A model generated the notes under the pieces. It did not search any database. It was not told the DNA's origin and saw nothing but the letters and a program-made list of their open reading frames with translations. Positions 1-64,000 of a DNA stretch of 64,000 bases are shown piece by piece (the first letter of the stretch is position 1; each line of letters opens with the position of its first letter). Position numbers and translations under genes: made by a program. Source of the stretch: Sphingomonas sabuli (GTDB taxonomy: Bacteria; Pseudomonadota; Alphaproteobacteria; Sphingomonadales; Sphingomonadaceae); NCBI RefSeq assembly GCF_014352855.1, contig NZ_CP060697.1, forward strand, positions 1,570,001 to 1,634,000. Direction: 5' to 3'.

Positions 1-11
1 AAGGGAAGCGC

Positions 12-296
12 ATGGCCCGCCCGGACCCCATCCCCAGCCCCAAGGCGTCGCTGCTGCGCCGCTTCCGGCGCGCGATGAAGTGGCTGGCGCTGCTGTCGAT
101 CGTCATTGCGGCGATCGCCGTGCTGCTGGTCGCGCGCGGCGACGACGGGGTTCATATTCACATGCTGATCGCGACCGCGCTGGGGGTCGGCCTCACCGTC
201 CTGCTCGGCACCGGGCTGATGGTGCTGAGCTTCCTCAGCTCGTCGAGCGGCCACGATGACGCGGCGGGGCAATCCCAACACAAGGACGACCGATGA
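12..296 (+). CDS. Small two-helix membrane protein, unknown function
   Basis: A 94-residue protein of unknown function. It has a basic N-terminus (RRFRRAMK), two hydrophobic segments at about residues 22-41 and 51-76, and a hydrophilic His/Asp-rich tail. It is therefore probably an inner-membrane protein with both ends in the cytoplasm. An AAGGGAAG ribosome-binding site lies directly upstream, at the first bases of the window. Its end overlaps the start of the downstream thioesterase by 4 nt (ATGA), so the two are probably co-translated. I do not recognise the family. Confidence 0.7.
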   Translation: MARPDPIPSPKASLLRRFRRAMKWLALLSIVIAAIAVLLVARGDDGVHIHMLIATALGVGLTVLLGTGLMVLSFLSSSSGHDDAAGQSQHKDDR

Positions 297-676
297 CCGA
301 CCCGATTCGCGAGCCGACCCTGCGGGTCGTGCCGGGCCCGACCGACATCAATGCCAACGGCCACATCTTCGGCGGCTGGGTGCTTAGCCAGATGGACATC
401 GCCGGCGGCATCGTCGCTTCGCAGCGGGCGCGCGGGCACGTCGCGACCGTGGCCATCAGCCGGATGGAATTCATCGCGCCCATCCACCTGCGCGACGTGA
501 TCTCCGTCTTCGCCGAGGTGGAAAAGGTCGGCCGCACGTCGATGGTGGTGAAGATCGAAGTCGTCGCCAACCGCGATCGCGGCATCTGCGAAAGCATCAA
601 GGTCACCGAGGGCGTGTTCACCTTCGTCGCGCTGGACGACAATTTCCGTCCGCGCACGGTCGACGTCGAAGCCTGA
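293..676 (+). CDS. Acyl-CoA thioesterase, YciA/ACOT hotdog family
   Basis: A single hotdog-fold domain of 127 residues, the usual YciA length. It should hydrolyse acyl-CoA thioesters in the cytoplasm. The family signature is clear near the N-terminus: DINANGHIFGGW followed by LSQMD, with the probable catalytic Asp at about residue 35. The ATISRMEFIAP-type strand follows (here VAISRMEFIAPIHL). The start ATG overlaps the stop of the upstream membrane-protein gene. Chain-length preference cannot be read from the sequence. Confidence 0.87.
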   Translation: MTDPIREPTLRVVPGPTDINANGHIFGGWVLSQMDIAGGIVASQRARGHVATVAISRMEFIAPIHLRDVISVFAEVEKVGRTSMVVKIEVVANRDRGICESIKVTEGVFTFVALDDNFRPRTVDVEA

Positions 677-686
677 CCCAAAAGAA

Positions 687-714
687 AACGGCCCGCCGTC
701 GCCGGCAGGCCGTT
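687..714. terminator. Hairpin between convergent genes
   Basis: An 11-bp inverted repeat (AACGGCCcGCC / GGCaGGCCGTT, one mismatch) with a 6-nt loop. It lies between the thioesterase gene and the convergent DUF4167 gene. An A-rich stretch precedes it on the + strand, which gives a U-rich tail when read on the - strand, so it may work in both directions. Confidence 0.6.
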
Positions 715-738
715 CCCTGAACCGTTAGCGGGCGGCAG

Positions 739-1347
739 TCAGGCCGCAGGCGCCACGTCGACGTCGCCGTCGTTGCGCGGCTTGCGGGTCGCCCGGCGCT
801 TGGGCTTGGCCGGAGCCTCCTCCTCGCCATCGTCGCCATCGCGGCCGATCGCCGGCGGCAGCGCGGTCATCGCGATCCGCTCGCCATCGTCGTCCTGGTC
901 GTCGTCGTCGGACGACGCATTGCGCGATCCGTTGCGGCGCGACCGGTCCGGCTTGTCCGAACGGTCGCGGCCACTGCCGTTGCCGCGCTGGTTGCGGCTC
1001 GGCCGATCGCCGCTGTCCTCGTCGGACGCGTCGTAGCTGTCGCCGTCATTGTCGTTGTCGTTGTCCTCGTCGTCCGAGGAATCGTCGCCGCGCGCCTTGC
1101 GCTGGTCGTCGTAGCGCGAGCGGCTTTCGCCCAGGACACGGAAATAATGGTCCGCGAACTGAAGGAAATATTCGCTTTGCACGCGGTCGCCCGCAAGCTG
1201 CGCATCGCGCGCCATGTTCTTGTATTTCTCGAGCAGCTGCGCGGCATTGCCACGCTGGCGATTATCCTGCCGATTACCCCCGAGATTGGGACCCCGCTGG
1301 CCCCCGCGGCCGCGACGGCGACCACCACCCTGTCGATTATTGATCAA
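739..1347 (-). CDS. DUF4167 domain-containing protein
   Basis: A 202-residue alphaproteobacterial protein. The N-terminus is Arg/Gly/Asn-rich (MINNRQGGGRRRGRGG). The conserved DUF4167 core follows at about residues 35-75 (AAQLLEKYKNMARDAQ, YFLQFADHYFRVLGE). The remaining C-terminal half is low complexity, alternating acidic Asp/Glu runs with Arg/Lys patches. Its biochemical role is unknown; the charged tails suggest nucleic-acid or polyelectrolyte binding (inference). The start appears to be TTG, preceded by GAGGAAG; MINNRQ is a typical start for this family. Confidence 0.85.
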   Translation of the reverse strand: MINNRQGGGRRRGRGGQRGPNLGGNRQDNRQRGNAAQLLEKYKNMARDAQLAGDRVQSEYFLQFADHYFRVLGESRSRYDDQRKARGDDSSDDEDNDNDNDGDSYDASDEDSGDRPSRNQRGNGSGRDRSDKPDRSRRNGSRNASSDDDDQDDDGERIAMTALPPAIGRDGDDGEEEAPAKPKRRATRKPRNDGDVDVAPAA

Positions 1348-1571
1348 AAGCCGACTTCCTCAAACAATAGAAGTTCGCCCCCCGCTCCTGCCGGCCTGCA
1401 TCTGCGCGTGCGCAGCTTCGCCCTTGTTCTTCCGCTTAAGCGTCAGCGCGCTTGCGAAGGGCCGATTGCATCGGGGGTAGGAGGGGATGCGCTCAGGTCA
1501 TTTCCGCTCAAGCGGGCCCGCTCCTGAAACAGGATGTAATGGGCATTTACCGATATTCCAAGCGAATTTCT

Positions 1572-2402
1572 TCAAGCCCGGGTCAAGAGTACCGCCCGGT
1601 CCCGTCCGCCGAAGTCCTTGGCAATGCTGGATTTCAGCCCGTCGCGTTCAAGCAGGGGGCGCGCCGCGGCGGCTTGGCCGGCGCCGATTTCGACCGCGGC
1701 CAGCCCACCTGGATTGAGCAGGCGCGGAATTTCGGGCGCCAGCCGCCGGATGCAGTCGAGCCCGTCCGGACCGGCGAACAGCGCCTCGTCGGGCTCATGT
1801 TCGGCCACTCCGGGACCGAGCTCCTCGTCCTCGGCGACATACGGCGGATTGCACAGGATGAGGTCGAATCCCTCGGCGATGCCGTCGGCCCAGTCGCCCA
1901 GCTTGAACTTCGCCCGATCGTCGAAGCCCAGCCGCCGGGCATTGGCCGACGCGTAGGACAAGGCCCGCCGCGAACTGTCGACCCCAATGCCCGTTGCCTT
2001 CGGCCACAAGTCCAGCGCCGCCAGCAGGAGCGTGCCCGGACCGGTACCAAGGTCGAGGATCCGGCCCGGCCCGTCAGCCTTGCCTTCGAAATGCGCGATC
2101 GCGGACGCAATCAGCACTTCGCTGTCGGGTCGCGGCACCAGCACGCCCGGGCCGACATGAATGTCGATGTCCCAGAAGGCGCGGCGGCCGGTGATATAGG
2201 CCACTGGCTCGCCCTTCGCCCGGCGTTCGACCATCGTCCAGAACCGCTTGGGCGGATCCTTGTCCGGCGGGTTGAGCAGCAGCTTGTCGCGGTCGATGTT
2301 CAAGGCCTCGGCCATCAGCAGCTCGGCGTCGAGCCGCGCCGTGTCGCTGGTCAGGGTCAATTGCCGCGCCGCTTCGTCGAGCGCGCGTGTCAGCGGCTTC
2401 AC
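1572..2402 (-). CDS. prmC: Release factor glutamine methyltransferase PrmC
   Basis: PrmC N5-methylates the Gln of the GGQ motif in release factors RF1 and RF2. The 276-residue protein has the expected N-terminal helical domain, the SAM-binding loop DLGTGPG at residues 117-123, and the catalytic NPPY motif at 185-188. The gene follows its own substrate gene prfA and overlaps it by 4 nt (GTGA). The start is therefore GTG. The last gene of the hisS-prfA-prmC operon. Confidence 0.95.
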
Positions 2403-3478
2403 GCGTCTTCCAGACCCGCCAGCCGCTGGGCCTCGTCCTCGGCGATCAAGGCTTCGGTCAATTCGCCAAGCCCGGGTCCTTCAAGGATCGCCTCCAGCTT
2501 GTGCAAGGTCAGGTTGATCCGGTGATCGGTCACGCGCCCCTGCGGGAAATTGTACGTGCGGATCCGCTCCGACCGGTCGCCCGATCCGACCATCGACTTG
2601 CGCGCGCCGGCCCGCTCGCTGGCCAGCCGCTCCCGTTCCAGTTCGAAGAGTCGCGTACGCAGTACCTTCAGCGCCTTGGCCTTGTTCTTGTGCTGCGATT
2701 TTTCGTCCTGCTGGATGACGACGAGGCCGGACGGCAGATGGGTGATGCGCACGGCGCTGTCGGTGGTGTTCACCGACTGCCCGCCGGGGCCCGACGAGCG
2801 ATAGACGTCGATGCGCAAATCCTTGTCGTCGATCTGGACGTCGACATCCTCGGCTTCCGGAAGGACCGCGACGGTCGCCGCCGACGTGTGGATCCGCCCG
2901 CCCGCTTCGGTCACCGGCACCCGCTGGACCCGGTGCACGCCGCTTTCGAATTTCAGCTTGGCGAACACCCCCGCCCCGGTAATCGACGCCACGGCTTCCT
3001 TGTAGCCGCCAAGCTCGGACGCGCTGGCGGAGATGAGTTCGAAGCGCCAGCCCTGCTCTTCGGCGAAACGCTGGTACATGCGCAGCAGGTCGCCGGCGAA
3101 CAGTGCGGCCTCGTCGCCGCCGGTCCCGGCGCGCACTTCCAGCATGGCCGGCCGCTCGTCCGCGGCATCGCGGGGCAGCAGCTGGACGGCTAGTGCACGC
3201 TCGGCGTCGGGCAGCTTGCGCTCGATCTCGTGCAATTCCTCTTCGGCCATCGCCCGCATCTCGGCGTCGGCGTCGCGGGTCATTGCCGACAGGCTCTCGC
3301 GTTCGGCGCGCAGCCGGCGAACTTCGCGAGCCGCGGCGGCCACCGGCTCGATCGCGGCATAATCCTTGGACAGGCGAACGAACTCTTCCGCCGACAGCTC
3401 GCCGCTTGCCATCTGGTCGGCAAGTTCCTGCTTGCGCGCCTCGATCGACGCGATGCGGTCCGACGAAATGCCCGTCAT
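2399..3478 (-). CDS. prfA: Peptide chain release factor 1
   Basis: RF1 recognises UAA and UAG stop codons and triggers peptide release on the ribosome. At 359 residues it is of normal length. The codon-recognition PxT motif is PVT at 188-190, and the GGQ catalytic motif is at 232-234 within SGPGGQSVN. The start ATG overlaps the hisS stop by 4 nt and the end overlaps prmC. An intact RF1 implies that UAG is an ordinary stop codon here, which bears on the E2 gene near 31.2 kb. Confidence 0.97.
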
Positions 3479-4710
3479 TCGGCGATCGCCTGCGCAAGCT
3501 GGCCAAGCGTAACCGCGCGCTGCTCGCCGCTGGCCAGCGTTTTCAGCTGCGCCTCGCCGCGATCCAGTTCGTCGTCGCCGATGATCAGCGCATAGGTCGC
3601 GCCAGACGCATTGGCCTTGCTCATCCGCTTCTTCATGTTGCCGCGATAGGCCATGTCGCTGGCGATACCGTCGCGGCGAAGGCCTGCGATAATGCCCTCG
3701 GCTGCCGTCGCCGCGCGATCGCCCAGCGGCACGATCACCACCAGCGGCTGTTCGACAGCCGGCGCATCGATCAGCATCGACAGCCGCTCGATCCCCGCCG
3801 CCCAGCCGACCGCGGGCGTGTGCGGCCCGCCCAGCGATTCCATCAGGCCGTCATAGCGACCGCCCGCCAGCACCGTGCCCTGCGCCCCCAGCTGGTCGGT
3901 CATGAATTCGAAGGCGGTGTGGCGATAATAATCGAGCCCGCGCACCAACCGCGGCGCGCGTTCCCAGTTAACCCCCGCCGCATCCAGGCCGGCAGTGACC
4001 CGGGCGAAAAACTCGCCCGCGTCGCTGGTCAGGAAATCGTCGATCACCGGCGCGGCGTCGACGATCGGCCAGTCGGCATGGGCCTTGCTGTCGAGAATCC
4101 GCAGCGGGTTGCGGTCGAGCCGGTCGCGGCTCTCCTCGCTAAGATCGCCGCGATGCTTGGTGAAGTGCGCGTGCAACGCGTCGCGCCACGCGGCGCGCGT
4201 GTCGGGATCGCCCAACGTGTTGAGCTTGAGCACCGCGGCATCGATGCCGAGTTCCTTGAGCAACTGGTCGGCAAAGCACAGCAATTCGACGTCCGACGCC
4301 GGTTCCGGCGCGCCGATGATCTCCGCGTCCAGCTGGTGGAACTGGCGGAAGCGGCCTTTTTGCGGGCGCTCGTAACGGAAGGCGGCGCCATGCGTCGCGA
4401 CCTTCAGCGGCACGTGCTGCTGCCAACCTTCCGACAGGAAGGCACGGGCAATGCCGGCAGTAAACTCCGGACGAAGCGTCACCGGGTCGCCGCTCTTGTC
4501 CTCGAAACTGTACATTTCCTTGGACACGACGTCGGTAGTTTCGCCCATCGTCCGGGCGAACACTGCGGTGTCCTCCAGCATCGGTACGTCGACCCGCCTG
4601 AACCCGTACAGCCGGCGCACCTTGTCGAACGCGGCGACCACCGCGGCCATGCGGTCGGCTTCTTCGCCCAACAGGCTTTGCATTCCCCGGACTGGCTGCG
4701 GCGTCTTCAT
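3475..4710 (-). CDS. hisS: Histidine--tRNA ligase
   Basis: A class II synthetase of 411 residues that charges tRNA-His. Visible hallmarks are the motif-2 region ([18 protein letters not shown]), the histidine-specific [13 protein letters not shown] segment, and the AGGRYDGL motif before the anticodon-binding domain. The chosen start gives [15 protein letters not shown], the usual family N-terminus; an ATG four codons upstream (position 4722) is also possible. First gene of the overlapping hisS-prfA-prmC operon. Confidence 0.95.
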
Positions 4711-4766
4711 CGGCGGGCGCATGGCAAAGATCGCGGGCAAAGGAAAGGAAGCGTGCGCGCGATTCC

Positions 4767-7292
4767 TCAGTCCTCGCCGCCGCGGCCGCCTTCGCGCCGC
4801 CACGACCCGCGCGGCGGCAGGAACTGCTTGCGGATGCTGATGCTGATCGTCCGGCCAAGCGGATCGAGCAGGTCGCCTTGGTAATTGAACGGCACCGCGC
4901 CAAGGGAATCGCGGACGTTGGGCTTGGTGTCGAAGATGTTGTTCACTTCCAGCCGCAGCGACGACCCGCGCAGCCACGGATGCTTGGCGACCAGGTCGAG
5001 CCGCTGGCCAAGGTTGGCGAACAGCCGCAGGTCGAACGTCCCGACGGGCGAAAAGCGCAAGGTATCGCCGGTCGCTGTCGTCACCTGCGTCGCGCTTTTC
5101 CAATTGGCCGACATGCGGGCGCCAAGGCCGTTGTTGAAATAGCCTGCGCGCGCTTCGACCTCGTGCCGCGACCGGCCGCCGCCCTGCCCGACCGCGTCGC
5201 CGTCGAGATAGTCGAGATCCAGGCCGGGCCGGATCGTCACCCGGTCGACCAGCGTCACCGTGTCGGTCAGCGAAAAGGTCAGCCGGCCCCCGTTCCGGCC
5301 GCCACCGCCGCCGCCGCCGAAGCGGCCGAAGCCACCGCCACCGCCGCCGCCGACACCTGGCGGCGGGCCGCCCTCGGGCGGAGGGCCGCCTTCGGGGGGC
5401 GGGCCACCTTCGGGCCGCGCGTCGCCGGAACGTTCGCCGCGGCGGGCACGGAGCGCGGCGATCGCGGCCGGCGACGGGGCGGCGGACTTGAGCGGCTTGG
5501 AGAAGTCGAAGCCGAAGCGCAGCGTGTCGCGCCGGGCGCTGTCGTAATTGACCGGGCGCAGGTCGACGCTGACCAGCTGTCCGCCGGCATTGCGCATGAA
5601 CCGTTCCGGAAAGGCCGCCTCGATCGTCGGGGTCGGCCCGGGGAAGCTGGAAATCGGGTCGTCGAACCGCGAGCGCACATATTCGGCGCGCAGCGTCAGG
5701 TCGGTTTCCTCGAGCGGCTTCCAATTGCCGCCAAGCTTGATCACGTTGCGGCGGTCGGCATCGAGGCCGGGATTGCCGCCGGTGATCGCGTTGACCTCCA
5801 CCGTCTGACCGGTGGTAAAGTCGAAGATGCGCGTTCCCGGCGTTTCCAGGATCGGGTCGCCAAGCTGGCCGACCGACGGCGCGCCTTCTTCGCGCGTCCA
5901 GCTGGCGAGCAGGTTGAGCCGCCGCACCGGCGACCAGTTGGCCCCGGCGCCGAGCGTCGTCAGCGTGCCGAAGTCGGAATAGCGTTCGATTTCCGCATTG
6001 GCGTTGAGCCCGAGCGTGCCGAGCGCCCCGAAATCGCTGTCCCGCCGCGATATCGGGATATCGAGGTTGGCCGACGCCTGCCCGATAGACCGCCCGAGCG
6101 AGCTTTCGCTTTCGATCCCGTCGCGAACGCGCTTGCTGTCGCGGTCCAGCGTGCTGGCCCCGACGTTGACGGTCGCCCCGATATCGCCGGCGGGCAGCTT
6201 GAACAGCTTGCCGTTGAGCATCCCGTCAATGTCTGCTGAGCGGGTCACGGTCCGCGCGCTGTCGTCGATCGCAGCGTCGCGGTCGGTGCGAGTCACGCCG
6301 CGGTCGAGGTCCGCATTGCCGGTCACCGACCAGCGCCAGCCGCCCGGCAGATTGCCGTTGAGCACACCGCCGGCGTGCAGGCTGTCATTGGTCGAATTGC
6401 GCGCCAGCGGCAGCAGGAGCGTGTCGCCAAGGCCAAGTAGCGAACGCCCGGTGGACCGCTGCGCCTCGACATTGCCGGTTGCGGAGACCGTGCCGATCTG
6501 GCGATTGTGCGTGGCGGTGGCGCGATACTGCCGGCGCTCGCCGATCAGCGTCCGGGCGCCCTGGTCGTCGGCGTCCTCGGCCGGGTCTTCAACGCGGATG
6601 AAGCGCTCGTCCTCGGTCAGCGGGCTGTTCGCTTCGACATTCAGGTTGACGGTGGTGCGGCCGTTCTCGCCGATCATCAGCCGGGTGACGTCGGCTTCGC
6701 CGCCAAGATAGCCGCCGCCGGTCGCGGTGGTTCCCTCGAGCCGTGCGGTGGTCGACCGGAAACGGGGGCGAAGGACGAAGTTCACCACCTTCTGGTCGGC
6801 CCGGTAGCCGTACCGCAGCGCCACTTCCTCCGGCAGGATTTCGACCTTGGAGATGGCTTCGGTGGGAATGTCGCGCAGTTCGCGAAAGCCGGAGATGCGC
6901 TGGCCGTTGAGCAGCAGCACCGGCCGCTCGCCGCCGCGTCCGCGCGCGCTGCCGATCTGCGGCGCGATCGCTTCGAGAAGCTCGTTGATGTCGGTCGCAC
7001 CGGTGGCTCGGATGTCGCGCGTGTCGAGCGTGTTTTCGGGCGGAATGTCGCCGATCACGTTCGACCGCTGACCGGTGACGATGATCGTATCGTCTTCGTC
7101 CAGTTCGTCGGCGGCTGGGTCCGCGGATGCGGGCTCGGCTGCATCAGCCGGTTGATCGGCCGCAACGGTCTCGGGTTGCGTGGCCGCAGGGGCTTCGGGC
7201 TGCGTGGCCGTGGGCGCGGCGTCCTGGGCGGCGGCGACGGCCGGAAGGACGAACAGCGCGATGCCGGCGAGGTAGAGCGACTTGGTCTTCAT
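4767..7292 (-). CDS. TonB-dependent receptor-like outer membrane protein with Pro/Gly-rich insert
   Basis: An 841-residue outer-membrane protein. A signal peptide (MKTKSLYLAGIALFVLPAVAAAQ) is followed by an Ala/Pro/Glu-rich linker and a TonB-box-like DDTIIVTGQR. A short plug domain follows (LLLNGQRISGF, AISKVEILP), then a beta-barrel ending in DPLGRTISISIRKQF. Inside the barrel, at roughly residues 620-670, sits a low-complexity PEGGPPP/poly-Gly tract. The barrel resembles the receptor at 56929-59466, sharing ITGGNP, DLRPVN and DPLGRTI blocks. The substrate is unknown. The start was placed at the signal peptide, not at an upstream in-frame codon. Confidence 0.85.
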   Translation of the reverse strand: MKTKSLYLAGIALFVLPAVAAAQDAAPTATQPEAPAATQPETVAADQPADAAEPASADPAADELDEDDTIIVTGQRSNVIGDIPPENTLDTRDIRATGATDINELLEAIAPQIGSARGRGGERPVLLLNGQRISGFRELRDIPTEAISKVEILPEEVALRYGYRADQKVVNFVLRPRFRSTTARLEGTTATGGGYLGGEADVTRLMIGENGRTTVNLNVEANSPLTEDERFIRVEDPAEDADDQGARTLIGERRQYRATATHNRQIGTVSATGNVEAQRSTGRSLLGLGDTLLLPLARNSTNDSLHAGGVLNGNLPGGWRWSVTGNADLDRGVTRTDRDAAIDDSARTVTRSADIDGMLNGKLFKLPAGDIGATVNVGASTLDRDSKRVRDGIESESSLGRSIGQASANLDIPISRRDSDFGALGTLGLNANAEIERYSDFGTLTTLGAGANWSPVRRLNLLASWTREEGAPSVGQLGDPILETPGTRIFDFTTGQTVEVNAITGGNPGLDADRRNVIKLGGNWKPLEETDLTLRAEYVRSRFDDPISSFPGPTPTIEAAFPERFMRNAGGQLVSVDLRPVNYDSARRDTLRFGFDFSKPLKSAAPSPAAIAALRARRGERSGDARPEGGPPPEGGPPPEGGPPPGVGGGGGGGFGRFGGGGGGGRNGGRLTFSLTDTVTLVDRVTIRPGLDLDYLDGDAVGQGGGRSRHEVEARAGYFNNGLGARMSANWKSATQVTTATGDTLRFSPVGTFDLRLFANLGQRLDLVAKHPWLRGSSLRLEVNNIFDTKPNVRDSLGAVPFNYQGDLLDPLGRTISISIRKQFLPPRGSWRREGGRGGED
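5362..5415 (-). repeat. Three 18-bp tandem repeats coding EGGPPP
   Basis: Three adjacent 18-bp units with a few substitutions, within the receptor gene, encode PEGGPPPEGGPPPEGGPPP. A poly-Gly-coding tract adjoins them (about 5290-5350 on the + strand). Being a multiple of 3, copy-number change would alter the length of a loop without breaking the frame. Confidence 0.85.
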
Positions 7293-7380
7293 TCGCAACC
7301 CGTCGCGCCCGGCGGGTGAATTGCGGATGACCGCGCGGTTCATTTCGACGGGCGCACCCCCTATGACGACGAACGGCACG

Positions 7381-8640
7381 TCAGATGGTGTCGAGCGCGT
7401 GGATGGCAACGCCGACCAGCCCGCCGACCAGCGTGCCGTTGATGCGGATATATTGCAGGTCGCGCCCGACCGCCGATTCCAGCCGCGCGGTGACGGTGCG
7501 CGCGTCCCAGCTGCGGATCGTTTCCGATACCAGCATGACGATCGAACTGCCGTAGCTTTGCGCCATGCCCGCCGCGGCGCGGCGAACGAACTGGTTGATG
7601 GCGCTGCGCACGCGCCTGTCCTGTTCGAGAGATTCGCCCATCGACCGCAGCACGTCGCCCAGCCGGCCGGCCATTGCCGCGTCGGGATTGCGGGCGGCGC
7701 GGATGATCGATTCCCGGCCGCGCTGCCAGATGGCGTCGATCCACAGCGCGACCGAGCGATTGGCCAACAGCTGTTCCTTCAGATCCTCGACCTTGGCCTG
7801 CGTTGCCGCATTGGTCTGCAGATCGTTGGCCAGCTGGGCCAGCGCTTCCTCGACCTTGATCCGCACGGGATGGGTGGGATCGGTGGACATTTCCGCGCTC
7901 AGCTTGCGCAAGCCGTCGAGGATGGCGTCGGCCAGCTTGGCGTCGAGCCCGGCAAGCTTGAGCACCCAATTGGCTTTCTTGTGCACCATCTCGCGGATAA
8001 GTTCTTCGTTGGCGTCGAGCGCCCGCGACAGCCAGCGGATCGCCGCTTCCAGCATCGGCACGTGACGGTCCTCGTTGATCGCGGAGGCGAGCGCGTGGCC
8101 AAGGAGGGGGGCGACCTGCATCTTCTGGATGCGCTGGGCGATGGCGCCTTTCACGATCCCGCCCAGCCGTTCGTCGTCGAGGCCCTCGAATATGTCGGCG
8201 ATCAGGCGTGAGGCGCCCTGGCGGATACGCGTCCCTTCGCCAGCCGGTGCCTTGAGAAAACGGCCGGCCGCGCCGGCAATGTCGATGTTGCGCATGCGCC
8301 GCGCGACCACGGCGGGGACCAGGAAGTTTTCGTTGATGAAGGTGGCGAGCGAATCGCCGATCCGGTCCTTGTTGCGCGGGATGATCGCGGTGTGCGGAAT
8401 GGGCAGGCCAAGCGGATGGCGGAACAGGGCGGTGACCGCGAACCAGTCGGCCAGCCCGCCGACCATCGCCGCTTCGGCGAACGCCTTGACCCAGGCCAGC
8501 CAAGGGTAAGCGGGTTCGAACGCCCGGCTGGCCGCGAACAGCGCCGCCATCGCCACCAGCAGGCCGGTCGCGGCCAGCTTCATCCCGGCCGCACCGGGCT
8601 GGGCCGGGTTGAACCGGGACAGGGCGACGGGCGTCTTCAC
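7381..8640 (-). CDS. DUF445 (YjiN-like) membrane protein
   Basis: A 419-residue DUF445 protein of unknown function. It has a hydrophobic N-terminal segment at about residues 21-42 and the family block GGLADWFAVTALFRHPLGLP with IPHTAIIPRNKDRIG. A long helical middle follows, then a C-terminal glycine-rich hydrophobic segment (INGTLVGGLVGVAIHAL). Both ends probably contact the inner membrane. A GTG start at 8640 is chosen; an ATG at 8583 is the alternative. It lies 45 nt beyond the RND permease stop, on the same strand. Confidence 0.87.
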   Translation of the reverse strand: MKTPVALSRFNPAQPGAAGMKLAATGLLVAMAALFAASRAFEPAYPWLAWVKAFAEAAMVGGLADWFAVTALFRHPLGLPIPHTAIIPRNKDRIGDSLATFINENFLVPAVVARRMRNIDIAGAAGRFLKAPAGEGTRIRQGASRLIADIFEGLDDERLGGIVKGAIAQRIQKMQVAPLLGHALASAINEDRHVPMLEAAIRWLSRALDANEELIREMVHKKANWVLKLAGLDAKLADAILDGLRKLSAEMSTDPTHPVRIKVEEALAQLANDLQTNAATQAKVEDLKEQLLANRSVALWIDAIWQRGRESIIRAARNPDAAMAGRLGDVLRSMGESLEQDRRVRSAINQFVRRAAAGMAQSYGSSIVMLVSETIRSWDARTVTARLESAVGRDLQYIRINGTLVGGLVGVAIHALDTI

Positions 8641-8685
8641 ATCACCGCCATAGCGGGCCGGGCGCGTGGAATCACCCGGCGCGGC

Positions 8686-11600
8686 TTATTCCGCGGGAAC
8701 CGCTTCGCCGGGACGTTGCGCTTCTTCGGTGACCAGCCGGTGGAAGACCTTGCTGATCGCCTGTTCGATATCGATGGCGATGCTGAAATACGCCGGGACC
8801 AGCAGCAGGGTCAGCGCGGTCGACAGGATCAGCCCGCCGATCACGGTAATGCCCATCGGCGCACGCCAGCTGCCGTCGCCGTGCAGCGACAGCGCGATCG
8901 GCAGCATGCCGGCGACCATCGCCACGGTCGTCATGACGATCGGCTGGGCGCGCTTGTGCCCGGCTTCGTAAATCGCCTCGTCCTTGGCCATGCCGTGGTT
9001 CATCATCTCGACCGCGAAATCGATCAGCAGGATCGAGTTCTTGGCGACGATCCCGAACAGCATCAGGATGCCGATGAACACGGGCAGCGAGACCGGCGTG
9101 CCGGCGATGTGCAGCGCGATCGCCGCGCCGAGCGGGGCGAGCACCAGCGAGCCCATGTTGACGAACGGGGCAAGGAAACGGCGGTAGAGCAGCACAAGCA
9201 CCGCGAACACCAGCAGCACGCCGCTGGCCAGCGCGATGCCGAAACTGACCAGCAATTCGCCCTGCCATTTCTGGTCGCCGAGGGTCAGTTCCTGAACGCC
9301 GTCGGGCAGGTTCTTGTAGGTCGGCAGCTCACGGATCTTCTTCCAAGCGTCGCTCGACACTACGCCCTGCGCAAGGTCGGCGCCGATGACCGTGCGCCGC
9401 ACCTGGTTGGTGCGCTGCACGCGCGACGGACCGGACCCGAAGCTGATTTCGGCGACCGCCTTCAACGGCACGCTGGCGCCGGACTGGGTCGGCACCGGCA
9501 GGTTTTCCAGCACCGACAGGTCGCGGCGGGCCGAGATCGGCAGGCTGACGATGATCGGCACCTGACGGTCGGCAAGCGAGAATTTGGCGCTATTCTGTTC
9601 GATGTCGCCGATGGTGGCGATACGGATTGTCTGCGACAGCGCGGTGGTCGTCACGCCAAGGTCAGCGGCCAGGTCGAAGCGCGGCGTGATCTGGATTTCC
9701 GGCCGTTCGTTGTCGCCCTGCACACGCGGCGCCACCAGCTCGGGAATCGTCTCCATCTCCTGCGCCAGCTTGGCCGACGTCTGCTGCAGCAGGACCGGAT
9801 TGCTGCTGCCGAGGAACAGGCCGATGGGCCGCCCGCCGGCGTTGTTCTGGGACACGAAATTGACCCGCGCATCGGCAATGGTCGCCAGCTTCGGATTGAG
9901 CTCGCGCTCGATTTCCGGGCTCTTCTGCGTGCGGTCCTTCTTGAACATCACCTGGATGTAGCCGACCGACGTGAAGACCCGCTGGAACACGCGATCCACA
10001 TTGGGGTGGGCAAGGAGGATGCCTGACGCTTCGGAAGCGACGCCGCGGGTCTGGGCCAGCGTCGTGCCCGGCGGCATTTCGATGCGCACGGTCGACACGG
10101 GTTCGTCGGTTTCCGGCTGGAACTGCATCGGCAGGGTCGCGAACAGGGCCACGGTCATCAGCAAGGCGATGAACCCGACGCCAAGCATCTTCACCCGGTG
10201 ATCGCGATATTGGGCGTTGAGCCGCGTGTGCCAGCGCGCGAAACCGCCATCCCGCGACGACAAGGCGGCGCTCATCAGCCGGTGAACGATGATCGCGGCC
10301 GCCACCAGCGCGACAATCGCCAGCAGGTTGACGGCCAGGGCCGGTAGCCCCAGCGCCGTCAGGGCCTTCATCGCGGCAATCGCGGCGGCGATCGCGGCGA
10401 TCAGGTTCAGCACCTGCAGCACGATCTCGATGCCGACGAAATGGACCCGGGTCTTTTCTGCCGGGACGGCGGCCCGCACGGCGCGGGTTTCGCTGTCGTC
10501 CAGAGTCCAGTTGAGCAGCGACAGGTAGCGGGTCATCCACTTGCCCGAGGCATGTTCCTCGACCCCGTGGGCGCGCAGGAAATAGGCCGCCATCAGCGGC
10601 GTGATCATGCGCGCGACGAGCAAACTCATCGCCACCGACAGGACGACGGTGAAGCCGAAGTGATAGAAGAACTGGCCGGAAATGCCGGGCATCAGCGCCA
10701 CCGGCAGGAAGACCGCGATGATCGCCGAGGTGGTCGCCAGCACGGCCAGGCCGATTTCGTCCGCGGCGTCGATCGCGGCCTGGTAGCCGGATTTGCCCAT
10801 GCGCATGTGGCGGACGATGTTTTCGATCTCGACGATGGCGTCGTCGACCAGCACGCCGGCCACCAGCGCCAGCGCCAGCAACGACAGGAAGTTCAGGTTG
10901 ATCCCGATCAGGCTCATGAACCAGAAGGCGGGAATCGCCGACAAGGGAATGGCCACGGCGGAAATGATCGTCGCGCGGAAGTCGCGCAGGAACAGGAACA
11001 CCACCAGCACCGCCAGCACCGCGCCCTCGATCAAAGCGATCATCGAACTGTCGTACTGGTTCTCGGTGTAATTGACGGTGTTCGCGACCTCGACGAACTG
11101 GACCCGCGGATTTTCCTTCTCGATCTTGCGCAGTTCGTCCCACGCTCCGTCGTAGACGGTAAGATCGGAATAGCCCCGCGCCCGCTTGATGTTGAAACTG
11201 ACGACGGGCTTGCCGTTGAGGATCGCCTCGGAGCGTAATTCGTCGGTCGAATCGCTGACCTTGCCAAGGTCGCTCAGCCGGACGACGCGCCCGCCCGGAA
11301 CGCTGATCTGGGTTTGGCCGAGATTGTAGGCGTCGGTGGCGTTGCCGATGATTCGGACCGTCTGTTCGGACCCGGCCAGTTCGGCCCGTCCGCCGGACGC
11401 GTTGAGGTTAACCTGGCGCAGCTGCTGGTTGACCTGGGCCGCGGTGATGCCCTGCGCCTGCAGCGCGACGGGATCGAGCGTGATGCGTATCTGGCGGTCG
11501 ACGCCGCCTTCGCGGGTGACCGCGCCGACGCCTTCGATCGACAGCAGCCGGCGCGACACTTCATTGTCGATGTACCAGCTCAACTGTTCGAGCGTCATGT

Positions 11601-12051
11601 CGTTGGTTTCGGCGGCGATGAAGGAGATCTCGCCGCCGTCGTTGGTCTGCATGCGCTCGACCTGCGGCTCGAGAATGCCTTCGGGCAGGTCGCCGCGGAT
11701 CTGGGCGATGGCCGTGCGCACGTCCTCGGTCGCCCGGTCGAGCGGGGTGCCGATGTGGAACGACACCATCGTCTGGCTGAAGCCTTCGCGCAGGCTGGAA
11801 TTGATCTCCTCGACGTTCTCCACGCTGCGGATGGCCGCTTCCACCCGCTGCGTGATCTGGCTTTCCATCTCGCTCGGCGCGGCGCCGGGCTGGGAGATAT
11901 TCACCTGAACGGCGGGGAATTCGACGTCGGGGAAGTTGTTGACGTCGAGCCGCATGAACGCGAGCAGCCCGGCCAGCAGCAGGCCGACGAACAGCACGAT
12001 CGGCGGGACCGGATTGCGGATGCACCAGGACGAGATGTTGCGGAAATTCAT
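8686..12051 (-). CDS. RND efflux permease, HAE1/AcrB family
   Basis: An inner-membrane proton-driven multidrug exporter of 1121 residues. It has the RND layout: TM1 at about 14-32, a first periplasmic porter domain, TM2-6 with the proton-relay pair Asp403-Asp404 ([12 protein letters not shown]), a second porter domain, and C-terminal TMs. It is about 70-90 residues longer than typical AcrB-type pumps. The excess lies at about residues 518-605, between TM6 and TM7, and contains two additional hydrophobic stretches (about 538-562 and 567-592). It is co-transcribed with the adaptor gene upstream; no outer-membrane channel gene is adjacent. Confidence 0.93.
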
Positions 12052-12077
12052 GGTTTAACGCTCTTGGGTCCCGGTCA

Positions 12078-13277
12078 TTACGGTTGCAGGGTCTTCGGCA
12101 CGACCCGCTTGGGCCGCACTTCCTGGCCCGGGTTGAGGAACGGGCCGGCGGTTTCGACCACCCGCTCGCGGCCGCTTAGGCCGCCGATGACGGTGACGCC
12201 CGCGTCCTGCACCTCGCCAAGCTGGACCGCCCGGCGCTCGATCTTGTTGTTGCTGCCGACGATGAAGACGTAGCTGCCCTTGGAATCGCTCATCACCGCG
12301 CTCTGCGGAAGGACGGGGGCCGTGGTCTGGTTGGCGGTGATCTTCGCCTCGCCGAAGCCGCCGGGCTTGAAGGCGGGATCGTAAGGCACGCTGATCCTGA
12401 CCTCGCCTTGGCGGGTTTGCGGATCGATCGTCGGCGCGACCTGCCAGACCGAGCCGGTGAAGGTGCGGTCCGACCCCAACGGAGTGACGGTCGCGGGCAT
12501 GCCGACCTTGACCGCGGTCAGGTCCTGCTGCGGCAGGTTGGCGCGGATCTCCATCGCCCCGCCCTGGGCCATGCGGAACAGGGCGCCGGCGCCGGCGCCG
12601 ACCACCTGGCCGACCTCCACGTTGCGTTCGAGCACCAGGCCCGCGGACGGAGCAGTGATGTTGAGCCGGCCGATTTCGGCGCGGGTCGCGCCCAGCTGCG
12701 CGCGGGCCACGCGGACCTGCGCGGTCGCCGCATCGCGGGTCGCGCGCTTGGAATCGATCTCGGCCTTGGACACGAAACCGCGGCCCTGGAGCGAGAGCGC
12801 GCGCTGATAATTGGCTTCGGCCAGCGCGGCATTGGCCTGCGCGGCGTCGATCTGCGCGGCCAGCTGCGCGGCCTGCTGGGTCTGCACCGACCGGTCGATG
12901 ACGGCGAGCGTCTGGCCCTGGCGCGCCCAGCTTCCGGCGTCGACCAGCACCTGCGTAACGCGCCCGCCCTGCCCGGCAACGCCGACCGGCTGGTCGCGGC
13001 GAGCGGCGAGCGCACCGGACGCGGTGATCACCCGCGCGACGCTGGTCTGACCGGGCACGATCACGGACACGGTCGGAATCTTGCCGGCCGTAGCGCCTTC
13101 GTCGGCGGCAGGCTTGCCGCCGCCAAGCATCATCATCGCGACGATTATTGCGATCACCGCGACCAGGGCGGCGGCGATGATCGCCATCCGCTTGCGCCGG
13201 CGCGCGCCGTCGTCGATCACGACCAGCGTGTCCGATTCGGTAGTGCGCAACGGCCGTTCCAAGTTCATATCGTTCAT
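12078..13277 (-). CDS. RND efflux periplasmic adaptor (membrane fusion protein)
   Basis: A 399-residue MFP subunit that bridges the RND permease to an outer-membrane channel. It has an N-terminal anchor at about residues 22-42, following RRRKR. Next come the barrel-sandwich/lipoyl half, an alpha-hairpin coiled coil rich in Ala/Gln (QAAQLAAQIDAAQANAALAE), and the returning lipoyl half (ITAPSAGLVLERNVEVGQVV). A beta-barrel domain ends the protein. ATG 13277 is preferred over a TTG at 13310. The gap to the permease is 26 nt. Confidence 0.92.
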   Translation of the reverse strand: MNDMNLERPLRTTESDTLVVIDDGARRRKRMAIIAAALVAVIAIIVAMMMLGGGKPAADEGATAGKIPTVSVIVPGQTSVARVITASGALAARRDQPVGVAGQGGRVTQVLVDAGSWARQGQTLAVIDRSVQTQQAAQLAAQIDAAQANAALAEANYQRALSLQGRGFVSKAEIDSKRATRDAATAQVRVARAQLGATRAEIGRLNITAPSAGLVLERNVEVGQVVGAGAGALFRMAQGGAMEIRANLPQQDLTAVKVGMPATVTPLGSDRTFTGSVWQVAPTIDPQTRQGEVRISVPYDPAFKPGGFGEAKITANQTTAPVLPQSAVMSDSKGSYVFIVGSNNKIERRAVQLGEVQDAGVTVIGGLSGRERVVETAGPFLNPGQEVRPKRVVPKTLQP

Positions 13278-13457
13278 TCTTTCGCCCAGATCGCGTTCTT
13301 GGCTGCCCAAAGTAGAGCCACTGTATTACGCGAATAAGTCACCAAGGGCAACACAGCCCGGTTGCCCACGGTATGCCAGCCGTTTTCGACCAACGGACAT
13401 GGCTGGAACAGCAAAGCCCGGTCGCGCATTAATCGCGGCATAACAAGGGAGACTGCG

Positions 13458-13721
13458 ATGCTCGAATCCTATGGCTGGCTGTGGTGGATCATCATCGGGG
13501 GGATTGCCGGTGCCATCGCGAAGTTCCTCATGCCCGGCCGCGACCCGGGCGGCTGCCTGGTCACGATCCTGCTCGGCATCGCCGGCGCATTCGTCGCCGG
13601 CTGGCTGGGCAAGATGGTTGGCTGGTACGACACCGGCGAAGGCGCGGGCTTCCTGGCCGCGATCGTCGGCGCATTCGTGATCCTGTTCATCTACCGCCTG
13701 ATTGCCGGACGCCGCGCCTAG
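13458..13721 (+). CDS. GlsB/YeaQ/YmgE-family small membrane protein
   Basis: An 87-residue transglycosylase-associated/GlsB-type protein with three hydrophobic segments. It starts MLESYGWLWWIIIGGIAG, followed by a small-residue-rich core (GGCLVTILLGIAGAFVAGWLG) and a last helix ending IYRLIAGRRA. Members are often stress-associated, but the mechanism is unknown. The start is fixed by AAGGGAG 7 nt upstream. A second family member lies at 14593-14853 on the other strand. Confidence 0.85.
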   Translation: MLESYGWLWWIIIGGIAGAIAKFLMPGRDPGGCLVTILLGIAGAFVAGWLGKMVGWYDTGEGAGFLAAIVGAFVILFIYRLIAGRRA

Positions 13722-13802
13722 CGCGACCGCCGCTCGTTCACGCCGTGGCCATGTGGCCGGTGCACCTTTCGGGTTCGTATCGAACCAGGGGAGTGCCGAC
13801 AC

Positions 13803-14528
13803 ATGGCCAAACTTTTATCGTTTTGTATTGCGGTGATGCTGGCCGCGACGGCCGTTCCGGCCGCGGCCCAACAAGCCGTTGAAATCGATTTCGCGCAGCC
13901 GATCAGCGGGACGCGGTTGGACGTATCGGCGACCGGCGCGGTCACCCGCGTACCCGACATCGCCGTAATTTCCGCCGGCGTGGTCACACGCGCCGCGACG
14001 GCCTCGCAAGCGCTGCAACAGAACAGCACACGCATGGAACGGGTGCTGGCGGCGCTGCGCAGCGCCGGGGTCGCGGACCGCGACATTCAGACCAGCTCGA
14101 TCAACCTCAACCCCGAGTATCGCTACCAGGACGGACAGGCGCCCCAGCTGACGGGCTATACCGCGACCAACTCGGTCACGATCCGTTTTCGCGACATTCG
14201 CAACAGCGGCAGCATCCTTGATGCGCTGGTCGCGCAGGGCGCCAACCAGATCAACGGGCCGTCGATGACCATCGACAAGCCGGAAGCGGCGCTGGACGAG
14301 GCACGGTCGCGGGCAATCGCCGCCGGGCTGGCCCGGGCACAGCTTTACGCTTCGGCGCTGGGCAAGCGCGTCGGCCGAGTCCTGTCGATCAACGAAAGCG
14401 GCGGATATTCTCCGCCCCAGCCGATGCCTTATGCAGCGATGGCGCGGGCACAGTCGGCCGACACCAAGATCGAACCGGGCGAGCAGAAGCTGGAAATCTC
14501 GGTCGCGATGGCGTTCGAATTGCTGTGA
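13803..14528 (+). CDS. SIMPL (DUF541) periplasmic protein
   Basis: A 241-residue exported SIMPL-domain protein. The signal peptide is MAKLLSFCIAVMLAATAVPAAAQ. The DUF541 features are visible: LDVSATGAVTRVPDIAVISAGV, then SINLNPEYRYQDGQ and TGYTATNSVTIRFRD, and a final ISVAMAFELL strand. The function of the family is poorly defined; some members affect stress responses or membrane integrity. It is followed by a strong hairpin terminator. Confidence 0.87.
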   Translation: MAKLLSFCIAVMLAATAVPAAAQQAVEIDFAQPISGTRLDVSATGAVTRVPDIAVISAGVVTRAATASQALQQNSTRMERVLAALRSAGVADRDIQTSSINLNPEYRYQDGQAPQLTGYTATNSVTIRFRDIRNSGSILDALVAQGANQINGPSMTIDKPEAALDEARSRAIAAGLARAQLYASALGKRVGRVLSINESGGYSPPQPMPYAAMARAQSADTKIEPGEQKLEISVAMAFELL

Positions 14529-14533
14529 CCATG

Positions 14534-14566
14534 AAAAAGGCCGCGCAGGCGTTCACCTGCGCGGCC
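14534..14566 (-). terminator. Rho-independent terminator between convergent genes
   Basis: A perfect 11-bp stem (GGCCGCGCAGG / CCTGCGCGGCC) with a 6-nt loop. Read on the - strand it is followed by five T residues, so it terminates the GlsB gene at 14593-14853. It probably also stops transcription from the SIMPL gene on the + strand. Confidence 0.85.
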
Positions 14567-14592
14567 CATAATTTCGTAGAGGGCGTCTCCGC

Positions 14593-14853
14593 TTAGCGGA
14601 CGGTACCCCTGCGGATCAGGTTGACGATCGCCAGCAGGACGACCGCGCCGAGCAACGACCAAAGGATGTTGGTCAGGTCGAGCGGATTGGAATCATTGAT
14701 GTTGCCGCCACCGAAGATCAGGCCGGCAATGACTGCGCCGACGATGCCGACGACGATGTTGAGGATAATCCCCTGTTGTGCATCGGTGCGCATAATGAGG
14801 CTAGCAAGCCAGCCAACAATGCCGCCGACGATCAGCCAGACGATGAAACCCAT
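14593..14853 (-). CDS. GlsB/YeaQ/YmgE-family stress-response membrane protein
   Basis: An 86-residue three-helix membrane protein of the YeaQ/YmgE type. It begins MGFIVWLIVGGIVGWLASLI and has the family's IILNIVVGIVGAVIAGLIFGG core. The start at 14853 is decided by an AGGAGG ribosome-binding site 9 nt upstream, rather than the in-frame codon at 14880. It is a diverged paralogue of the protein at 13458-13721. Confidence 0.88.
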   Translation of the reverse strand: MGFIVWLIVGGIVGWLASLIMRTDAQQGIILNIVVGIVGAVIAGLIFGGGNINDSNPLDLTNILWSLLGAVVLLAIVNLIRRGTVR

Positions 14854-15028
14854 GAGCGTTCCCTCCTGTTCGGCCGCCACCCAGTAACTCGGCGGCCTTG
14901 AGCACCGGAAAGACGCCCGATGCGCGATTGTTGTTCCGCATTCATTTAATCATGTCCAGTCCGGGACAGTCGGCAGGACGGATTAATCCACGGAATTGCA
15001 GGAGGGATGGCGGCCTTGCGGCCGCTGC

Positions 15029-15328
15029 TCAATAGCGCTGCTGGCGCTCGTAGACGTCGCGGTAATGCTTGAGCCGGGTGACGCGCAGGCCGGGCATGCC
15101 GCTGCGTTCGACCGCACGCTGCCAGCCGGTGAATTCTTCAAGGCTCAGCGAGTAGCGCTGGCAGGCCTCGTCGATCGACAGGAGCCCGCCCGCGACCGCT
15201 GCGACCACTTCGGCCTTGCGCCGAACGACCCAGCGGTTGGTGCCGACCGGCGGCAGCGAGTCGAGCGTCAGCGGCTCCCCGAGGGGGCCAATGACCTGAG
15301 CCGGCCGGATCTTCTGGTTCTCAAGCAT
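15029..15328 (-). CDS. sciP: SciP-type CtrA inhibitor (DUF1153)
   Basis: A 99-residue helix-turn-helix protein of the DUF1153 family. In Caulobacter, SciP binds the cell-cycle regulator CtrA and blocks activation of its target promoters. The diagnostic run is visible: LPPVGTNRWVVRRKAEVVAA, GGLLSIDEACQRYSLSLEEF, then GWQRAVERSGMPGLRVTR. It is encoded alone, with no operon partner. The family is largely confined to alphaproteobacteria, which supports the taxonomic call. Confidence 0.9.
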   Translation of the reverse strand: MLENQKIRPAQVIGPLGEPLTLDSLPPVGTNRWVVRRKAEVVAAVAGGLLSIDEACQRYSLSLEEFTGWQRAVERSGMPGLRVTRLKHYRDVYERQQRY

Positions 15329-15416
15329 TCGTCAAACCTGTTTCATCGGTTGGTGTGAGCCCTGTTTAAGACTGCCGCGTTGAAGATATTCTCAAGGTCG
15401 CTGGTTAATTTACCGG

Positions 15417-15623
15417 TCATTCTTCGCCGTCCGGCTTCAGCCACGGCTGCTTGGCGGCAAACGCGCCCCCAAGCGATGCAGAAGCTTCGCGCCAGCCGTC
15501 GCCACCGGAAAAGTACCGGCGGACCGCCTCGCGGCGCTGCTCTTCGGCCAGCGCTTCGAGGATGTCCTCGGCCTCCACCGGCTGGTTACCGTCACCACCG
15601 ATCTTTCCTTCCAAACGCGACAT
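15417..15623 (-). CDS. Small hypothetical acidic protein
   Basis: A 68-residue protein of unknown function. It is acidic in the first half ([19 protein letters not shown]) and ends in [11 protein letters not shown]. No membrane segment or known motif is apparent; it is probably cytoplasmic and helical. An AGGGGA ribosome-binding site precedes ATG 15623. It is divergent from mnmA, 81 nt away. Confidence 0.65.
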
Positions 15624-15704
15624 GGCGTCCCCTGGCTTACCCGTGTCGAGGCTGGACTAGCAGTGAGGAGTGAACTTCGGGTAAAGACCCGCTCCACAAC
15701 GGAA

Positions 15705-16823
15705 ATGACCATCGATTTCGGCCTCGATCGCCTGCAAGGCGCGCGGATCGTCGTCGCCATGTCCGGCGGCGTCGACAGTTCGGTTGCGGCTGCCCTCGCC
15801 GCGCGCACCGGGGCCGAGGTGGTCGGCGTCACCCTGCAGCTGTACGATCATGGCGAGGCTGTGAAGCGCAGCGGGTCGTGCTGCGCCGGGCAGGACATTT
15901 ACGATGCGGCCCAGGTCGCCGACCGGCTGGGCATCGCCCATTACGTGCTGGATTACGAAAGCCGGTTCCGCAGCGGGGTGATCGATCGCTTCGCCGAGGA
16001 ATATGCGCAGGGCCGCACCCCGATCCCCTGCGCCCTGTGCAACCAGGGCGTGAAGTTCGTCGACCTGATCGCCTTCGCCCGCGAATTGGGCGCGGATTGC
16101 CTGGCGACCGGCCATTACGTCCGCCGCACCGTCCGCAATGGCCGGGCGGAACTGCACCGGGGCAAAGACCCGCGCCGCGACCAGAGCTATTTCCTTTACG
16201 GGACCACGCGCGATCAGCTCGATTTTCTCCGCTTCCCTCTCGGCGACTTGCCCAAGGATGCGGTGCGCGAGCTGGCTCTGGAGGCTGGACTGGCGGTGGC
16301 CGCCAAGCCGGACAGCCAGGACATCTGCTTCGTCCCCGACGGCGACTATGCTTCGCTGGTCAAGAAGCTGCGACCGGAAACGGACGTGCCGGGCGAGATC
16401 GTCGATCTCGAGGGCCGGACGCTCGGCGAGCATCGCGGAGTCGTGCATTTCACCGTCGGCCAGCGCCGCGGGATCGAGATCGGCGGCAGCCCCGAACCGC
16501 TGTATGTCGTGCGGATCGAGCCCGACACGCGCCGGCTGGTGGTTGGCCCGCGCAGCGCGCTCGCCATCCAGCGCATGCGGGTGGAGGAGCTGAGCTGGCT
16601 GGGCGAGGACCAGCGCGACGTCTCGGTCAAGGTTCGCTCGCTTGCCCCGGCGGTGTCGGCCCGGATCGAGGATGATGGCTGGGTCTGTTTCGCCACCCCC
16701 GAATATGGCGTTGCCCCGGGGCAGGCGGCGGTCTTCTACGACGGCACGCGAGTGCTTGGCGGCGGATGGATCGCCGAAACGCTGGCCGCCGATCCGCGCG
16801 TGTCCTGTGCCGCCGCCGCTTAG
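15705..16823 (+). CDS. mnmA: tRNA-specific 2-thiouridylase MnmA
   Basis: MnmA installs the 2-thio group on U34 of Lys, Glu and Gln tRNAs. The 372-residue protein has the PP-loop [12 protein letters not shown] at about residues 16-27. The catalytic Cys pair is present in the GSCCAGQD region and in PCALCNQ, plus a later [13 protein letters not shown] block containing the second catalytic Cys. ATG 15705 is preferred over an upstream GTG because it gives the normal family N-terminus. Its end overlaps the NUDIX gene by 17 nt. Confidence 0.95.
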
Positions 16824-17274
16824 CGCCGGAATCCTGCTGTACCGCCACACCGGCGGGGCAACCGAAGTGCTGCTGATCCATCCCGGCGGTCCGTATTGGG
16901 CAAAGAAGGATGCCGGGGCGTGGATGATTCCCAAGGGCGGAGTCGATGCCGGCGAGGCGCTGGCCGACGCCGCCGTTCGCGAATTCCGCGAGGAGCTTGG
17001 CAGTGCGCTGGATCGGCCGCCGCAACCGCTCGTGCGGATCAAGCAGTCGGGCGGCAAGATCGTCGAGGTGTTCGCGGCGGAGGGCGACTTCGATCCTGCC
17101 CGGCTCGACAGCCTGCATTTCGAGATGGAGTGGCCGCCGCGCAGCGGGCGGATGCAAAGCTTTCCCGAATGCGACGCCGCCCGATGGATGGACCTCGCCG
17201 AGGCGCGGCGGATGATGCTCAAAAGCCAGCTGCCGATCCTCGACGCGCTGGAGGAAAAGCTCAGCCGGGAGTGA
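16807..17274 (+). CDS. NUDIX hydrolase
   Basis: A 155-residue single-domain NUDIX protein that hydrolyses a nucleoside-diphosphate-linked substrate. The Nudix box is complete: [17 protein letters not shown] then REELGS, matching Gx5Ex7REUxEExGU. The [16 protein letters not shown] lead-in is like that of NTP pyrophosphohydrolases of the YjaD/MutT-like group with DUF1811-type neighbours (weak inference). The start is probably GTG 16807, inside the end of mnmA. Its tail overlaps the convergent permease gene by 14 nt. Confidence 0.85.
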
Positions 17275-18547
17275 CGGTGGCTGCGGGCTTGCGAGCGGCG
17301 ATCGCGAACAGGACCGCCCCGGCCAGCGCCAGCAACCCGAGCGTCTGCCACGCGTCCCACGTCGCCTGCGCCGCGCCCCAAACACATAGCGCGATGCCCG
17401 CGGCGCCCAGCACGTAAAGCCAGGGCGCGACCGGCGCCCGGCCCGGCGCGCGGGGCAGCGCAGCGATGGTCACGGCATAAACGAACAATCGCGCAAGCAC
17501 GCTGATGATCGCCAGCCAGACATAGCTTCCGACCAGCGCAAGGATGCCGGCGAACAGGGCGAGAAAGGCGATCGAGTTGGCGGGGGTGAGGAAGCGTTCG
17601 TTGACCCGCCCGAACCACCCCGGAAGGTCGCCGCGCCGCGCCAGCGCATAGGTGACCCGCGGGGTCGAGGTCATGGTGCTGTGCAAATTCCCGCCCAGCG
17701 AGCAGATCGCCGCGAGCGTGATCACCGCTGCACCAGCCGGTCCCGCGACCCACGCGCCAAGGTCGATGAGCGGCGCCTTCTCGTCCGTGCCGCCGCCGGG
17801 CAGTGCGCCGATGAAAGCCGCCTGGACGAGGAAATAGAGCAGCGTCGTCATCCCCAGCGTGATGAAGATGGCGCGCGGCAGGACCGTGCCGGGCCGCCTG
17901 GTCTCGCCCGCCGGGACGACCGCATTCTCGAACCCGACGAAGGCATAGAAGACGATCAGCGCACCCGCTTCGAACTGGCCAAGCGGGGGCATCGCACCCG
18001 GTGCCGGCAGCGGCAGGGTGGCAAGCAGCGCGGCGACGGCGATGATCAGCAGCGGCAGCGCCTTGAGCACCGTCAGCACGCCAAGGAAGGCCAGCGCCCG
18101 CCGTACCCCGGCGATGTTGATGCCGGCGAACAGGGTGCAGACCACGACCAGGATGACGGCCCGGGCCAGCCCCTGGTCGGCGCCCACCCACCAGCGCGAC
18201 AGATAGGCGGCGAGCACGTTAGCGTTGGCGGCAAAGGCCGCGGCGCGCGACAGGTAGAACAGCCAGCCCAGCTCGAACCCGACGAAGCGCCCGAAGACGC
18301 GGCCATATTCGGCCGGCCCGCCGCTTTCGGGAAAGCGTCCGGCGCTGTGCGCGAAGGGAATGACGATCAGCAGCGCGACCAGCGCGACCAGCGGGAACAG
18401 CCAGGGCGAGAAGCTGCCGAAGTCTGCGGCCAGCGTCGCCGGCAGGGCGAAGATCGCGCTGCCCAGCACGCCGTTGAACGCCAGAAGGATGGCGCCGGGG
18501 GTGCCGATGCTGCGCTTGAGCCGCGGGCCGTCGCCCTCGCCGGTCAA
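17261..18547 (-). CDS. APC-superfamily amino acid permease
   Basis: A 428-residue integral membrane transporter with about 11-12 hydrophobic helices. The APC fold is shown by the TM1 motif (PGAILLAFNGVLGSAIFALP) and the TM6-region FYAFVGFENAVVPAGET. It probably exchanges or imports an amino acid or amine; the substrate cannot be told. The start codon is TTG in a TTGA overlap with the PhzF stop, so it is the last gene of the pdxH-CDF-phzF-permease operon. Confidence 0.87.
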   Translation of the reverse strand: MTGEGDGPRLKRSIGTPGAILLAFNGVLGSAIFALPATLAADFGSFSPWLFPLVALVALLIVIPFAHSAGRFPESGGPAEYGRVFGRFVGFELGWLFYLSRAAAFAANANVLAAYLSRWWVGADQGLARAVILVVVCTLFAGINIAGVRRALAFLGVLTVLKALPLLIIAVAALLATLPLPAPGAMPPLGQFEAGALIVFYAFVGFENAVVPAGETRRPGTVLPRAIFITLGMTTLLYFLVQAAFIGALPGGGTDEKAPLIDLGAWVAGPAGAAVITLAAICSLGGNLHSTMTSTPRVTYALARRGDLPGWFGRVNERFLTPANSIAFLALFAGILALVGSYVWLAIISVLARLFVYAVTIAALPRAPGRAPVAPWLYVLGAAGIALCVWGAAQATWDAWQTLGLLALAGAVLFAIAARKPAATVTPG

Positions 18548-19323
18548 AGCTGGAAGTCGCCGGTGATGACGGTGACGCAGGTGCCGCCGAGGATGACCCG
18601 GTCGCCCGCCTCGCGGCAGTGGAGCAGACCGCCGCGGGCGCTGGCCTGCACGGCGCTGAATTCGCGCCGGCCGAGCCGCTTCGCCCAGAACGGGACGAGC
18701 ACCGCATGGGCGGCGCCGGTCACCGGGTCCTCGTCGATGCCGACGGGAACGGCGAAGACCCGGCTGGCAATCGCCTGCCGGTCGCCGGGCGCGGTCACGA
18801 TCACCAGTTCGGGAAAGTCGCGCAGTGCCGCGAAGTCCGGTCGCACCGCCCGCACAGCCGCCTCATCCTCCAGCAGCAGGATTGCGGCGCCCTCCGCGCC
18901 CGCGCCGGCATAGGTCTCTCCCGCCGCGCCGAGCGCCTGTTCGAGACCCGGAACGTCACGGCGTTCGACTTGCCCGGCGGGCACGTCGAGCTGCAGCAGG
19001 TCGCCGTCGCGCGTCACGGTAAGGATGCCCGACCGGGTCGAAAAGCGGATCGTCTCGCCGCGGATGAGGACGTGCGCCGATGCGAGCGTAGCGTGGCCGC
19101 ACAGCGGGACTTCGGTCGTCGGGGTGAACCAGCGCAGGTCGAAATCGGCGTCAGCGCGGTCGGACGGCACCAGGAACGCCGTTTCGCTGAGGTTATTCTC
19201 CGCCGCGATCTGCTGCATCAGCGCATCGTCCAGCCAGCGGTCGAGCGGCATCACCGCGGCCGGATTGCCGGTCAGCGGCCGGTCGGCGAACGCATCGACC
19301 TGGAAAAATGGGATCGTCGTCAT
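18544..19323 (-). CDS. PhzF-family isomerase/epimerase-like protein
   Basis: A 259-residue PhzF-family protein with the diaminopimelate-epimerase-like two-domain fold. Visible signatures are the N-terminal FFQVDAFADRPLTGNPAAV, the catalytic Glu region NNLSETAFLVP, and FTPTTEVPLCGHATLASA. C-terminal GIDEDPVTGAAH completes the set. Its substrate is unknown: most bacterial members are orphan isomerases, and no other phenazine genes are nearby. Overlaps its neighbours by 4 nt on both sides. Confidence 0.9.
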   Translation of the reverse strand: MTTIPFFQVDAFADRPLTGNPAAVMPLDRWLDDALMQQIAAENNLSETAFLVPSDRADADFDLRWFTPTTEVPLCGHATLASAHVLIRGETIRFSTRSGILTVTRDGDLLQLDVPAGQVERRDVPGLEQALGAAGETYAGAGAEGAAILLLEDEAAVRAVRPDFAALRDFPELVIVTAPGDRQAIASRVFAVPVGIDEDPVTGAAHAVLVPFWAKRLGRREFSAVQASARGGLLHCREAGDRVILGGTCVTVITGDFQL

Positions 19324-20258
19324 TCGCTCTGCTCGGTGATTTCCGCCGGCAGAAGTTTTTCCCGGTCGGTATGGCCTTCGGGGTCGAGGTGGATGAGGAT
19401 CTCGGTCGCCGGAAACTGCCGTTCCAGCGCTTCCTCGATCCGGTCCATCCGGTCGTGCGCTTCGCGGACCGTCCAGTCTTCGGGAACCCAGACGTGGAAC
19501 TGGACGAAATTGTGCGTGCCGCTGGTGCGGGTGCGAAGGTCGTGCAGGCCCTCAAGCTCGGGAAAGGCGCGCGTCGCGGCGATGAATTCGTCGCGCATCG
19601 TGTCGGGCCATTCGCGGTCCATCAGTTGGTCGAGCGCGTTGCTGGACGACAAATAGGCACCCCGCGCCAGCCACAGGGCGATCAGCACTCCGAACACCGC
19701 GTCGGCGCCGACGATCCCGGCAAACTGGTCGAGCGCGAGGGCAATGATCACCGATGCATTGAGCATCAGGTCGGACGCATAATGCAGTCGGTCGGTGGCG
19801 ATCGCGACCGACTTGGTTCGGCTGACCACGTAACGCTGGTAGGCGATTAGCCCGACGGTGAGCGCGATCGCCACCAGCGAGACGCCGATGCCAAGCTCCG
19901 CCTCCGCAGTCTGCTTGCCGCCGACCAGCCGGCGAACCGATTCGAAGCCGATGAACAGCGCCGAGATGGTGATGATGATGACCTGCACCAGCGAGGCCAG
20001 CGCCTCTGCCTTGCCATGTCCGAAGCGATGGTCGCGATCGGCCGGCTGCGCGGCGACCCGCACGCCGGCCAGGACGACCAGGCTGGCGACAAGGTCGAGG
20101 CTCGAATCGGCAAGCGAGCCAAGCATTGCCATCGACGAGGTCTGCAGCGCGGCCCAGGTCTTCAGGCCGATCAGAAAGATCGCCATCGCGATGCTGGCGA
20201 AGGCTGCGCGCGAGGTCAGCGTGGAGCGGTCGTCCCCGTGCAGGTGCGCCCCGCTCAT
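19320..20258 (-). CDS. Cation diffusion facilitator (CDF) metal exporter
   Basis: A 312-residue CDF transporter that exports divalent metals (Zn, Fe or similar) from the cytoplasm in exchange for protons. Six TM segments are recognisable. The metal-site motif SLADSSLDLVASLVV (DxxxD) is in TM2, the HRFGHGKAEALASL loop follows TM2-3, and a further acidic site is in TM5 (HYASDLMLN). The C-terminal domain is the cytoplasmic metal-binding dimerisation fold. Specificity is uncertain; the Zur-like site and ZnuD-like receptor across the divergent region hint at zinc. Confidence 0.9.
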   Translation of the reverse strand: MSGAHLHGDDRSTLTSRAAFASIAMAIFLIGLKTWAALQTSSMAMLGSLADSSLDLVASLVVLAGVRVAAQPADRDHRFGHGKAEALASLVQVIIITISALFIGFESVRRLVGGKQTAEAELGIGVSLVAIALTVGLIAYQRYVVSRTKSVAIATDRLHYASDLMLNASVIIALALDQFAGIVGADAVFGVLIALWLARGAYLSSSNALDQLMDREWPDTMRDEFIAATRAFPELEGLHDLRTRTSGTHNFVQFHVWVPEDWTVREAHDRMDRIEEALERQFPATEILIHLDPEGHTDREKLLPAEITEQSE

Positions 20259-20839
20259 GGGTAGAGCAGCCCTTCGTCCCAGCCGTCGACCGTGCGGGTG
20301 AACAGCCGCCGCTCGTGCAACCGGTGCGGCCGGTCGGTCCAGAATTCGATCTTTTCCGGCACCAGCAGAAAGCCGGACCAGCGCGGCGGACGCGGCACGT
20401 CTTCGCCTTCGAACTTTTCCTGCAGGCTGGCATAGCGGCGCTCGAACGTCTCGCGGCTGTCGAGCGGGCGCGATTGGTCGGACGCCCAGGACCCAATGCG
20501 CGAGGCCCGCGAACGCGACTTGAAATAAGCGTCCGCCTCCGTATCCGCGACCTGCCGCACCGGTCCTTCAGCGCGTACCTGGCGACGCAGCGACTTCCAG
20601 TGCAGCGCAAGCGCGCCCCACGGATTCTCGGCCAGTTCGCCGCCCTTGCGGCTGTCGAGGTTGGTGAAGAAGCCGAAGCCTTCGGGCCCGGCATTGCGCA
20701 ACAGGACCATGCGCACCGACGGGCGGCCGCGGGCGTCGGCGGTGGCAAAGGCCATCGCTTCGGGATCGTTGATTTCGCTCGCCCGGGCGTCGGCGAACCA
20801 GCGGTCGAACAGGTCGAAGGGATCGTCGGACGCGGCCAT
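20255..20839 (-). CDS. pdxH: Pyridoxamine 5'-phosphate oxidase
   Basis: An FMN-dependent oxidase producing pyridoxal 5'-phosphate, 194 residues. Family landmarks are ARGRPSVRMVLLRNAGPEGFGFFTN, the FMN-binding SRKGGELAENPWGALALHW, and C-terminal EFWTDRPHRLHERRLF. The chosen ATG 20839 gives MAASDDPFDLFDRWF; no start upstream gives a better family match. First gene of an overlapping four-gene operon and divergent from the ZnuD-like receptor. The product feeds PLP enzymes such as the SPT at 61.9 kb. Confidence 0.93.
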   Translation of the reverse strand: MAASDDPFDLFDRWFADARASEINDPEAMAFATADARGRPSVRMVLLRNAGPEGFGFFTNLDSRKGGELAENPWGALALHWKSLRRQVRAEGPVRQVADTEADAYFKSRSRASRIGSWASDQSRPLDSRETFERRYASLQEKFEGEDVPRPPRWSGFLLVPEKIEFWTDRPHRLHERRLFTRTVDGWDEGLLYP

Positions 20840-20931
20840 GGCCCGCCTTATCCGCCGTGCTCCCGCTGCCGCAACCCTGCCGCCGTCCGGCGCGCCGACC
20901 GCCGCTCGTCGAAAGACCCGCAGCACCTTCT

Positions 20932-20946
20932 TGTTACAATGTATCA
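20932..20946. promoter_or_regulatory. Candidate Zur operator
   Basis: An imperfect dyad, TGTTAC-AAT-GTATCA, with 5 of 6 half-site bases paired. It lies 45 nt upstream of the ZnuD-like receptor start and about 90 nt from pdxH. It resembles the AT-rich TGTTATAxxATAACA-type Zur boxes described in alphaproteobacteria. Both the position and the receptor class support zinc-dependent repression, but this is one site and is unproven. Confidence 0.45.
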
Positions 20947-20990
20947 TCTCCGCTAAGCGCAGCCGCAAGCTATTGGAGTTCTCCCTTTTC

Positions 20991-23087
20991 ATGGTTCGAT
21001 TCTTGCTTTCCGGAGCGGCCACGGTCGCCCTGTTTTCGGTCCCCGTCACAGCGGTCGCCCAGCAGGCGCAGGCGCCGGCAGCGCCGCAGCCCGGACCGGC
21101 GGCCGCGGCGCACAGCCATACGGACGACACGATCATCGTCACCGGCGTCCGGCGCAACGCGGGCGACGTGTTGGGCGGGGTGTCCGTCCTCGAAACCGCG
21201 GAGCTTGCCCGGTCGGTCCGCACCAGCATCGGCGAAACGCTGGCCAAGCTGCCGGGCGTGTCGGCCACCAGTTTCGGCCCGGCGGCATCGGCGCCCGTCA
21301 TTCGCGGCCTGTCGGGCGATCGTATCCGCGTGCTGGTCGACGGGATCGGCACGCTCGACCTCGCCTCGGCCGGTCCCGACCATGCTGTCGCCATCGACCC
21401 GTTGACCGCCGAACGGATCGAAGTGCTGCGCGGTCCTGCAGCACTGCCGTTCGGATCGTCGGCGATCGGCGGCGTGGTCAATGTCATCGACACCCGCATC
21501 CCGCGCCGGATGCCCGAAGGCGGCGTGTCCGCCGACGGCCTCTTGTCCTACGGCTCGGCCGCGGAAGAGCGCTCGGCCAATGCTGCGCTGAACGTGGCCC
21601 TGGGCGGCAATTTCGTCCTTCATGCCGACGGCAAGCTGGGCAAATCCGACGATGTCGAGACCGGCGGCTACATCCTTGCCCGCCTCCTGCGCGAGGAAGC
21701 GGCGGCTAGTGCCGACCCCGCCATCCGCGCGCTGGCCGATCTCAAGGGCGAATTGCCCAACAGCGCGTCCAAGTCGCAGGAAGGCGCGCTCGGCCTCGCT
21801 TACGTGGACGGCGGCCTCAACATCGGCGCGTCGATCAGCCGGCGGACGCAGGAATATGACGTACCGGTGCGCTATTCGCTCGACCCGGCGATCGAGGTCG
21901 AAGCGCCGACGATCGACCTCGAACAGACCCGCTATGACGGGCGGGTCGAAATACCGCTGGCCGGTTTCTTCCGCCAGGTCAGCGCGCGCGGCGGTTATGC
22001 CCGGTATCACCACGACGAGGTCGAGGAGACCGGCGAGATCGGGTCGAGCTTCTTTTCCAACGGCGGCGAAGTGCGCGTGGACCTGGTCCAGGCCGACCGG
22101 TCCGGTTGGGCGGGGACCAGCGGCATCCAGTATCTCGACCGCGACGTCCGTATCCGTGGCGAGGAGAAGTATCTGCCCGATGCGCGGCAGAAACAGGCCG
22201 GACTGTTCACCGTCCAGACGCTGGTTGCCGGCCCCGTCAGGCTGGAGGGCGGCGCCCGGATCGAGTTCAGCGAGCTTGCCGCGGATGCCGACGCGCAGAT
22301 CGCCACGCCCGCCCGCAACGCAAACTTCACCACCGTTTCCGCGTCGCTTGGCGGCCAATATGACGTCGGCGGCGGCTGGCGGGCGGGCCTGTCGCTGTCG
22401 CATTCCGAACGCGCGCCGAACGTCGAGGAGCTGTTTTCCAACGGTCCCCACGGCGGCAGCCAGTCATTCCAGGTCGGCAATCCCGGCCTCGACCCGGAAA
22501 AGAGCAACGGCGTCGAGCTGAGCCTGCGCCGCACGACCGGGCCGGTCCATGTCTCCGCCAACGTCTATTACAGCCGCTTCTCAAACTTCCTGTTCGCCGC
22601 GCCGACCGGCGCGATTGCGGAGGACCTGCCGGTTTACGAATTCCGTGCCGGAAAGGCAGACTATCTGGGCTTCGAACTGTCCGGCGACGCCCGGCTCGGC
22701 TCGGCGCTCGGGGTCGACTGGGGCGCGGAATTCCAGGCCGATGCGGTTCGCGCCACCGTCCGGGACTTCGGCCCGGCACCGCTGATCCCGCCGTTGCGAA
22801 TGCTCGGCGCGTTGACCGGCGTGCGCGGGCCGATCGATGGCCGGATCGAGCTTGAGCGCGCGTTCGCCCATGACCGCACGGCGCCCAACGAGACCCGCAC
22901 GCCCGGTTACACTTTGGTCAATGCGGCGTTCGACTGGCATGCGTTCGCCGACCGTCCCGAACTGACCCTGTCGCTGCAGGCCAACAACATCTTCGACGTC
23001 GAGGCGCGCCGCAGTACCAGCTTGCTCAAGGATTATGCGCCGCTCCCCGGCCGCGACATCCGACTTAGCGCGCGGGTCGCCTTCTAG
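20991..23087 (+). CDS. ZnuD-like TonB-dependent receptor (probable zinc uptake)
   Basis: A 698-residue outer-membrane receptor that moves a substrate into the periplasm using TonB energy. The signal peptide is MVRFLLSGAATVALFSVPVTAVAQ. A TonB box DDTIIVTGVRR and a complete plug follow (PVIRGLSGDRIRVLVDGIGT, DLASAGPDHAVAIDPL, EVLRGPAALPFGSSAIGGVV), then a 22-strand-type barrel ending RDIRLSARVAF. The DxASxxPDHAVAxDPL plug signature and the HSHTDD stretch before the TonB box are typical of ZnuD-like zinc receptors. GGAG lies just upstream of the start. A Zur-like dyad precedes it. Confidence 0.88.
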   Translation: MVRFLLSGAATVALFSVPVTAVAQQAQAPAAPQPGPAAAAHSHTDDTIIVTGVRRNAGDVLGGVSVLETAELARSVRTSIGETLAKLPGVSATSFGPAASAPVIRGLSGDRIRVLVDGIGTLDLASAGPDHAVAIDPLTAERIEVLRGPAALPFGSSAIGGVVNVIDTRIPRRMPEGGVSADGLLSYGSAAEERSANAALNVALGGNFVLHADGKLGKSDDVETGGYILARLLREEAAASADPAIRALADLKGELPNSASKSQEGALGLAYVDGGLNIGASISRRTQEYDVPVRYSLDPAIEVEAPTIDLEQTRYDGRVEIPLAGFFRQVSARGGYARYHHDEVEETGEIGSSFFSNGGEVRVDLVQADRSGWAGTSGIQYLDRDVRIRGEEKYLPDARQKQAGLFTVQTLVAGPVRLEGGARIEFSELAADADAQIATPARNANFTTVSASLGGQYDVGGGWRAGLSLSHSERAPNVEELFSNGPHGGSQSFQVGNPGLDPEKSNGVELSLRRTTGPVHVSANVYYSRFSNFLFAAPTGAIAEDLPVYEFRAGKADYLGFELSGDARLGSALGVDWGAEFQADAVRATVRDFGPAPLIPPLRMLGALTGVRGPIDGRIELERAFAHDRTAPNETRTPGYTLVNAAFDWHAFADRPELTLSLQANNIFDVEARRSTSLLKDYAPLPGRDIRLSARVAF

Positions 23088-23809
23088 GCGCGGTCGAACA
23101 GGTGCCGGGCGGCCAGTGCCCCGGCGGCCGCGCCGACCAGCTGGGCGATGACGAAGCCGGGCACGTCACGCGGCGCAATGCCGGCAAATGTGTCGGACAG
23201 GCTGCGGGCGACGGTGATCGCGGGATTGGCGAAGCTGGTCGATGACGTGAACCAGTAGGCCGCGCAAATGTAGAGCGCGACCGCCGCCGCCACGGCGGAC
23301 CGGCGATAGCGCAGCGTGCCGAGGATGGTGAGGACCAGTCCGAAGGTCGCGATCGCTTCCCCGGCCCATTGGCCCAGCCCCGTCCGCGCCCGAAGCGACA
23401 CCTGCAGGGTCGGCAGGTCGAACATCAGATGCGCCGCCCACGCCCCCGCAATCCCGAACGCCAGCTGCGCGCCGATATACGCCGCCGCTTCGGACCACGG
23501 CAGGTCGCGGCGCGACGCGGCGACAAGCGTCACCGCGGGGTTCATATGCGCCCCCGACACGGGCCCGAAGATGGTGATCAGAACGAACAGGATCGCGCCG
23601 GTGGCGATGGTGTTGGCGAGCAGAGCGACGGCGTCGTTACCCTGCGCGAGGTTGGACGCCATGATGCCCGACCCGATTACGCAGGCAAACAGGAAGAAGG
23701 ACGCAATCGCTTCCGCCGCCAGTCGCTGCGCAAGCGGCGGTTGGCCGGCAGGCGCACGGGCTGTGCTGGTGGCCGGAGCGGAGGAGCGCACCGTCGCGTC
23801 GTGCGCCAT
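23084..23809 (-). CDS. Aquaglyceroporin (MIP family), arsenic-operon type
   Basis: A 241-residue MIP channel with both NPA-box loops: NPA at residues 90-92 (HMNPAVTL) and at 195-197 (FANPAITV). It has six membrane helices. It lies 3 nt after arsI in an arsR-arsI-aqp operon. AqpS-type channels in ars operons pass arsenite or methylated trivalent arsenicals down their gradient, which fits the export step here (inference). Its 3' end overlaps the convergent receptor gene by 4 nt. Confidence 0.88.
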   Translation of the reverse strand: MAHDATVRSSAPATSTARAPAGQPPLAQRLAAEAIASFFLFACVIGSGIMASNLAQGNDAVALLANTIATGAILFVLITIFGPVSGAHMNPAVTLVAASRRDLPWSEAAAYIGAQLAFGIAGAWAAHLMFDLPTLQVSLRARTGLGQWAGEAIATFGLVLTILGTLRYRRSAVAAAVALYICAAYWFTSSTSFANPAITVARSLSDTFAGIAPRDVPGFVIAQLVGAAAGALAARHLFDRA

Positions 23810-23812
23810 GGC

Positions 23813-24262
23813 TCAGGGATTCTGCAGGGTCGCCGCCGCCGGTGTGCAGCAGCGGTTTTCGGACAGGCGGTCGAGCGGCGGATTATCGCCGTAGACGGTC
23901 GCGGCACCGTCGGTGAAGAAGGCTTCCCACACGACGCCGTCCGGATCCGTCACCCAGCTCTTTTCGGACTGGGCATAGCAACAGGTTGTCCGGCCTTCTT
24001 CCAGCACCGGAGGCCCGGCGTCTTCGAGCCGGCCATAGACCTCGGCAAGCTCCGCGCCGTCTTCCGCCTGGATGCCCAGATGCTCAATCCCGGCCCCATG
24101 CCCGTCGCGCTGGGAAATGGCGAAATTAACGCGCGGATCGTCCAGCATCCACTTGGCGTAATCGGGCTTGGTCACGCTCGGCTCCACACCGAACAGGGTC
24201 GAGTAGAAACCGACCGACTTTTGCAGATCGCCAACGGCGACGTGAACGTGCAGGCGTTTCAT
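23813..24262 (-). CDS. arsI: ArsI/CadI organoarsenical lyase
   Basis: A 149-residue vicinal-oxygen-chelate (glyoxalase-fold) enzyme. ArsI is a non-haem iron dioxygenase that breaks the C-As bond of trivalent organoarsenicals such as MAs(III). The metal ligands are visible as His5 (KRLHVHVAV), His61 (GIEHLGI) and Glu113 (VWEAFF). The substrate-binding vicinal Cys pair is Cys94-Cys95 in RTTCCYAQSEKSW. A second Cys pair, Cys138-Cys139, sits in the C-terminal tail and is not part of the core. It overlaps arsR by 4 nt. Confidence 0.92.
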   Translation of the reverse strand: MKRLHVHVAVGDLQKSVGFYSTLFGVEPSVTKPDYAKWMLDDPRVNFAISQRDGHGAGIEHLGIQAEDGAELAEVYGRLEDAGPPVLEEGRTTCCYAQSEKSWVTDPDGVVWEAFFTDGAATVYGDNPPLDRLSENRCCTPAAATLQNP

Positions 24263-24582
24263 CGGGCAACTCCTTCGGCGCTGGCTTGCGGGCTGCATTC
24301 CATCGCGCAGCAATTTTCCATGAGATAGTCGATCAGGCCGTTCATCGCCGGATAGTTGGCGCGGTAGATGAGCGAGCGGTGTTGGCGTTCCTGCTTGATC
24401 AGTCCAGCCTCGCGCAGCTGCGCGAGGTGAAAGGACAGCGAGCTGTTTGGAACGCCAAGCGAGTTGGCGATGGCGCCGGCGGCCATTCCCGGCTTGCCCG
24501 CCTGGACCAGCAACCGGAACAGCGCGAGGCGATGTTCCTGGGCCAGTGCTGACAGGGCTTCGACGGCTTTGGCGGATTGCAC
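24259..24582 (-). CDS. arsR: ArsR-family arsenic-responsive repressor
   Basis: A 107-residue winged-helix repressor. The recognition helix region is SLGVPNSSLSFHLAQLREAGL. The C-terminus carries three cysteines, Cys91-Cys92 and Cys96 (ENCCAMECS), the arrangement of the Acidithiobacillus-type ArsR inducer site, not the classic ELCVC site in the DNA-binding helix. It therefore probably senses trivalent arsenic at the C-terminal end. The start is GTG 24582, with CGAGGAAG upstream. It is the first gene of arsR-arsI-aqp. Confidence 0.92.
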   Translation of the reverse strand: MQSAKAVEALSALAQEHRLALFRLLVQAGKPGMAAGAIANSLGVPNSSLSFHLAQLREAGLIKQERQHRSLIYRANYPAMNGLIDYLMENCCAMECSPQASAEGVAR

Positions 24583-24634
24583 CGGACGGCTTCCTCGTTT
24601 CGACTTCTATGGAAATGTCGCGCCGGCCTTGGGG

Positions 24635-24663
24635 TGTCAACTCATTTCTACAATCATCGAAAT
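24635..24663 (-). promoter_or_regulatory. arsR promoter and operator region
   Basis: Reading towards arsR, a consensus -35 hexamer TTGACA lies at 24640-24635. Just upstream is a dyad ATTTCgA-(6 nt)-TaGAAAT (24663-24644), 6 of 7 bases paired. A half-site-like CATAGAAG lies further downstream. The dyad is a plausible ArsR operator next to the -35 element. The -10 element is not clear. Confidence 0.5.
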
Positions 24664-24691
24664 AAGGAGGAGGTGCCTCTCCCAAACGCAA

Positions 24692-24724
24692 AGGCGGCCC
24701 GGGTGGCTTGTGCCCGGGCCGCCT
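24692..24724 (-). terminator. Strong hairpin at the end of the psp operon
   Basis: A perfect 12-bp stem (AGGCGGCCCGGG / CCCGGGCCGCCT) with a 9-nt loop. It lies 68 nt after the last psp-operon gene when read on the - strand, where TTTGCGTTT follows. It separates the psp operon from the arsR promoter downstream on the same strand. Confidence 0.65.
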
Positions 24725-24792
24725 GCAGTGCCGCGCTACGGGAAAGATCGGCCGGAATTTGGGGACACCGGCGATCACGCGGACTGGGGAGC

Positions 24793-25026
24793 TTACAAAT
24801 CGATGCCGGCCGCAATCGCTTCGAGCTTGCGGACGCGTTCCTTGAGGTCGGCCAGTTCGATCCGGTTGCCGGCCGGCGGCAGGTGGCCGTCGGCCAGGCT
24901 GTGAGTGACTTCGATCCGCTTGAGCTCGAGCCAGCCGTTCCAGCCCTTGAGCCCAGCGACGGCAGCGGTGCCGACGGCGGCCAGGACGGTCGAGGAAATC
25001 AGGGCGATAGAAAGCGGGTCCATCAC
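24793..25026 (-). CDS. Hypothetical 77-residue membrane protein in psp operon
   Basis: An unrecognised protein of 77 residues. A hydrophobic N-terminal helix (about residues 5-27, LSIALISSTVLAAVGTAAVAGL) is followed by a basic/acidic region and a heptad-like C-terminus (IELADLKERVRKLEAIAAGI). This topology resembles PspB-like small membrane proteins with a coiled coil, but homology is not established. It overlaps pspC by 4 nt (ATGA), so it belongs to the operon. Confidence 0.75.
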   Translation of the reverse strand: MMDPLSIALISSTVLAAVGTAAVAGLKGWNGWLELKRIEVTHSLADGHLPPAGNRIELADLKERVRKLEAIAAGIDL

Positions 25027-25412
25027 TTGCCTCCCCGGAGCGCTTCGATCTCGCGCGCCAGCTCGCTGTTGGGTTTGGAGATGTGGTTTTCGATGGCCAT
25101 CATGCGGCGGTCGATCGGGTCGAGCTCGGTGCGCATCGCGTGGACGGAGGGGCGCACGGCGGTTGCCCGCTCCATGCGGTCGAACTCGCTCGTCCCGCCG
25201 CGGCCGGCGGACTTCTTCTTCTGTATCGCGAACCAGATGCCGAGCCCGGCATAAGCGGCGAGCACGAACTTGAAGCTGACCAGCAGCGCGGCGACCACGA
25301 AGCCGACGCGGACGAACGTCGCGTCGATGCCGAACTGGTCGCCGATCGTTGCACAGACGCCGGCCAGCTTGGCATCGCGCCGGTCGAGTGAATAGCGGGT
25401 GTTGCGCGCCAT
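25023..25412 (-). CDS. pspC: PspC-domain envelope-stress membrane protein
   Basis: A 129-residue PspC-domain protein. The signature is at residues 5-60: YSLDRRDAKLAGVCATIGDQFGID then VRVGFVVAALLVSFKFVLAAY. It has one to two TM segments. The C-terminal half is a charged, probably helical tail (RRMMAIENHISKPNSELAREI). In enterobacteria, PspB/C sense inner-membrane damage and release PspA. An AGGGGGA ribosome-binding site precedes ATG 25412, 15 nt after pspA. Confidence 0.9.
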   Translation of the reverse strand: MARNTRYSLDRRDAKLAGVCATIGDQFGIDATFVRVGFVVAALLVSFKFVLAAYAGLGIWFAIQKKKSAGRGGTSEFDRMERATAVRPSVHAMRTELDPIDRRMMAIENHISKPNSELAREIEALRGGK

Positions 25413-25427
25413 CTTATTTTCCCCCTT

Positions 25428-26210
25428 CTACTTCGTCTTCGCCGCAAGCGCGGCCTTCATCGCTTCGAGCTCGGCCTCGACCTTGTCGGCGGCCTGCAGC
25501 TCGGCAATCTCCTCCTCCAGGCTTTTGGGCCCGGTCAGTCCCAGCGCTTCGGCGCGGCCTTCGGCAAAGTCGGCGCGGCGCTCAAGGATCTCGAACTTGG
25601 CGAACGCGTCTTCGGTCCGGCTGCCGTGCACCATCTCGCGCGCCCGGGCGCGGGCGACCGCGCTTTCCAGCCGGTGCTGGATCGAATTCTGGCGGGCGCG
25701 GGCCTCGCGCAGCTTGCCCTGAAGCCGGGCGATGTCGGCTTCGTAGCCGCGCAGCACCTGCTCGAGCTCCTCGATTTCGGCCTTCAGCCCCTGCGCCATG
25801 TCGGCGGCCTTCTGGCGCTCCGCGAGCGCCGCCTTGGCGAGGTCTTCCCGGTCCCTGGACAGGGCCAGTTCGGCCTTGTCGGTCCACAGCGTCTGCAGCT
25901 CGTCGAGCCGGGTCAGCGCGCGGCGCAATTCCTTGATATCGGCGATCGAGCGGGCCGCGGTGGCGCGCACCTCGACCAGCGTTTCTTCCATCTCGATGAT
26001 GATCATGCGGATCATCCGCGCCGGGTCTTCTGCCCGGTCGAGAAGGTCGGTCATGTTGGCGGCGAAGATGTCCCGGGCGCGGCTGAACACCGGGCCGTTG
26101 AACCAGCCGGCAAGCGGCGCCAGACGCGGTTCGGCCGGGGCCTCGGTTTCGCGCACCAGCACGGGGGTGCGGACCGGGACCTTCGCTTCGAGGATTTCGA
26201 GGTCAGGCAT
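25428..26210 (-). CDS. pspA: PspA/IM30-family membrane-repair protein
   Basis: A 260-residue PspA/IM30 protein, almost entirely alpha-helical. It coats damaged inner membrane and helps keep the proton motive force. The family core begins FSRARDIFAANMTDLLDRAED at about residue 42 and continues ARMIRMIIIEMEETLVEVRA. The first 40 or so residues (Pro/Glu/Val-rich) are an extension beyond the usual start. Either ATG 26210, overlapping the upstream small ORF by 8 nt, is the real start, or an internal GTG at the FSRARD position is used. Confidence 0.9.
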   Translation of the reverse strand: MPDLEILEAKVPVRTPVLVRETEAPAEPRLAPLAGWFNGPVFSRARDIFAANMTDLLDRAEDPARMIRMIIIEMEETLVEVRATAARSIADIKELRRALTRLDELQTLWTDKAELALSRDREDLAKAALAERQKAADMAQGLKAEIEELEQVLRGYEADIARLQGKLREARARQNSIQHRLESAVARARAREMVHGSRTEDAFAKFEILERRADFAEGRAEALGLTGPKSLEEEIAELQAADKVEAELEAMKAALAAKTK

Positions 26211-26337
26211 TGGCCGTCTGCTGGGTGGCGATGGCGACGCTCGCCGGGGCGATGGCCGAACCGACCGCGACGGTGCTCATCAGGAGCGCGCCGGCGGCGG
26301 CGATCAGCGTGCGGGTGAAGGTCTTCTGACCGGACAT
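26203..26337 (-). CDS. 44-residue exported/membrane peptide at head of psp operon
   Basis: A 44-residue ORF starting MSGQKTFTRTLIAAAGALLM and ending ATQQTANA. It has one hydrophobic helix with small residues, resembling a signal peptide or a single-span peptide. AGGGAG is placed 7 nt before ATG 26337 (an ATG 2 codons earlier is too close to it). Its stop overlaps the pspA start by 8 nt, suggesting translational coupling. I know no family for it. Confidence 0.6.
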   Translation of the reverse strand: MSGQKTFTRTLIAAAGALLMSTVAVGSAIAPASVAIATQQTANA

Positions 26338-26390
26338 TTGCATTCTCCCTTTTTCGTCCCCGCCTTGGTTGCGGGACCGTGCCAACATCC

Positions 26391-26407
26391 TTTCAAGATG
26401 CGTGCCA
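26391..26407 (-). promoter_or_regulatory. Sigma-54-like -24/-12 promoter of the psp operon
   Basis: Reading on the - strand, TGGCACG-CATC-TTGAA occurs at 26407-26391. This matches the sigma-54 consensus TGGCACG-N4-TTGCW except for one base in the -12 element. The predicted start site lies about 43 nt before the 44-residue ORF. A second TGGCACG (26384-26378) follows, but with the -12 GC spaced one base short. Psp operons are sigma-54/PspF-controlled in enterobacteria; no pspF gene is adjacent here. Confidence 0.5.
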
Positions 26408-26575
26408 AATGGAGAAAACTGCGAAAAATGGCTTGGGCGGCCATGGCGCGGCGCGCGATTTGGCGTCACGTGCCACCGCGCTTGGTGAAAAATCCCAACC
26501 GGCCCGCGCCAGCGCGGGAACGCGCCGACGGGTTGGCGCGCTTTAGCCGCCTATCCCCTTGTGGAAGGACGAACG

Positions 26576-26818
26576 ATGTTGGGAAAAATTGCGGGCGCCC
26601 TGCTGGGCAAGAAGATTGCCGGACGGAATAACGGCCTGTCGGGTGCGCTGATCGGCGCGGGCATTGCGGCCATTGCCCGCCGCGGCCTGTTCCCGCTCGC
26701 GGTGACCGCGGGTGCGGCCTACGCCGGCAAGAAGGCGTGGGACAAGTACAACACTCGCAAGGCCCCGGCTTATCCTTCGGACGCTTCGGACGCGTCCGTT
26801 TCCCCGCCCTCGGCCTGA
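26576..26818 (+). CDS. Small glycine-rich hypothetical protein
   Basis: An 80-residue unrecognised protein. The N-terminal 50 residues are rich in Gly/Ala/Ile (LGKIAGALLGKKIAGRN, GALIGAGIAAIARRG), a glycine-zipper-like pattern that suggests membrane association. A basic/aromatic segment KKAWDKYNTRK and a Ser/Pro-rich tail follow. GGAAGGAC lies upstream of ATG 26576. The final 49 nt overlap the convergent DUF3297 gene. Confidence 0.6.
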   Translation: MLGKIAGALLGKKIAGRNNGLSGALIGAGIAAIARRGLFPLAVTAGAAYAGKKAWDKYNTRKAPAYPSDASDASVSPPSA

Positions 26819-27078
26819 TCGCCGCCGGCTTCGGCAGTCTCGATATACGGCTCGACCTTGCCATTGAGCTTTAGCGTCATCGGATTGCCGAAGCGGTCGC
26901 GGCTGCGCCCGGCCGGCACCTTTATCCAGCCTTCGGAAATGCAATATTCCTGAACGTTGGTCTTTTCCTGACCGTTGAATTTGATGCCGATGCCCTGCTG
27001 CAGCAGATCGGCGTCGAAATGCGGACTGCGCGGGTCGAGCGACAGCCGGTCGGGAAGCTTTGAAGGTTCATCAGCCAT
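26770..27078 (-). CDS. DUF3297 family protein
   Basis: A 102-residue protein of the DUF3297 family, function unknown. The conserved block is easy to see: LPDRLSLDPRSPHFDADLL, GIGIKFNGQEKTNVQEYCIS and EGWIKVPAG, ending in LKLNGKVEPYIE. The last 25 residues are acidic and of low complexity. It is probably a cytoplasmic protein of one compact domain. Convergent overlap with the small + strand gene. Confidence 0.85.
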   Translation of the reverse strand: MADEPSKLPDRLSLDPRSPHFDADLLQQGIGIKFNGQEKTNVQEYCISEGWIKVPAGRSRDRFGNPMTLKLNGKVEPYIETAEAGGDQAEGGETDASEASEG

Positions 27079-27166
27079 GCGCCGCCCCTACGGCGCGCCG
27101 TCACAGCCGGTCAACTCCCTCGGCACCCTGTCCGAGCCGGTCGAGCGGCTAGGACGGAGGCGATGC

Positions 27167-27664
27167 CTAGCGGACTTGCAGCGCCTCGACCGACCCGCCG
27201 GGTCCCACGGCGAACAGCATACCATAGTCGCCGTCGCCAAGCGGCCCGGGTTTGGTCCCGCCGAACTGGGCGACAAGATCCGGGACGGTGTTGCTATGTC
27301 CCACGACAAGCACCGAGCCTGACGCCGCAGCGATTGCGGCGGCAAGCGCGGCGGGGTCGCGGGGGTCGTAAGGCGTCACGTCGAACCCAAGCTGGGCCGC
27401 CAGCGGCGCGGCGGTTTCCATCGCCCGCCTGGTCGGCGTCGCGAACGCCGCGACAATGCCCTTGGCCTTGAGCATGCCCGCCAAGGCCTGCGCATTGGCC
27501 GCGCCTTCGGCCGTCAGCGACGGATCGTCGCCCGCGCCTTTTTGCAGATGGCGAATGACATAAACGGTCTTCTGCGCAGTTGCCGAGGTTGCCGGCGCCT
27601 GCGGCGTGACCGTCGTACAGGCGCACAAGATCGCCGCCAGCATCGCCATGAAAATCGTCTTCAT
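27167..27664 (-). CDS. Histidine phosphatase-like lipoprotein
   Basis: A 165-residue protein of the phosphoglycerate-mutase/histidine phosphatase fold. The start at 27664, preceded by AGGGGGACAGG, gives a lipoprotein-like signal (MKTIFMAMLAAILCAC). The first catalytic motif is VYVIRHLQKGAGD (RH present, followed by LQK instead of the usual GE/AE). The second His is in VLVVGHSNTVPDL. It should act on a phosphoester in the periplasm or at the membrane; the substrate is unknown. Confidence 0.8.
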   Translation of the reverse strand: MKTIFMAMLAAILCACTTVTPQAPATSATAQKTVYVIRHLQKGAGDDPSLTAEGAANAQALAGMLKAKGIVAAFATPTRRAMETAAPLAAQLGFDVTPYDPRDPAALAAAIAAASGSVLVVGHSNTVPDLVAQFGGTKPGPLGDGDYGMLFAVGPGGSVEALQVR

Positions 27665-27793
27665 CCTGTCCCCCTGTTCTTCGCGCCCGTCTTGCCAGCC
27701 TGCGCCGGGTCGCGTCGAGTCCGCGCTCGACCGCTCGACGAACGGATCGACCAACGGCGGCGCGCAGTTGCCGCATCCGCGACTCCCGACTAA

Positions 27794-29070
<1,277 letters not shown>

Positions 29071-29071
<1 letters not shown>

Positions 29072-30084
29072 TGGCGACGATGAACATGATCCAGGCGCTC
29101 AACAGCGCCCACCGCGTAACTATGGAGCGCGACGAGGACATCGTCGTCTATGGCGAGGACGCGGGCTATTTCGGCGGCGTCTTCCGCGTCACCGAGGGCC
29201 TGCAGAAGCAGTTCGGCAAGCAGCGCTGTTTCGACGCGCCGATCAGCGAATGCGGCATCGTCGCCACCGCGGTCGGCATGGCGGCCTATGGCCTCAAGCC
29301 CGTGATCGAAATTCAGTTCGCGGATTACATCTATCCCGGTTACGACCAGATCGTCAGCGAGGTGGCGAAGATCCGTTATCGCACCGCCGGCGAGTGGAGC
29401 ATGCCGATGGTCATCCGCTCGCCCTATGGCGGCGGCATCTTCGGCGGCCAGACGCACAGCCAGTCGCCGGAAAGCCTGTTCACCCATATCGCGGGCCTGA
29501 AGACGGTCATCCCGTCGACGCCCTATGACGCCAAGGGCCTGATGATCGCGGCGATCGAGGATCCGGACCCGGTAATTTTCTTCGAGCCCAAGCGCATCTA
29601 CAACGGCCCGTTCGACGGCCACCACGACAAGCCGGTCAAGCCGTGGTCGAAGCATCCCGCAAGCGACGTGCCCGACGGCCATTACACCGTTCCGATCGGC
29701 AAGGCGGCGGTGGTGCGCGAAGGCGCGGACCTGACCGTTCTGGCCTATGGCACGATGGTCCATGTCGCGCTGGCCGCGGTCGAGGAAGACGGCATCGACG
29801 CCGAAGTGATCGACCTGCGCAGCCTGTTCCCGCTGGACATCGACACCATCGAGCAATCGGTAAAGAAGACCGGCCGCTGCGTCGTCGTCCACGAAGCGCC
29901 GCGCAACACGGGCTTCGGCGCGGAGCTGGTCAGCCTGGTGCAGGAGCGCTGCTTCTATCACCTGGAAGCGCCGATCCAGCGCGTAACCGGCTGGGACACG
30001 CCCTATCCGCACGCCTATGAATGGGCTTACTTCCCCGGCCCGAAACGGATGAAGAAAGCCCTCGAGAAAGTGATGGCCGACTGA
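29071..30084 (+). CDS. bkdA2: Branched-chain 2-oxoacid dehydrogenase E1 beta
   Basis: The beta subunit of E1, 337 residues, forming an alpha2-beta2 tetramer with the preceding gene product. Recognisable stretches are DEDIVVYGEDAGYFGGVFRVT, FDAPISECGIVATAVGMA and IQFADYIYPGYDQIVSEVAK. The C-terminal transketolase-like domain contains VIDLRSLFPLDIDTI. ATG 29071 is fixed by overlap with the alpha-subunit stop. The stop overlaps the E2 start by 3 nt (TGATG). Confidence 0.94.
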
Positions 30085-31379
30085 TGGCGAAGTACGAATT
30101 CAAGCTGCCCGACATTGGCGAAGGCATTGCCGAGGCCGAGATCGTGGCGTGGCACGTCAAGGTTGGCGATGCGGTCGAGGAAGACCAGCAGCTGGCCGAC
30201 ATGATGACCGACAAGGCGACGGTGGAAATGGAATCGCCGGTCGCGGGCAAGGTCGTCAGCCTGGCCGGCGAAGTCGGCGACCAAGTGCCGATCGGGTCCG
30301 TCCTCGTCGTCATCGAAACCAGCGCCGAGGCGGCCGAAGCCGCGGAAGGTGCCGCGGATCTTCCCGACGAGTCCACCGAAGAGCGTCCGCTCGGTGACGG
30401 TGCCGCGGACCCGACTCCGGCGCAGGAAGAAAAGCTGCCGGTAACGGCGGTCGAAAACGAACCGAAGGCCAGGGAAAAGCCCAAGGCGCCCGAGCCCAAA
30501 GCCGAGCCGGAAGTGGCCAAGGCCGCGTTGGTCCTCGCCTCGCCGGCCGTGCGCGCCCGCGCCCGCGACATGGGGATCGACCTCAACCAGGTGAAAGCGC
30601 GCGACAGCCGCATTCGCCATGCCGACCTCGATGCCCACATCCTTCATCGCGGCGGCAGCGTTGCGGCTCGCGGCGGGTCGCCGGGCCGGCCGGACGAGAC
30701 GATCAAGGTCGTCGGCCTGCGCCGCAAGATCGCCGAGAACATGGCGGAAGCGAACAGCCGCATCCCGCATTTCACCATCGTCGAGGAATTCGACGTCACC
30801 GCGCTGGAAGACACGCGCGCGATGATGAACCGCGACCGTGGCGACAATCCCAAGCTGACCGTGCTGCCGTTCCTGATCACGGCGATGTGCCGGGCGCTGG
30901 CCGACTATCCGATGCTCAACGCGACGTTCGACGACGAAGCGATGGTCGTCACACGCAAGGGTTCGGTCGACATGGGCGTCGCGACGCAGACGGACAACGG
31001 CCTAATGGTGCCGGTCATCCGCAATGCAAGCAGCATGAGCGTGTGGCAGCTGGCGGCCGAAATCTCGCGCCTGTCGGACGCTGCGCGCACCAACAAGGCG
31101 AGCCGCGAGGAACTGACCGGCCCCAGCTTCACTATCTCCTCGCTGGGTCCGATGGGCGGCATCACGTCGACGCCGGTGATCAATCCGCCGCAGGTGGCGA
31201 TCGTCGCGGTCAACAAGATCGACGAAAAGCTGGTCCCGATCGACGGCTAGATCGAAATCCGCAAGCGGATGAACCTGTCGCTGTCGTGCGACCACCGCGT
31301 GGTCGACGGCTGGGACGCAGCGAACTTCCTCAACGACATGAAGCCGCTGATCGAAAATCCGCTGCGCCTGCTCAGCTAG
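30084..31379 (+). pseudogene. bkdB: Branched-chain dehydrogenase E2 interrupted by an in-frame TAG at 31248-31250
   Basis: The dihydrolipoyl acyltransferase core of the complex. Residues 1-388 are intact: lipoyl domain with Lys44 (MTDKATVE), an Ala/Glu/Pro linker, the E1/E3-binding domain (SPAVRARARDMGIDL) and most of the catalytic domain. TAG at 31248-31250 follows KLVPIDG. The same frame then continues to TAG 31377-31379 as IEIRKRMNLSLSCDHRVVDG onward. The catalytic His motif DHRVVDG therefore lies beyond the stop. Full length would be 431 residues plus stop. One C-to-T change (CAG to TAG) would explain it. It may be a pseudogene, a sequencing error or read-through. Confidence 0.9.
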
Positions 31380-31391
31380 GAAGGACCTCCG

Positions 31392-31478
31392 ATGGACACG
31401 AAGAAAGTCCTGGTGTTCGCGTTGCTCGCCGCGGCCGTCCTCATCGCCCTGGCGGCCGGGATGCGCCTCGGTCACTGA
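31392..31478 (+). CDS. 28-residue single-span membrane peptide
   Basis: A very short ORF, MDTKKVLVFALLAAAVLIAL then AAGMRLGH. It consists of a short charged start, one hydrophobic helix and a basic end. AAGGACCTCC is placed 4-12 nt upstream, and the gene lies 12 nt after the E2 reading frame ends. Such peptides are usually missed by automated annotation. The function is unknown. Confidence 0.45.
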   Translation: MDTKKVLVFALLAAAVLIALAAGMRLGH

Positions 31479-31489
31479 CCCGCGGCGGA

Positions 31490-31738
31490 TCAGCCTTTCG
31501 GCTTCTTGAGGTCGTGCCAGCTCTTCTCGCTTAGCTCGACGTCATATGTCTTCGCTGCAGCTTCGATGCGCTTCCACGCCGCGTCGCGTTCGGCATCGGT
31601 GACATCCTCCACCTGGTTGAAACGGGCGACGGCATTGCGGACGTGCGATGCGTCCTCAAGCGGCTCCTTGCGCTGCTTGGGGAAAGCGAACTTGCTGTCC
31701 TTGAGTTCGTCGCGGTCGTCGGTCGAAAGCTCGGCCAT
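31490..31738 (-). CDS. DUF6582-type small protein
   Basis: An 82-residue protein resembling the DUF6582 family found in phages and alphaproteobacteria. The recognisable block is FAFPKQRKEPLEDASHVRNA, VARFNQVEDVTDAERDAAWK and AAAKTYDVELSEKSWHDL. It is soluble and charged, with no membrane segment. GAGGAG is placed 11 nt before ATG 31738. The function is unknown. Confidence 0.8.
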   Translation of the reverse strand: MAELSTDDRDELKDSKFAFPKQRKEPLEDASHVRNAVARFNQVEDVTDAERDAAWKRIEAAAKTYDVELSEKSWHDLKKPKG

Positions 31739-31791
31739 GGCGTGTCTCCTCTCGACGGAGAAAACGCATGGCCGGGCCTCGCGGTTCGCGA

Positions 31792-32328
31792 TTAGGCGGC
31801 CAGCCGCACCGTTTCGCCGAGTGCCGAGCGGATCGATTCCTCCCGCTGCTCCGGCCCGATGGCGAGGCCGCTGGCGATCACGAATTCCGGTACGATACCG
31901 ATGAAGCCGAATACGCCGCGCAGGTAGGTTTCGACATGCTCCATCCCGGCCGCGGGGGACCCTTCGTCATAGAAGCCGCCACGGGCGACGGCGACAATCA
32001 CCCGCTTGTCACCGACCAGACCTTCGGGACCGTTGGCGCCGTACTGGAACGTCTTGCCGGCCACCAGGATGCGGTCGATCCACGCCTTGAGCTGGCTGGG
32101 AATGGTGAAATTGTACATCGGCGCGCCGATCACGACGGTGTCGGCGGCGAGGAATTCGTCGAGGATATGCTCGTCCTGCCCGCGTTCGGTCAGGTGCGGC
32201 AGCGGGTCGGCGGCAACGTCGCGATAGACGACGTCGTCCCGGCCGAGCCGGTCGACGATGGCCTGGGTGAGGGTCCGGCTGGCACTGGCCGCGCCGGTAA
32301 TGCTGCTGTCGATCTGAAGTACGGTCAC
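31792..32328 (-). CDS. azoR: FMN-dependent NADH-azoreductase (AzoR family)
   Basis: A 178-residue flavodoxin-like oxidoreductase that reduces quinones and azo compounds by two-electron transfer from NADH. Visible motifs are the phosphate-binding loop [18 protein letters not shown], the flavin-loop [18 protein letters not shown] and [20 protein letters not shown]. The start is GTG 32328, preceded by GGAGG. It is divergent from an HxlR regulator, with an operator-like dyad between, so it is probably induced by quinone-type electrophiles. Confidence 0.9.
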
Positions 32329-32340
32329 TATTGCCTCCTT

Positions 32341-32357
32341 GGTATTGATTCGATACC
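32341..32357. promoter_or_regulatory. Operator-like dyad for the HxlR regulator
   Basis: A 17-bp near-palindrome, GGTATtGAtTCgATACC, identical to its reverse complement at 14 of 17 positions. It lies in the azoR-hxlR divergent region, 13 nt from the azoR start codon. HxlR-family repressors of azoreductase genes bind such symmetric sites. The site overlaps the azoR leader, so binding would block azoR expression. Confidence 0.6.
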
Positions 32358-32454
32358 GAGGCACCCCAGATAACCATGCGAAAACGGCCCGCAAGAACGC
32401 ACTAATTTGTGGCGGACGAACAGGAATGTGGGCAAGGAACAGTGAGGTAACCGC

Positions 32455-32829
32455 ATGAAAGACCCGAACAATCCCGTCTGTCAGACGATCACCGGCCTGC
32501 TTCAGCGAATCGGCGACAAATGGAGCGTGCTGGTCGTGGAAACGCTGGGCGGGGGCTCGCTGCGGTTCAACGAACTGCGCCGCGCGATCCCCAGTGTGTC
32601 GCAGCGGATGCTGACGCTGACCCTGCGCAATCTCGAGCGCGACGGGCTGGTCAGCCGCACCGTGACCCCGTCGATCCCGCCCCGCGTCGATTACGAGCTG
32701 ACCGAGCTTGGCCAGTCGCTGACCAAGCCCATCTGCGGGCTGGTGCAATGGTCGATGGACAATGTCGGCGCGATCCACGCCGCGCAGGCCCGCTATGACG
32801 AAGGCCAGGACGAAGCGGCGGCGGCCTAG
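32455..32829 (+). CDS. HxlR-family transcriptional regulator
   Basis: A 124-residue winged-helix repressor. The family block is [20 protein letters not shown], then [20 protein letters not shown] and [14 protein letters not shown]. Cys9 occupies the position of the redox-sensing N-terminal Cys of YodB/QorR-type members, and a second Cys (Cys94) lies near the C-terminus. It probably senses quinones or diamide-like stress and controls azoR next door. Start preceded by GTGAGG. Overlaps the convergent membrane-protein gene by 4 nt. Confidence 0.9.
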
Positions 32830-33647
32830 ACGCCCATGATCCGCGGCGCCATCGCGTGCCACCACGGCGTGTCCCACAGCATCTGCTGGGCGATAATGAT
32901 GGGCGCAAAGATCAGCAGGAACACGCCGTAGGCGCGATGTACGCGCCCGTTGCGAATGACGTCCCAGACAAACAGCGGCGCGATGGCAAGCAGCACGTAG
33001 AATTCGGCCGACGTCGGGCTGGCCGGAAAGGTCGTCGGGATCCAGGTCATCCGGTCGAAGGCCGCAGGAAGTGCGGCGGCGGGCGCCATCATCATCATCC
33101 GCTTGTGAAAACCGGCATTACGGTCGCGCTGCTTGATGCCGATCGCCAGCACCGCGGCGAAGAGCAGCCCTGCGCCAATTTGCAGCAGCAGGATGTTGTC
33201 GAGCAACTGGACCACGGGGGTCATCGCCTGGGCCACTTCGGGTGGTCCGAAATGGGCCGCCCCCCACACTTGCCCGTACATGGTCGGCGCGAGGATGAAG
33301 CCGACCACCACCAATGCCGCCGCCAGTACTCCGCCGAGCGGACCGATCCTGCGGTGCACGATACAATGCCCGGTGGCGACCAGCACGGTCTGCGACAGCA
33401 AGAAAAGCAGGAAGCTGCCCATCAGTACCGCGTGGATGTGGAGGATAAGCGGGAATGCCGGACGCGCGCCGGCTCGCACCATCTCCAGCTTCATCAGCGA
33501 GTCGGGGATGAACCCAGCTAGCGCGATGGCAATGTACCACACCGCCATGGCCACGAAGATCCAGCGGTCGAGCGCGTGCGCCCGCGGCGTCCCGAGAAGT
33601 CTGTCCGGTCCCGGCGCCCGATGCACCTCGGCTACTGTTGTTGCCAT
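32826..33647 (-). CDS. Seven-helix membrane protein, unknown function
   Basis: A 273-residue integral membrane protein with about seven hydrophobic segments. Several conserved-looking polar positions fall in helices: [32 protein letters not shown] and [15 protein letters not shown]. Paired His residues recall DUF2306-like or haem-associated membrane proteins, but I cannot assign a family. AGGGGG lies before ATG 33647. The gene stands alone on this strand. Confidence 0.75.
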
Positions 33648-33767
33648 CGCCGAAGCCCCCTTTTGCGATGTCGTCTATCCGACACTTATAGCATTGCATC
33701 GCCCGCACGGGAATTGACCCCCGCACCGGGTTGGCAACACGGGGACCGCTGGCCTAGAGCAGCGGGC

Positions 33768-34220
33768 ATGGCCGGACGCTATTTCGAACAATGGACCGTC
33801 GGCGACCGGGTCGAGCATGCGCTGACCCGCACCGTCACCGAAACCGACAACGTCCTTATTTCCACGCTGACCCACAATCCGCAGCCGATGCACCTGGACC
33901 ATGATCTGGCGTCGCAGTCGGAATTCGGCATGCCGCTCGTGAATTCGGTCTTCACCTTCGGGCTGATGATCGGCGTCAGCGTGGCCGACACGACCATGGG
34001 TACGCTGGTCGCCAATCTCGGTTACGATGCGCTGAAGTTTCCCAATCCAGTGTTCGTCGGCGACACGCTGCGCAGCGAAACCGAGTGCGTCGCGGTGCGC
34101 GAGAGCAAGTCGCGGCCCAACGCCGGGATCGTCACCTGGGCGCACCGCAGTTTCAACCAGCGCGGCGAGATCGTCTGCGAATGCACGCGGACGGCCCTGC
34201 TGCTCAAGTCGCCGCAGTGA
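33768..34220 (+). CDS. MaoC-family hydratase
   Basis: A 150-residue single hotdog (MaoC-like) hydratase. The signature is NPQPMHLDHDLASQSEFGMPLVNS, containing the catalytic Asp/His pair of (R)-specific hydratases. It probably hydrates an enoyl-CoA or mesaconyl-CoA type substrate. It is the first gene of an overlapping four-gene operon and overlaps the lyase start by 4 nt (GTGA). A weak GAGCAG is the only ribosome-binding site. Confidence 0.85.
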   Translation: MAGRYFEQWTVGDRVEHALTRTVTETDNVLISTLTHNPQPMHLDHDLASQSEFGMPLVNSVFTFGLMIGVSVADTTMGTLVANLGYDALKFPNPVFVGDTLRSETECVAVRESKSRPNAGIVTWAHRSFNQRGEIVCECTRTALLLKSPQ

Positions 34221-35059
34221 AGCGCGAACCGCGCAGCTGGCTGTTCGTCCCCGCGGACAGCGCCCGCAAGGTGGAAAAGGCCGTCGACAGCGCCGCCGAC
34301 GCTGTCATCTTCGACCTGGAGGACAGCGTTGCCCCGGCCAGCAAGGCGGCCGCCCGCGATTTCATCAAGGGCCTGAAAAAGGGCAACGGCGGCCCCGACT
34401 GGTGGGTGCGCATCAACCCGATCGGGTCGGACTGGCACAACGACGATATCGAGATCATCGGCAACGGCGCCATAAGCGGCATTGTCCTGCCCAAGGCGGA
34501 AAGCGGCGCGGACATCGTCCAGCTGGCCCATCGCACCGGCAACATCCCCATCCACGCGATCGTCACCGAGACCGCGGCCAGCCTGTTCGGCTTATTGTCC
34601 TATCGCGACCCGAAATCGCCGCTTGCAGCGATGAGTTGGGGCGCGGAGGATTTGTCCGCGGCGCTCGGCGCGACGTCCAAATATGAGGAGGGCGGCGAAT
34701 TGTCGTTCACGTACCGGCTGGCGCGAAGCCTGTGCCTGGCCGGCGCGGTGGCCGCCGGGGTCCAGCCGGTCGACGGCGTTTTCGCCGATTTCCGCGACGA
34801 GGCGGGGCTGAAGCGCGAGGCGGAAGCCGCCAGCCGCGAGGGCTTCACCGGCAAGCTTGCCATCCACCCGGCGCAGGTCGCCGTCATCAACGCCGCCTTC
34901 CTGCCGTCCGCGGCCGATGTCGCGCATGCGCAGGCCGTGGTCGACGCCTTCGCCGCCAACCCCGACGCCGGCGCCCTGTCGGTCGACGGCCGCATGGTCG
35001 ATCGCCCCCACCTGATTCAGGCCAATCGAGTCCTGCAACGTTCACAAGGAGCACAATAA
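34217..35059 (+). CDS. HpcH/HpaI (CitE-like) CoA ester lyase
   Basis: A 280-residue TIM-barrel lyase of the CitE/malyl-CoA/citramalyl-CoA lyase family. It cleaves a C-C bond of a hydroxyacyl-CoA, giving acetyl-CoA and an oxoacid. Visible motifs are REPRSWLFVPADSARKVEKA, DAVIFDLEDSVAP (Mg-binding Asp) and AVIFDLED. Later blocks are MSWGAEDLSAALGA and GFTGKLAIHPAQV. A GTG start at 34217 follows from the overlap with the maoC gene. The exact substrate is not decided by sequence. Confidence 0.87.
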   Translation: MKREPRSWLFVPADSARKVEKAVDSAADAVIFDLEDSVAPASKAAARDFIKGLKKGNGGPDWWVRINPIGSDWHNDDIEIIGNGAISGIVLPKAESGADIVQLAHRTGNIPIHAIVTETAASLFGLLSYRDPKSPLAAMSWGAEDLSAALGATSKYEEGGELSFTYRLARSLCLAGAVAAGVQPVDGVFADFRDEAGLKREAEAASREGFTGKLAIHPAQVAVINAAFLPSAADVAHAQAVVDAFAANPDAGALSVDGRMVDRPHLIQANRVLQRSQGAQ

Positions 35060-36108
35060 TGCCCACCGCAGCCAAGGGATGGGGCACCGATGCTCCCGAT
35101 CAGCCGCTCAGGCCGATGAATTTCGAACGGCGCGACCTTCGCCCCGACGACGTGGCGATCAAGATCACCCACGCCGGCATCTGCCATTCCGACCTCCACA
35201 CGGCGCGCAACGACTGGCACGGCAGCCAATACCCGGTGATCCCGGGGCATGAGATCGTCGGCACCGTCACCGCCATCGGCGACGAAGTCACCCGCCACCG
35301 TGTCGGCGACACCGTCGCCGTCGGCTGCATGGTCGACAGCTGCATGACTTGCGACCAGTGCCTGGAGGGGTGGGAGGTGTTCTGCCGCGAAGGCTGCACG
35401 CAGACCTACAACAGCCCCGACCGCCACAGCGGCGAGATCACCAAGGGCGGCTATACCGACCATATCGTCGTCCGCGACCATTTCGTGCTGAAGGTGCCGG
35501 ACGGCATGGACGTGGCGCGCGTCGCGCCGCTGCTATGCGCGGGCATCACCACTTATTCCCCGCTTCGCCAGTATGACGTCGGCGCCGGCGACAAGGTCGC
35601 GGTCGTCGGGCTGGGCGGACTTGGCCACATGGGCGTGAAGCTTGCAGCCGCGATGGGCGCGGAAGTGACGATGATCACGACCACGCCCGAAAAGGGCGAC
35701 GACGCGCGCGAGCTTGGCGCCCACGACGTCATCATCTCGACCGACAAGGAACAGATGAAGGCGGCCGCCACCCGCTTCGACTTCATCCTCAACACCATCC
35801 CTGTCAGCCATGAGATCGACGGCTATCTCAACCTGCTCGGCCGGTCCGGGCGGATGGTCATCGTCGGCGCCCTGAACGAAATGCCGGGATTCACCGGAGC
35901 GAACCTCATCTGGTGGAACCGGGCCGTCGGCGGCTCCGCAATCGGCGGCATCCCCGAGACTCAGGAAATGCTCGATTTCTGCGCCGCAAAGGACATCTAT
36001 CCGGAGTGCGAGCATATCGCGATGAGCGAGGTCAACGAGGCCTACGAACGCCTGCTCAAGAACGACGTCCGCTACCGCTTCGTGATCGACATGGACCGCG
36101 GCCTATGA
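35059..36108 (+). CDS. Zn-dependent NAD(P) alcohol dehydrogenase, YahK/CAD type
   Basis: A 349-residue medium-chain dehydrogenase. The catalytic Zn region is [14 protein letters not shown] and [16 protein letters not shown]. The structural Zn lobe is [18 protein letters not shown]. The Rossmann motif is [19 protein letters not shown], near residue 190. It resembles YahK and cinnamyl-alcohol dehydrogenases, which reduce a range of aldehydes with NADPH. AAGGAG lies upstream, and TAATG joins it to the lyase gene. It could make or remove an aldehyde for the acs step. Confidence 0.9.
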
Positions 36109-38027
36109 GTGAAAGCGTCCACCCCGTCCCCACCGGTTTCAACGCGCGCATCGGGCCCGGCGACCTCGCCCGGCTCCGCGCGGCGGCCGAGGACGATACG
36201 GACGCTTTCTGGCTGGACCAGGCGCGGAGGATCGACTGGACCGCGCCGCCGACCCAGGCCGGCGACTGGTCGTTCGATGAGCAGGATTTCCGCATCCGCT
36301 GGTTCGCCGACGGCACGCTTAACCTGTCGGTCAATTGCCTCGACCGGCATCTGGCCGAGCATGGCAACCGGACCGCGCTGATCTTCGAAGCGGACGAACC
36401 CGGCGCGGGCCGCACGGTCAGCTATCGGGAGCTGTACGAAGAGACCTGCCGCCTCGCCAATCTGCTCAAGTCGCGCGGCATCGGGCGCGGCGACCGGGTG
36501 ATGATCTACATGCCGATGATCCCGGAAGCAGCGGCGGCGATGCTTGCCTGCGCGCGGATCGGCGCCGTACATTCGGTGGTGTTCGGCGGCTTTTCGCCCG
36601 ACAGCGTCGCCGGACGCATCGAGGATTGCGACGCCAAGTGCATGATCACCGCCGATGAGGGCGTACGCGGCGGCAAGGTCATCCCGTTGAAGCGCAACGT
36701 CGACGCGGCGCTGGACAAGCGCGACGTCGAAACCGTGATCGTCGTCTCCCGCACCGGCGCCAGCGTACCGATGAAGGCCGGCCGCGACGTCGCTTATGCC
36801 GATGTTCGCGACTCGCTCGCCATCGAATGCGAACCCGAGGTGATGGCTGCGGAAGACCCGCTGTTCATCCTCTACACGTCGGGGTCGACCGGAAAGCCCA
36901 AGGGCGTCGTGCATAGCACCGGGGGATATGCGGTGTGGGCCGCGACCACTTTCGACTGGGTGTTCGATTACCGGCCGGACGACATCTTCTGGTGCACCGC
37001 CGACATCGGCTGGATCACCGGCCACAGCTATGTCGTCTACGGCCCGCTGGTAAATGGCGCGACCAGCGTGATGTTCGACGGCGTGCCCAACTACCCCGAC
37101 TTCGGCCGCTTCTGGGAAACCGTCGACCGGCTGGGCGTGACCATCTTCTACACTGCGCCGACGGCGATCCGCGCGCTGATGCGCGAAGGCGATGGGCCGG
37201 TGAAGGCGCACAAGCGCACCTCGCTGCGCCTGCTGGGCACGGTCGGCGAGCCGATCAATCCAGAGGCCTGGGACTGGTATTGGCGGGTGGTCGGCGACCA
37301 GCGCTGCCCGGTGGTCGACACCTGGTGGCAGACGGAAACCGGCGGCATCCTGATTTCGCCGTTCCCCGGCGCGACGCCGCTGAAGCCCGGGTCGGCGACG
37401 CAGCCGCTGCCCGGCATCCGGCCGCTGCTGCTCGACCCCGACCAGCAGGTGCTCGACGGCCCGGCCAGCGGCAATCTGTGCATCGCCGCGTCCTGGCCGG
37501 GACAGATGCGCACCGTTTGGGGCGACCACGACCGCTTTTTCCAGACCTATTTCAGCACTTATCCGGGACTTTATTTCACGGGCGACGGCTGCCGCCGCGA
37601 CGCGGACGGCTATTACTGGATCACCGGCCGGGTCGACGACGTGATCAACGTGTCCGGCCACCGCATCGGCACCGCCGAGGTCGAAAGCGCGCTGGTCGCC
37701 CATCCCAAGGTCGCCGAGGCCGCGGTCGTCGGCTTCCCGCACGACATCAAGGGGCAGGGCATCTACGCCTACGTCACGCTCAACGCCGGCGAGGAAGGTG
37801 GCGATTCGCTGCGTTCCGATCTGGTGCAGCAGGTCCGCAAGGACATCGGCGGAATGGCCGCGCCGGAGAAGATCCACTTCACCCCTTCCTTACCCAAGAC
37901 CCGGTCCGGAAAGATCATGCGCCGCATCCTGCGCAAGATCGCCGAGGGCGAAACCGAAGGCTTCGGCGATACGTCGACGCTGGCCGATCCATCGGTCGTC
38001 GATGCGTTGCTGGCGGGTCGCAAATAG
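36105..38027 (+). CDS. acs: Acetyl-CoA synthetase
   Basis: A 640-residue AMP-forming acyl-CoA synthetase. The adenylation motif [14 protein letters not shown] is present, followed by WWQTETGGI with the Trp that limits Acs to acetate. Other blocks are [20 protein letters not shown] and the C-terminal [19 protein letters not shown] carrying the lysine that is acetylated in regulation. Length and motifs favour acetate, with propionate possible. It overlaps the dehydrogenase by 4 nt, the last gene of the operon. Confidence 0.93.
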
Positions 38028-38045
38028 GACGAAACGGCCGCGCCC

Positions 38046-38074
38046 TTACAATTTCGAGCCGGGTCCGCTACATG
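38046..38074 (+). promoter_or_regulatory. Possible promoter of the cold-shock gene
   Basis: TTACAA, 17 nt, TACATG is the best -35/-10 pair in the 165-nt gap between acs and the cold-shock gene. If used, the leader would be about 110 nt, similar to the long regulated leaders of many csp mRNAs. The -10 match is weak. Confidence 0.25.
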
Positions 38075-38192
38075 GATAGGGCTACTAGTCGCAAAATGAC
38101 GGTCTCAGAGCGCTTTGCGGCTCCTAATCCTTCTTTTTCGCTGCTCCTAGCAATGAGGGCCGATGGTCGGCCTGAAGAGAAGGAATAAGCTA

Positions 38193-38402
38193 ATGCCAAT
38201 CGGCACCGTAAAATTTTTCAACACGACCAAGGGTTATGGTTTCATCCAGCCCGAGGACGGCGGCGCGGACGCGTTCGTCCACATCAGCGCGGTCGAGCGG
38301 TCTGGAATGCAGACCCTCAACCAGGACCAGAAGGTCAGCTACGAGCTTGAAGAAGATCGTCGCGGCAAGATGAGCGCAGTGAACCTGCAGCCCGCAGACT
38401 AA
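38193..38402 (+). CDS. Cold-shock domain protein
   Basis: A 69-residue single cold-shock domain that binds single-stranded nucleic acid and acts as an RNA chaperone. It has the RNP1 motif KGYGFIQPEDGG and the RNP2 motif DAFVHISAVERSGM. The start is ATG 38193, preceded by AGAAGGA. It stands alone behind a leader of about 110-165 nt. The paralogue type (cold-induced or constitutive) cannot be told. Confidence 0.92.
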   Translation: MPIGTVKFFNTTKGYGFIQPEDGGADAFVHISAVERSGMQTLNQDQKVSYELEEDRRGKMSAVNLQPAD

Positions 38403-38412
38403 GCGAACCGGC

Positions 38413-38434
38413 GGGGCGGCCATGCGGTCGCCCC
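38413..38434 (+). terminator. Hairpin after the cold-shock gene
   Basis: A 9-bp stem (GGGGCGGCC / GGTCGCCCC, one G-U pair) with a tetraloop ATGC, 10 nt after the cold-shock stop. There is no clear T-run, so termination could be partial and allow some read-through into the next + strand gene. Confidence 0.5.
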
Positions 38435-38459
38435 GTCATTTCCATAACGAAAGTTCCAC

Positions 38460-38684
38460 ATGCCATCGATGACCGACAGGGAAACCTATCTCGCCCGGGC
38501 CGCGGAAGCGCGTGCGCAGGCGAATGAGACGACTCTCGACAATGTGCGCGATCGCTGCCTGCGGTCGGAAGCGGCGTGGAATGAAATGGCGGCTCGTGCT
38601 GCGCGCACCGAACGGATGCGCCAGACGCTGATCGCCGACAAGGAAAGGGCGGCTGCCGCGCTTGCGGATGCCGTCAAGGAATGA
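38460..38684 (+). CDS. Small helical hypothetical protein
   Basis: A 74-residue protein rich in Ala, Arg and Glu (YLARAAEARAQANETTLDNV, RCLRSEAAWNEMAARA). It is predicted to be helical throughout and soluble. Small proteins of this look are common in sphingomonads and have no known function. The start is at ATG 38460 or ATG 38469; a weak CGAAAG is upstream. Confidence 0.6.
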   Translation: MPSMTDRETYLARAAEARAQANETTLDNVRDRCLRSEAAWNEMAARAARTERMRQTLIADKERAAAALADAVKE

Positions 38685-38685
38685 A

Positions 38686-38838
38686 GTGAATTTGACGAAC
38701 AAGACCAAGATTTTTGCCCGGCGGCGCAAGACTTTCGCCCGCCACGAAACTCCCACCCTCCTCCAGCTGATGACCCCCCGCGAAAGCCGTCAGGCCCGCG
38801 ATATCGCCTACCAGGCGGCACTTTCCGTCATCGGTTAA
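38686..38838 (+). CDS. Possible 50-residue basic peptide
   Basis: An open frame with a GTG start, 2 nt after the previous stop. It encodes a 50-residue peptide rich in Arg and Thr (TKIFARRRKTFARHE) that ends in YQAALSVIG. The evidence is only position, compactness and a stop before the next gene's leader. It may not be translated. Confidence 0.3.
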   Translation: MNLTNKTKIFARRRKTFARHETPTLLQLMTPRESRQARDIAYQAALSVIG

Positions 38839-38961
38839 GTCCTTGCCGGGCACGCCATGCCGTGCCCGGACATCGACCACCCCTTCCCCGCACGATCAGC
38901 ATGCAGTTGCGCGCGGCGTAGCGCCCGCTATCCCTTTGCCGTTGCAAGGGGGGAAAGTTGC

Positions 38962-40608
38962 ATGGCCAGCCAAGCCGCGCCGCATGAAGGCCAGTCGTGG
39001 TCCATGTCGCGGGTCGTCGTCGCATCGTCGGCGGGCACCGCGTTTGAATGGTACGACTTCTTCATCTTCGGGTCGCTGACCCCGGTCATCGCCAAGGTGT
39101 TCCTGGCGGGCCTCGATCCGACCGGCGCCCTGGTTGCCGCGCTCGCCTTGTTTGCCGTCGGCTTCGCATTTCGCCCGCTGGGCGCGATCATCTTCGGTGC
39201 AATGGGCGACCGCGTGGGGCGCAAGGCGACCTTCCTTGCCACCGTCAGCCTGATGGGCGGCGCGACCTTCGCCATCGGGCTTTTGCCGACCTACGCGCAG
39301 GCGGGGATCATCGCCCCCATCCTGCTGATCCTCCTGCGCATCGCGCAAGGCACCGCCTTGGGCGGCGAATATGGCGGCGCGGCGATCTACGTCGCCGAGC
39401 ACGCCCCCGACGCCAAGCGCGGCGCAGCGACCGGCTGGATCCAGTCGTCCGCCTCCTTCGGCCTGCTCGCCGCGCTGCTGGTCATTTTCGCCACCCGGCT
39501 GGCGCTTGGCACCGAGGCGTTCGACGCTTGGGGCTGGCGCATCCCCTTCCTGGTGTCGATCGTCCTGCTGGGCATTTCGGTGTGGATGCGGGTGAAGCTG
39601 AGCGAAAGCCCGCACTTCGCCAAGCTGAAGGAAGAAGGCGCGACGTCCAAGACCCCGCTGCGCGAAAGCTTTGCCACCCGCGACAGCCTGCGCCGCGTGA
39701 TCATCGCCTTTCTCGGTATCATGTGCGCGCAGGGCGCGGTCTGGTACTTCACCTTCTTCTACATGCAGGTGTTCCTCGAACGCTCGCTGGGCGTGTCCGC
39801 GGAGATCAAGGACGGCCTGCTGATCGCGATGACGCTGGCCAGCGCGCCGCTCTACGTCTTCTTCGGCTGGCTGAGCGACCGCATCGGGCGCAAGCCGGTG
39901 ATGCTCGGCGGCATGCTGCTCGCGCTGCTATTCTACTTCCCGGGCTCGCACATGATCGCCCGTTCCGCCAATCCGGCGCTTGTCGCCGCGCAGGAGCGCA
40001 CGCCGGTGTTCGTTGAAACCGATCTGGCGACTTGTTCGTCGCAGTTCGATCCAACGGGCACGGCCAAGTTCACCAGCGCCTGCGACATCGCCAAGTCGAC
40101 ACTTATCGCGCGGGGCGTCGCGTATTCGACGGTTCCGTCGGTCGACGGCCAGACACGGGTGCTCGCCGGCGAAAGCGCAACCGCGGTCCCGAGCGGGGAA
40201 GGCACCGACCTCAAGGCCCTGAAGGCCAGCGTTGCGACGTCGATCAACGGCGCCCTGCAACGCGTCGGCTATCCGACGAGCGCCGACCCGGCGGCGATCG
40301 ACTATCCCCCCTTGCTGTTCGCGCTGTTCCTGTTCGTCGTCGCGGCGACCGCGCTTTACGGCCCGCAGGCTTCCGCGCTGGTCGAGATGTTCCCGACGCG
40401 CATCCGCTACACGGCGATGAGCCTGCCCTATCATGTCGGAACGGGCTGGGTCGGCGGGTTCCTGCCGGTGACCAGTTTCGCGATCGTCGCCGCGACCGGC
40501 AACGTCTATGCCGGCCTGTGGTATTCGGTCGTGTTCACCGCGATTTCCGCGTTCGTCACCCTTGTCTTCATCAAGGAAACGCGGGGCAAGCCGCTCGACA
40601 CGATCTAG
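38962..40608 (+). CDS. MHS-family (MFS) metabolite:proton symporter
   Basis: A 548-residue MFS transporter of the metabolite-H+ symporter branch (KgtP/ProP-like). The signature SAGTAFEWYDFFIFGSL is at residues 23-39, GDRVGRK follows at 82-88, and GEYGGAAIYVAEHAP lies near 135-149. It probably imports a dicarboxylate or similar acid. It is about 100 residues longer than typical members because a 117-residue hydrophilic loop (about 332-448) lies between TM8 and TM9. AAGGGGGGAA precedes the ATG. Confidence 0.88.
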   Translation: MASQAAPHEGQSWSMSRVVVASSAGTAFEWYDFFIFGSLTPVIAKVFLAGLDPTGALVAALALFAVGFAFRPLGAIIFGAMGDRVGRKATFLATVSLMGGATFAIGLLPTYAQAGIIAPILLILLRIAQGTALGGEYGGAAIYVAEHAPDAKRGAATGWIQSSASFGLLAALLVIFATRLALGTEAFDAWGWRIPFLVSIVLLGISVWMRVKLSESPHFAKLKEEGATSKTPLRESFATRDSLRRVIIAFLGIMCAQGAVWYFTFFYMQVFLERSLGVSAEIKDGLLIAMTLASAPLYVFFGWLSDRIGRKPVMLGGMLLALLFYFPGSHMIARSANPALVAAQERTPVFVETDLATCSSQFDPTGTAKFTSACDIAKSTLIARGVAYSTVPSVDGQTRVLAGESATAVPSGEGTDLKALKASVATSINGALQRVGYPTSADPAAIDYPPLLFALFLFVVAATALYGPQASALVEMFPTRIRYTAMSLPYHVGTGWVGGFLPVTSFAIVAATGNVYAGLWYSVVFTAISAFVTLVFIKETRGKPLDTI

Positions 40609-40612
40609 CGCG

Positions 40613-41299
40613 TCACGGGCACCAGTGGATGTCGATCGGTTGTTCGGCTTCGGCCAGCACGCGGCCGATCGGCAGCTTCGAGCTCTGCCCGTCGGCAATC
40701 GCCTGCTCCAGCATCTCGCGCTTGTCCTGTCCCTGCAGCGTGATCAGCACGGTGCGCGCGCCGAGGATCGATGACCGGGTCAGCGTAACCCGGGTCTCGC
40801 CGTCCTCCGACTTGGTGCCGACCGCGCGGCGAGCCTTTGGCGCCTCGAGCGAATCCTGCAGGTCGGGCCCGGACACGATCCCGGCGGCGCTGCCATCGTC
40901 GCCCATGCCCAGCCACACGAGATCGGGCGGCCAGGGCAAGTCCTGCAAGCGCGCATCGGCCGAATTGCCGGCAGCCCGGTAATCGTCGATCGGCGTGACG
41001 ATGGGCACCACCCGGGCGCCCTTGGCCAGGAATTGTTGGGCCAGCGCGCGGGCATGGCTGGACGGATCCTCGACACTGACGATGCGATCGTTGGTCGGAA
41101 TGACGACCACCTTTTTCCACTGCAGGCTGGCATCGGCGAGCGTCGGGTAGATCGCCCGCGCAATGTCGTCGGCGGACAGCGCGATCAGCGCCTCGCCGCG
41201 CGCATCGAGCGCGCTGCCGATGATGAAGCCGATATCGCCGGCGACCGCCTCCGCCATCTCGTCGGGCGTGTCATAGTCCCACCATTCGGCTTCGATCAT
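40613..41299 (-). CDS. pgl: 6-phosphogluconolactonase
   Basis: A 228-residue enzyme of the oxidative pentose phosphate/Entner-Doudoroff pathways that hydrolyses 6-phosphogluconolactone. The family features include KKVVVIPTNDRIVSVEDPSS, PPDLVWLGMGDDGSAAGIV and the closing TVLITLQGQDKREMLEQAI. The start at 41299 (MIEAEWWDYDTP) has AAGGAG 14 nt upstream. zwf and edd are not adjacent, unlike in many sphingomonads. Confidence 0.85.
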   Translation of the reverse strand: MIEAEWWDYDTPDEMAEAVAGDIGFIIGSALDARGEALIALSADDIARAIYPTLADASLQWKKVVVIPTNDRIVSVEDPSSHARALAQQFLAKGARVVPIVTPIDDYRAAGNSADARLQDLPWPPDLVWLGMGDDGSAAGIVSGPDLQDSLEAPKARRAVGTKSEDGETRVTLTRSSILGARTVLITLQGQDKREMLEQAIADGQSSKLPIGRVLAEAEQPIDIHWCP

Positions 41300-41322
41300 C
41301 GGCTTCGTCTCCTTGTGCTCGT

Positions 41323-42075
41323 CTAGCGAGGAGGCACTTGCCGGTATCCGAACCATCCCGCAACCGGTCGGCGCGACTTGTCGAGCGCCGGATTGAAGCG
41401 AAAGCGCTGCTGGACGATGCTGCAGATCGTCGCATCGATCTGCGGATTGCCGGTCCCACGGTCGACGATGCACTGGATCACGGCGCCGCTCGGACTGACC
41501 CGCAACCGGGTAAAGACTTCCGCGCCGCGCGGCCAAGCGTCGATCAGCTGGCGCGGAAAGTCGCGCCCGCGCAGCACCGGGCTGAGCAGTTGCGGGGGCG
41601 TCAGGTAACCGCCGCCGCCGCCGCCACCGGTGCCGTTGCCCGCCCCGCCGCTGCCGGTCCCGGTGCCGATCCCGCCAGCGCCGGTCCCCGGACCGACCAC
41701 GTCCGACGCGCCCTGGGTCGCTTCGGTGCCCGTGTTGGGAGTCGTCGTGGTGGCCATGGGTACCGGCACCGGCAGCGAGATCTGCGGCCGCGGCGAGACG
41801 ATTTCGGTGGCCGTGCTGCGGATGTTCTTGGGACTGGCCGCGCCCTCCTTGGCCTCCGGCTTCTGCTGTGCCTGCGTGCGTTGCACCACCGGCTGTTCGG
41901 GCGGCGGCGGAGGCGGCACTTCGGTCACGTCGAACACGTCGAGCGCGCCCTGTGGATCGGTCAGGTCGATCTTGCCCGACAGCTGCAGCAGCATGAAGAA
42001 CAGGCCGACGTGGACGAGCGCGACCGCCATCAGCGCGCCGCCCTTGTCCTTGGTATCGAGGCTGGTCCGGTACAT
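41323..42075 (-). CDS. TonB-family protein
   Basis: A 250-residue TonB-like protein that would couple the inner-membrane proton force to outer-membrane receptors, of which this window holds three. It has an N-terminal anchor at about residues 14-33, a VPPPPPPEQPVVQ Pro-rich stretch and a Gly/Thr-rich spacer. The C-terminal TonB domain contains AEVFTRLRVSPSGAVIQC and FRFNPALDKSRRPV. The start MYRTSLDTK is chosen over an upstream GTG (42147). No exbB/exbD lies nearby. Confidence 0.8.
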   Translation of the reverse strand: MYRTSLDTKDKGGALMAVALVHVGLFFMLLQLSGKIDLTDPQGALDVFDVTEVPPPPPPEQPVVQRTQAQQKPEAKEGAASPKNIRSTATEIVSPRPQISLPVPVPMATTTTPNTGTEATQGASDVVGPGTGAGGIGTGTGSGGAGNGTGGGGGGGYLTPPQLLSPVLRGRDFPRQLIDAWPRGAEVFTRLRVSPSGAVIQCIVDRGTGNPQIDATICSIVQQRFRFNPALDKSRRPVAGWFGYRQVPPR

Positions 42076-42193
42076 TGCGCGAAAGGAACGCCGCGAAAGG
42101 GTGGTTGCTCCCTCGAAATGACCGCCCGGGTCAGCTCTAGCGCTCACCCGCCGTCGGCAGGGCGCCTTGCGCCGCGCGGATCATGCCTGTCGC

Positions 42194-43609
42194 TTAATGT
42201 TCGGCGGTCGGCGGCGTCGCGAAGAACAGCTTGTCTTCGGCCTGGCGCAGGTCGGCCAGGAACGTGTCGCGCCACGCCGTGACGTCTTCCTTGCGCACCA
42301 CGTCGTTGAGCGCCTCCCAGCGATCGCGGCGTTCGGACAGCGGCATAGTCAGCGCGCGTTCCAGCGCCTTGCTGATCTGTTCCTTGCTGTGCGGGTTGAC
42401 CAGCAGCGCGCGGCCCATCGCTTCGGCCGCGCCGGCGAACTTCGACAGGATCAGAACGCCGGGATCCTCCGGGTCCTGCGCGGCGACGAATTCCTTGGCG
42501 ACGAGATTCATCCCGTCGCGCAGCGGAGTCACCAGCGCCACGTCCGAGGCGCGATAGAAACCGGTCAGGCCGTCGCGCGGATAGGCCTGGTTGACGTAGC
42601 GAATGGGCACCCAGTCGACATGAGCGAAAGCGCCATTGATGCGCCCGGACAGTTCGTCGAGCTGCTTGCGAATATCCTCGTAGGTATGGACTTCGCCGCG
42701 CGACGGCGGGGCGATCTGCAGCAGGAACACCTTGCTGTGCCAGTCCGGATAATGTTCGAGGAAATAGCGATAGCCCTGGAAGCGTTCGATCAGTCCCTTG
42801 GAATAATCCAGCCGGTCGACGCCGATGACCGTCTTCTGGTTCGGCGCGCTGCGGCGGACGGTCTTGAACGCTTCTTGCGCATTGTGCGTCGTGACCATCC
42901 GGTCGAGCTGTGCGCCGTCGATCCCGATCGGATAGGCGCCCAGCTTAATCCGCCGGCCGCGATAGACGAGGATATCGCCGTCGATCTTCAGGCCCATTTC
43001 GGTGACCAGATAATGGCGGAAGCTGTCGAGCCATTCGCTCGTCTGGAAGCCGATCACGTCATATTCGAGGATCGATTCCACCAGCCGCCGATGGAACGGC
43101 AAGGCGGTCATCAACCGGTAGGGTGGCCACGGAATGTGGAGGAAGAAGCCCATCGGATTGCGCAGGCCTTTGCGCCGCAGCCGCTGGCCCAGCGGGATCA
43201 GGTGGTAGTCGTGCACCCAGATGATGTCGTCAGGCTCGATCAGCGGCGCGACTGTCGCCGCGAAGCGATCGTTCACCCGTTCGTACCCGGCGCCGAACTG
43301 CAGGTCGAATTCGGCCAGGTCGATGCGGTAGTGGAATAGCGGCCACAAGGTGCGGTTGGCGTAGCCGTTATAATATTCGTCGACGTCCTGCGGCTCCAGG
43401 TCGACGGTCGCGATGGTCACGCCGTCCGCGCTTTGCCGGTTGATCTCGCCGCTGAAAGTTTCGATCGTTTCGCCCGACCAGCCGAACCAGATGCCGCCGG
43501 TTTCGCGCAGGGCCGCCGACAAGGCGACGGCAAGGCCGCCTTGCGAAACCTCGTCGCCCCGCGCTTTGGGCGTGCTCACACGGTTGGACACTAAGATGAG
43601 ACGACTCAT
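42194..43609 (-). CDS. otsA: Trehalose-6-phosphate synthase OtsA
   Basis: A GT20 glycosyltransferase of 471 residues that joins UDP-glucose and glucose 6-phosphate into trehalose 6-phosphate. Recognisable motifs are SRLILVSNRVSTPK at the start, IIWVHDYHLIPLGQRLRR, ATNFVTPLRDGMNLVAKEF-like VALVTPLRDGMNLVAKEFVA and GVDRLDYSKGLIERF. The start ATG 43609 overlaps the GH15 stop by 4 nt. Last gene of the otsB-GH15-otsA operon. Confidence 0.95.
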   Translation of the reverse strand: MSRLILVSNRVSTPKARGDEVSQGGLAVALSAALRETGGIWFGWSGETIETFSGEINRQSADGVTIATVDLEPQDVDEYYNGYANRTLWPLFHYRIDLAEFDLQFGAGYERVNDRFAATVAPLIEPDDIIWVHDYHLIPLGQRLRRKGLRNPMGFFLHIPWPPYRLMTALPFHRRLVESILEYDVIGFQTSEWLDSFRHYLVTEMGLKIDGDILVYRGRRIKLGAYPIGIDGAQLDRMVTTHNAQEAFKTVRRSAPNQKTVIGVDRLDYSKGLIERFQGYRYFLEHYPDWHSKVFLLQIAPPSRGEVHTYEDIRKQLDELSGRINGAFAHVDWVPIRYVNQAYPRDGLTGFYRASDVALVTPLRDGMNLVAKEFVAAQDPEDPGVLILSKFAGAAEAMGRALLVNPHSKEQISKALERALTMPLSERRDRWEALNDVVRKEDVTAWRDTFLADLRQAEDKLFFATPPTAEH

Positions 43610-45402
43610 CTGATGGCGCTCCACGGGCGCGACAAGAACACCGCGCAATTGATCAGACCTACAAGCGAATAGGTCTGCGGATAGTTGCCCCACAGCTCGC
43701 CTGTCCTAAAGTCGGTATCCTCCGACAACAGGCCCGCCGGCGTCCGCCGCTCGAGCATTTTCGCGTAGAGCATTCGCGCTTCTTCATCGCGACCGGTCAG
43801 GTGCAGCGATTCGATCAGCCAGAAGGTGCAGAAGTTGAACGCGGTCTGCGGCCGTCCGAAATCATCTTCCGAGGCATAGCGCAGCATGTGCTCGCCCTTG
43901 CGCAATTCCCGTTCTACCGCGTCGAGGGTGTTGCCGAAGCGCGGGTCGCCGGGATCGACGAACTGGAGGTCGGCCAGCTGCAGCAGGCTGGCGTCGAGTT
44001 CGTCGCCGCCGAACGTCGCGGCAAAGCGCTGGTCGCCGTCGAGGAAAGTCTGTTCGGTGATCGCTGCCCGCATCCGCGCCGCGGTCGCCGCCCAATATTC
44101 GGCGCGGTCGGGCAGGCCGATGGTCGCGGCGATCTTGGCCAGCCGGTCGCATGCCGCCCAGCACATCACCGCGCTATAGGTGTGGACCGAGCTCTTGGTG
44201 CGGAATTCCCACAGGCCGGCGTCGGGCTGGTCGAAGGCGCGCACGGCCTGTTCGCCGACGCTTTCCAGCGTGGTGAAGTCTTCGCGGGTCGCCATGCGCA
44301 AAAGCCGCCGGTCGAAGAACGCCTGCGCACTCGACAGCACGATCTGGCCGTAGGCGTCATGCTGGATCTGGGTGTAGGCGGCGTTGCCGAAGCGCACCGG
44401 GCCAAGCCCGCGATAGCCGGCAAACCCCTTGGCCTCGCTTTCCTCCAGCCGGCTTTGCCCCGACACGCTGTACAGCGGCTGGATTGTTCCCCCTTCGGCC
44501 GCGTCGATGATATTGCGCAAATAGGTGAGATAGCCCTCGAGCACGTCGAGCGCGCCCAGCCGGTTGAGCGCCTGCACCGTGTAATAAGCGTCACGGATCC
44601 AGCAGTAGCGATAGTCCCAGTTGCGCTGCGACCCGTCATGTTCGGGGATGGAGGTCGTCAGCGCGGCGACGATCGCGCCGGTTTCCTCATGCTGGCATAA
44701 TTTGAGCGTTATGGCGGAGCGGATCACCACTTCCTGCCACTCCAGCGGAATGGCGAGGCCGCGCACCCAGGTCTGCCAGTGCCGCTTGGTCTGGTGGAGC
44801 ATGCGCGCCATTTCTTGCTCGACGTTGCCGACGAAGGGCTCGTCGGGACCAAGGAAGAAATTGAGCGTGCGTTCGAGGCGGAAAGGTTCGCCATCGAGTA
44901 GGTTGCCGATCGGCGCGTCGGTGGTCAGCCGCATCGGTTGCGGGTGCAGCAGGAAGCGGATGTGGTTGGTGCCGCTGGTGGTCGGCGCGTCTTCCGCCCC
45001 GCCGGCACGCGACGGGTTGAGCAGGATGCGAACGCGCGGCGACCCGGCGACCGGGCGAACGATGCGCAGGAAAGCGACCGGCCGGTACATCCGCCCGCTG
45101 CGTTCCTGGCGCGGGCAGAAATCGATGACGTCGACCATGCCGCCGCGCTTGTCCGTAAGGCGCGTGGTCAGGATCGGCGTATTGCGAACATAGCTGGGTT
45201 CGGCCGACACCTGGTCGACCAGCGCGATGCGCCACTCGCCCGCGGGACGGTCGGGCGCCGGATCGCGCTTCGGCTCCAGCAGCGAGCAGAACAGGGGGTC
45301 GCCGTCGACCCGCGGCTGGCATCCCCAGACGAAGCCGGCTTCGGCGTCGACCAGTGCGCTGACCTGGCAATTGCCGATCGGCCAGAGGTCGAGGGTGTTC
45401 AT
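43606..45402 (-). CDS. GH15-family glucoamylase/trehalase-like hydrolase
   Basis: A 598-residue GH15 protein. An N-terminal beta-sandwich domain is followed by an (alpha/alpha)6 barrel with the GH15 blocks SQRNWDYRYCWIRDAYYTVQA and the C-terminal GLLSEDTDFRTGELWGNYPQ. It releases glucose from an alpha-glucoside; some GH15 members of otsA/otsB operons are trehalases, so either trehalose or an alpha-glucan may be the substrate. It overlaps both neighbours by 4 nt. Confidence 0.9.
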   Translation of the reverse strand: MNTLDLWPIGNCQVSALVDAEAGFVWGCQPRVDGDPLFCSLLEPKRDPAPDRPAGEWRIALVDQVSAEPSYVRNTPILTTRLTDKRGGMVDVIDFCPRQERSGRMYRPVAFLRIVRPVAGSPRVRILLNPSRAGGAEDAPTTSGTNHIRFLLHPQPMRLTTDAPIGNLLDGEPFRLERTLNFFLGPDEPFVGNVEQEMARMLHQTKRHWQTWVRGLAIPLEWQEVVIRSAITLKLCQHEETGAIVAALTTSIPEHDGSQRNWDYRYCWIRDAYYTVQALNRLGALDVLEGYLTYLRNIIDAAEGGTIQPLYSVSGQSRLEESEAKGFAGYRGLGPVRFGNAAYTQIQHDAYGQIVLSSAQAFFDRRLLRMATREDFTTLESVGEQAVRAFDQPDAGLWEFRTKSSVHTYSAVMCWAACDRLAKIAATIGLPDRAEYWAATAARMRAAITEQTFLDGDQRFAATFGGDELDASLLQLADLQFVDPGDPRFGNTLDAVERELRKGEHMLRYASEDDFGRPQTAFNFCTFWLIESLHLTGRDEEARMLYAKMLERRTPAGLLSEDTDFRTGELWGNYPQTYSLVGLINCAVFLSRPWSAIR

Positions 45403-46121
45403 CGGGCTTGCTCCAGCCAGGTACGAAGGGCGTCGACGCCGTCCAGCCGATACTGGGCGCTGGTCGCGGCGCGCGGGCCGACGATCACCGCGGATCCGCC
45501 CAGCGCGATTGCCGCATCGAACGCGTCTTCATCGGTTAGGTCGTCGCCCACCGCGACCGGACGCCCGGAGGCGAAGGGCGGTTCCGCCATGAAGCTGCGC
45601 ACGATCGCGCCCTTGTCGGATCCGGGGGCGCGCAATTCGATCACCATCGACCCGTCCTGCGTGATGAAACCGTTCCGGCTGGCAAGGTCGATGGCAAAGG
45701 CGCGCGCAGCCTGCCCCATTTCGGGCGCGGTTCGAAAATGGAGGGCGGCGCCGGCCGGCTTGAGTTCCGCCACCAGCGCATTGTCCTTGGCGAACGCGAT
45801 GATCGCGGCGGTTACGTCGTCCAGATTTGCCGGCGGCGTCGAGCGCACCGGAATGCCGCCCGCCAGGCAATATTCGGCCCCATGGCTGCCGGCCATCGCC
45901 ACCGCATCGAGCCCGAGCCGTCCGGCAAGGTCGTCGAGCCCGCGCCCGCTGATGATCGCCAGTCGCCCGTCGAGAACGTCGTGCAGGCGCAGCAGCAGCG
46001 TGCGCAGTTTCTCGTCAACGACGATGGCGTCGGGATGGTCGGCGAAGTGGACGAGCGTCCCGTCGAGGTCGAGGAACATCGACGCGCCGTCGAGGAGCGA
46101 AGCGGGCGGCTGGCCTAGCAT
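45399..46121 (-). CDS. otsB: Trehalose-6-phosphate phosphatase OtsB
   Basis: A 240-residue HAD phosphatase that removes the phosphate from trehalose 6-phosphate. The nucleophile motif is FLDLDGTLVHF with Asp18 and Asp20. AIISGRGLDDLA and VGDDLTDEDAFDAA are HAD motifs 2 and 4. ATG 46121 is the best start (MLGQPPASLL). First gene of the otsB-GH15-otsA operon and divergent from the GT4-debranching pair, 113 nt away. Confidence 0.93.
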   Translation of the reverse strand: MLGQPPASLLDGASMFLDLDGTLVHFADHPDAIVVDEKLRTLLLRLHDVLDGRLAIISGRGLDDLAGRLGLDAVAMAGSHGAEYCLAGGIPVRSTPPANLDDVTAAIIAFAKDNALVAELKPAGAALHFRTAPEMGQAARAFAIDLASRNGFITQDGSMVIELRAPGSDKGAIVRSFMAEPPFASGRPVAVGDDLTDEDAFDAAIALGGSAVIVGPRAATSAQYRLDGVDALRTWLEQAR

Positions 46122-46234
46122 CGCGGCTGGATACCGGACCGGCACATCCGCGCAATGCCCAAACCGGCGACGGAACGGCGCTTTGCAGACTTCGTTATGT
46201 CCGCGAACCAATTCGTCAGACGGAGACTCCCCCA

Positions 46235-47296
46235 GTGCGTATCGCCCAGATTGCCCCGTTGGCCGAAGCCGTCCCTCCGAAACTGTATGGCGGGACCGAG
46301 CGCGTCATCTGGTGGCTGACCGAAGCCCTGGTGGACCTTGGCCATGACGTGACGCTGTATGCCAGCGCCGACAGCGATACGAGCGCGCGGCTTGTCCCCT
46401 GCGCCGACCAGGCGTTGCGGCTGGCGGGGATCAACGATCACCTTGCTTCGACCATCGCCATGCTTCGCCGGGTGATGGAGGACGCCGACAAGTTCGATGC
46501 GATCCACTTCCACATCGACTTCGTTCATTTTCCGATCTTCATGAACAAGCCGGACAACGTCTTCACCACCCTGCACGGGCGGCTGGACATCCCCGCCTTC
46601 TGGCCGGCCTTCGAAGCCTATCCGGAAATGAAGCTGGTCTCGATTTCCGACAACCAGCGGCTGCCGATGCCGAACGCCAGTTTCGTCAAGACGATCTACC
46701 ACGGCCTGCCCGAACATCTGATCCCGTTCAACGGGCAGAGCGGCGAATATCTTGCGTTTCTCGGCCGGATCTCGCCCGAAAAGCGGCCCGACCGCGCGAT
46801 CGAGATCGCCAAGCGCACCGGCACCAAGCTCAAGATGGCGGCCAAGGTCGACCATGCCGACCGCGCCTATTTCGAATCCGAGATCGAACCGTTGCTGGAC
46901 GATCCGCTGATCGAGTTCATCGGCGAGATCGACGACCGCCGGAAGCCCGAGTTCCTCGGCAACGCCAAGGCGCTGCTGTTCCCGATCGACTGGCCAGAAC
47001 CGTTCGGACTCGTCATGATCGAGGCCATGGCAGCAGGCACCCCCGTCGTCGCATGGCGCAATGGCTCCACCCCCGAGGTGATCGAAGATGGCCGCAACGG
47101 CTTTCTCGTCGAATCCATCGACGAGGCGGTGGCCGCGGTCGAACGGCTGGGCGACCTGCCGCGATCCGGCGTGCGGGGGGCGTTCGAGGACCGCTTCACC
47201 GCCCGGCGGATGGCGCAGGATTACGTCAACCTGTTCGAAACGGCGCGGGGACGGTCGGCGGGCCGGCGGTCGGAGCCGCTTCTGCTGGCGCATTGA
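46235..47296 (+). CDS. GT4-family glycosyltransferase
   Basis: A 353-residue GT-B glycosyltransferase. The N-terminal domain begins RIAQIAPLAEAVPPKLYGGT and contains GHDVTLYAS. The donor-binding part has AFLGRISPEKRPDRAI, PIDWPEPFGLVMIEAMAAGT with the E-x7-E motif, and PVVAWRNGSTPEVI. The donor and product are unknown. The GTG start is preceded by CGGAGA. It overlaps the debranching-enzyme gene and is divergent from otsB, so a role in alpha-glucan or trehalose-linked metabolism is inferred. Confidence 0.88.
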   Translation: MRIAQIAPLAEAVPPKLYGGTERVIWWLTEALVDLGHDVTLYASADSDTSARLVPCADQALRLAGINDHLASTIAMLRRVMEDADKFDAIHFHIDFVHFPIFMNKPDNVFTTLHGRLDIPAFWPAFEAYPEMKLVSISDNQRLPMPNASFVKTIYHGLPEHLIPFNGQSGEYLAFLGRISPEKRPDRAIEIAKRTGTKLKMAAKVDHADRAYFESEIEPLLDDPLIEFIGEIDDRRKPEFLGNAKALLFPIDWPEPFGLVMIEAMAAGTPVVAWRNGSTPEVIEDGRNGFLVESIDEAVAAVERLGDLPRSGVRGAFEDRFTARRMAQDYVNLFETARGRSAGRRSEPLLLAH

Positions 47297-49500
47297 TTTT
47301 GAACTATCCGGGCACACCCACGGCGGCGGGGGCGGACGAAGCCGCGCCGCCGGAAACCGACTATCGGATCGACGTCACCGAATCGCTGGTCGAGCGCACG
47401 CTGCGTTCGCTCAAGCACAACGATCTGTTCGCGGTGTTCGACCAGCAGGGAAATTGCCGCGGCGGCGCCAGCGGACCCGACGGGCTGTTCTACAAGGACA
47501 CGCGCTTCCTGTCGCACCTGATGCTGCGGCTGTGCGATTCAGAACCGATGCAGCTCGGCTCGGTCGTGCTCGACGACAATGGCGCGATGGTCGTCGACCT
47601 CAGCAACGCCGACCTCCATTCGCCGAGCGGAGCGATCTGGCTGCACCGCGAATCGGTCCACCTGCAGCGCTTCAAGTTCCTGTCGGGCAACGCCGCCTAC
47701 GAGCGCATCCGGGTCCGTGCCTTCGACCCCGTCGGGCGGACCATGTCGCTGTCGCTGGAATTTCACTGCGACTTTGCCGATCTGTTCGAAGTGCGCGGCG
47801 CCAGCCGCATGCACCACGGCAAGCGCAGCATCGCGGTCACCTCCGATCGCGAAGTCGTCTACCGCTACGTCGGCCTCGACGACGTGGCGCGCGAGGCGGT
47901 GATGCGCTTCGACCCGCCGCCGTCGGAAATCAGCGAGCATAACGTCCGCTGGGAACTCGACCTGGACGAAACGCCCGAACAGACCGTGCTGTGGCAGGTC
48001 AGCTGCCGCATCGCCGGCGAGGAGGACGAGGACCGCGCCCCGGCAGCGGCCTATCGCGCGATGCGCCGCGGGCGGGCCGCGCTCAACACCGAACGGGTGC
48101 AGGCGAGCAGCGACAATTCGCTGTTCAACGCGATCATCAAGCGGGCCTGGTCGGACCTCGACATGCTGGTTACCCAGACCCCGCACGGCGAATATCCCTA
48201 TGCCGGCGTCCCCTGGTACAGCACCATCTTCGGCCGCGACGGCATCATCACCGCGCTGCAGACGCTGTGGTGCGCCCCCTCGCTGGCGCGCGGCGTGCTC
48301 AAGACCTTGGCCGCGCTGCAGGCGACCGCGATCGACGCCAAGGCCGACGCCCAGCCGGGCAAGATCCTGCACGAAACCCGCGGCGGCGAAATGGCGGCGC
48401 TCGGGGAAGTGCCGTTCGGCCGCTATTACGGCTCGGTCGATTCCACCCCGCTCTTCGTCCTCCTTGCCGGGCGCTATTTCGAGCGCACCGGCGACATCGA
48501 GACCATCCGGCAGATCTGGCCCAACATCGTCGCGGCGATCGGCTGGATGGACGACTATGGCGACGAGGACGGCGACGGCTTCATCGAATATTCGCGGATG
48601 ACCGAACAGGGCCTGTCCAACCAGGGCTGGAAGGACAGTTTCGACAGCATCTTCCACGCCGACGGCCGCCTGGCCGAAGGACCGATCGCGCTGTGCGAAG
48701 TGCAGGCCTACGCCTTCGCCGCAAGGAAGGAAGCCGCCCCGCTCGCCGCATTGCTCGGCGAGACGGCGATGGCGCAGAAGCTGGCCGACGATGCCGAGGC
48801 GTTGCGGCAGGCGTTCGAAGACAAGTTCTGGCTGGAGGATCTTGGCACCTACGCCCTGGCGCTCGACGGCAAGAAGCAGCCGTGCCGGGTGCTCTCGTCC
48901 AACGCCGGTCATTGCCTGTTCGCCGGCATCGCCGCGCCCGACCGCGCGCGGCGCGTCGCCGATCACCTGCTTGGCCAGCGGCTATTCTCGGGCTGGGGCG
49001 TGCGTACGATCGCCAGCGGCGAGGCGCGCTACAATCCGATGTCCTATCACAACGGGTCGATCTGGCCGCACGACAACGGGCTGATCGCGCTCGGCCTTGC
49101 CCGCTATGGCTGCAAGCAGGAGATCGCCGCCATCTTCGGCGGCATCTTCGACAGCGCCACCTACAACGAGCTGCGGCGCTTGCCCGAACTGTTCTGCGGC
49201 TTTGCCCGGCGCAAGCGCAGCGGCCCGACCAGCTACCCCGTCGCCTGTTCCCCGCAGGCGTGGGCGGCGGCAACCATCTTCGCGCTCATATCGGCGTCGA
49301 TCGGGTGCGAATTCGACCTCGAGGCGCGCGAATTGCGGCTGATCGACCCGGTCCTTCCGGGCTTCCTCGACGAATTGACCCTGCGCAACATCGTCATCGG
49401 CAATTCGTCGGTCGACATCCGCCTGACCCGGGCCGGCGACGACGTCACCACTACCTCCCTCCGCCGCAGCGGCGCCAGCCGTCTGACAATCAGCAAGTGA
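47293..49500 (+). CDS. Amylo-alpha-1,6-glucosidase (glycogen debranching-type)
   Basis: A protein of about 735 residues. It has an N-terminal glycogen-debranching-enzyme domain (LFAVFDQQGNCRGGASGPDG) and a C-terminal (alpha/alpha)6 barrel with WYSTIFGRDGIITALQT, QGWKDSFDSIFHADGR and NPMSYHNGSIWPHDNGLIA. It would trim alpha-1,6 branches of a glucan. The start is TTG in a TTGA overlap with the GT4 stop (47293), or the TTG two codons later. No classical glgA, glgB or glgC is adjacent. Confidence 0.88.
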   Translation: MILNYPGTPTAAGADEAAPPETDYRIDVTESLVERTLRSLKHNDLFAVFDQQGNCRGGASGPDGLFYKDTRFLSHLMLRLCDSEPMQLGSVVLDDNGAMVVDLSNADLHSPSGAIWLHRESVHLQRFKFLSGNAAYERIRVRAFDPVGRTMSLSLEFHCDFADLFEVRGASRMHHGKRSIAVTSDREVVYRYVGLDDVAREAVMRFDPPPSEISEHNVRWELDLDETPEQTVLWQVSCRIAGEEDEDRAPAAAYRAMRRGRAALNTERVQASSDNSLFNAIIKRAWSDLDMLVTQTPHGEYPYAGVPWYSTIFGRDGIITALQTLWCAPSLARGVLKTLAALQATAIDAKADAQPGKILHETRGGEMAALGEVPFGRYYGSVDSTPLFVLLAGRYFERTGDIETIRQIWPNIVAAIGWMDDYGDEDGDGFIEYSRMTEQGLSNQGWKDSFDSIFHADGRLAEGPIALCEVQAYAFAARKEAAPLAALLGETAMAQKLADDAEALRQAFEDKFWLEDLGTYALALDGKKQPCRVLSSNAGHCLFAGIAAPDRARRVADHLLGQRLFSGWGVRTIASGEARYNPMSYHNGSIWPHDNGLIALGLARYGCKQEIAAIFGGIFDSATYNELRRLPELFCGFARRKRSGPTSYPVACSPQAWAAATIFALISASIGCEFDLEARELRLIDPVLPGFLDELTLRNIVIGNSSVDIRLTRAGDDVTTTSLRRSGASRLTISK

Positions 49501-49524
49501 GCGAGGTGCCGGCCGTCGGGCCGG

Positions 49525-49614
<90 letters not shown>

Positions 49615-49722
49615 GCAAGGCACGTCAGGGCTTGTGCCGTAAAGTCCGGCGACGGTCGCGGCGGGGCCTGTAGCAACCGCCCTTGCCCTTGCCTAGTCCG
49701 CCGCGCGGCCTAGATTGCACCC

Positions 49723-50097
49723 ATGTCGTCTGCAGATCGTTCGTCCATCATGAGCGCATCCCCCATCCCCGCCATGCCGCAAGCGCGCTTCGCCATCGGC
49801 GAAGTGGTGCGTCATCGGCTGCTCGATTTTCGCGGGGTGATCTTCGACGTCGATCCGCAATTCGCCAACAGCGACGAATGGTATGACGCGATTCCCGAGC
49901 CGATGCGCCCGTCGAAGGACCAGCCCTTCTATCACCTGCTCGCCGAAAACGCCGAAGCCAGCTACGTTGCCTATGTCAGCCAGCAGAATCTGGTTCATGA
50001 CGAAAGCGACGAGCCGATCGACCATCCGGCCATTCCCAGCATGTTCGACAGCTTCGATGGCGAGCGGTACAAGCTGCGCCCCGAACACCGGCACTAG
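49723..50097 (+). CDS. hspQ: Heat-shock protein HspQ
   Basis: A 124-residue HspQ-family protein. In E. coli HspQ is a specificity factor for the Lon protease and is linked to replication control. Family stretches are FAIGEVVRHRLLDFRGVIFDVDP, NSDEWYDAIPEPMRPSKDQP and the C-terminal IPSMFDSFDGERYKLRPEHR. ATG 49723 is used; ATG 49750 (MSASPIPAM) is an alternative, and neither has a strong ribosome-binding site. Confidence 0.88.
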   Translation: MSSADRSSIMSASPIPAMPQARFAIGEVVRHRLLDFRGVIFDVDPQFANSDEWYDAIPEPMRPSKDQPFYHLLAENAEASYVAYVSQQNLVHDESDEPIDHPAIPSMFDSFDGERYKLRPEHRH

Positions 50098-50187
50098 GTT
50101 GACAGCATAGGGCCGCTGCCATAGGCGGCACGCTTTCGCGCGAAGGCCTCGGCCTGCCGCGCGCCACACGCATTAGAAGAGAAGCCA

Positions 50188-50754
50188 ATGTTCGCAGTCG
50201 TGCGCACGGGCGGCAAGCAATACCGCGTCGCCCCCGGAGACAAGATCGTCGTCGAGAAGATGGACGGAGACGCCGGTGACACCGTCACTCTTGGCGACAT
50301 CCTCCTCGCCGGCGACGGGTCGGACCTGAAGAAGACCGACGGCCTCAAGGTGTTGGCCGAGATCATCGCCCAGGCGAAGGGCGAGAAGGTCACCGTGTTC
50401 AAGAAGCGCCGCCGCCACAATTACCGGCGCAAGCAGGGCCACCGCCAGCAGCACACGATCCTGCGCATCACGCAGATCGGCGACCAGAAGGCGCCGAAGC
50501 AGGACAATGCCAAGGCCGCGACGAAGTCGGAGCAGGCCCCGGCGAAGGCCAAGGCCGCCGACACCGCCGCGACCAGCGAAAAGGTCGAGACCAAGGCGCC
50601 GCCGAAGGCCGAAGCCAAGACCGAGACTAAGGCCGAAAAGCCCGCCGCCAAGACGGAAAAGAAGGCTGCGCCGGCCAAGGCAAAGTCCGAATCGACAAAA
50701 AATGCTGCACCTGCTAAGGACGCGGCCAAGAAGACAACCAAGCCGAAGAAGTAA
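50188..50754 (+). CDS. rplU: Ribosomal protein L21 with long Lys/Ala-rich tail
   Basis: A 188-residue protein. Residues 1-104 form a complete bL21 ([46 protein letters not shown]). The next 84 residues are a repetitive Lys/Ala/Pro/Thr/Glu tail ([20 protein letters not shown]), which nearly doubles the usual size of about 103. The rplU-rpmA pair is standard, 5 nt apart. The tail is probably disordered and extends from the ribosome surface. Confidence 0.95.
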
Positions 50755-50759
50755 GCGAA

Positions 50760-51029
50760 ATGGCACATAAGAAAGCAGGCGGCTCGTCCCGCAACGGCCG
50801 CGACAGCGAAGCCAAGCGCCTCGGCGTGAAGAAGTTCGGCGGAGAATCCGTTCTCGCCGGCAACATCATCGTGCGCCAACGCGGCACGAAATGGCACCCG
50901 GGCGACAACGTCGGCCTGGGCAAGGATCATACCCTGTTTGCGCTGATTAATGGCTCCGTCGCGTTTCGCGACGGCAAGCTCGGCCGCAAGTATGTCCATG
51001 TCATGCCGGCAGCCGAAGCGACAAAATAG
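50760..51029 (+). CDS. rpmA: Ribosomal protein L27
   Basis: An 89-residue bL27, of normal length. It begins [20 protein letters not shown] and contains [19 protein letters not shown] [19 protein letters not shown]. The N-terminal tail reaches the peptidyl-transferase centre. It follows rplU by 5 nt and ends 68 nt before a strong rho-independent terminator. Confidence 0.97.
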
Positions 51030-51097
51030 GAACGGTCATAAAGGGTCCGTTCCCATCAGGGGGCGGCCCGGACGAGATCCGAAACGATCGAGACCAC

Positions 51098-51137
51098 AAG
51101 GGAGAAGAGGGCAGCCCCCTCCTCTCCCTTCTTTTTT
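51098..51137 (+). terminator. Rho-independent terminator of rplU-rpmA
   Basis: A GC-rich hairpin (AAGGGAGA-AGAGGG / CCCTC-CTCTCCCTT with a small mismatch) followed by a run of six T residues at 51132-51137. It lies 68 nt after the rpmA stop and closes the rplU-rpmA operon. Confidence 0.85.
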
Positions 51138-51208
51138 GCGAAGAAGGATCATCTTCTCCCGAAACTGTCACGCACCGCCGCTAGCGGGCGTGGGCGAGGA
51201 GACGGGGC

Positions 51209-51766
51209 ATGTTCGCAAGGACGCCAAGATTGCTGTTGAGGCCGGGATTTCCCGAAGACGCTGCCGCGCTGGCCGCGGCGATTGCCGACGAACGCATCGT
51301 CCGCAATCTGGCGACCGCGCCGTGGCCTTATGCCCGCCGCGATGCGGAAGCGTTCCTGGCGGCGCCGCGCGATCCCATCCTGCCCTCCTTCCTGATCATC
51401 GAGCGCACCGGCGGCGCGCCGCGGCTCGTGGGATCCTGCGGGCTTGGCCGGCGGCCGTCGGGCGCGGTCGAGCTTGGCTACTGGATTGCCCGCGCGCACT
51501 GGGGCCGGGGCTTTGCCACCGAAGCGGCGACCGCGGTGATCGACGTCGCCCGGGCGCTTGGCCTGACGTCGCTCGAAGCTTCGCACTTCCTCGACAATCC
51601 GGCGTCGGGCCGGGTGCTCGAGAAGCTGGGGTTCATGCCGACCGGGATCGTCGCTCCCCGGGCCAGTTGCGCCCGCGCCGAAGACACTCCGGCGCGATTC
51701 CTCAGCCTGCAGCTGGAAGGCTGCGCGGACCTGCCGGGTCCGGAAGGGGAAGTGCTGGCCGCCTAG
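51209..51766 (+). CDS. GNAT-family N-acetyltransferase
   Basis: A 185-residue acetyltransferase of the RimJ/RimL type. The family start is TPRLLLRPGFPEDAAALAAA. The acetyl-CoA motif A region reads ELGYWIARAHWGRGFATEAAT and the LGLTSLEASHFLDNPASGRVLEKLGF motif B follows. The substrate is unknown. The gene often lies next to rplU, rpmA and obgE; here obgE is 7.9 kb away. GAGGAG precedes the ATG. Confidence 0.9.
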   Translation: MFARTPRLLLRPGFPEDAAALAAAIADERIVRNLATAPWPYARRDAEAFLAAPRDPILPSFLIIERTGGAPRLVGSCGLGRRPSGAVELGYWIARAHWGRGFATEAATAVIDVARALGLTSLEASHFLDNPASGRVLEKLGFMPTGIVAPRASCARAEDTPARFLSLQLEGCADLPGPEGEVLAA

Positions 51767-52641
51767 GCGGCGTTGCGGACGCGCTTGGCGGGGGCTGGGG
51801 CCGAGCGGGCCTCGGCGCTCGCTTCGTAGGCGCGCAGCAGGTCGCGGTCGTCCTCGTTCCACGGGTGGAAGCCGGGCAGGAAGAATTTGAACCAGGCGCC
51901 CGCGATCTTGCGGAACATGCCCGGCGCGATCCACAGATACCATAGCAGCGACGCCCAGGCGCGCAGGCCGGTGACGCCGTCCTGCCGCATCAGCTCGAGC
52001 GCTCCGGCGGTGCGGTCGACGACGAAGTTGCGGGTGATGAACAGCATCACCTTGGCCTTCACCGTCCAGCGCTTGCGCCGGGTCCAGTCGCGCGTCGCGT
52101 GCAGCCAGGTGTCATAGGCGACGCCCTTGTGCTCGATCTCCTCGGCCGCGTGCCAGCGCCACAGTGCCGCGGCATCGGGATCGGCGCCGGCCAGGTGCTT
52201 CGGCTGCTTGAGCAGCTGGTGCGCGAGGATGGCGGTGAAATGCTCCAGCGCCATCGTCGCCGCCAAGCTGACGATCTTGGGCCGGCTGGTGGTCACCGCG
52301 AGCCGCTTGGCGACCTGCGCATCGAGCAGCGTGAGGTCGTAGCCGGCGTCGGTCGCGCGCCGGTTGAACGCATCATGCTCGCGGCTGTGAATGGCTTCCT
52401 GCGTGGTGAAGCCCTTGATGTCGGCGGCCAATTGCGGCGGCGCGCCGTCGCGGAATGCGCGGACGCTGTCGACGAAGAAGGCCTCGCCGACCGGAAAGGT
52501 CGAGGACAAGGCATTGTAGATCGCCGTGGCTTCGACGCTGCCGCCGTGCCACAGGCGCTGCGGCAGGGCATCGCGCTCGAACTTGCGGTCGCGCGGCGTG
52601 ATCGTCAGGTCTGCCGGGGTCGGAAGGGTCGTGGTTGCCAT
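51763..52641 (-). CDS. Predicted metal-dependent hydrolase (PF10118-like)
   Basis: A 292-residue helical protein resembling the PF10118 predicted metal-dependent hydrolases, with ferritin-like metal ligands. The motifs are FTTQEAIHSREHDAFNRRA, AATMALEHFTAILAHQ and RWHAAEEIEHKGVAYDTW. A C-terminal hydrophobic stretch (SLLWYLWIAPGMFRKI) may bind membrane. The substrate is unknown. It is divergent from a TetR regulator and probably controlled by it. Confidence 0.8.
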   Translation of the reverse strand: MATTTLPTPADLTITPRDRKFERDALPQRLWHGGSVEATAIYNALSSTFPVGEAFFVDSVRAFRDGAPPQLAADIKGFTTQEAIHSREHDAFNRRATDAGYDLTLLDAQVAKRLAVTTSRPKIVSLAATMALEHFTAILAHQLLKQPKHLAGADPDAAALWRWHAAEEIEHKGVAYDTWLHATRDWTRRKRWTVKAKVMLFITRNFVVDRTAGALELMRQDGVTGLRAWASLLWYLWIAPGMFRKIAGAWFKFFLPGFHPWNEDDRDLLRAYEASAEARSAPAPAKRVRNAA

Positions 52642-52655
52642 GCCCGATAGCTATA

Positions 52656-52664
52656 GTAACTTAC
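52656..52664. promoter_or_regulatory. Small dyad in hydrolase/TetR divergent region
   Basis: A short symmetric element, GTAA-C-TTAC, in the 27-nt space between the divergent start codons of the hydrolase and TetR genes. It is a plausible TetR-type half-site pair, but it is too short to be convincing on its own. Confidence 0.25.
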
Positions 52665-52668
52665 AAAG

Positions 52669-53244
52669 ATGTCAATAAGAGCCCGCCGACTGCCGCCCGA
52701 ACAAAGCCGTTCCGCCGCGCTGGACGCCGCGCGGGCGATCCTGCTCGAACAGGGGCCGCAGGCGGTTACCTTGAAGGCGGTCGCCGCGCGCGTCGGCCGC
52801 ACCCATGCCAACCTAATCCACCACTTCGGATCGGCGGCGGAGCTTCAGTCGGCGCTGGCCGGCCATATCGCCGACCGCGTCACCAGCAGCATCGGCGACG
52901 CCGTGCAGCGGGCGCGCAGCGGCGCCACCGACGCGCGCGAAGTGGTCGACCGCACGTTCGATGCCTTCGGCCGCGAAGGCGCCGGCGCGCTGGCGGCATG
53001 GATGATTGTGTCGGGCGACCGCGATGCGCTGGACCCGATCCTGCAATCGCTCCGCGGCCTCGTCGCCGAGCTCAGCGTCGGCCGGGACGAACATCATGTC
53101 GCGGAAACCACGCTGTGGCTGGTGCTGGCCGCGCTGGGCGATTCGCTGCTCGGCGAATCGATCGCCGCCGCGCTCCAGCTGCCCGCCGATACCGCCCGGG
53201 CAATGGCGGCCGAGCGCATCGCCGCGGCCCTCTCGGAAGGCTGA
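52669..53244 (+). CDS. TetR-family regulator
   Basis: A 191-residue TetR/AcrR-type repressor. The N-terminal helix-turn-helix reads AVTLKAVAARVGRTHANLIHHFGSAAELQSALAG in pieces over residues 34-65. The C-terminal ligand domain is Ala/Leu-rich. It is divergent from the PF10118-like hydrolase gene with 27 nt between them, so local autoregulation is likely. The ligand is unknown. Confidence 0.87.
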   Translation: MSIRARRLPPEQSRSAALDAARAILLEQGPQAVTLKAVAARVGRTHANLIHHFGSAAELQSALAGHIADRVTSSIGDAVQRARSGATDAREVVDRTFDAFGREGAGALAAWMIVSGDRDALDPILQSLRGLVAELSVGRDEHHVAETTLWLVLAALGDSLLGESIAAALQLPADTARAMAAERIAAALSEG

Positions 53245-53327
53245 CGAGCGCGCGGTTCCGCCGCTGGTAAATTCGGCTATAACCCTGCCGCGCAGCCACG
53301 CTGCGCTGGGGGGCGTCCGGACGAACC

Positions 53328-54947
53328 GTGTTCAAGGATATTCTCACTGATCGTTCCGGCCGGGTGATTGCGCTGGCGCGCGCCGTGCTCGCCGCCGTCT
53401 TCCTGTTCGCGATCTGGATCGACCCCAACCAGCCGGTACAGGCGGCCGACCTGACCTATGCGACCCTTGGCGCCTATGTCGGCGCCGCCGTCCTTGTCGC
53501 CGTCCTGACGTGGAACCACTGGTGGCTGGACGCCCGGCTGGCCGGACCGGCGCATGTCGTCGACATCGGCATGTTCGGTCTGCTGGTCTATGCGACCGAC
53601 GGTTACACCAGTCCGTTCTTCGTCTTCTTCGTCTTCCTCGTCCTGTCGGCCGCGATCCGCTGGGGCTGGCGCCAGACCGCGCTGACGGCGCTGGCGGTAA
53701 TGGTGCTGTACTTCGTCATCGGCCTGACGACGGCCAACGTTACCGATCCCGAATTCGACCTGCAGCGGTTCATCATCCGCAGCGGCAACCTGCTCATCCT
53801 GTCGCTGCTGCTGATCTGGTTCGGGGTCACCCACGGCTTTTCGGGACGGGCCGCGACCGACAACGTGCTGCGCGATCCGTCCGGCGGCGACGTGCTCGAA
53901 AGCGGCGTTGCGCAGGCGGCCGCGGCGACCGGCGCGTCGCTGGCGCTGCTGGTATGGCGCAAGGCCTCCTCCGGCGCCATCCAGCTGGTCACGCTCAGGC
54001 GCGGCATGCTCGACCAGGCGACCGTGCAATCGCCGATACGCCCCTTCGCCGAAACGCCGTTCCTGTTCGAAGTGAAGCGCGACCGCGCCTTGTGCCGCAC
54101 CGCGCACCAGCGGCTATGTTTCGCCAGCGCCAGGGACCTTGCCGACATCGGCCTGCTGGCGGATGCCGGTATTGACGAGGGTCTTGCCCTGCCGGTGCGC
54201 ACCGACGCCGGCCGCGGCATGCTGTACCTTGGCAATATCCGCAGCCTGTGCACCGATCACCTCGACCTTGGCCACAGCCTTGGCGCGGCGCTGGCGCGCC
54301 ACATTCAACGCAACGCCCTGCTCACCGCAGTCGAAGAAGGTGCCGTCGCCCGTGCGCGCCTGTCGCTGGCCCGCGACCTGCACGACAGCATCGTCCAGTT
54401 CCTTGCCGGTGCGACCTTCCGTGTCGAGGCGATCAGCCGCTCGGTGCGCGCGGGCGAGAAGCCGCAGGCCGAGCTCGAGGATCTCAAGCTGTTGTTGCTT
54501 CAGGAACAGCAGGAACTGCGTTCCGCGGTCGGCGCCCTGCGCAGCGAACGAATCGCCCTGCCGCGGCTTGCGGCGGACCTGCGGGCGCTGTGCGACCGGC
54601 TCGCGCGGCAATGGGACATTCGCTGCAGCTTTTTCGCCCAGGTCGGCGAAGCCAGCGCGCCGATGCGGCTGCATCTCGACACGCATCAACTGGTCCGCGA
54701 AGCCGTCGCCAATGCGGTCCGCCACGCCAGTGCCAAGACCGTGATCGTGCAGCTGACCGACGACGATGAAGACTTGCGGCTCGACATCGGCAATGACGGT
54801 GGCGGCAACCAGCGGCTGGTCGACGGCAAGCCCTGGTCGCTCCGCGAACGGGTCGAGGAAGCGAACGGGACGTTGATGCTGTCGACACAGGCGAAAGGGA
54901 CGAACATTTCGATCACCCTTCCGCTCAGAGAGGACAATCGCGCATGA
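53328..54947 (+). CDS. Sensor histidine kinase, HisKA_3 (NarX/UhpB) type
   Basis: A 539-residue sensor kinase. It has five or six N-terminal TM helices (about residues 12-170), then a cytoplasmic GAF-like region with Cys257, Cys264 and Cys308. The dimerisation/phosphoacceptor motif LARDLHDSIVQFLAG has His352. An HATPase domain follows (LVREAVANAVRHAS, LDIGNDGGG). The start is GTG 53328. It overlaps the response-regulator gene by 4 nt. The signal is unknown; the membrane domain suggests sensing in the envelope. Confidence 0.9.
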   Translation: MFKDILTDRSGRVIALARAVLAAVFLFAIWIDPNQPVQAADLTYATLGAYVGAAVLVAVLTWNHWWLDARLAGPAHVVDIGMFGLLVYATDGYTSPFFVFFVFLVLSAAIRWGWRQTALTALAVMVLYFVIGLTTANVTDPEFDLQRFIIRSGNLLILSLLLIWFGVTHGFSGRAATDNVLRDPSGGDVLESGVAQAAAATGASLALLVWRKASSGAIQLVTLRRGMLDQATVQSPIRPFAETPFLFEVKRDRALCRTAHQRLCFASARDLADIGLLADAGIDEGLALPVRTDAGRGMLYLGNIRSLCTDHLDLGHSLGAALARHIQRNALLTAVEEGAVARARLSLARDLHDSIVQFLAGATFRVEAISRSVRAGEKPQAELEDLKLLLLQEQQELRSAVGALRSERIALPRLAADLRALCDRLARQWDIRCSFFAQVGEASAPMRLHLDTHQLVREAVANAVRHASAKTVIVQLTDDDEDLRLDIGNDGGGNQRLVDGKPWSLRERVEEANGTLMLSTQAKGTNISITLPLREDNRA

Positions 54948-55555
54948 CACGAGTATTGCTTGCCGACGATCATCCGATCATCCAGGCTGCGGTCGAAGCG
55001 ATGCTTCGCGGCAGCGATTACGAGCTCATCTCAAAGGCGAGCAGCGGTGCCGAAGCGATCGAAGCGCTGGCCCGGCACGATCCGGAAATGCTTATCCTTG
55101 ACGTCAGCATGCCCGAAGGCAGCGGGCTCGACGTCCTGCGCAAGATGCGCACCGGCGGTGACGACCGGCCAGTGGTTATCCTCACCGCCTCGATGGACCA
55201 GGCGGGGTTTGCGGAAGCGCTTGCGCTGAAGGTCGACGGCGTGTTGCTGAAAACCTCCGATCCGGCATTGCTGCTCGATTGCCTGGACAGCGTTCGCAAT
55301 GGCGAAGAATGGATCGACCCCCAGCTGCAGGCCGAGGCCGAAGTGTCGCCGGAACCGGCCGAGCGATCGCTGCTGTCGCCGCGAGAGCGCGAACTGGTGT
55401 CGCTCGTCCGCCAGAGCATGCGTAACCGCGATATCGCCGAACGGCTCGGCATCACCGAGGGCACGGTAAAGGTCTATCTGCACAGCATTTTCGAGAAAAC
55501 CGGCGTGGTTAACCGGACCGAGCTGGCCATTCGCGCCGCTGAATGGATTGGCTGA
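54944..55555 (+). CDS. NarL/LuxR-type response regulator
   Basis: A 203-residue response regulator. The receiver domain has Asp53 as phosphoacceptor (LILDVSMPEGSG), an acidic pair in LLADDHPI, and the Lys in VLLKTSDP. A LuxR-type helix-turn-helix follows at about 140-200 (LSPRERELVSLVRQSM, RNRDIAERLGITEGTVKVYL). It is the partner of the overlapping kinase gene upstream. The 158-nt gap to the secreted-protein gene may hold its target promoter (inference). Confidence 0.93.
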   Translation: MTRVLLADDHPIIQAAVEAMLRGSDYELISKASSGAEAIEALARHDPEMLILDVSMPEGSGLDVLRKMRTGGDDRPVVILTASMDQAGFAEALALKVDGVLLKTSDPALLLDCLDSVRNGEEWIDPQLQAEAEVSPEPAERSLLSPRERELVSLVRQSMRNRDIAERLGITEGTVKVYLHSIFEKTGVVNRTELAIRAAEWIG

Positions 55556-55713
55556 CTGCGGACCTTTCCGCGCAGATTTCCGACAATTCCCGACCTTACC
55601 GTCCGATAACTATTCCCGTTAATGCCCGGCCGGTAAACGCTCGATTACCGCCAGTGACCGAGTCGCGGCTGTGGGGCAGAGCGGTACTCAACCGGGAAAT
55701 GAGGAAACAGGAA

Positions 55714-56808
55714 ATGACGACCATCAAGATGCTGGCCAGTGCGGCCTTGCTGTCTACGTCCATGCTCGTGCCGGCGGCACCTGCGCTGGCGATCACGCCG
55801 GCCGTGGACGCGAACGCGCCGACTGCTGATCAGATGCAGGCCATTTGCGACGCCAATTATGTCGCCCCGCAGGAAGATCCGACGGTCTGGCGGGCCAGCG
55901 TGATCAACGCTGCCTCGGAAGCCACCACGCCGACCGCGGTCGCAGGCACCGAGCGCAACATCAACTATCGCCCCGACGTCAACGGCACCTTCACTTATGC
56001 CGGCTTCGTCAAGACCATCGATCCGCTGTCGCGGACCGGCGGCAGCCCCAACATGTGGGGCCAGATGGTGTTCAGCCAGAAGGTCTTGGACAACACGCTG
56101 TACGACGTCGAAATGCGCTTCCAGCACAACGTGACCTACACCTGGACCTGTCAGGTCGAGGAGAATGTCGCGAGCATTGTCCATCATCCGGGCAATAACG
56201 GCCAGTGCGGCAACACCAACGGCAACAACAACGGCGGCAACCTGCAAACCGGTGGCAATGGCCAGGGCAACAATGGCTGCGGCAACGGCAATGGCGGCCC
56301 GACCAGCACGTCGACGACCGAAGGCGACGGAACCGGCGGCAGCGGCAATAGCGGCAACAACAACGGCGAGAACCTGCAGACCGGCGGCAACGGCGAAGGC
56401 AATAACGGTTGCGGCAACGGCAACGGCGGGCCGACCGGCGCCAACGAAAATTGCGGCGGTGGCGGCAATCCGGGTTGGGACGAAACCGTCTGGACCTGGA
56501 CTCACCGGGCCGATTACGGCGAGTCGCAGCTCAACACCGATATCGACGACGGCTACGACGTGACCGCCACGGCGCTGCAGCAGCTGGGCCATGTCTTGGG
56601 TGTCGATTACATCGTTCCCGGCACCTACACGCCGGACGGCTACCGCCTCCTGTCCTGCATCTCGCCGGGCAAGAAGGGTGGATCGTGGACGGCCAAGGCC
56701 TGGTACACGGGCGGCCAGTGCAGCACGACGACGTTCAACGCGGCTCCGACCATGTACCCGAGCCACGTGTTCGCCGAACCGCCGACCAACTCGCTTCCGG
56801 CTCAATAA
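55714..56808 (+). CDS. Secreted protein with duplicated Asn/Gly-rich repeats
   Basis: A 364-residue exported protein that I do not recognise. It has a signal peptide (MTTIKMLASAALLSTSMLVP, cleavage near PALA). A folded N-terminal part, about residues 28-165, contains NINYRPDVNGTFTYAGFVKT. Two 28-residue repeats at 170-197 and 214-241 follow (GNNNGGNLQTGGNGQGNNGC then GNGNGGPT). The C-terminal part has tryptophans (WDETVWTWTH) and several Cys. ATG 55714 has AGGAAAC upstream; ATG 55699 is possible. It sits between the two-component system and a TonB receptor. Confidence 0.75.
   Translation: MTTIKMLASAALLSTSMLVPAAPALAITPAVDANAPTADQMQAICDANYVAPQEDPTVWRASVINAASEATTPTAVAGTERNINYRPDVNGTFTYAGFVKTIDPLSRTGGSPNMWGQMVFSQKVLDNTLYDVEMRFQHNVTYTWTCQVEENVASIVHHPGNNGQCGNTNGNNNGGNLQTGGNGQGNNGCGNGNGGPTSTSTTEGDGTGGSGNSGNNNGENLQTGGNGEGNNGCGNGNGGPTGANENCGGGGNPGWDETVWTWTHRADYGESQLNTDIDDGYDVTATALQQLGHVLGVDYIVPGTYTPDGYRLLSCISPGKKGGSWTAKAWYTGGQCSTTTFNAAPTMYPSHVFAEPPTNSLPAQ
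56221..56436 (+). repeat. Direct repeat, two 84-nt copies at 132-nt spacing
   Basis: Copies at 56221-56304 and 56353-56436 within the secreted-protein gene, separated by 48 nt. The protein copies differ at two positions (G/E twice), while the DNA copies differ at many third positions. This points to an old, selected duplication and not a recent one. Confidence 0.85.
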
Positions 56809-56840
56809 GTTCGCCGGCGGCCCAGAACCGCATGTGAACT

Positions 56841-56866
56841 CCCTGCCCGGCTTCGGCCGGGCAGGG
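56841..56866 (+). terminator. UUCG-loop hairpin after the secreted-protein gene
   Basis: A perfect 11-bp stem (CCCTGCCCGGC / GCCGGGCAGGG) capped by a TTCG tetraloop, 33 nt after the stop. No T-run follows. It may terminate or stabilise the 3' end. The related hairpin after the next gene (59593) also follows an ACTCCCT sequence. Confidence 0.65.
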
Positions 56867-56928
56867 CAGCACATCGGGCGGGGCGGGCCGCATCCTGATT
56901 GCGGCTCTTTCTGGGGGGGCTTTGCACC

Positions 56929-59466
56929 ATGACCTGCGGGATTTCCCGTCACCGATCGCGTGCGCGCCTGTTGCTTGCGATCCTGCTCGCCGGATCGGCG
57001 GGCCCACTTGGCGCCAGCACTGGCGCCGCTACCGCTGAAAGCGCCGACGGGCAGGCCGTGCCGGACGAAACCATTCCCGAAATCATCGTCTACGGCGAAC
57101 GGCTGTTCCCCGACGTCCAGCCCGAACGCAGCCTCGATGAGGAAGCGATCGAAAGCTACGGCGTCGGCACGATCGACGAGCTCATCGCCAATTTGCAGGC
57201 CGAAGTCGGCAACGACGAGGACGCACCGCTGCTGATCGTCAACGGCGAGCGGCTGAACGACCTCAGCGAGATCGGCGAATTCCCGGTCGAAGTGCTGCGC
57301 AACGTCCAGGTGCTGCCGCGCGGATCGGCGGTCCGGCTGGGCGGCAAGTCCGGCCAGCGCGTCGTCAGCCTGGCGCTCAAGAAACAGGTTCGCACCGTCA
57401 CGGTTTCGGGGTCGCAGAAGCTGGCCACCGACGGAAACTGGAACGCCACCGAGGGCGAAACCATCTTCACCCACATCCGCGGCAACACCCGCGCCAATAT
57501 CGGCATCCGCGGGCGCGACGAAGACCGGTTGCTGGAAAGCGACCGCGGAATCGTCCAGCCCGACCCGTTCCTGCCCTATGCGGCCGGCGGCAATGTCGTC
57601 GGCTATCCCTTCATCGGCGGCGAGATCGACCCGGCGCTGAGCGCCATTGCCGGCCAGATCGTGACCGTCACGCCGGTTCCGGCGGGCGCTTCGCCCACGC
57701 TTGCGGGCTTTGCCGCCAACGCCAACGTTCCCGCGGTCACCGGCCTTGGCCGGTTCCGCACGCTGCGCCCAGACAGCGCGAATTACGAGTTCAACGGGAC
57801 CGCCAACACGCGGCTCGCGCCCTGGCTCACCGCCAATGCCGCGGTGCGGGTCGGCCGGACCACCACGGACGGCATCCGGGGCCTCGCGTCCGGGCTGTTC
57901 GTGCTGCCGTTCGACAATCCCGCCTCGCCCTTCTCGCGCGATGTCGGGCTGCTTTATTACGGCGATCCCCTGCATTATCGCGGCCGGCGCAGCGGCGGGG
58001 ATTTCAACCTGACGTTCAACGGCACCTTCGGCAGGTGGATCGGCAATCTCAACGCCCGCCACAGCTATTCGCGCGACCTGTCGACCAACGACGTGCTGGT
58101 CCAGTCGGGGGCCATTCCGATCGCTGATGGCACCAATCCCTTCGCCGGTGCCCCAGCCCTAGCACTGACGTCCAGCCAGGCGTCCAGCCGGCTGCGCAAC
58201 AGCGCGGCGCAGGCATCCTTCACCGGTCCGCTGGCGACGCTTCCTGCCGGCACCGTCACGGCAACCATCGAAGGCCGGCTTGCGTCCTATCGCCTGCGCG
58301 CGAAGAGCTCGTTCCTGCCGGGCGGTTCGGCGGCGACGTTCAACCGCAACGAACAGTCGGTTCGCGGCGCGCTGGACATTCCGCTGACCAGCAGCGGCGG
58401 TTTCCTCAAGCAGGCCGGCAACACCAGCGCGACCGTCGAAATTGGGCGTACCCACTTCTCCGACGTCGGCTCGCTTGATCGCTACGCGCTTGGCCTGACG
58501 TGGGAGCCCGTCGCCGCGCTTCGCCTGCGCGCATCGATCGAACAGGCCAACGGCCCGCCGTCCGCCCAGATCCTGGCCAACCCGGTCATTATCACGCCGG
58601 AAAGCCGGGTGTTCGACCCGCTGACCGGCGAAACGGTGGACGTCACCCAGATCACCGGCGGCAATCCCGACCTGTTCGCCGAAAAGGTGCGGATCAAGCG
58701 GCTTGGCGCGCTGCTGCGCGCGGTGCCCAGGCTCAACCTGCAGTTCAACGCGGAATATACCGACACCGACCGCCGCAACTTCGTGTCCGCATTGCCGGAA
58801 GCGAGCGCGGCGGTGATGCTCGCCTTTCCGGACCGCTTCATCCGCGACGCCAACGGCGTCCTAACCGCGATCGACCTGCGGCCGGTCAATTTCGATTCGG
58901 AACGGGAAAAGCGCTTTCGCTGGGGCTTCAATCTCAACACCAAGCTGACCAACCCGCCACCGCCGAAGAATGCGGAGGCGCGCAAGGCGCCGACCCTGTT
59001 GCAGGTCAGCGCCAATCATACTGTCATCCTGTCCGACGAGATCCGCATTCGGCCCGGCATCGACCCCGTCGACCTGCTTGGCGGTGGGGCGATCGGGATC
59101 GCTGGCGGGCGTGTCCGGCACCAGATCGACGGCACTGCTGCAGTAACGGCGGGTGGCCTCGGCGCACGCGTCGGCTTGCTCTACCGCGGGGCCAGCAGCC
59201 TCGACACGCGCATCGGCGGGGTGTCCGACAGCATCCGCTTTTCGCCGCTGACGATCGTCAACCTGCGCGTCTATGCGGACGCGCGGCGGTTCCTGAAGGC
59301 GCAGAAATGGGCGCGCGGGCTGCGGCTGTCGGTCGACGTCGTCAACCTCTTCAACGACCGCCAGCGGGTGCGCGATTCCCAAGGCGGCGTGCCGTTGCAA
59401 TATCAGCCCGGCTATCGCGATCCGCTCGGCCGGACGATCGAATTCGAAATCCGGAAAGTGTTCTGA
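56929..59466 (+). CDS. TonB-dependent receptor-like outer membrane protein
   Basis: An 845-residue outer-membrane protein. After a basic, hydrophobic N-terminus (ARLLLAILLAGSAGPLGAS) it has the PEIIVYGERLF TonB-box-like segment. A short plug follows (LLIVNGERLNDLSEIGEFPV, VQVLPRGSAVRLGGKSGQR), then a barrel ending DPLGRTIEFEIRKVF. It is a diverged paralogue of the protein at 4767-7292 but lacks the Pro/Gly insert. A poly-G stretch acts as ribosome-binding site before ATG 56929. The substrate is unknown. Confidence 0.82.
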   Translation: MTCGISRHRSRARLLLAILLAGSAGPLGASTGAATAESADGQAVPDETIPEIIVYGERLFPDVQPERSLDEEAIESYGVGTIDELIANLQAEVGNDEDAPLLIVNGERLNDLSEIGEFPVEVLRNVQVLPRGSAVRLGGKSGQRVVSLALKKQVRTVTVSGSQKLATDGNWNATEGETIFTHIRGNTRANIGIRGRDEDRLLESDRGIVQPDPFLPYAAGGNVVGYPFIGGEIDPALSAIAGQIVTVTPVPAGASPTLAGFAANANVPAVTGLGRFRTLRPDSANYEFNGTANTRLAPWLTANAAVRVGRTTTDGIRGLASGLFVLPFDNPASPFSRDVGLLYYGDPLHYRGRRSGGDFNLTFNGTFGRWIGNLNARHSYSRDLSTNDVLVQSGAIPIADGTNPFAGAPALALTSSQASSRLRNSAAQASFTGPLATLPAGTVTATIEGRLASYRLRAKSSFLPGGSAATFNRNEQSVRGALDIPLTSSGGFLKQAGNTSATVEIGRTHFSDVGSLDRYALGLTWEPVAALRLRASIEQANGPPSAQILANPVIITPESRVFDPLTGETVDVTQITGGNPDLFAEKVRIKRLGALLRAVPRLNLQFNAEYTDTDRRNFVSALPEASAAVMLAFPDRFIRDANGVLTAIDLRPVNFDSEREKRFRWGFNLNTKLTNPPPPKNAEARKAPTLLQVSANHTVILSDEIRIRPGIDPVDLLGGGAIGIAGGRVRHQIDGTAAVTAGGLGARVGLLYRGASSLDTRIGGVSDSIRFSPLTIVNLRVYADARRFLKAQKWARGLRLSVDVVNLFNDRQRVRDSQGGVPLQYQPGYRDPLGRTIEFEIRKVF

Positions 59467-59592
59467 CGGCGGGGTGCAGTCCGTCGTTGAGTAAAGTTGC
59501 GTTGGAGGTCACAAGTGCGGGCACGGACAGCGGCTTGCCGAGTCGCCGGTTCGCTCCAGTTTCCACGCCTGGTCCCGGCCAACGCGTGGACT

Positions 59593-59622
59593 CCCTCGCC
59601 GGTGTCCCGGCACCGGCGAGGG
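59593..59622 (+). terminator. Hairpin after the TonB receptor gene
   Basis: A perfect 12-bp stem (CCCTCGCCGGTG / CACCGGCGAGGG) with a 6-nt loop, 126 nt after the receptor stop and 50 nt before obgE. There is no T-run. It separates the receptor from the obgE operon. Confidence 0.6.
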
Positions 59623-59663
59623 TAGTCCTTCGGACAGTGGCGCTCTGCCCGCCGCGCGCGTAG

Positions 59664-61618
<1,955 letters not shown>

Positions 61619-61688
61619 GGACTCACGGGCGCCGCATTCGCGCCCCATTGCGTTGCGAAAGGCGGCGCTGCCGAATAGGGGCTTTGCC

Positions 61689-61937
61689 ATGACCGACCGC
61701 GACGAGACCTACGCCAAGATCCGCGACCTGATCGCGCCGTTCAACAAGAAGGGCGCCGAGATCGGCGAGGCCACCCGGTTCCAGCAGGACCTGGAGTGGG
61801 ACAGCCTGACCGCGATGGATTTCGTCGCCTCGGTGGAAGACGAATTCGACATCCTCATCAGCATGAACAAGGCCGCCGAGATCGAAACCGTCGGCCAGAT
61901 GGTGGACGCCGTCGGCGAGCTTCGGACCAGCGCGTGA
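61689..61937 (+). CDS. Acyl carrier protein of sphingolipid synthesis
   Basis: An 82-residue acyl carrier protein. The phosphopantetheine attachment Ser is Ser39 in LEWDSLTAMDFV, and the acidic helix II IEDEFDI-type (VEDEFDILISMN) follows. It overlaps spt by 4 nt, which is characteristic of the dedicated ACP that presents acyl chains to serine palmitoyltransferase. It begins 70 nt after the CerR-like gene. Confidence 0.88.
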   Translation: MTDRDETYAKIRDLIAPFNKKGAEIGEATRFQQDLEWDSLTAMDFVASVEDEFDILISMNKAAEIETVGQMVDAVGELRTSA

Positions 61938-63133
61938 GCGACCTGTTCGACAAGTTCGAACCGCTTATCCAGGAGCGCGAGCGGCTGCTGTCGGGCGGCG
62001 TCACCGACCCGTTCAACCTGGTCATGGAGCGGGTCGAAAGCCCGACCGTCGCCATCTGCAACGGCAAGCGGACGATCCTGCTCGGCACCTACAATTACAT
62101 GGGCATGACGTTCGATCCCGACGTCGTCGCGGCAGGCAAACAGGCGCTTGACGAATTCGGCAGCGGAACCACCGGCAGCCGAGTGCTCAACGGCACCTAC
62201 CAGGGCCACAAGGAATGCGAAGCGGCCCTGCGCGACTTTTACGCGATGGACCATGCGATGGTCTTTTCGACCGGTTACCAGGCAAACCTCGGGATCATTT
62301 CCACGCTCGCCGGCAAGGGCGACTACATCATCCTCGACATCGACAGCCACGCGTCCATCTATGACGGCTGCGCGCTGGGCAACGCCGAGGTCGTGCCGTT
62401 CCGCCACAATGACGTCGAGGCGCTGGAAAAGCGGCTCAAGCGGGTGCCCGAGGGCGCCGGCAAGCTGGTCGTCCTCGAAGGCGTCTATTCGATGCTGGGC
62501 GACGTCGCGCCGCTCAAGGAAATGGTCGCCGTGTCGAAGGCCAACGGCGCGATGGTGCTGGTCGACGAGGCCCATTCGATGGGCTTCATCGGCGAACACG
62601 GCCGCGGCGTGGCCGAAGCGCAGGGCGTGATCGACGACGTCGACTTCATCGTCGGCACCTTTTCCAAGTCGGTCGGGACAGTCGGCGGTTTCTGCGTATC
62701 CAACCATCCGAAGTTCGAAATTCTGCGGCTGGTCTGCCGCCCCTATGTCTTCACCGCCTCGTTGCCGCCGTCGGTGGTGGCGACCGCAGCGACGTCAATC
62801 CGCAAGCTGATGCATGGCGACGCCAAGCGCGCGCATTTGTGGGAGAACAGCAAACGGCTCCACGCGGGTTTGAAACAACTCGGCTTCGAGCTTGGGACAG
62901 ACACGCCGCAATCGGCCATCATCGCCGTCATCATGCCGCACCTCGCGACCGGCGCGGCGATGTGGGAGGCACTGCTGAAGGAAGGTTTGTACGTCAATCT
63001 GGCGCGCCCGCCGGCGACCCCGGCCGGCAAGACGTTGCTGCGCTGTTCGCTGTGCGCCGAACATAGCGACGAGCAAGTCGGTGAAATCCTTGGCATGTTT
63101 GCCGCCGCGGGCAAGGCGACCGGCTGCATTTGA
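61934..63133 (+). CDS. spt: Serine palmitoyltransferase
   Basis: A 399-residue soluble alpha-oxoamine synthase that condenses L-serine with an acyl thioester to 3-ketodihydrosphingosine, the first sphingolipid step. The PLP lysine is Lys245 in GTFSKSVGTVGGF. Asp211 and His214 are in VLVDEAHSMGF, and stacking His139 is in DIDSHASIYDG. All four are spaced as in the Sphingomonas paucimobilis enzyme (K265, D231, H234, H159). GTG start overlaps acp. Confidence 0.95.
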   Translation: MSDLFDKFEPLIQERERLLSGGVTDPFNLVMERVESPTVAICNGKRTILLGTYNYMGMTFDPDVVAAGKQALDEFGSGTTGSRVLNGTYQGHKECEAALRDFYAMDHAMVFSTGYQANLGIISTLAGKGDYIILDIDSHASIYDGCALGNAEVVPFRHNDVEALEKRLKRVPEGAGKLVVLEGVYSMLGDVAPLKEMVAVSKANGAMVLVDEAHSMGFIGEHGRGVAEAQGVIDDVDFIVGTFSKSVGTVGGFCVSNHPKFEILRLVCRPYVFTASLPPSVVATAATSIRKLMHGDAKRAHLWENSKRLHAGLKQLGFELGTDTPQSAIIAVIMPHLATGAAMWEALLKEGLYVNLARPPATPAGKTLLRCSLCAEHSDEQVGEILGMFAAAGKATGCI

Positions 63134-63175
63134 GCCGGACTTCCGCCATCGCCAAGACAGGTCTAGACTGACGGC

Positions 63176-64000
63176 ATGACGCCCGGCGGAGACGATATCC
63201 GCTTCGACTGGAGACGCGGCGGAGCTGCCGCGGCTGGAGCGCTGATCGCGGTCCTGCTGCTGCTTTCCCTCGTTTACCTGGTCGCAAGCTCCAACCAGCA
63301 GCGCGACAGCGCCCTGAATCAGGAGCGGCGCGCCTATGACGTGACCCTTCTGACCCGGTCGATCGACGCCAGCCTGTCGCGCGCCGAAGCCGGCCTTGGC
63401 CAGTTCGCGGTCGACGAGGACGTGAAGGGCAGCGGCAACGTCTATTACAGCTATTGGCGGCTGGCCGGCCGGCAGATGGCGGAATTGCGCGGCTTCGTCC
63501 GCCGCGATCCCGAGCAGGTCCAGCGGGTCGAGGAATTGCAGGCGCTCTACGCCACGTTGGGCGAAAAATTCGACGAGGCGGCGCGGGTCATCACCAGCAA
63601 GCAGGGCGACTATGGCCTGGGCTATTTCTATTCGGCCACGCGCGACCCCGCGGAACGCGCCATCCATGCCAAGCTGCGCGAGATCGCCGAAGCGGAGCGG
63701 GACACGCTGCGCGAGCGTATCGAGCAGACCCAGGTCTTCTCCGCCCGCGCCGACAAGCTGACCGACTACCTCAGCTGGCTCGGCATCCTCGTCGGCATCG
63801 GCGCCATCTTCCTTGGCTTCGTCGCGGTCGTTGCGGTGCGCCAATTCTCCTTCGCCCGGCGGCTGGCGGAGAACGAAACGGAGCGCGCCGAGGGGCTGGA
63901 AGCCGCGGTGCGCGAGCGGACCCAGGAATTGTGGGACGCAAACCAGGCGCTGAAGGCCGAGGCGGCCGAGCGCGAGGCGGCCGAGGCCCAGCTTCGCCAG
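63176..64000 (+). CDS. Sensor histidine kinase, N-terminal part (cut by window end)
   Basis: An open frame of 275 codons running off the window. TM1 is at about residues 18-38, followed by a helical periplasmic sensor domain of about 160 residues (CHASE3-like). TM2 is at about 200-222 and the cytoplasmic linker begins a coiled coil (AAVRERTQELWDANQAL, EAAEREAAEAQLRQ). That linker usually precedes a HisKA domain, so a membrane sensor kinase, possibly hybrid, is expected. No kinase motif is inside the window. Confidence 0.7.
   Translation, partial: MTPGGDDIRFDWRRGGAAAAGALIAVLLLLSLVYLVASSNQQRDSALNQERRAYDVTLLTRSIDASLSRAEAGLGQFAVDEDVKGSGNVYYSYWRLAGRQMAELRGFVRRDPEQVQRVEELQALYATLGEKFDEAARVITSKQGDYGLGYFYSATRDPAERAIHAKLREIAEAERDTLRERIEQTQVFSARADKLTDYLSWLGILVGIGAIFLGFVAVVAVRQFSFARRLAENETERAEGLEAAVRERTQELWDANQALKAEAAEREAAEAQLRQ

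Follow-up and report, generated by a model that had tools for sequence, protein, structure and literature searches.

Gene organization around the interrupted E2 gene

The window analysed here is a stretch of 64,000 nucleotides of the Sphingomonas sabuli contig NZ_CP060697.1, and coordinates refer to it unless another sequence is named. Between 27806 and 31379 it contains three overlapping genes, for the E1-alpha, E1-beta and E2 components of a 2-oxoacid dehydrogenase complex, the last of which is interrupted by an in-frame TAG:

27806..29071, plus strand: E1-alpha of a branched-chain 2-oxoacid dehydrogenase, 421 aa, open frame (solved-structure matches, ORF)
29071..30084, plus strand: E1-beta, 337 aa, open frame (translation, search)
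30084..31379, plus strand: E2 gene, full frame (sequence and translation)
30084..31250, plus strand: E2 as terminated at the first TAG, 388 aa (Pfam scan, translation)
31248..31250, plus strand: in-frame TAG, at a column that is mostly Glu or Asp in relatives (sequence, relatives' loci and proteins)
31251..31376, plus strand: tail of 42 in-frame codons, with the end of the acyltransferase domain and the motif DHRVVDG (translation, alignment)
31377..31379, plus strand: second TAG, the usual E2 end (sequence, translation, position of the end in genus relatives)

The start of the E1-beta gene overlaps the stop of E1-alpha, and its own stop (TGA 30082-30084) overlaps ATG 30084, which begins the E2 frame. 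The best solved structures matched by E1-alpha were 2bp7 and 1qs0 (2-oxoisovalerate dehydrogenase alpha), at about 511 bits over residues 13/14-414. This places E1-alpha closest to the Pseudomonas-type branched-chain E1, and the operon is thus identified as bkd. For E1-beta, the best match among those listed stood at 94% over 100%, and several of its matches carry the JGI name 2-oxoisovalerate dehydrogenase E1 component beta subunit. None of the three proteins matched an NCBIfam model above its curated cut-off, so that the assignment to the branched-chain type is founded on the solved structures and on the names given in the source databases. E2 lies in one operon with E1-alpha and E1-beta genes of this type; both of these are open, in agreement with an earlier reading that the operon structure is intact.

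The E2 frame runs for 388 codons to TAG 31248-31250, then for 42 more in-frame codons to TAG 31377-31379. The first-pass annotation had placed the interior TAG at this position and frame of the bkd E2 gene, ahead of the active-site motif and 42 codons before a second stop, and sequence and translation agree with it in each respect, DHRVVDG lying downstream of the TAG. The nearest named relative by the E2 gene is Sphingomonas sp. RG327, whose full-length E2 (P0002) aligns with 83% identity straight across the stop, over residues 1-430. In the nearest genome (G043), 41 of the 42 tail residues are the same. Given this alignment across the stop and the match of the tail, the continuation of the frame is not a chance occurrence. 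Like the RG327 protein, a branched-chain E2 (dihydrolipoyl transacylase), the full frame comprises lipoyl, E3-binding and acyltransferase domains; the RG327 protein differs in having Glu at the TAG column and running on to the usual C-terminus.

Domain architecture of the predicted truncated product

Both N-terminal modules are complete in the truncated E2, namely the lipoyl domain (PF00364, residues 5-77, 70.3 bits against a cut-off of 22.1) and the E3-binding domain (PF02817, residues 150-182, 30.4 bits against a cut-off of 23.7). The acyltransferase domain is incomplete: the truncated protein covers positions 3-185 of the 232 in the Pfam model, whereas the intact relative covers 3-231. The DHRVVDG motif, which aligned with the same motif in the two best solved E2 proteins, lies after the stop, and the product thus has no complete acyltransferase domain bearing DHRxxDG. 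A structure model of P0002 had a mean pLDDT of 41.2, too poor for a fold search; in this low-confidence model the cut is predicted to fall between two strands, before the last helices, and the tail would comprise the final strand and the C-terminal helix.

The first-pass annotation had taken the loss of DHRxxDG to mean an inactive enzyme. In a study of the E. coli E2o (PMC5986005), substitutions of H375 left widely differing activities (H375N 0.5%, H375C 1.0%, H375A 2.1%, H375G 12.6% and H375W 59.4%), and at the preceding aspartate D374A left 2.1% and D374N 9.7%. Since some of these mutants keep activity, the histidine alone is not decisive, and its loss does not always inactivate; that the domain lacks its whole end argues more strongly for inactivity. 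Inactivity of the S. sabuli E2 accordingly remains likely, being the expected outcome of losing the whole of the last 42 residues.

Phyletic distribution of the stop and the ancestral codon

A search of the genus with P0002 as the query gave matches in 67 of 71 genomes (68 rows), and an inside stop was seen in the present genome only. Other genus genomes gave 67 rows, 66 of which span the stop column without a stop in them; the exception, G072, matches without reaching the column. The four genomes that gave no match are all in at least 100 contigs, and among the good genus genomes an E2 match was obtained in 52 of 53. In a draw from the family, 236 of 298 genomes matched, and among the matches listed the present genome was again the only one with an inside stop. 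Likewise, no stop within 60 residues before the motif was found in 70 named loci of the wider group (70 of 73 were read; L095, L104 and L109 gave no motif). The E2 proteins of genus relatives end at the 31377-31379 site or within a few residues of it, and none of the close relatives compared ends naturally at the interior stop, an outcome that the first-pass annotation had named as one of two that would refute it.

The aligned column enabled us to consider the codon from which the stop arose. In 22 genus loci it is GAG 15 times, GAA six times and GAC once, and a later alignment of 23 stop-free sequences gave GAG 15, GAA 4 and GAC 4. At the protein level, the 120 nearest sequences have Asp (81), Glu (32) or Ala (7) at this position, with Glu in all four of the nearest (P0001-P0004); the nearest genome, G043, writes it as GAA. 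The 70 named loci are more diverse, with GAG (28), GAC (14), GAT (7), GAA (5) and GCC (4) as the common codons and AAG, GCG and CGG (3 each) and CAA, CAG and CGA (1 each) as the rare ones. Given that the column is mostly Glu or Asp, a one-step origin from GAG is likelier than one from CAG, and a single GAG-to-TAG change is the simplest source of the stop, as judged from the aligned codons.

The first-pass annotation had proposed a single CAG-to-TAG change, which the Glu and Asp codons of the genus loci do not bear out. CAG was set aside as the likeliest source because Gln is absent from the 22 genus loci and the 120 nearest proteins, and rare (2 of 70) in the named loci. CAG does occur at this column in three loci from the order-level genomes (L027, L030 and L034), and also in a second E2 of the present genome (L001), which we take to be SucB-like.

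Conservation of the codons after the stop

The absence of decay in the downstream codons, claimed from the first inspection, holds in the sense that the tail shows no clear decay in sequence comparisons. Against the nearest relative, codon counting gave 12.5 synonymous and 3.5 non-synonymous differences, and one residue of 42 differs. Neutrality of the tail appears unlikely once it exceeds roughly one quarter of the branch (P of 0.058 at 0.25 and 0.021 at 0.30) in a rough Poisson estimate that uses 42 codons, places half of the synonymous distance on the present branch and charges all pairwise changes to the present lineage.

An alignment of 24 of 30 genus loci (L112, L123, L127, L130, L134 and L135 were left out on account of their start pattern) was used to compare the regions before and after the stop. 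Two distances might hint at slight decay. On average, the tail stands at a non-synonymous distance of 0.149 from the other 23 sequences, a high value, but the sister sequence is just as far removed at 0.155. The 180 codons before the stop have a mean of 0.1465, which would put them third among the 24 sequences (the others range from 0.1205 to 0.1549); this is a slight excess, and one that a nonsense mutation does not need. Private changes at otherwise invariant columns number three before the stop, where counts of 0 to 4 occur among the 24 sequences, and none in the tail. If the stop is real, the absence of clear further decay implies that it is very young.

Bacterial nonsense pseudogenes typically carry a single in-frame stop and are otherwise intact. 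The present E2 gene resembles them in having one private stop with homology on both sides and stop-free relatives, and in the homologous frame continuing beyond the stop; it is unlike them in that no clear further decay follows.

Genetic code, release factor and read-through signals

The window also encodes the release factor that acts at UAG and UAA, RF1:

2399..3478, minus strand: prfA (RF1), open frame (NCBIfam, Pfam domains)

This gene matches NCBIfam TIGR00019 at 478.3 bits, against a cut-off of 423.25, and its product has the PCRF and RF-1 domains. Stop codon usage was tallied in the genes compared between a 400 kb sample of the genome (C1:1400000-1799999) and G043; of these 118 genes, 54 end in TGA, 46 in TAG and 18 in TAA. 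Within the window, TAG ends the genes that we take, from their motifs, to be acs (38027), rpmA (51029), mnmA (16823) and an hspQ-like ORF (50097). The first-pass annotation had pointed to these four genes and to the presence of prfA in concluding that the code is not reassigned, and this conclusion stands, as TAG is a normal gene end and RF1 is intact. In the same set of compared genes, TAG is the terminator of 46 of 118 here and of 33 of 118 in G043.

No CUA anticodon was found among 43 tRNAs (ARAGORN at 43 Rfam places), a set that is incomplete, as tRNA-Ile(GAU) is missing from the list. The predicted fold of the RNA on either side of the stop is just slightly better than those of its shuffles (z of -1.69; 16 of 200 shuffles were as good), and Rfam gave no match in 27500-32500. 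Two marks by which a programmed read-through might be recognized, namely a stop common to at least two species and either a UAG-reading tRNA or a missing RF1, were not seen in the genomes and tRNAs examined, and TAG is in use as a gene end, unlike in a code where it has become a sense codon. A survey (PMC7918605) describes in-frame stops surrounded by dN/dS below 1 as widespread in bacteria, and its large-scale part relied on stops common to two or more species. The present gene is like the read-through stops proposed there in having a TAG within flanks that look constrained, and unlike them in that its TAG occurs in no other genome among the matches listed.

Assembly quality and other interior stops

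The genome is assembled as a single contig of 2,513,891 bases and is 99.96% complete. For the 400 kb sample, 172 ORFs of the nearest relative had a match, 128 of them in frames classed as coding (39,919 codons), and no frameshift was detected by the criteria used. Of the 172 best matches, 18 contained a stop. The coding-class ORFs contributed eight stop entries, five of which fall within 40 residues of the beginning of the query ORF and may reflect starts set too far upstream. Of the remainder, q946 lies near the edge of its match, q97 is followed by diverged sequence, and q889 looks to us to lie opposite a small YeaQ-type membrane protein. A further 19 stop entries fall in ten ORFs classed as not coding, on the ground that third positions account for no more than half of the differences. 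E2 is among these ten because its ORF extends upstream into a wrong frame; close to the stop itself, the first, second and third codon positions differ 1, 0 and 11 times before it and 1, 1 and 9 times after.

When at least 0.75 identity over 30 residues was demanded on both sides of the stop, E2 and a short fragment match, q785, alone remained. A later check found another matching ORF of the present genome over many of the stop places, leaving q718, q1035, q1058, q97 and q785 as a few weak cases. As neither a frameshift by these criteria nor, apart from q785, a comparable interior stop was encountered in the 400 kb, the consensus looks clean. A second sequence of the strain was not found, the nearest E2 among the matches listed being 82% identical; the E1-beta search for strain-level relatives used a database clustered at 90%, where the 94% match was the best among those listed.

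Probable origin and consequences of the interior stop

We consider it probable that the TAG is a young nonsense mutation, private to this lineage, and that it leaves the bkd complex inactive. Most simply, an ancestral GAG codon for Glu would have turned into TAG through a single substitution in the strain or species, and RF1 would be expected to terminate translation at 31248-31250. The resulting 388-residue product would keep its lipoyl and E3-binding domains while losing DHRVVDG together with the closing part of the acyltransferase core. Transfer of branched-chain acyl groups to CoA by such a protein should fall short of the normal rate, and a normal core would probably not form; the 2-oxoacids derived from Val, Leu and Ile could then presumably not be oxidised by way of this complex. 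This reading is weakened by the retention of E2 in nearly all of the good genus genomes, among which a loss would be unusual, and a tail preserved almost perfectly is as compatible with an error or with low-level read-through as with a young mutation.

The first-pass annotation had offered a fresh loss of function, a sequencing error or programmed read-through. The first two remain the likely causes, with programmed read-through finding no support. An error in the consensus, in which case the living strain would have a sense codon there and make a normal E2, is the less probable of these two causes and still a serious one: the tail is conserved as in intact genes, the stop is seen in one genome only, and since neither the E2 nor the E1-beta search brought up an independent sequence of the strain, such an error would give the same picture. 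It is opposed by the single, nearly complete contig and by the 400 kb comparison, which held neither a frameshift nor a comparable stop except in the fragment q785. We regard it as improbable that the stop is read through, whether as a programmed event or at a low background, such that some full-length E2 is made. The preserved tail and the constrained in-frame stops of the survey (PMC7918605) would suit such a process; but the stop is private among the genomes examined, whereas the large-scale part of the survey used stops common to at least two species, and the intact prfA, the frequent use of TAG as a gene end, the lack of a CUA anticodon in the incomplete tRNA set, and the absence from the sample, q785 aside, of any further interior TAG flanked by strongly conserved sequence all speak against it. 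The RNA fold, at a z of -1.69 and with no Rfam match nearby, gives it no clear support. Still more doubtful is a version in which the TAG acts as a leaky switch, mixed cores of short and full-length E2 lowering branched-chain acid oxidation while selection keeps the tail.

Two further readings appear very improbable, and to a like degree. The tail could be translated separately from the in-frame ATG at 31269, which begins 18 bases after the stop and would give 36 codons, and then join the truncated protein as a two-piece E2. However, relatives have the Met of this codon almost without exception, as part of RKRMNLSLSCDHR, so that it is no sign of a start, and inspection by eye revealed no clear ribosome-binding site before it. 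Alternatively, the truncated E2, with its complete lipoyl and E3-binding domains, could be kept for another role, for example as a carrier of the lipoyl group, but no selection on the short form is visible, the stop being private and the tail still looking constrained.

As a private nonsense mutation, the truncated bkd E2 is a new instance of a familiar phenomenon and in that respect ordinary. If real, it would predict that Val, Leu and Ile cannot be used through the bkd complex although the operon looks complete at first sight, and a pathway call made from gene presence would be wrong in the present genome. The locus would also serve as a clear case of a nonsense allele of very recent origin.

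Related genes and neighbours

The other pathway genes examined, and the other genes of the E2 type, are uninterrupted. The methylmalonate-semialdehyde dehydrogenase gene, mmsA, scored above its cut-off and has no inside stop, and the same is true, as regards the stop, of four matches to carboxyltransferases, of which two extend over nearly the full length. Three further E2-type genes are present in the genome, none with an inside stop. One of these belongs to the following cluster:

L190:13716-19248 (genome about 795715-801247), minus strand: E2-type gene adjoining a fused E1-alpha/beta (681 aa), an aromatic amino acid aminotransferase and a PaaE-like reductase (NCBIfam, neighbours)

In NCBIfam searches the aminotransferase of this cluster scored above its cut-off and the PaaE-like reductase below. 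Together with the fused E1, these neighbours point to an arylpyruvate rather than a branched-chain complex, and judging from this context the fused-E1 cluster looks like an arylpyruvate dehydrogenase for the breakdown of aromatic amino acids.

Directly after the E2 end, on the plus strand at window positions 31392-31478, lies an ORF of 28 codons, MDTKKVLVFALLAAAVLIALAAGMRLGH, preceded by a GGAAGGA-like site recognized by eye; it is possibly a small membrane protein.
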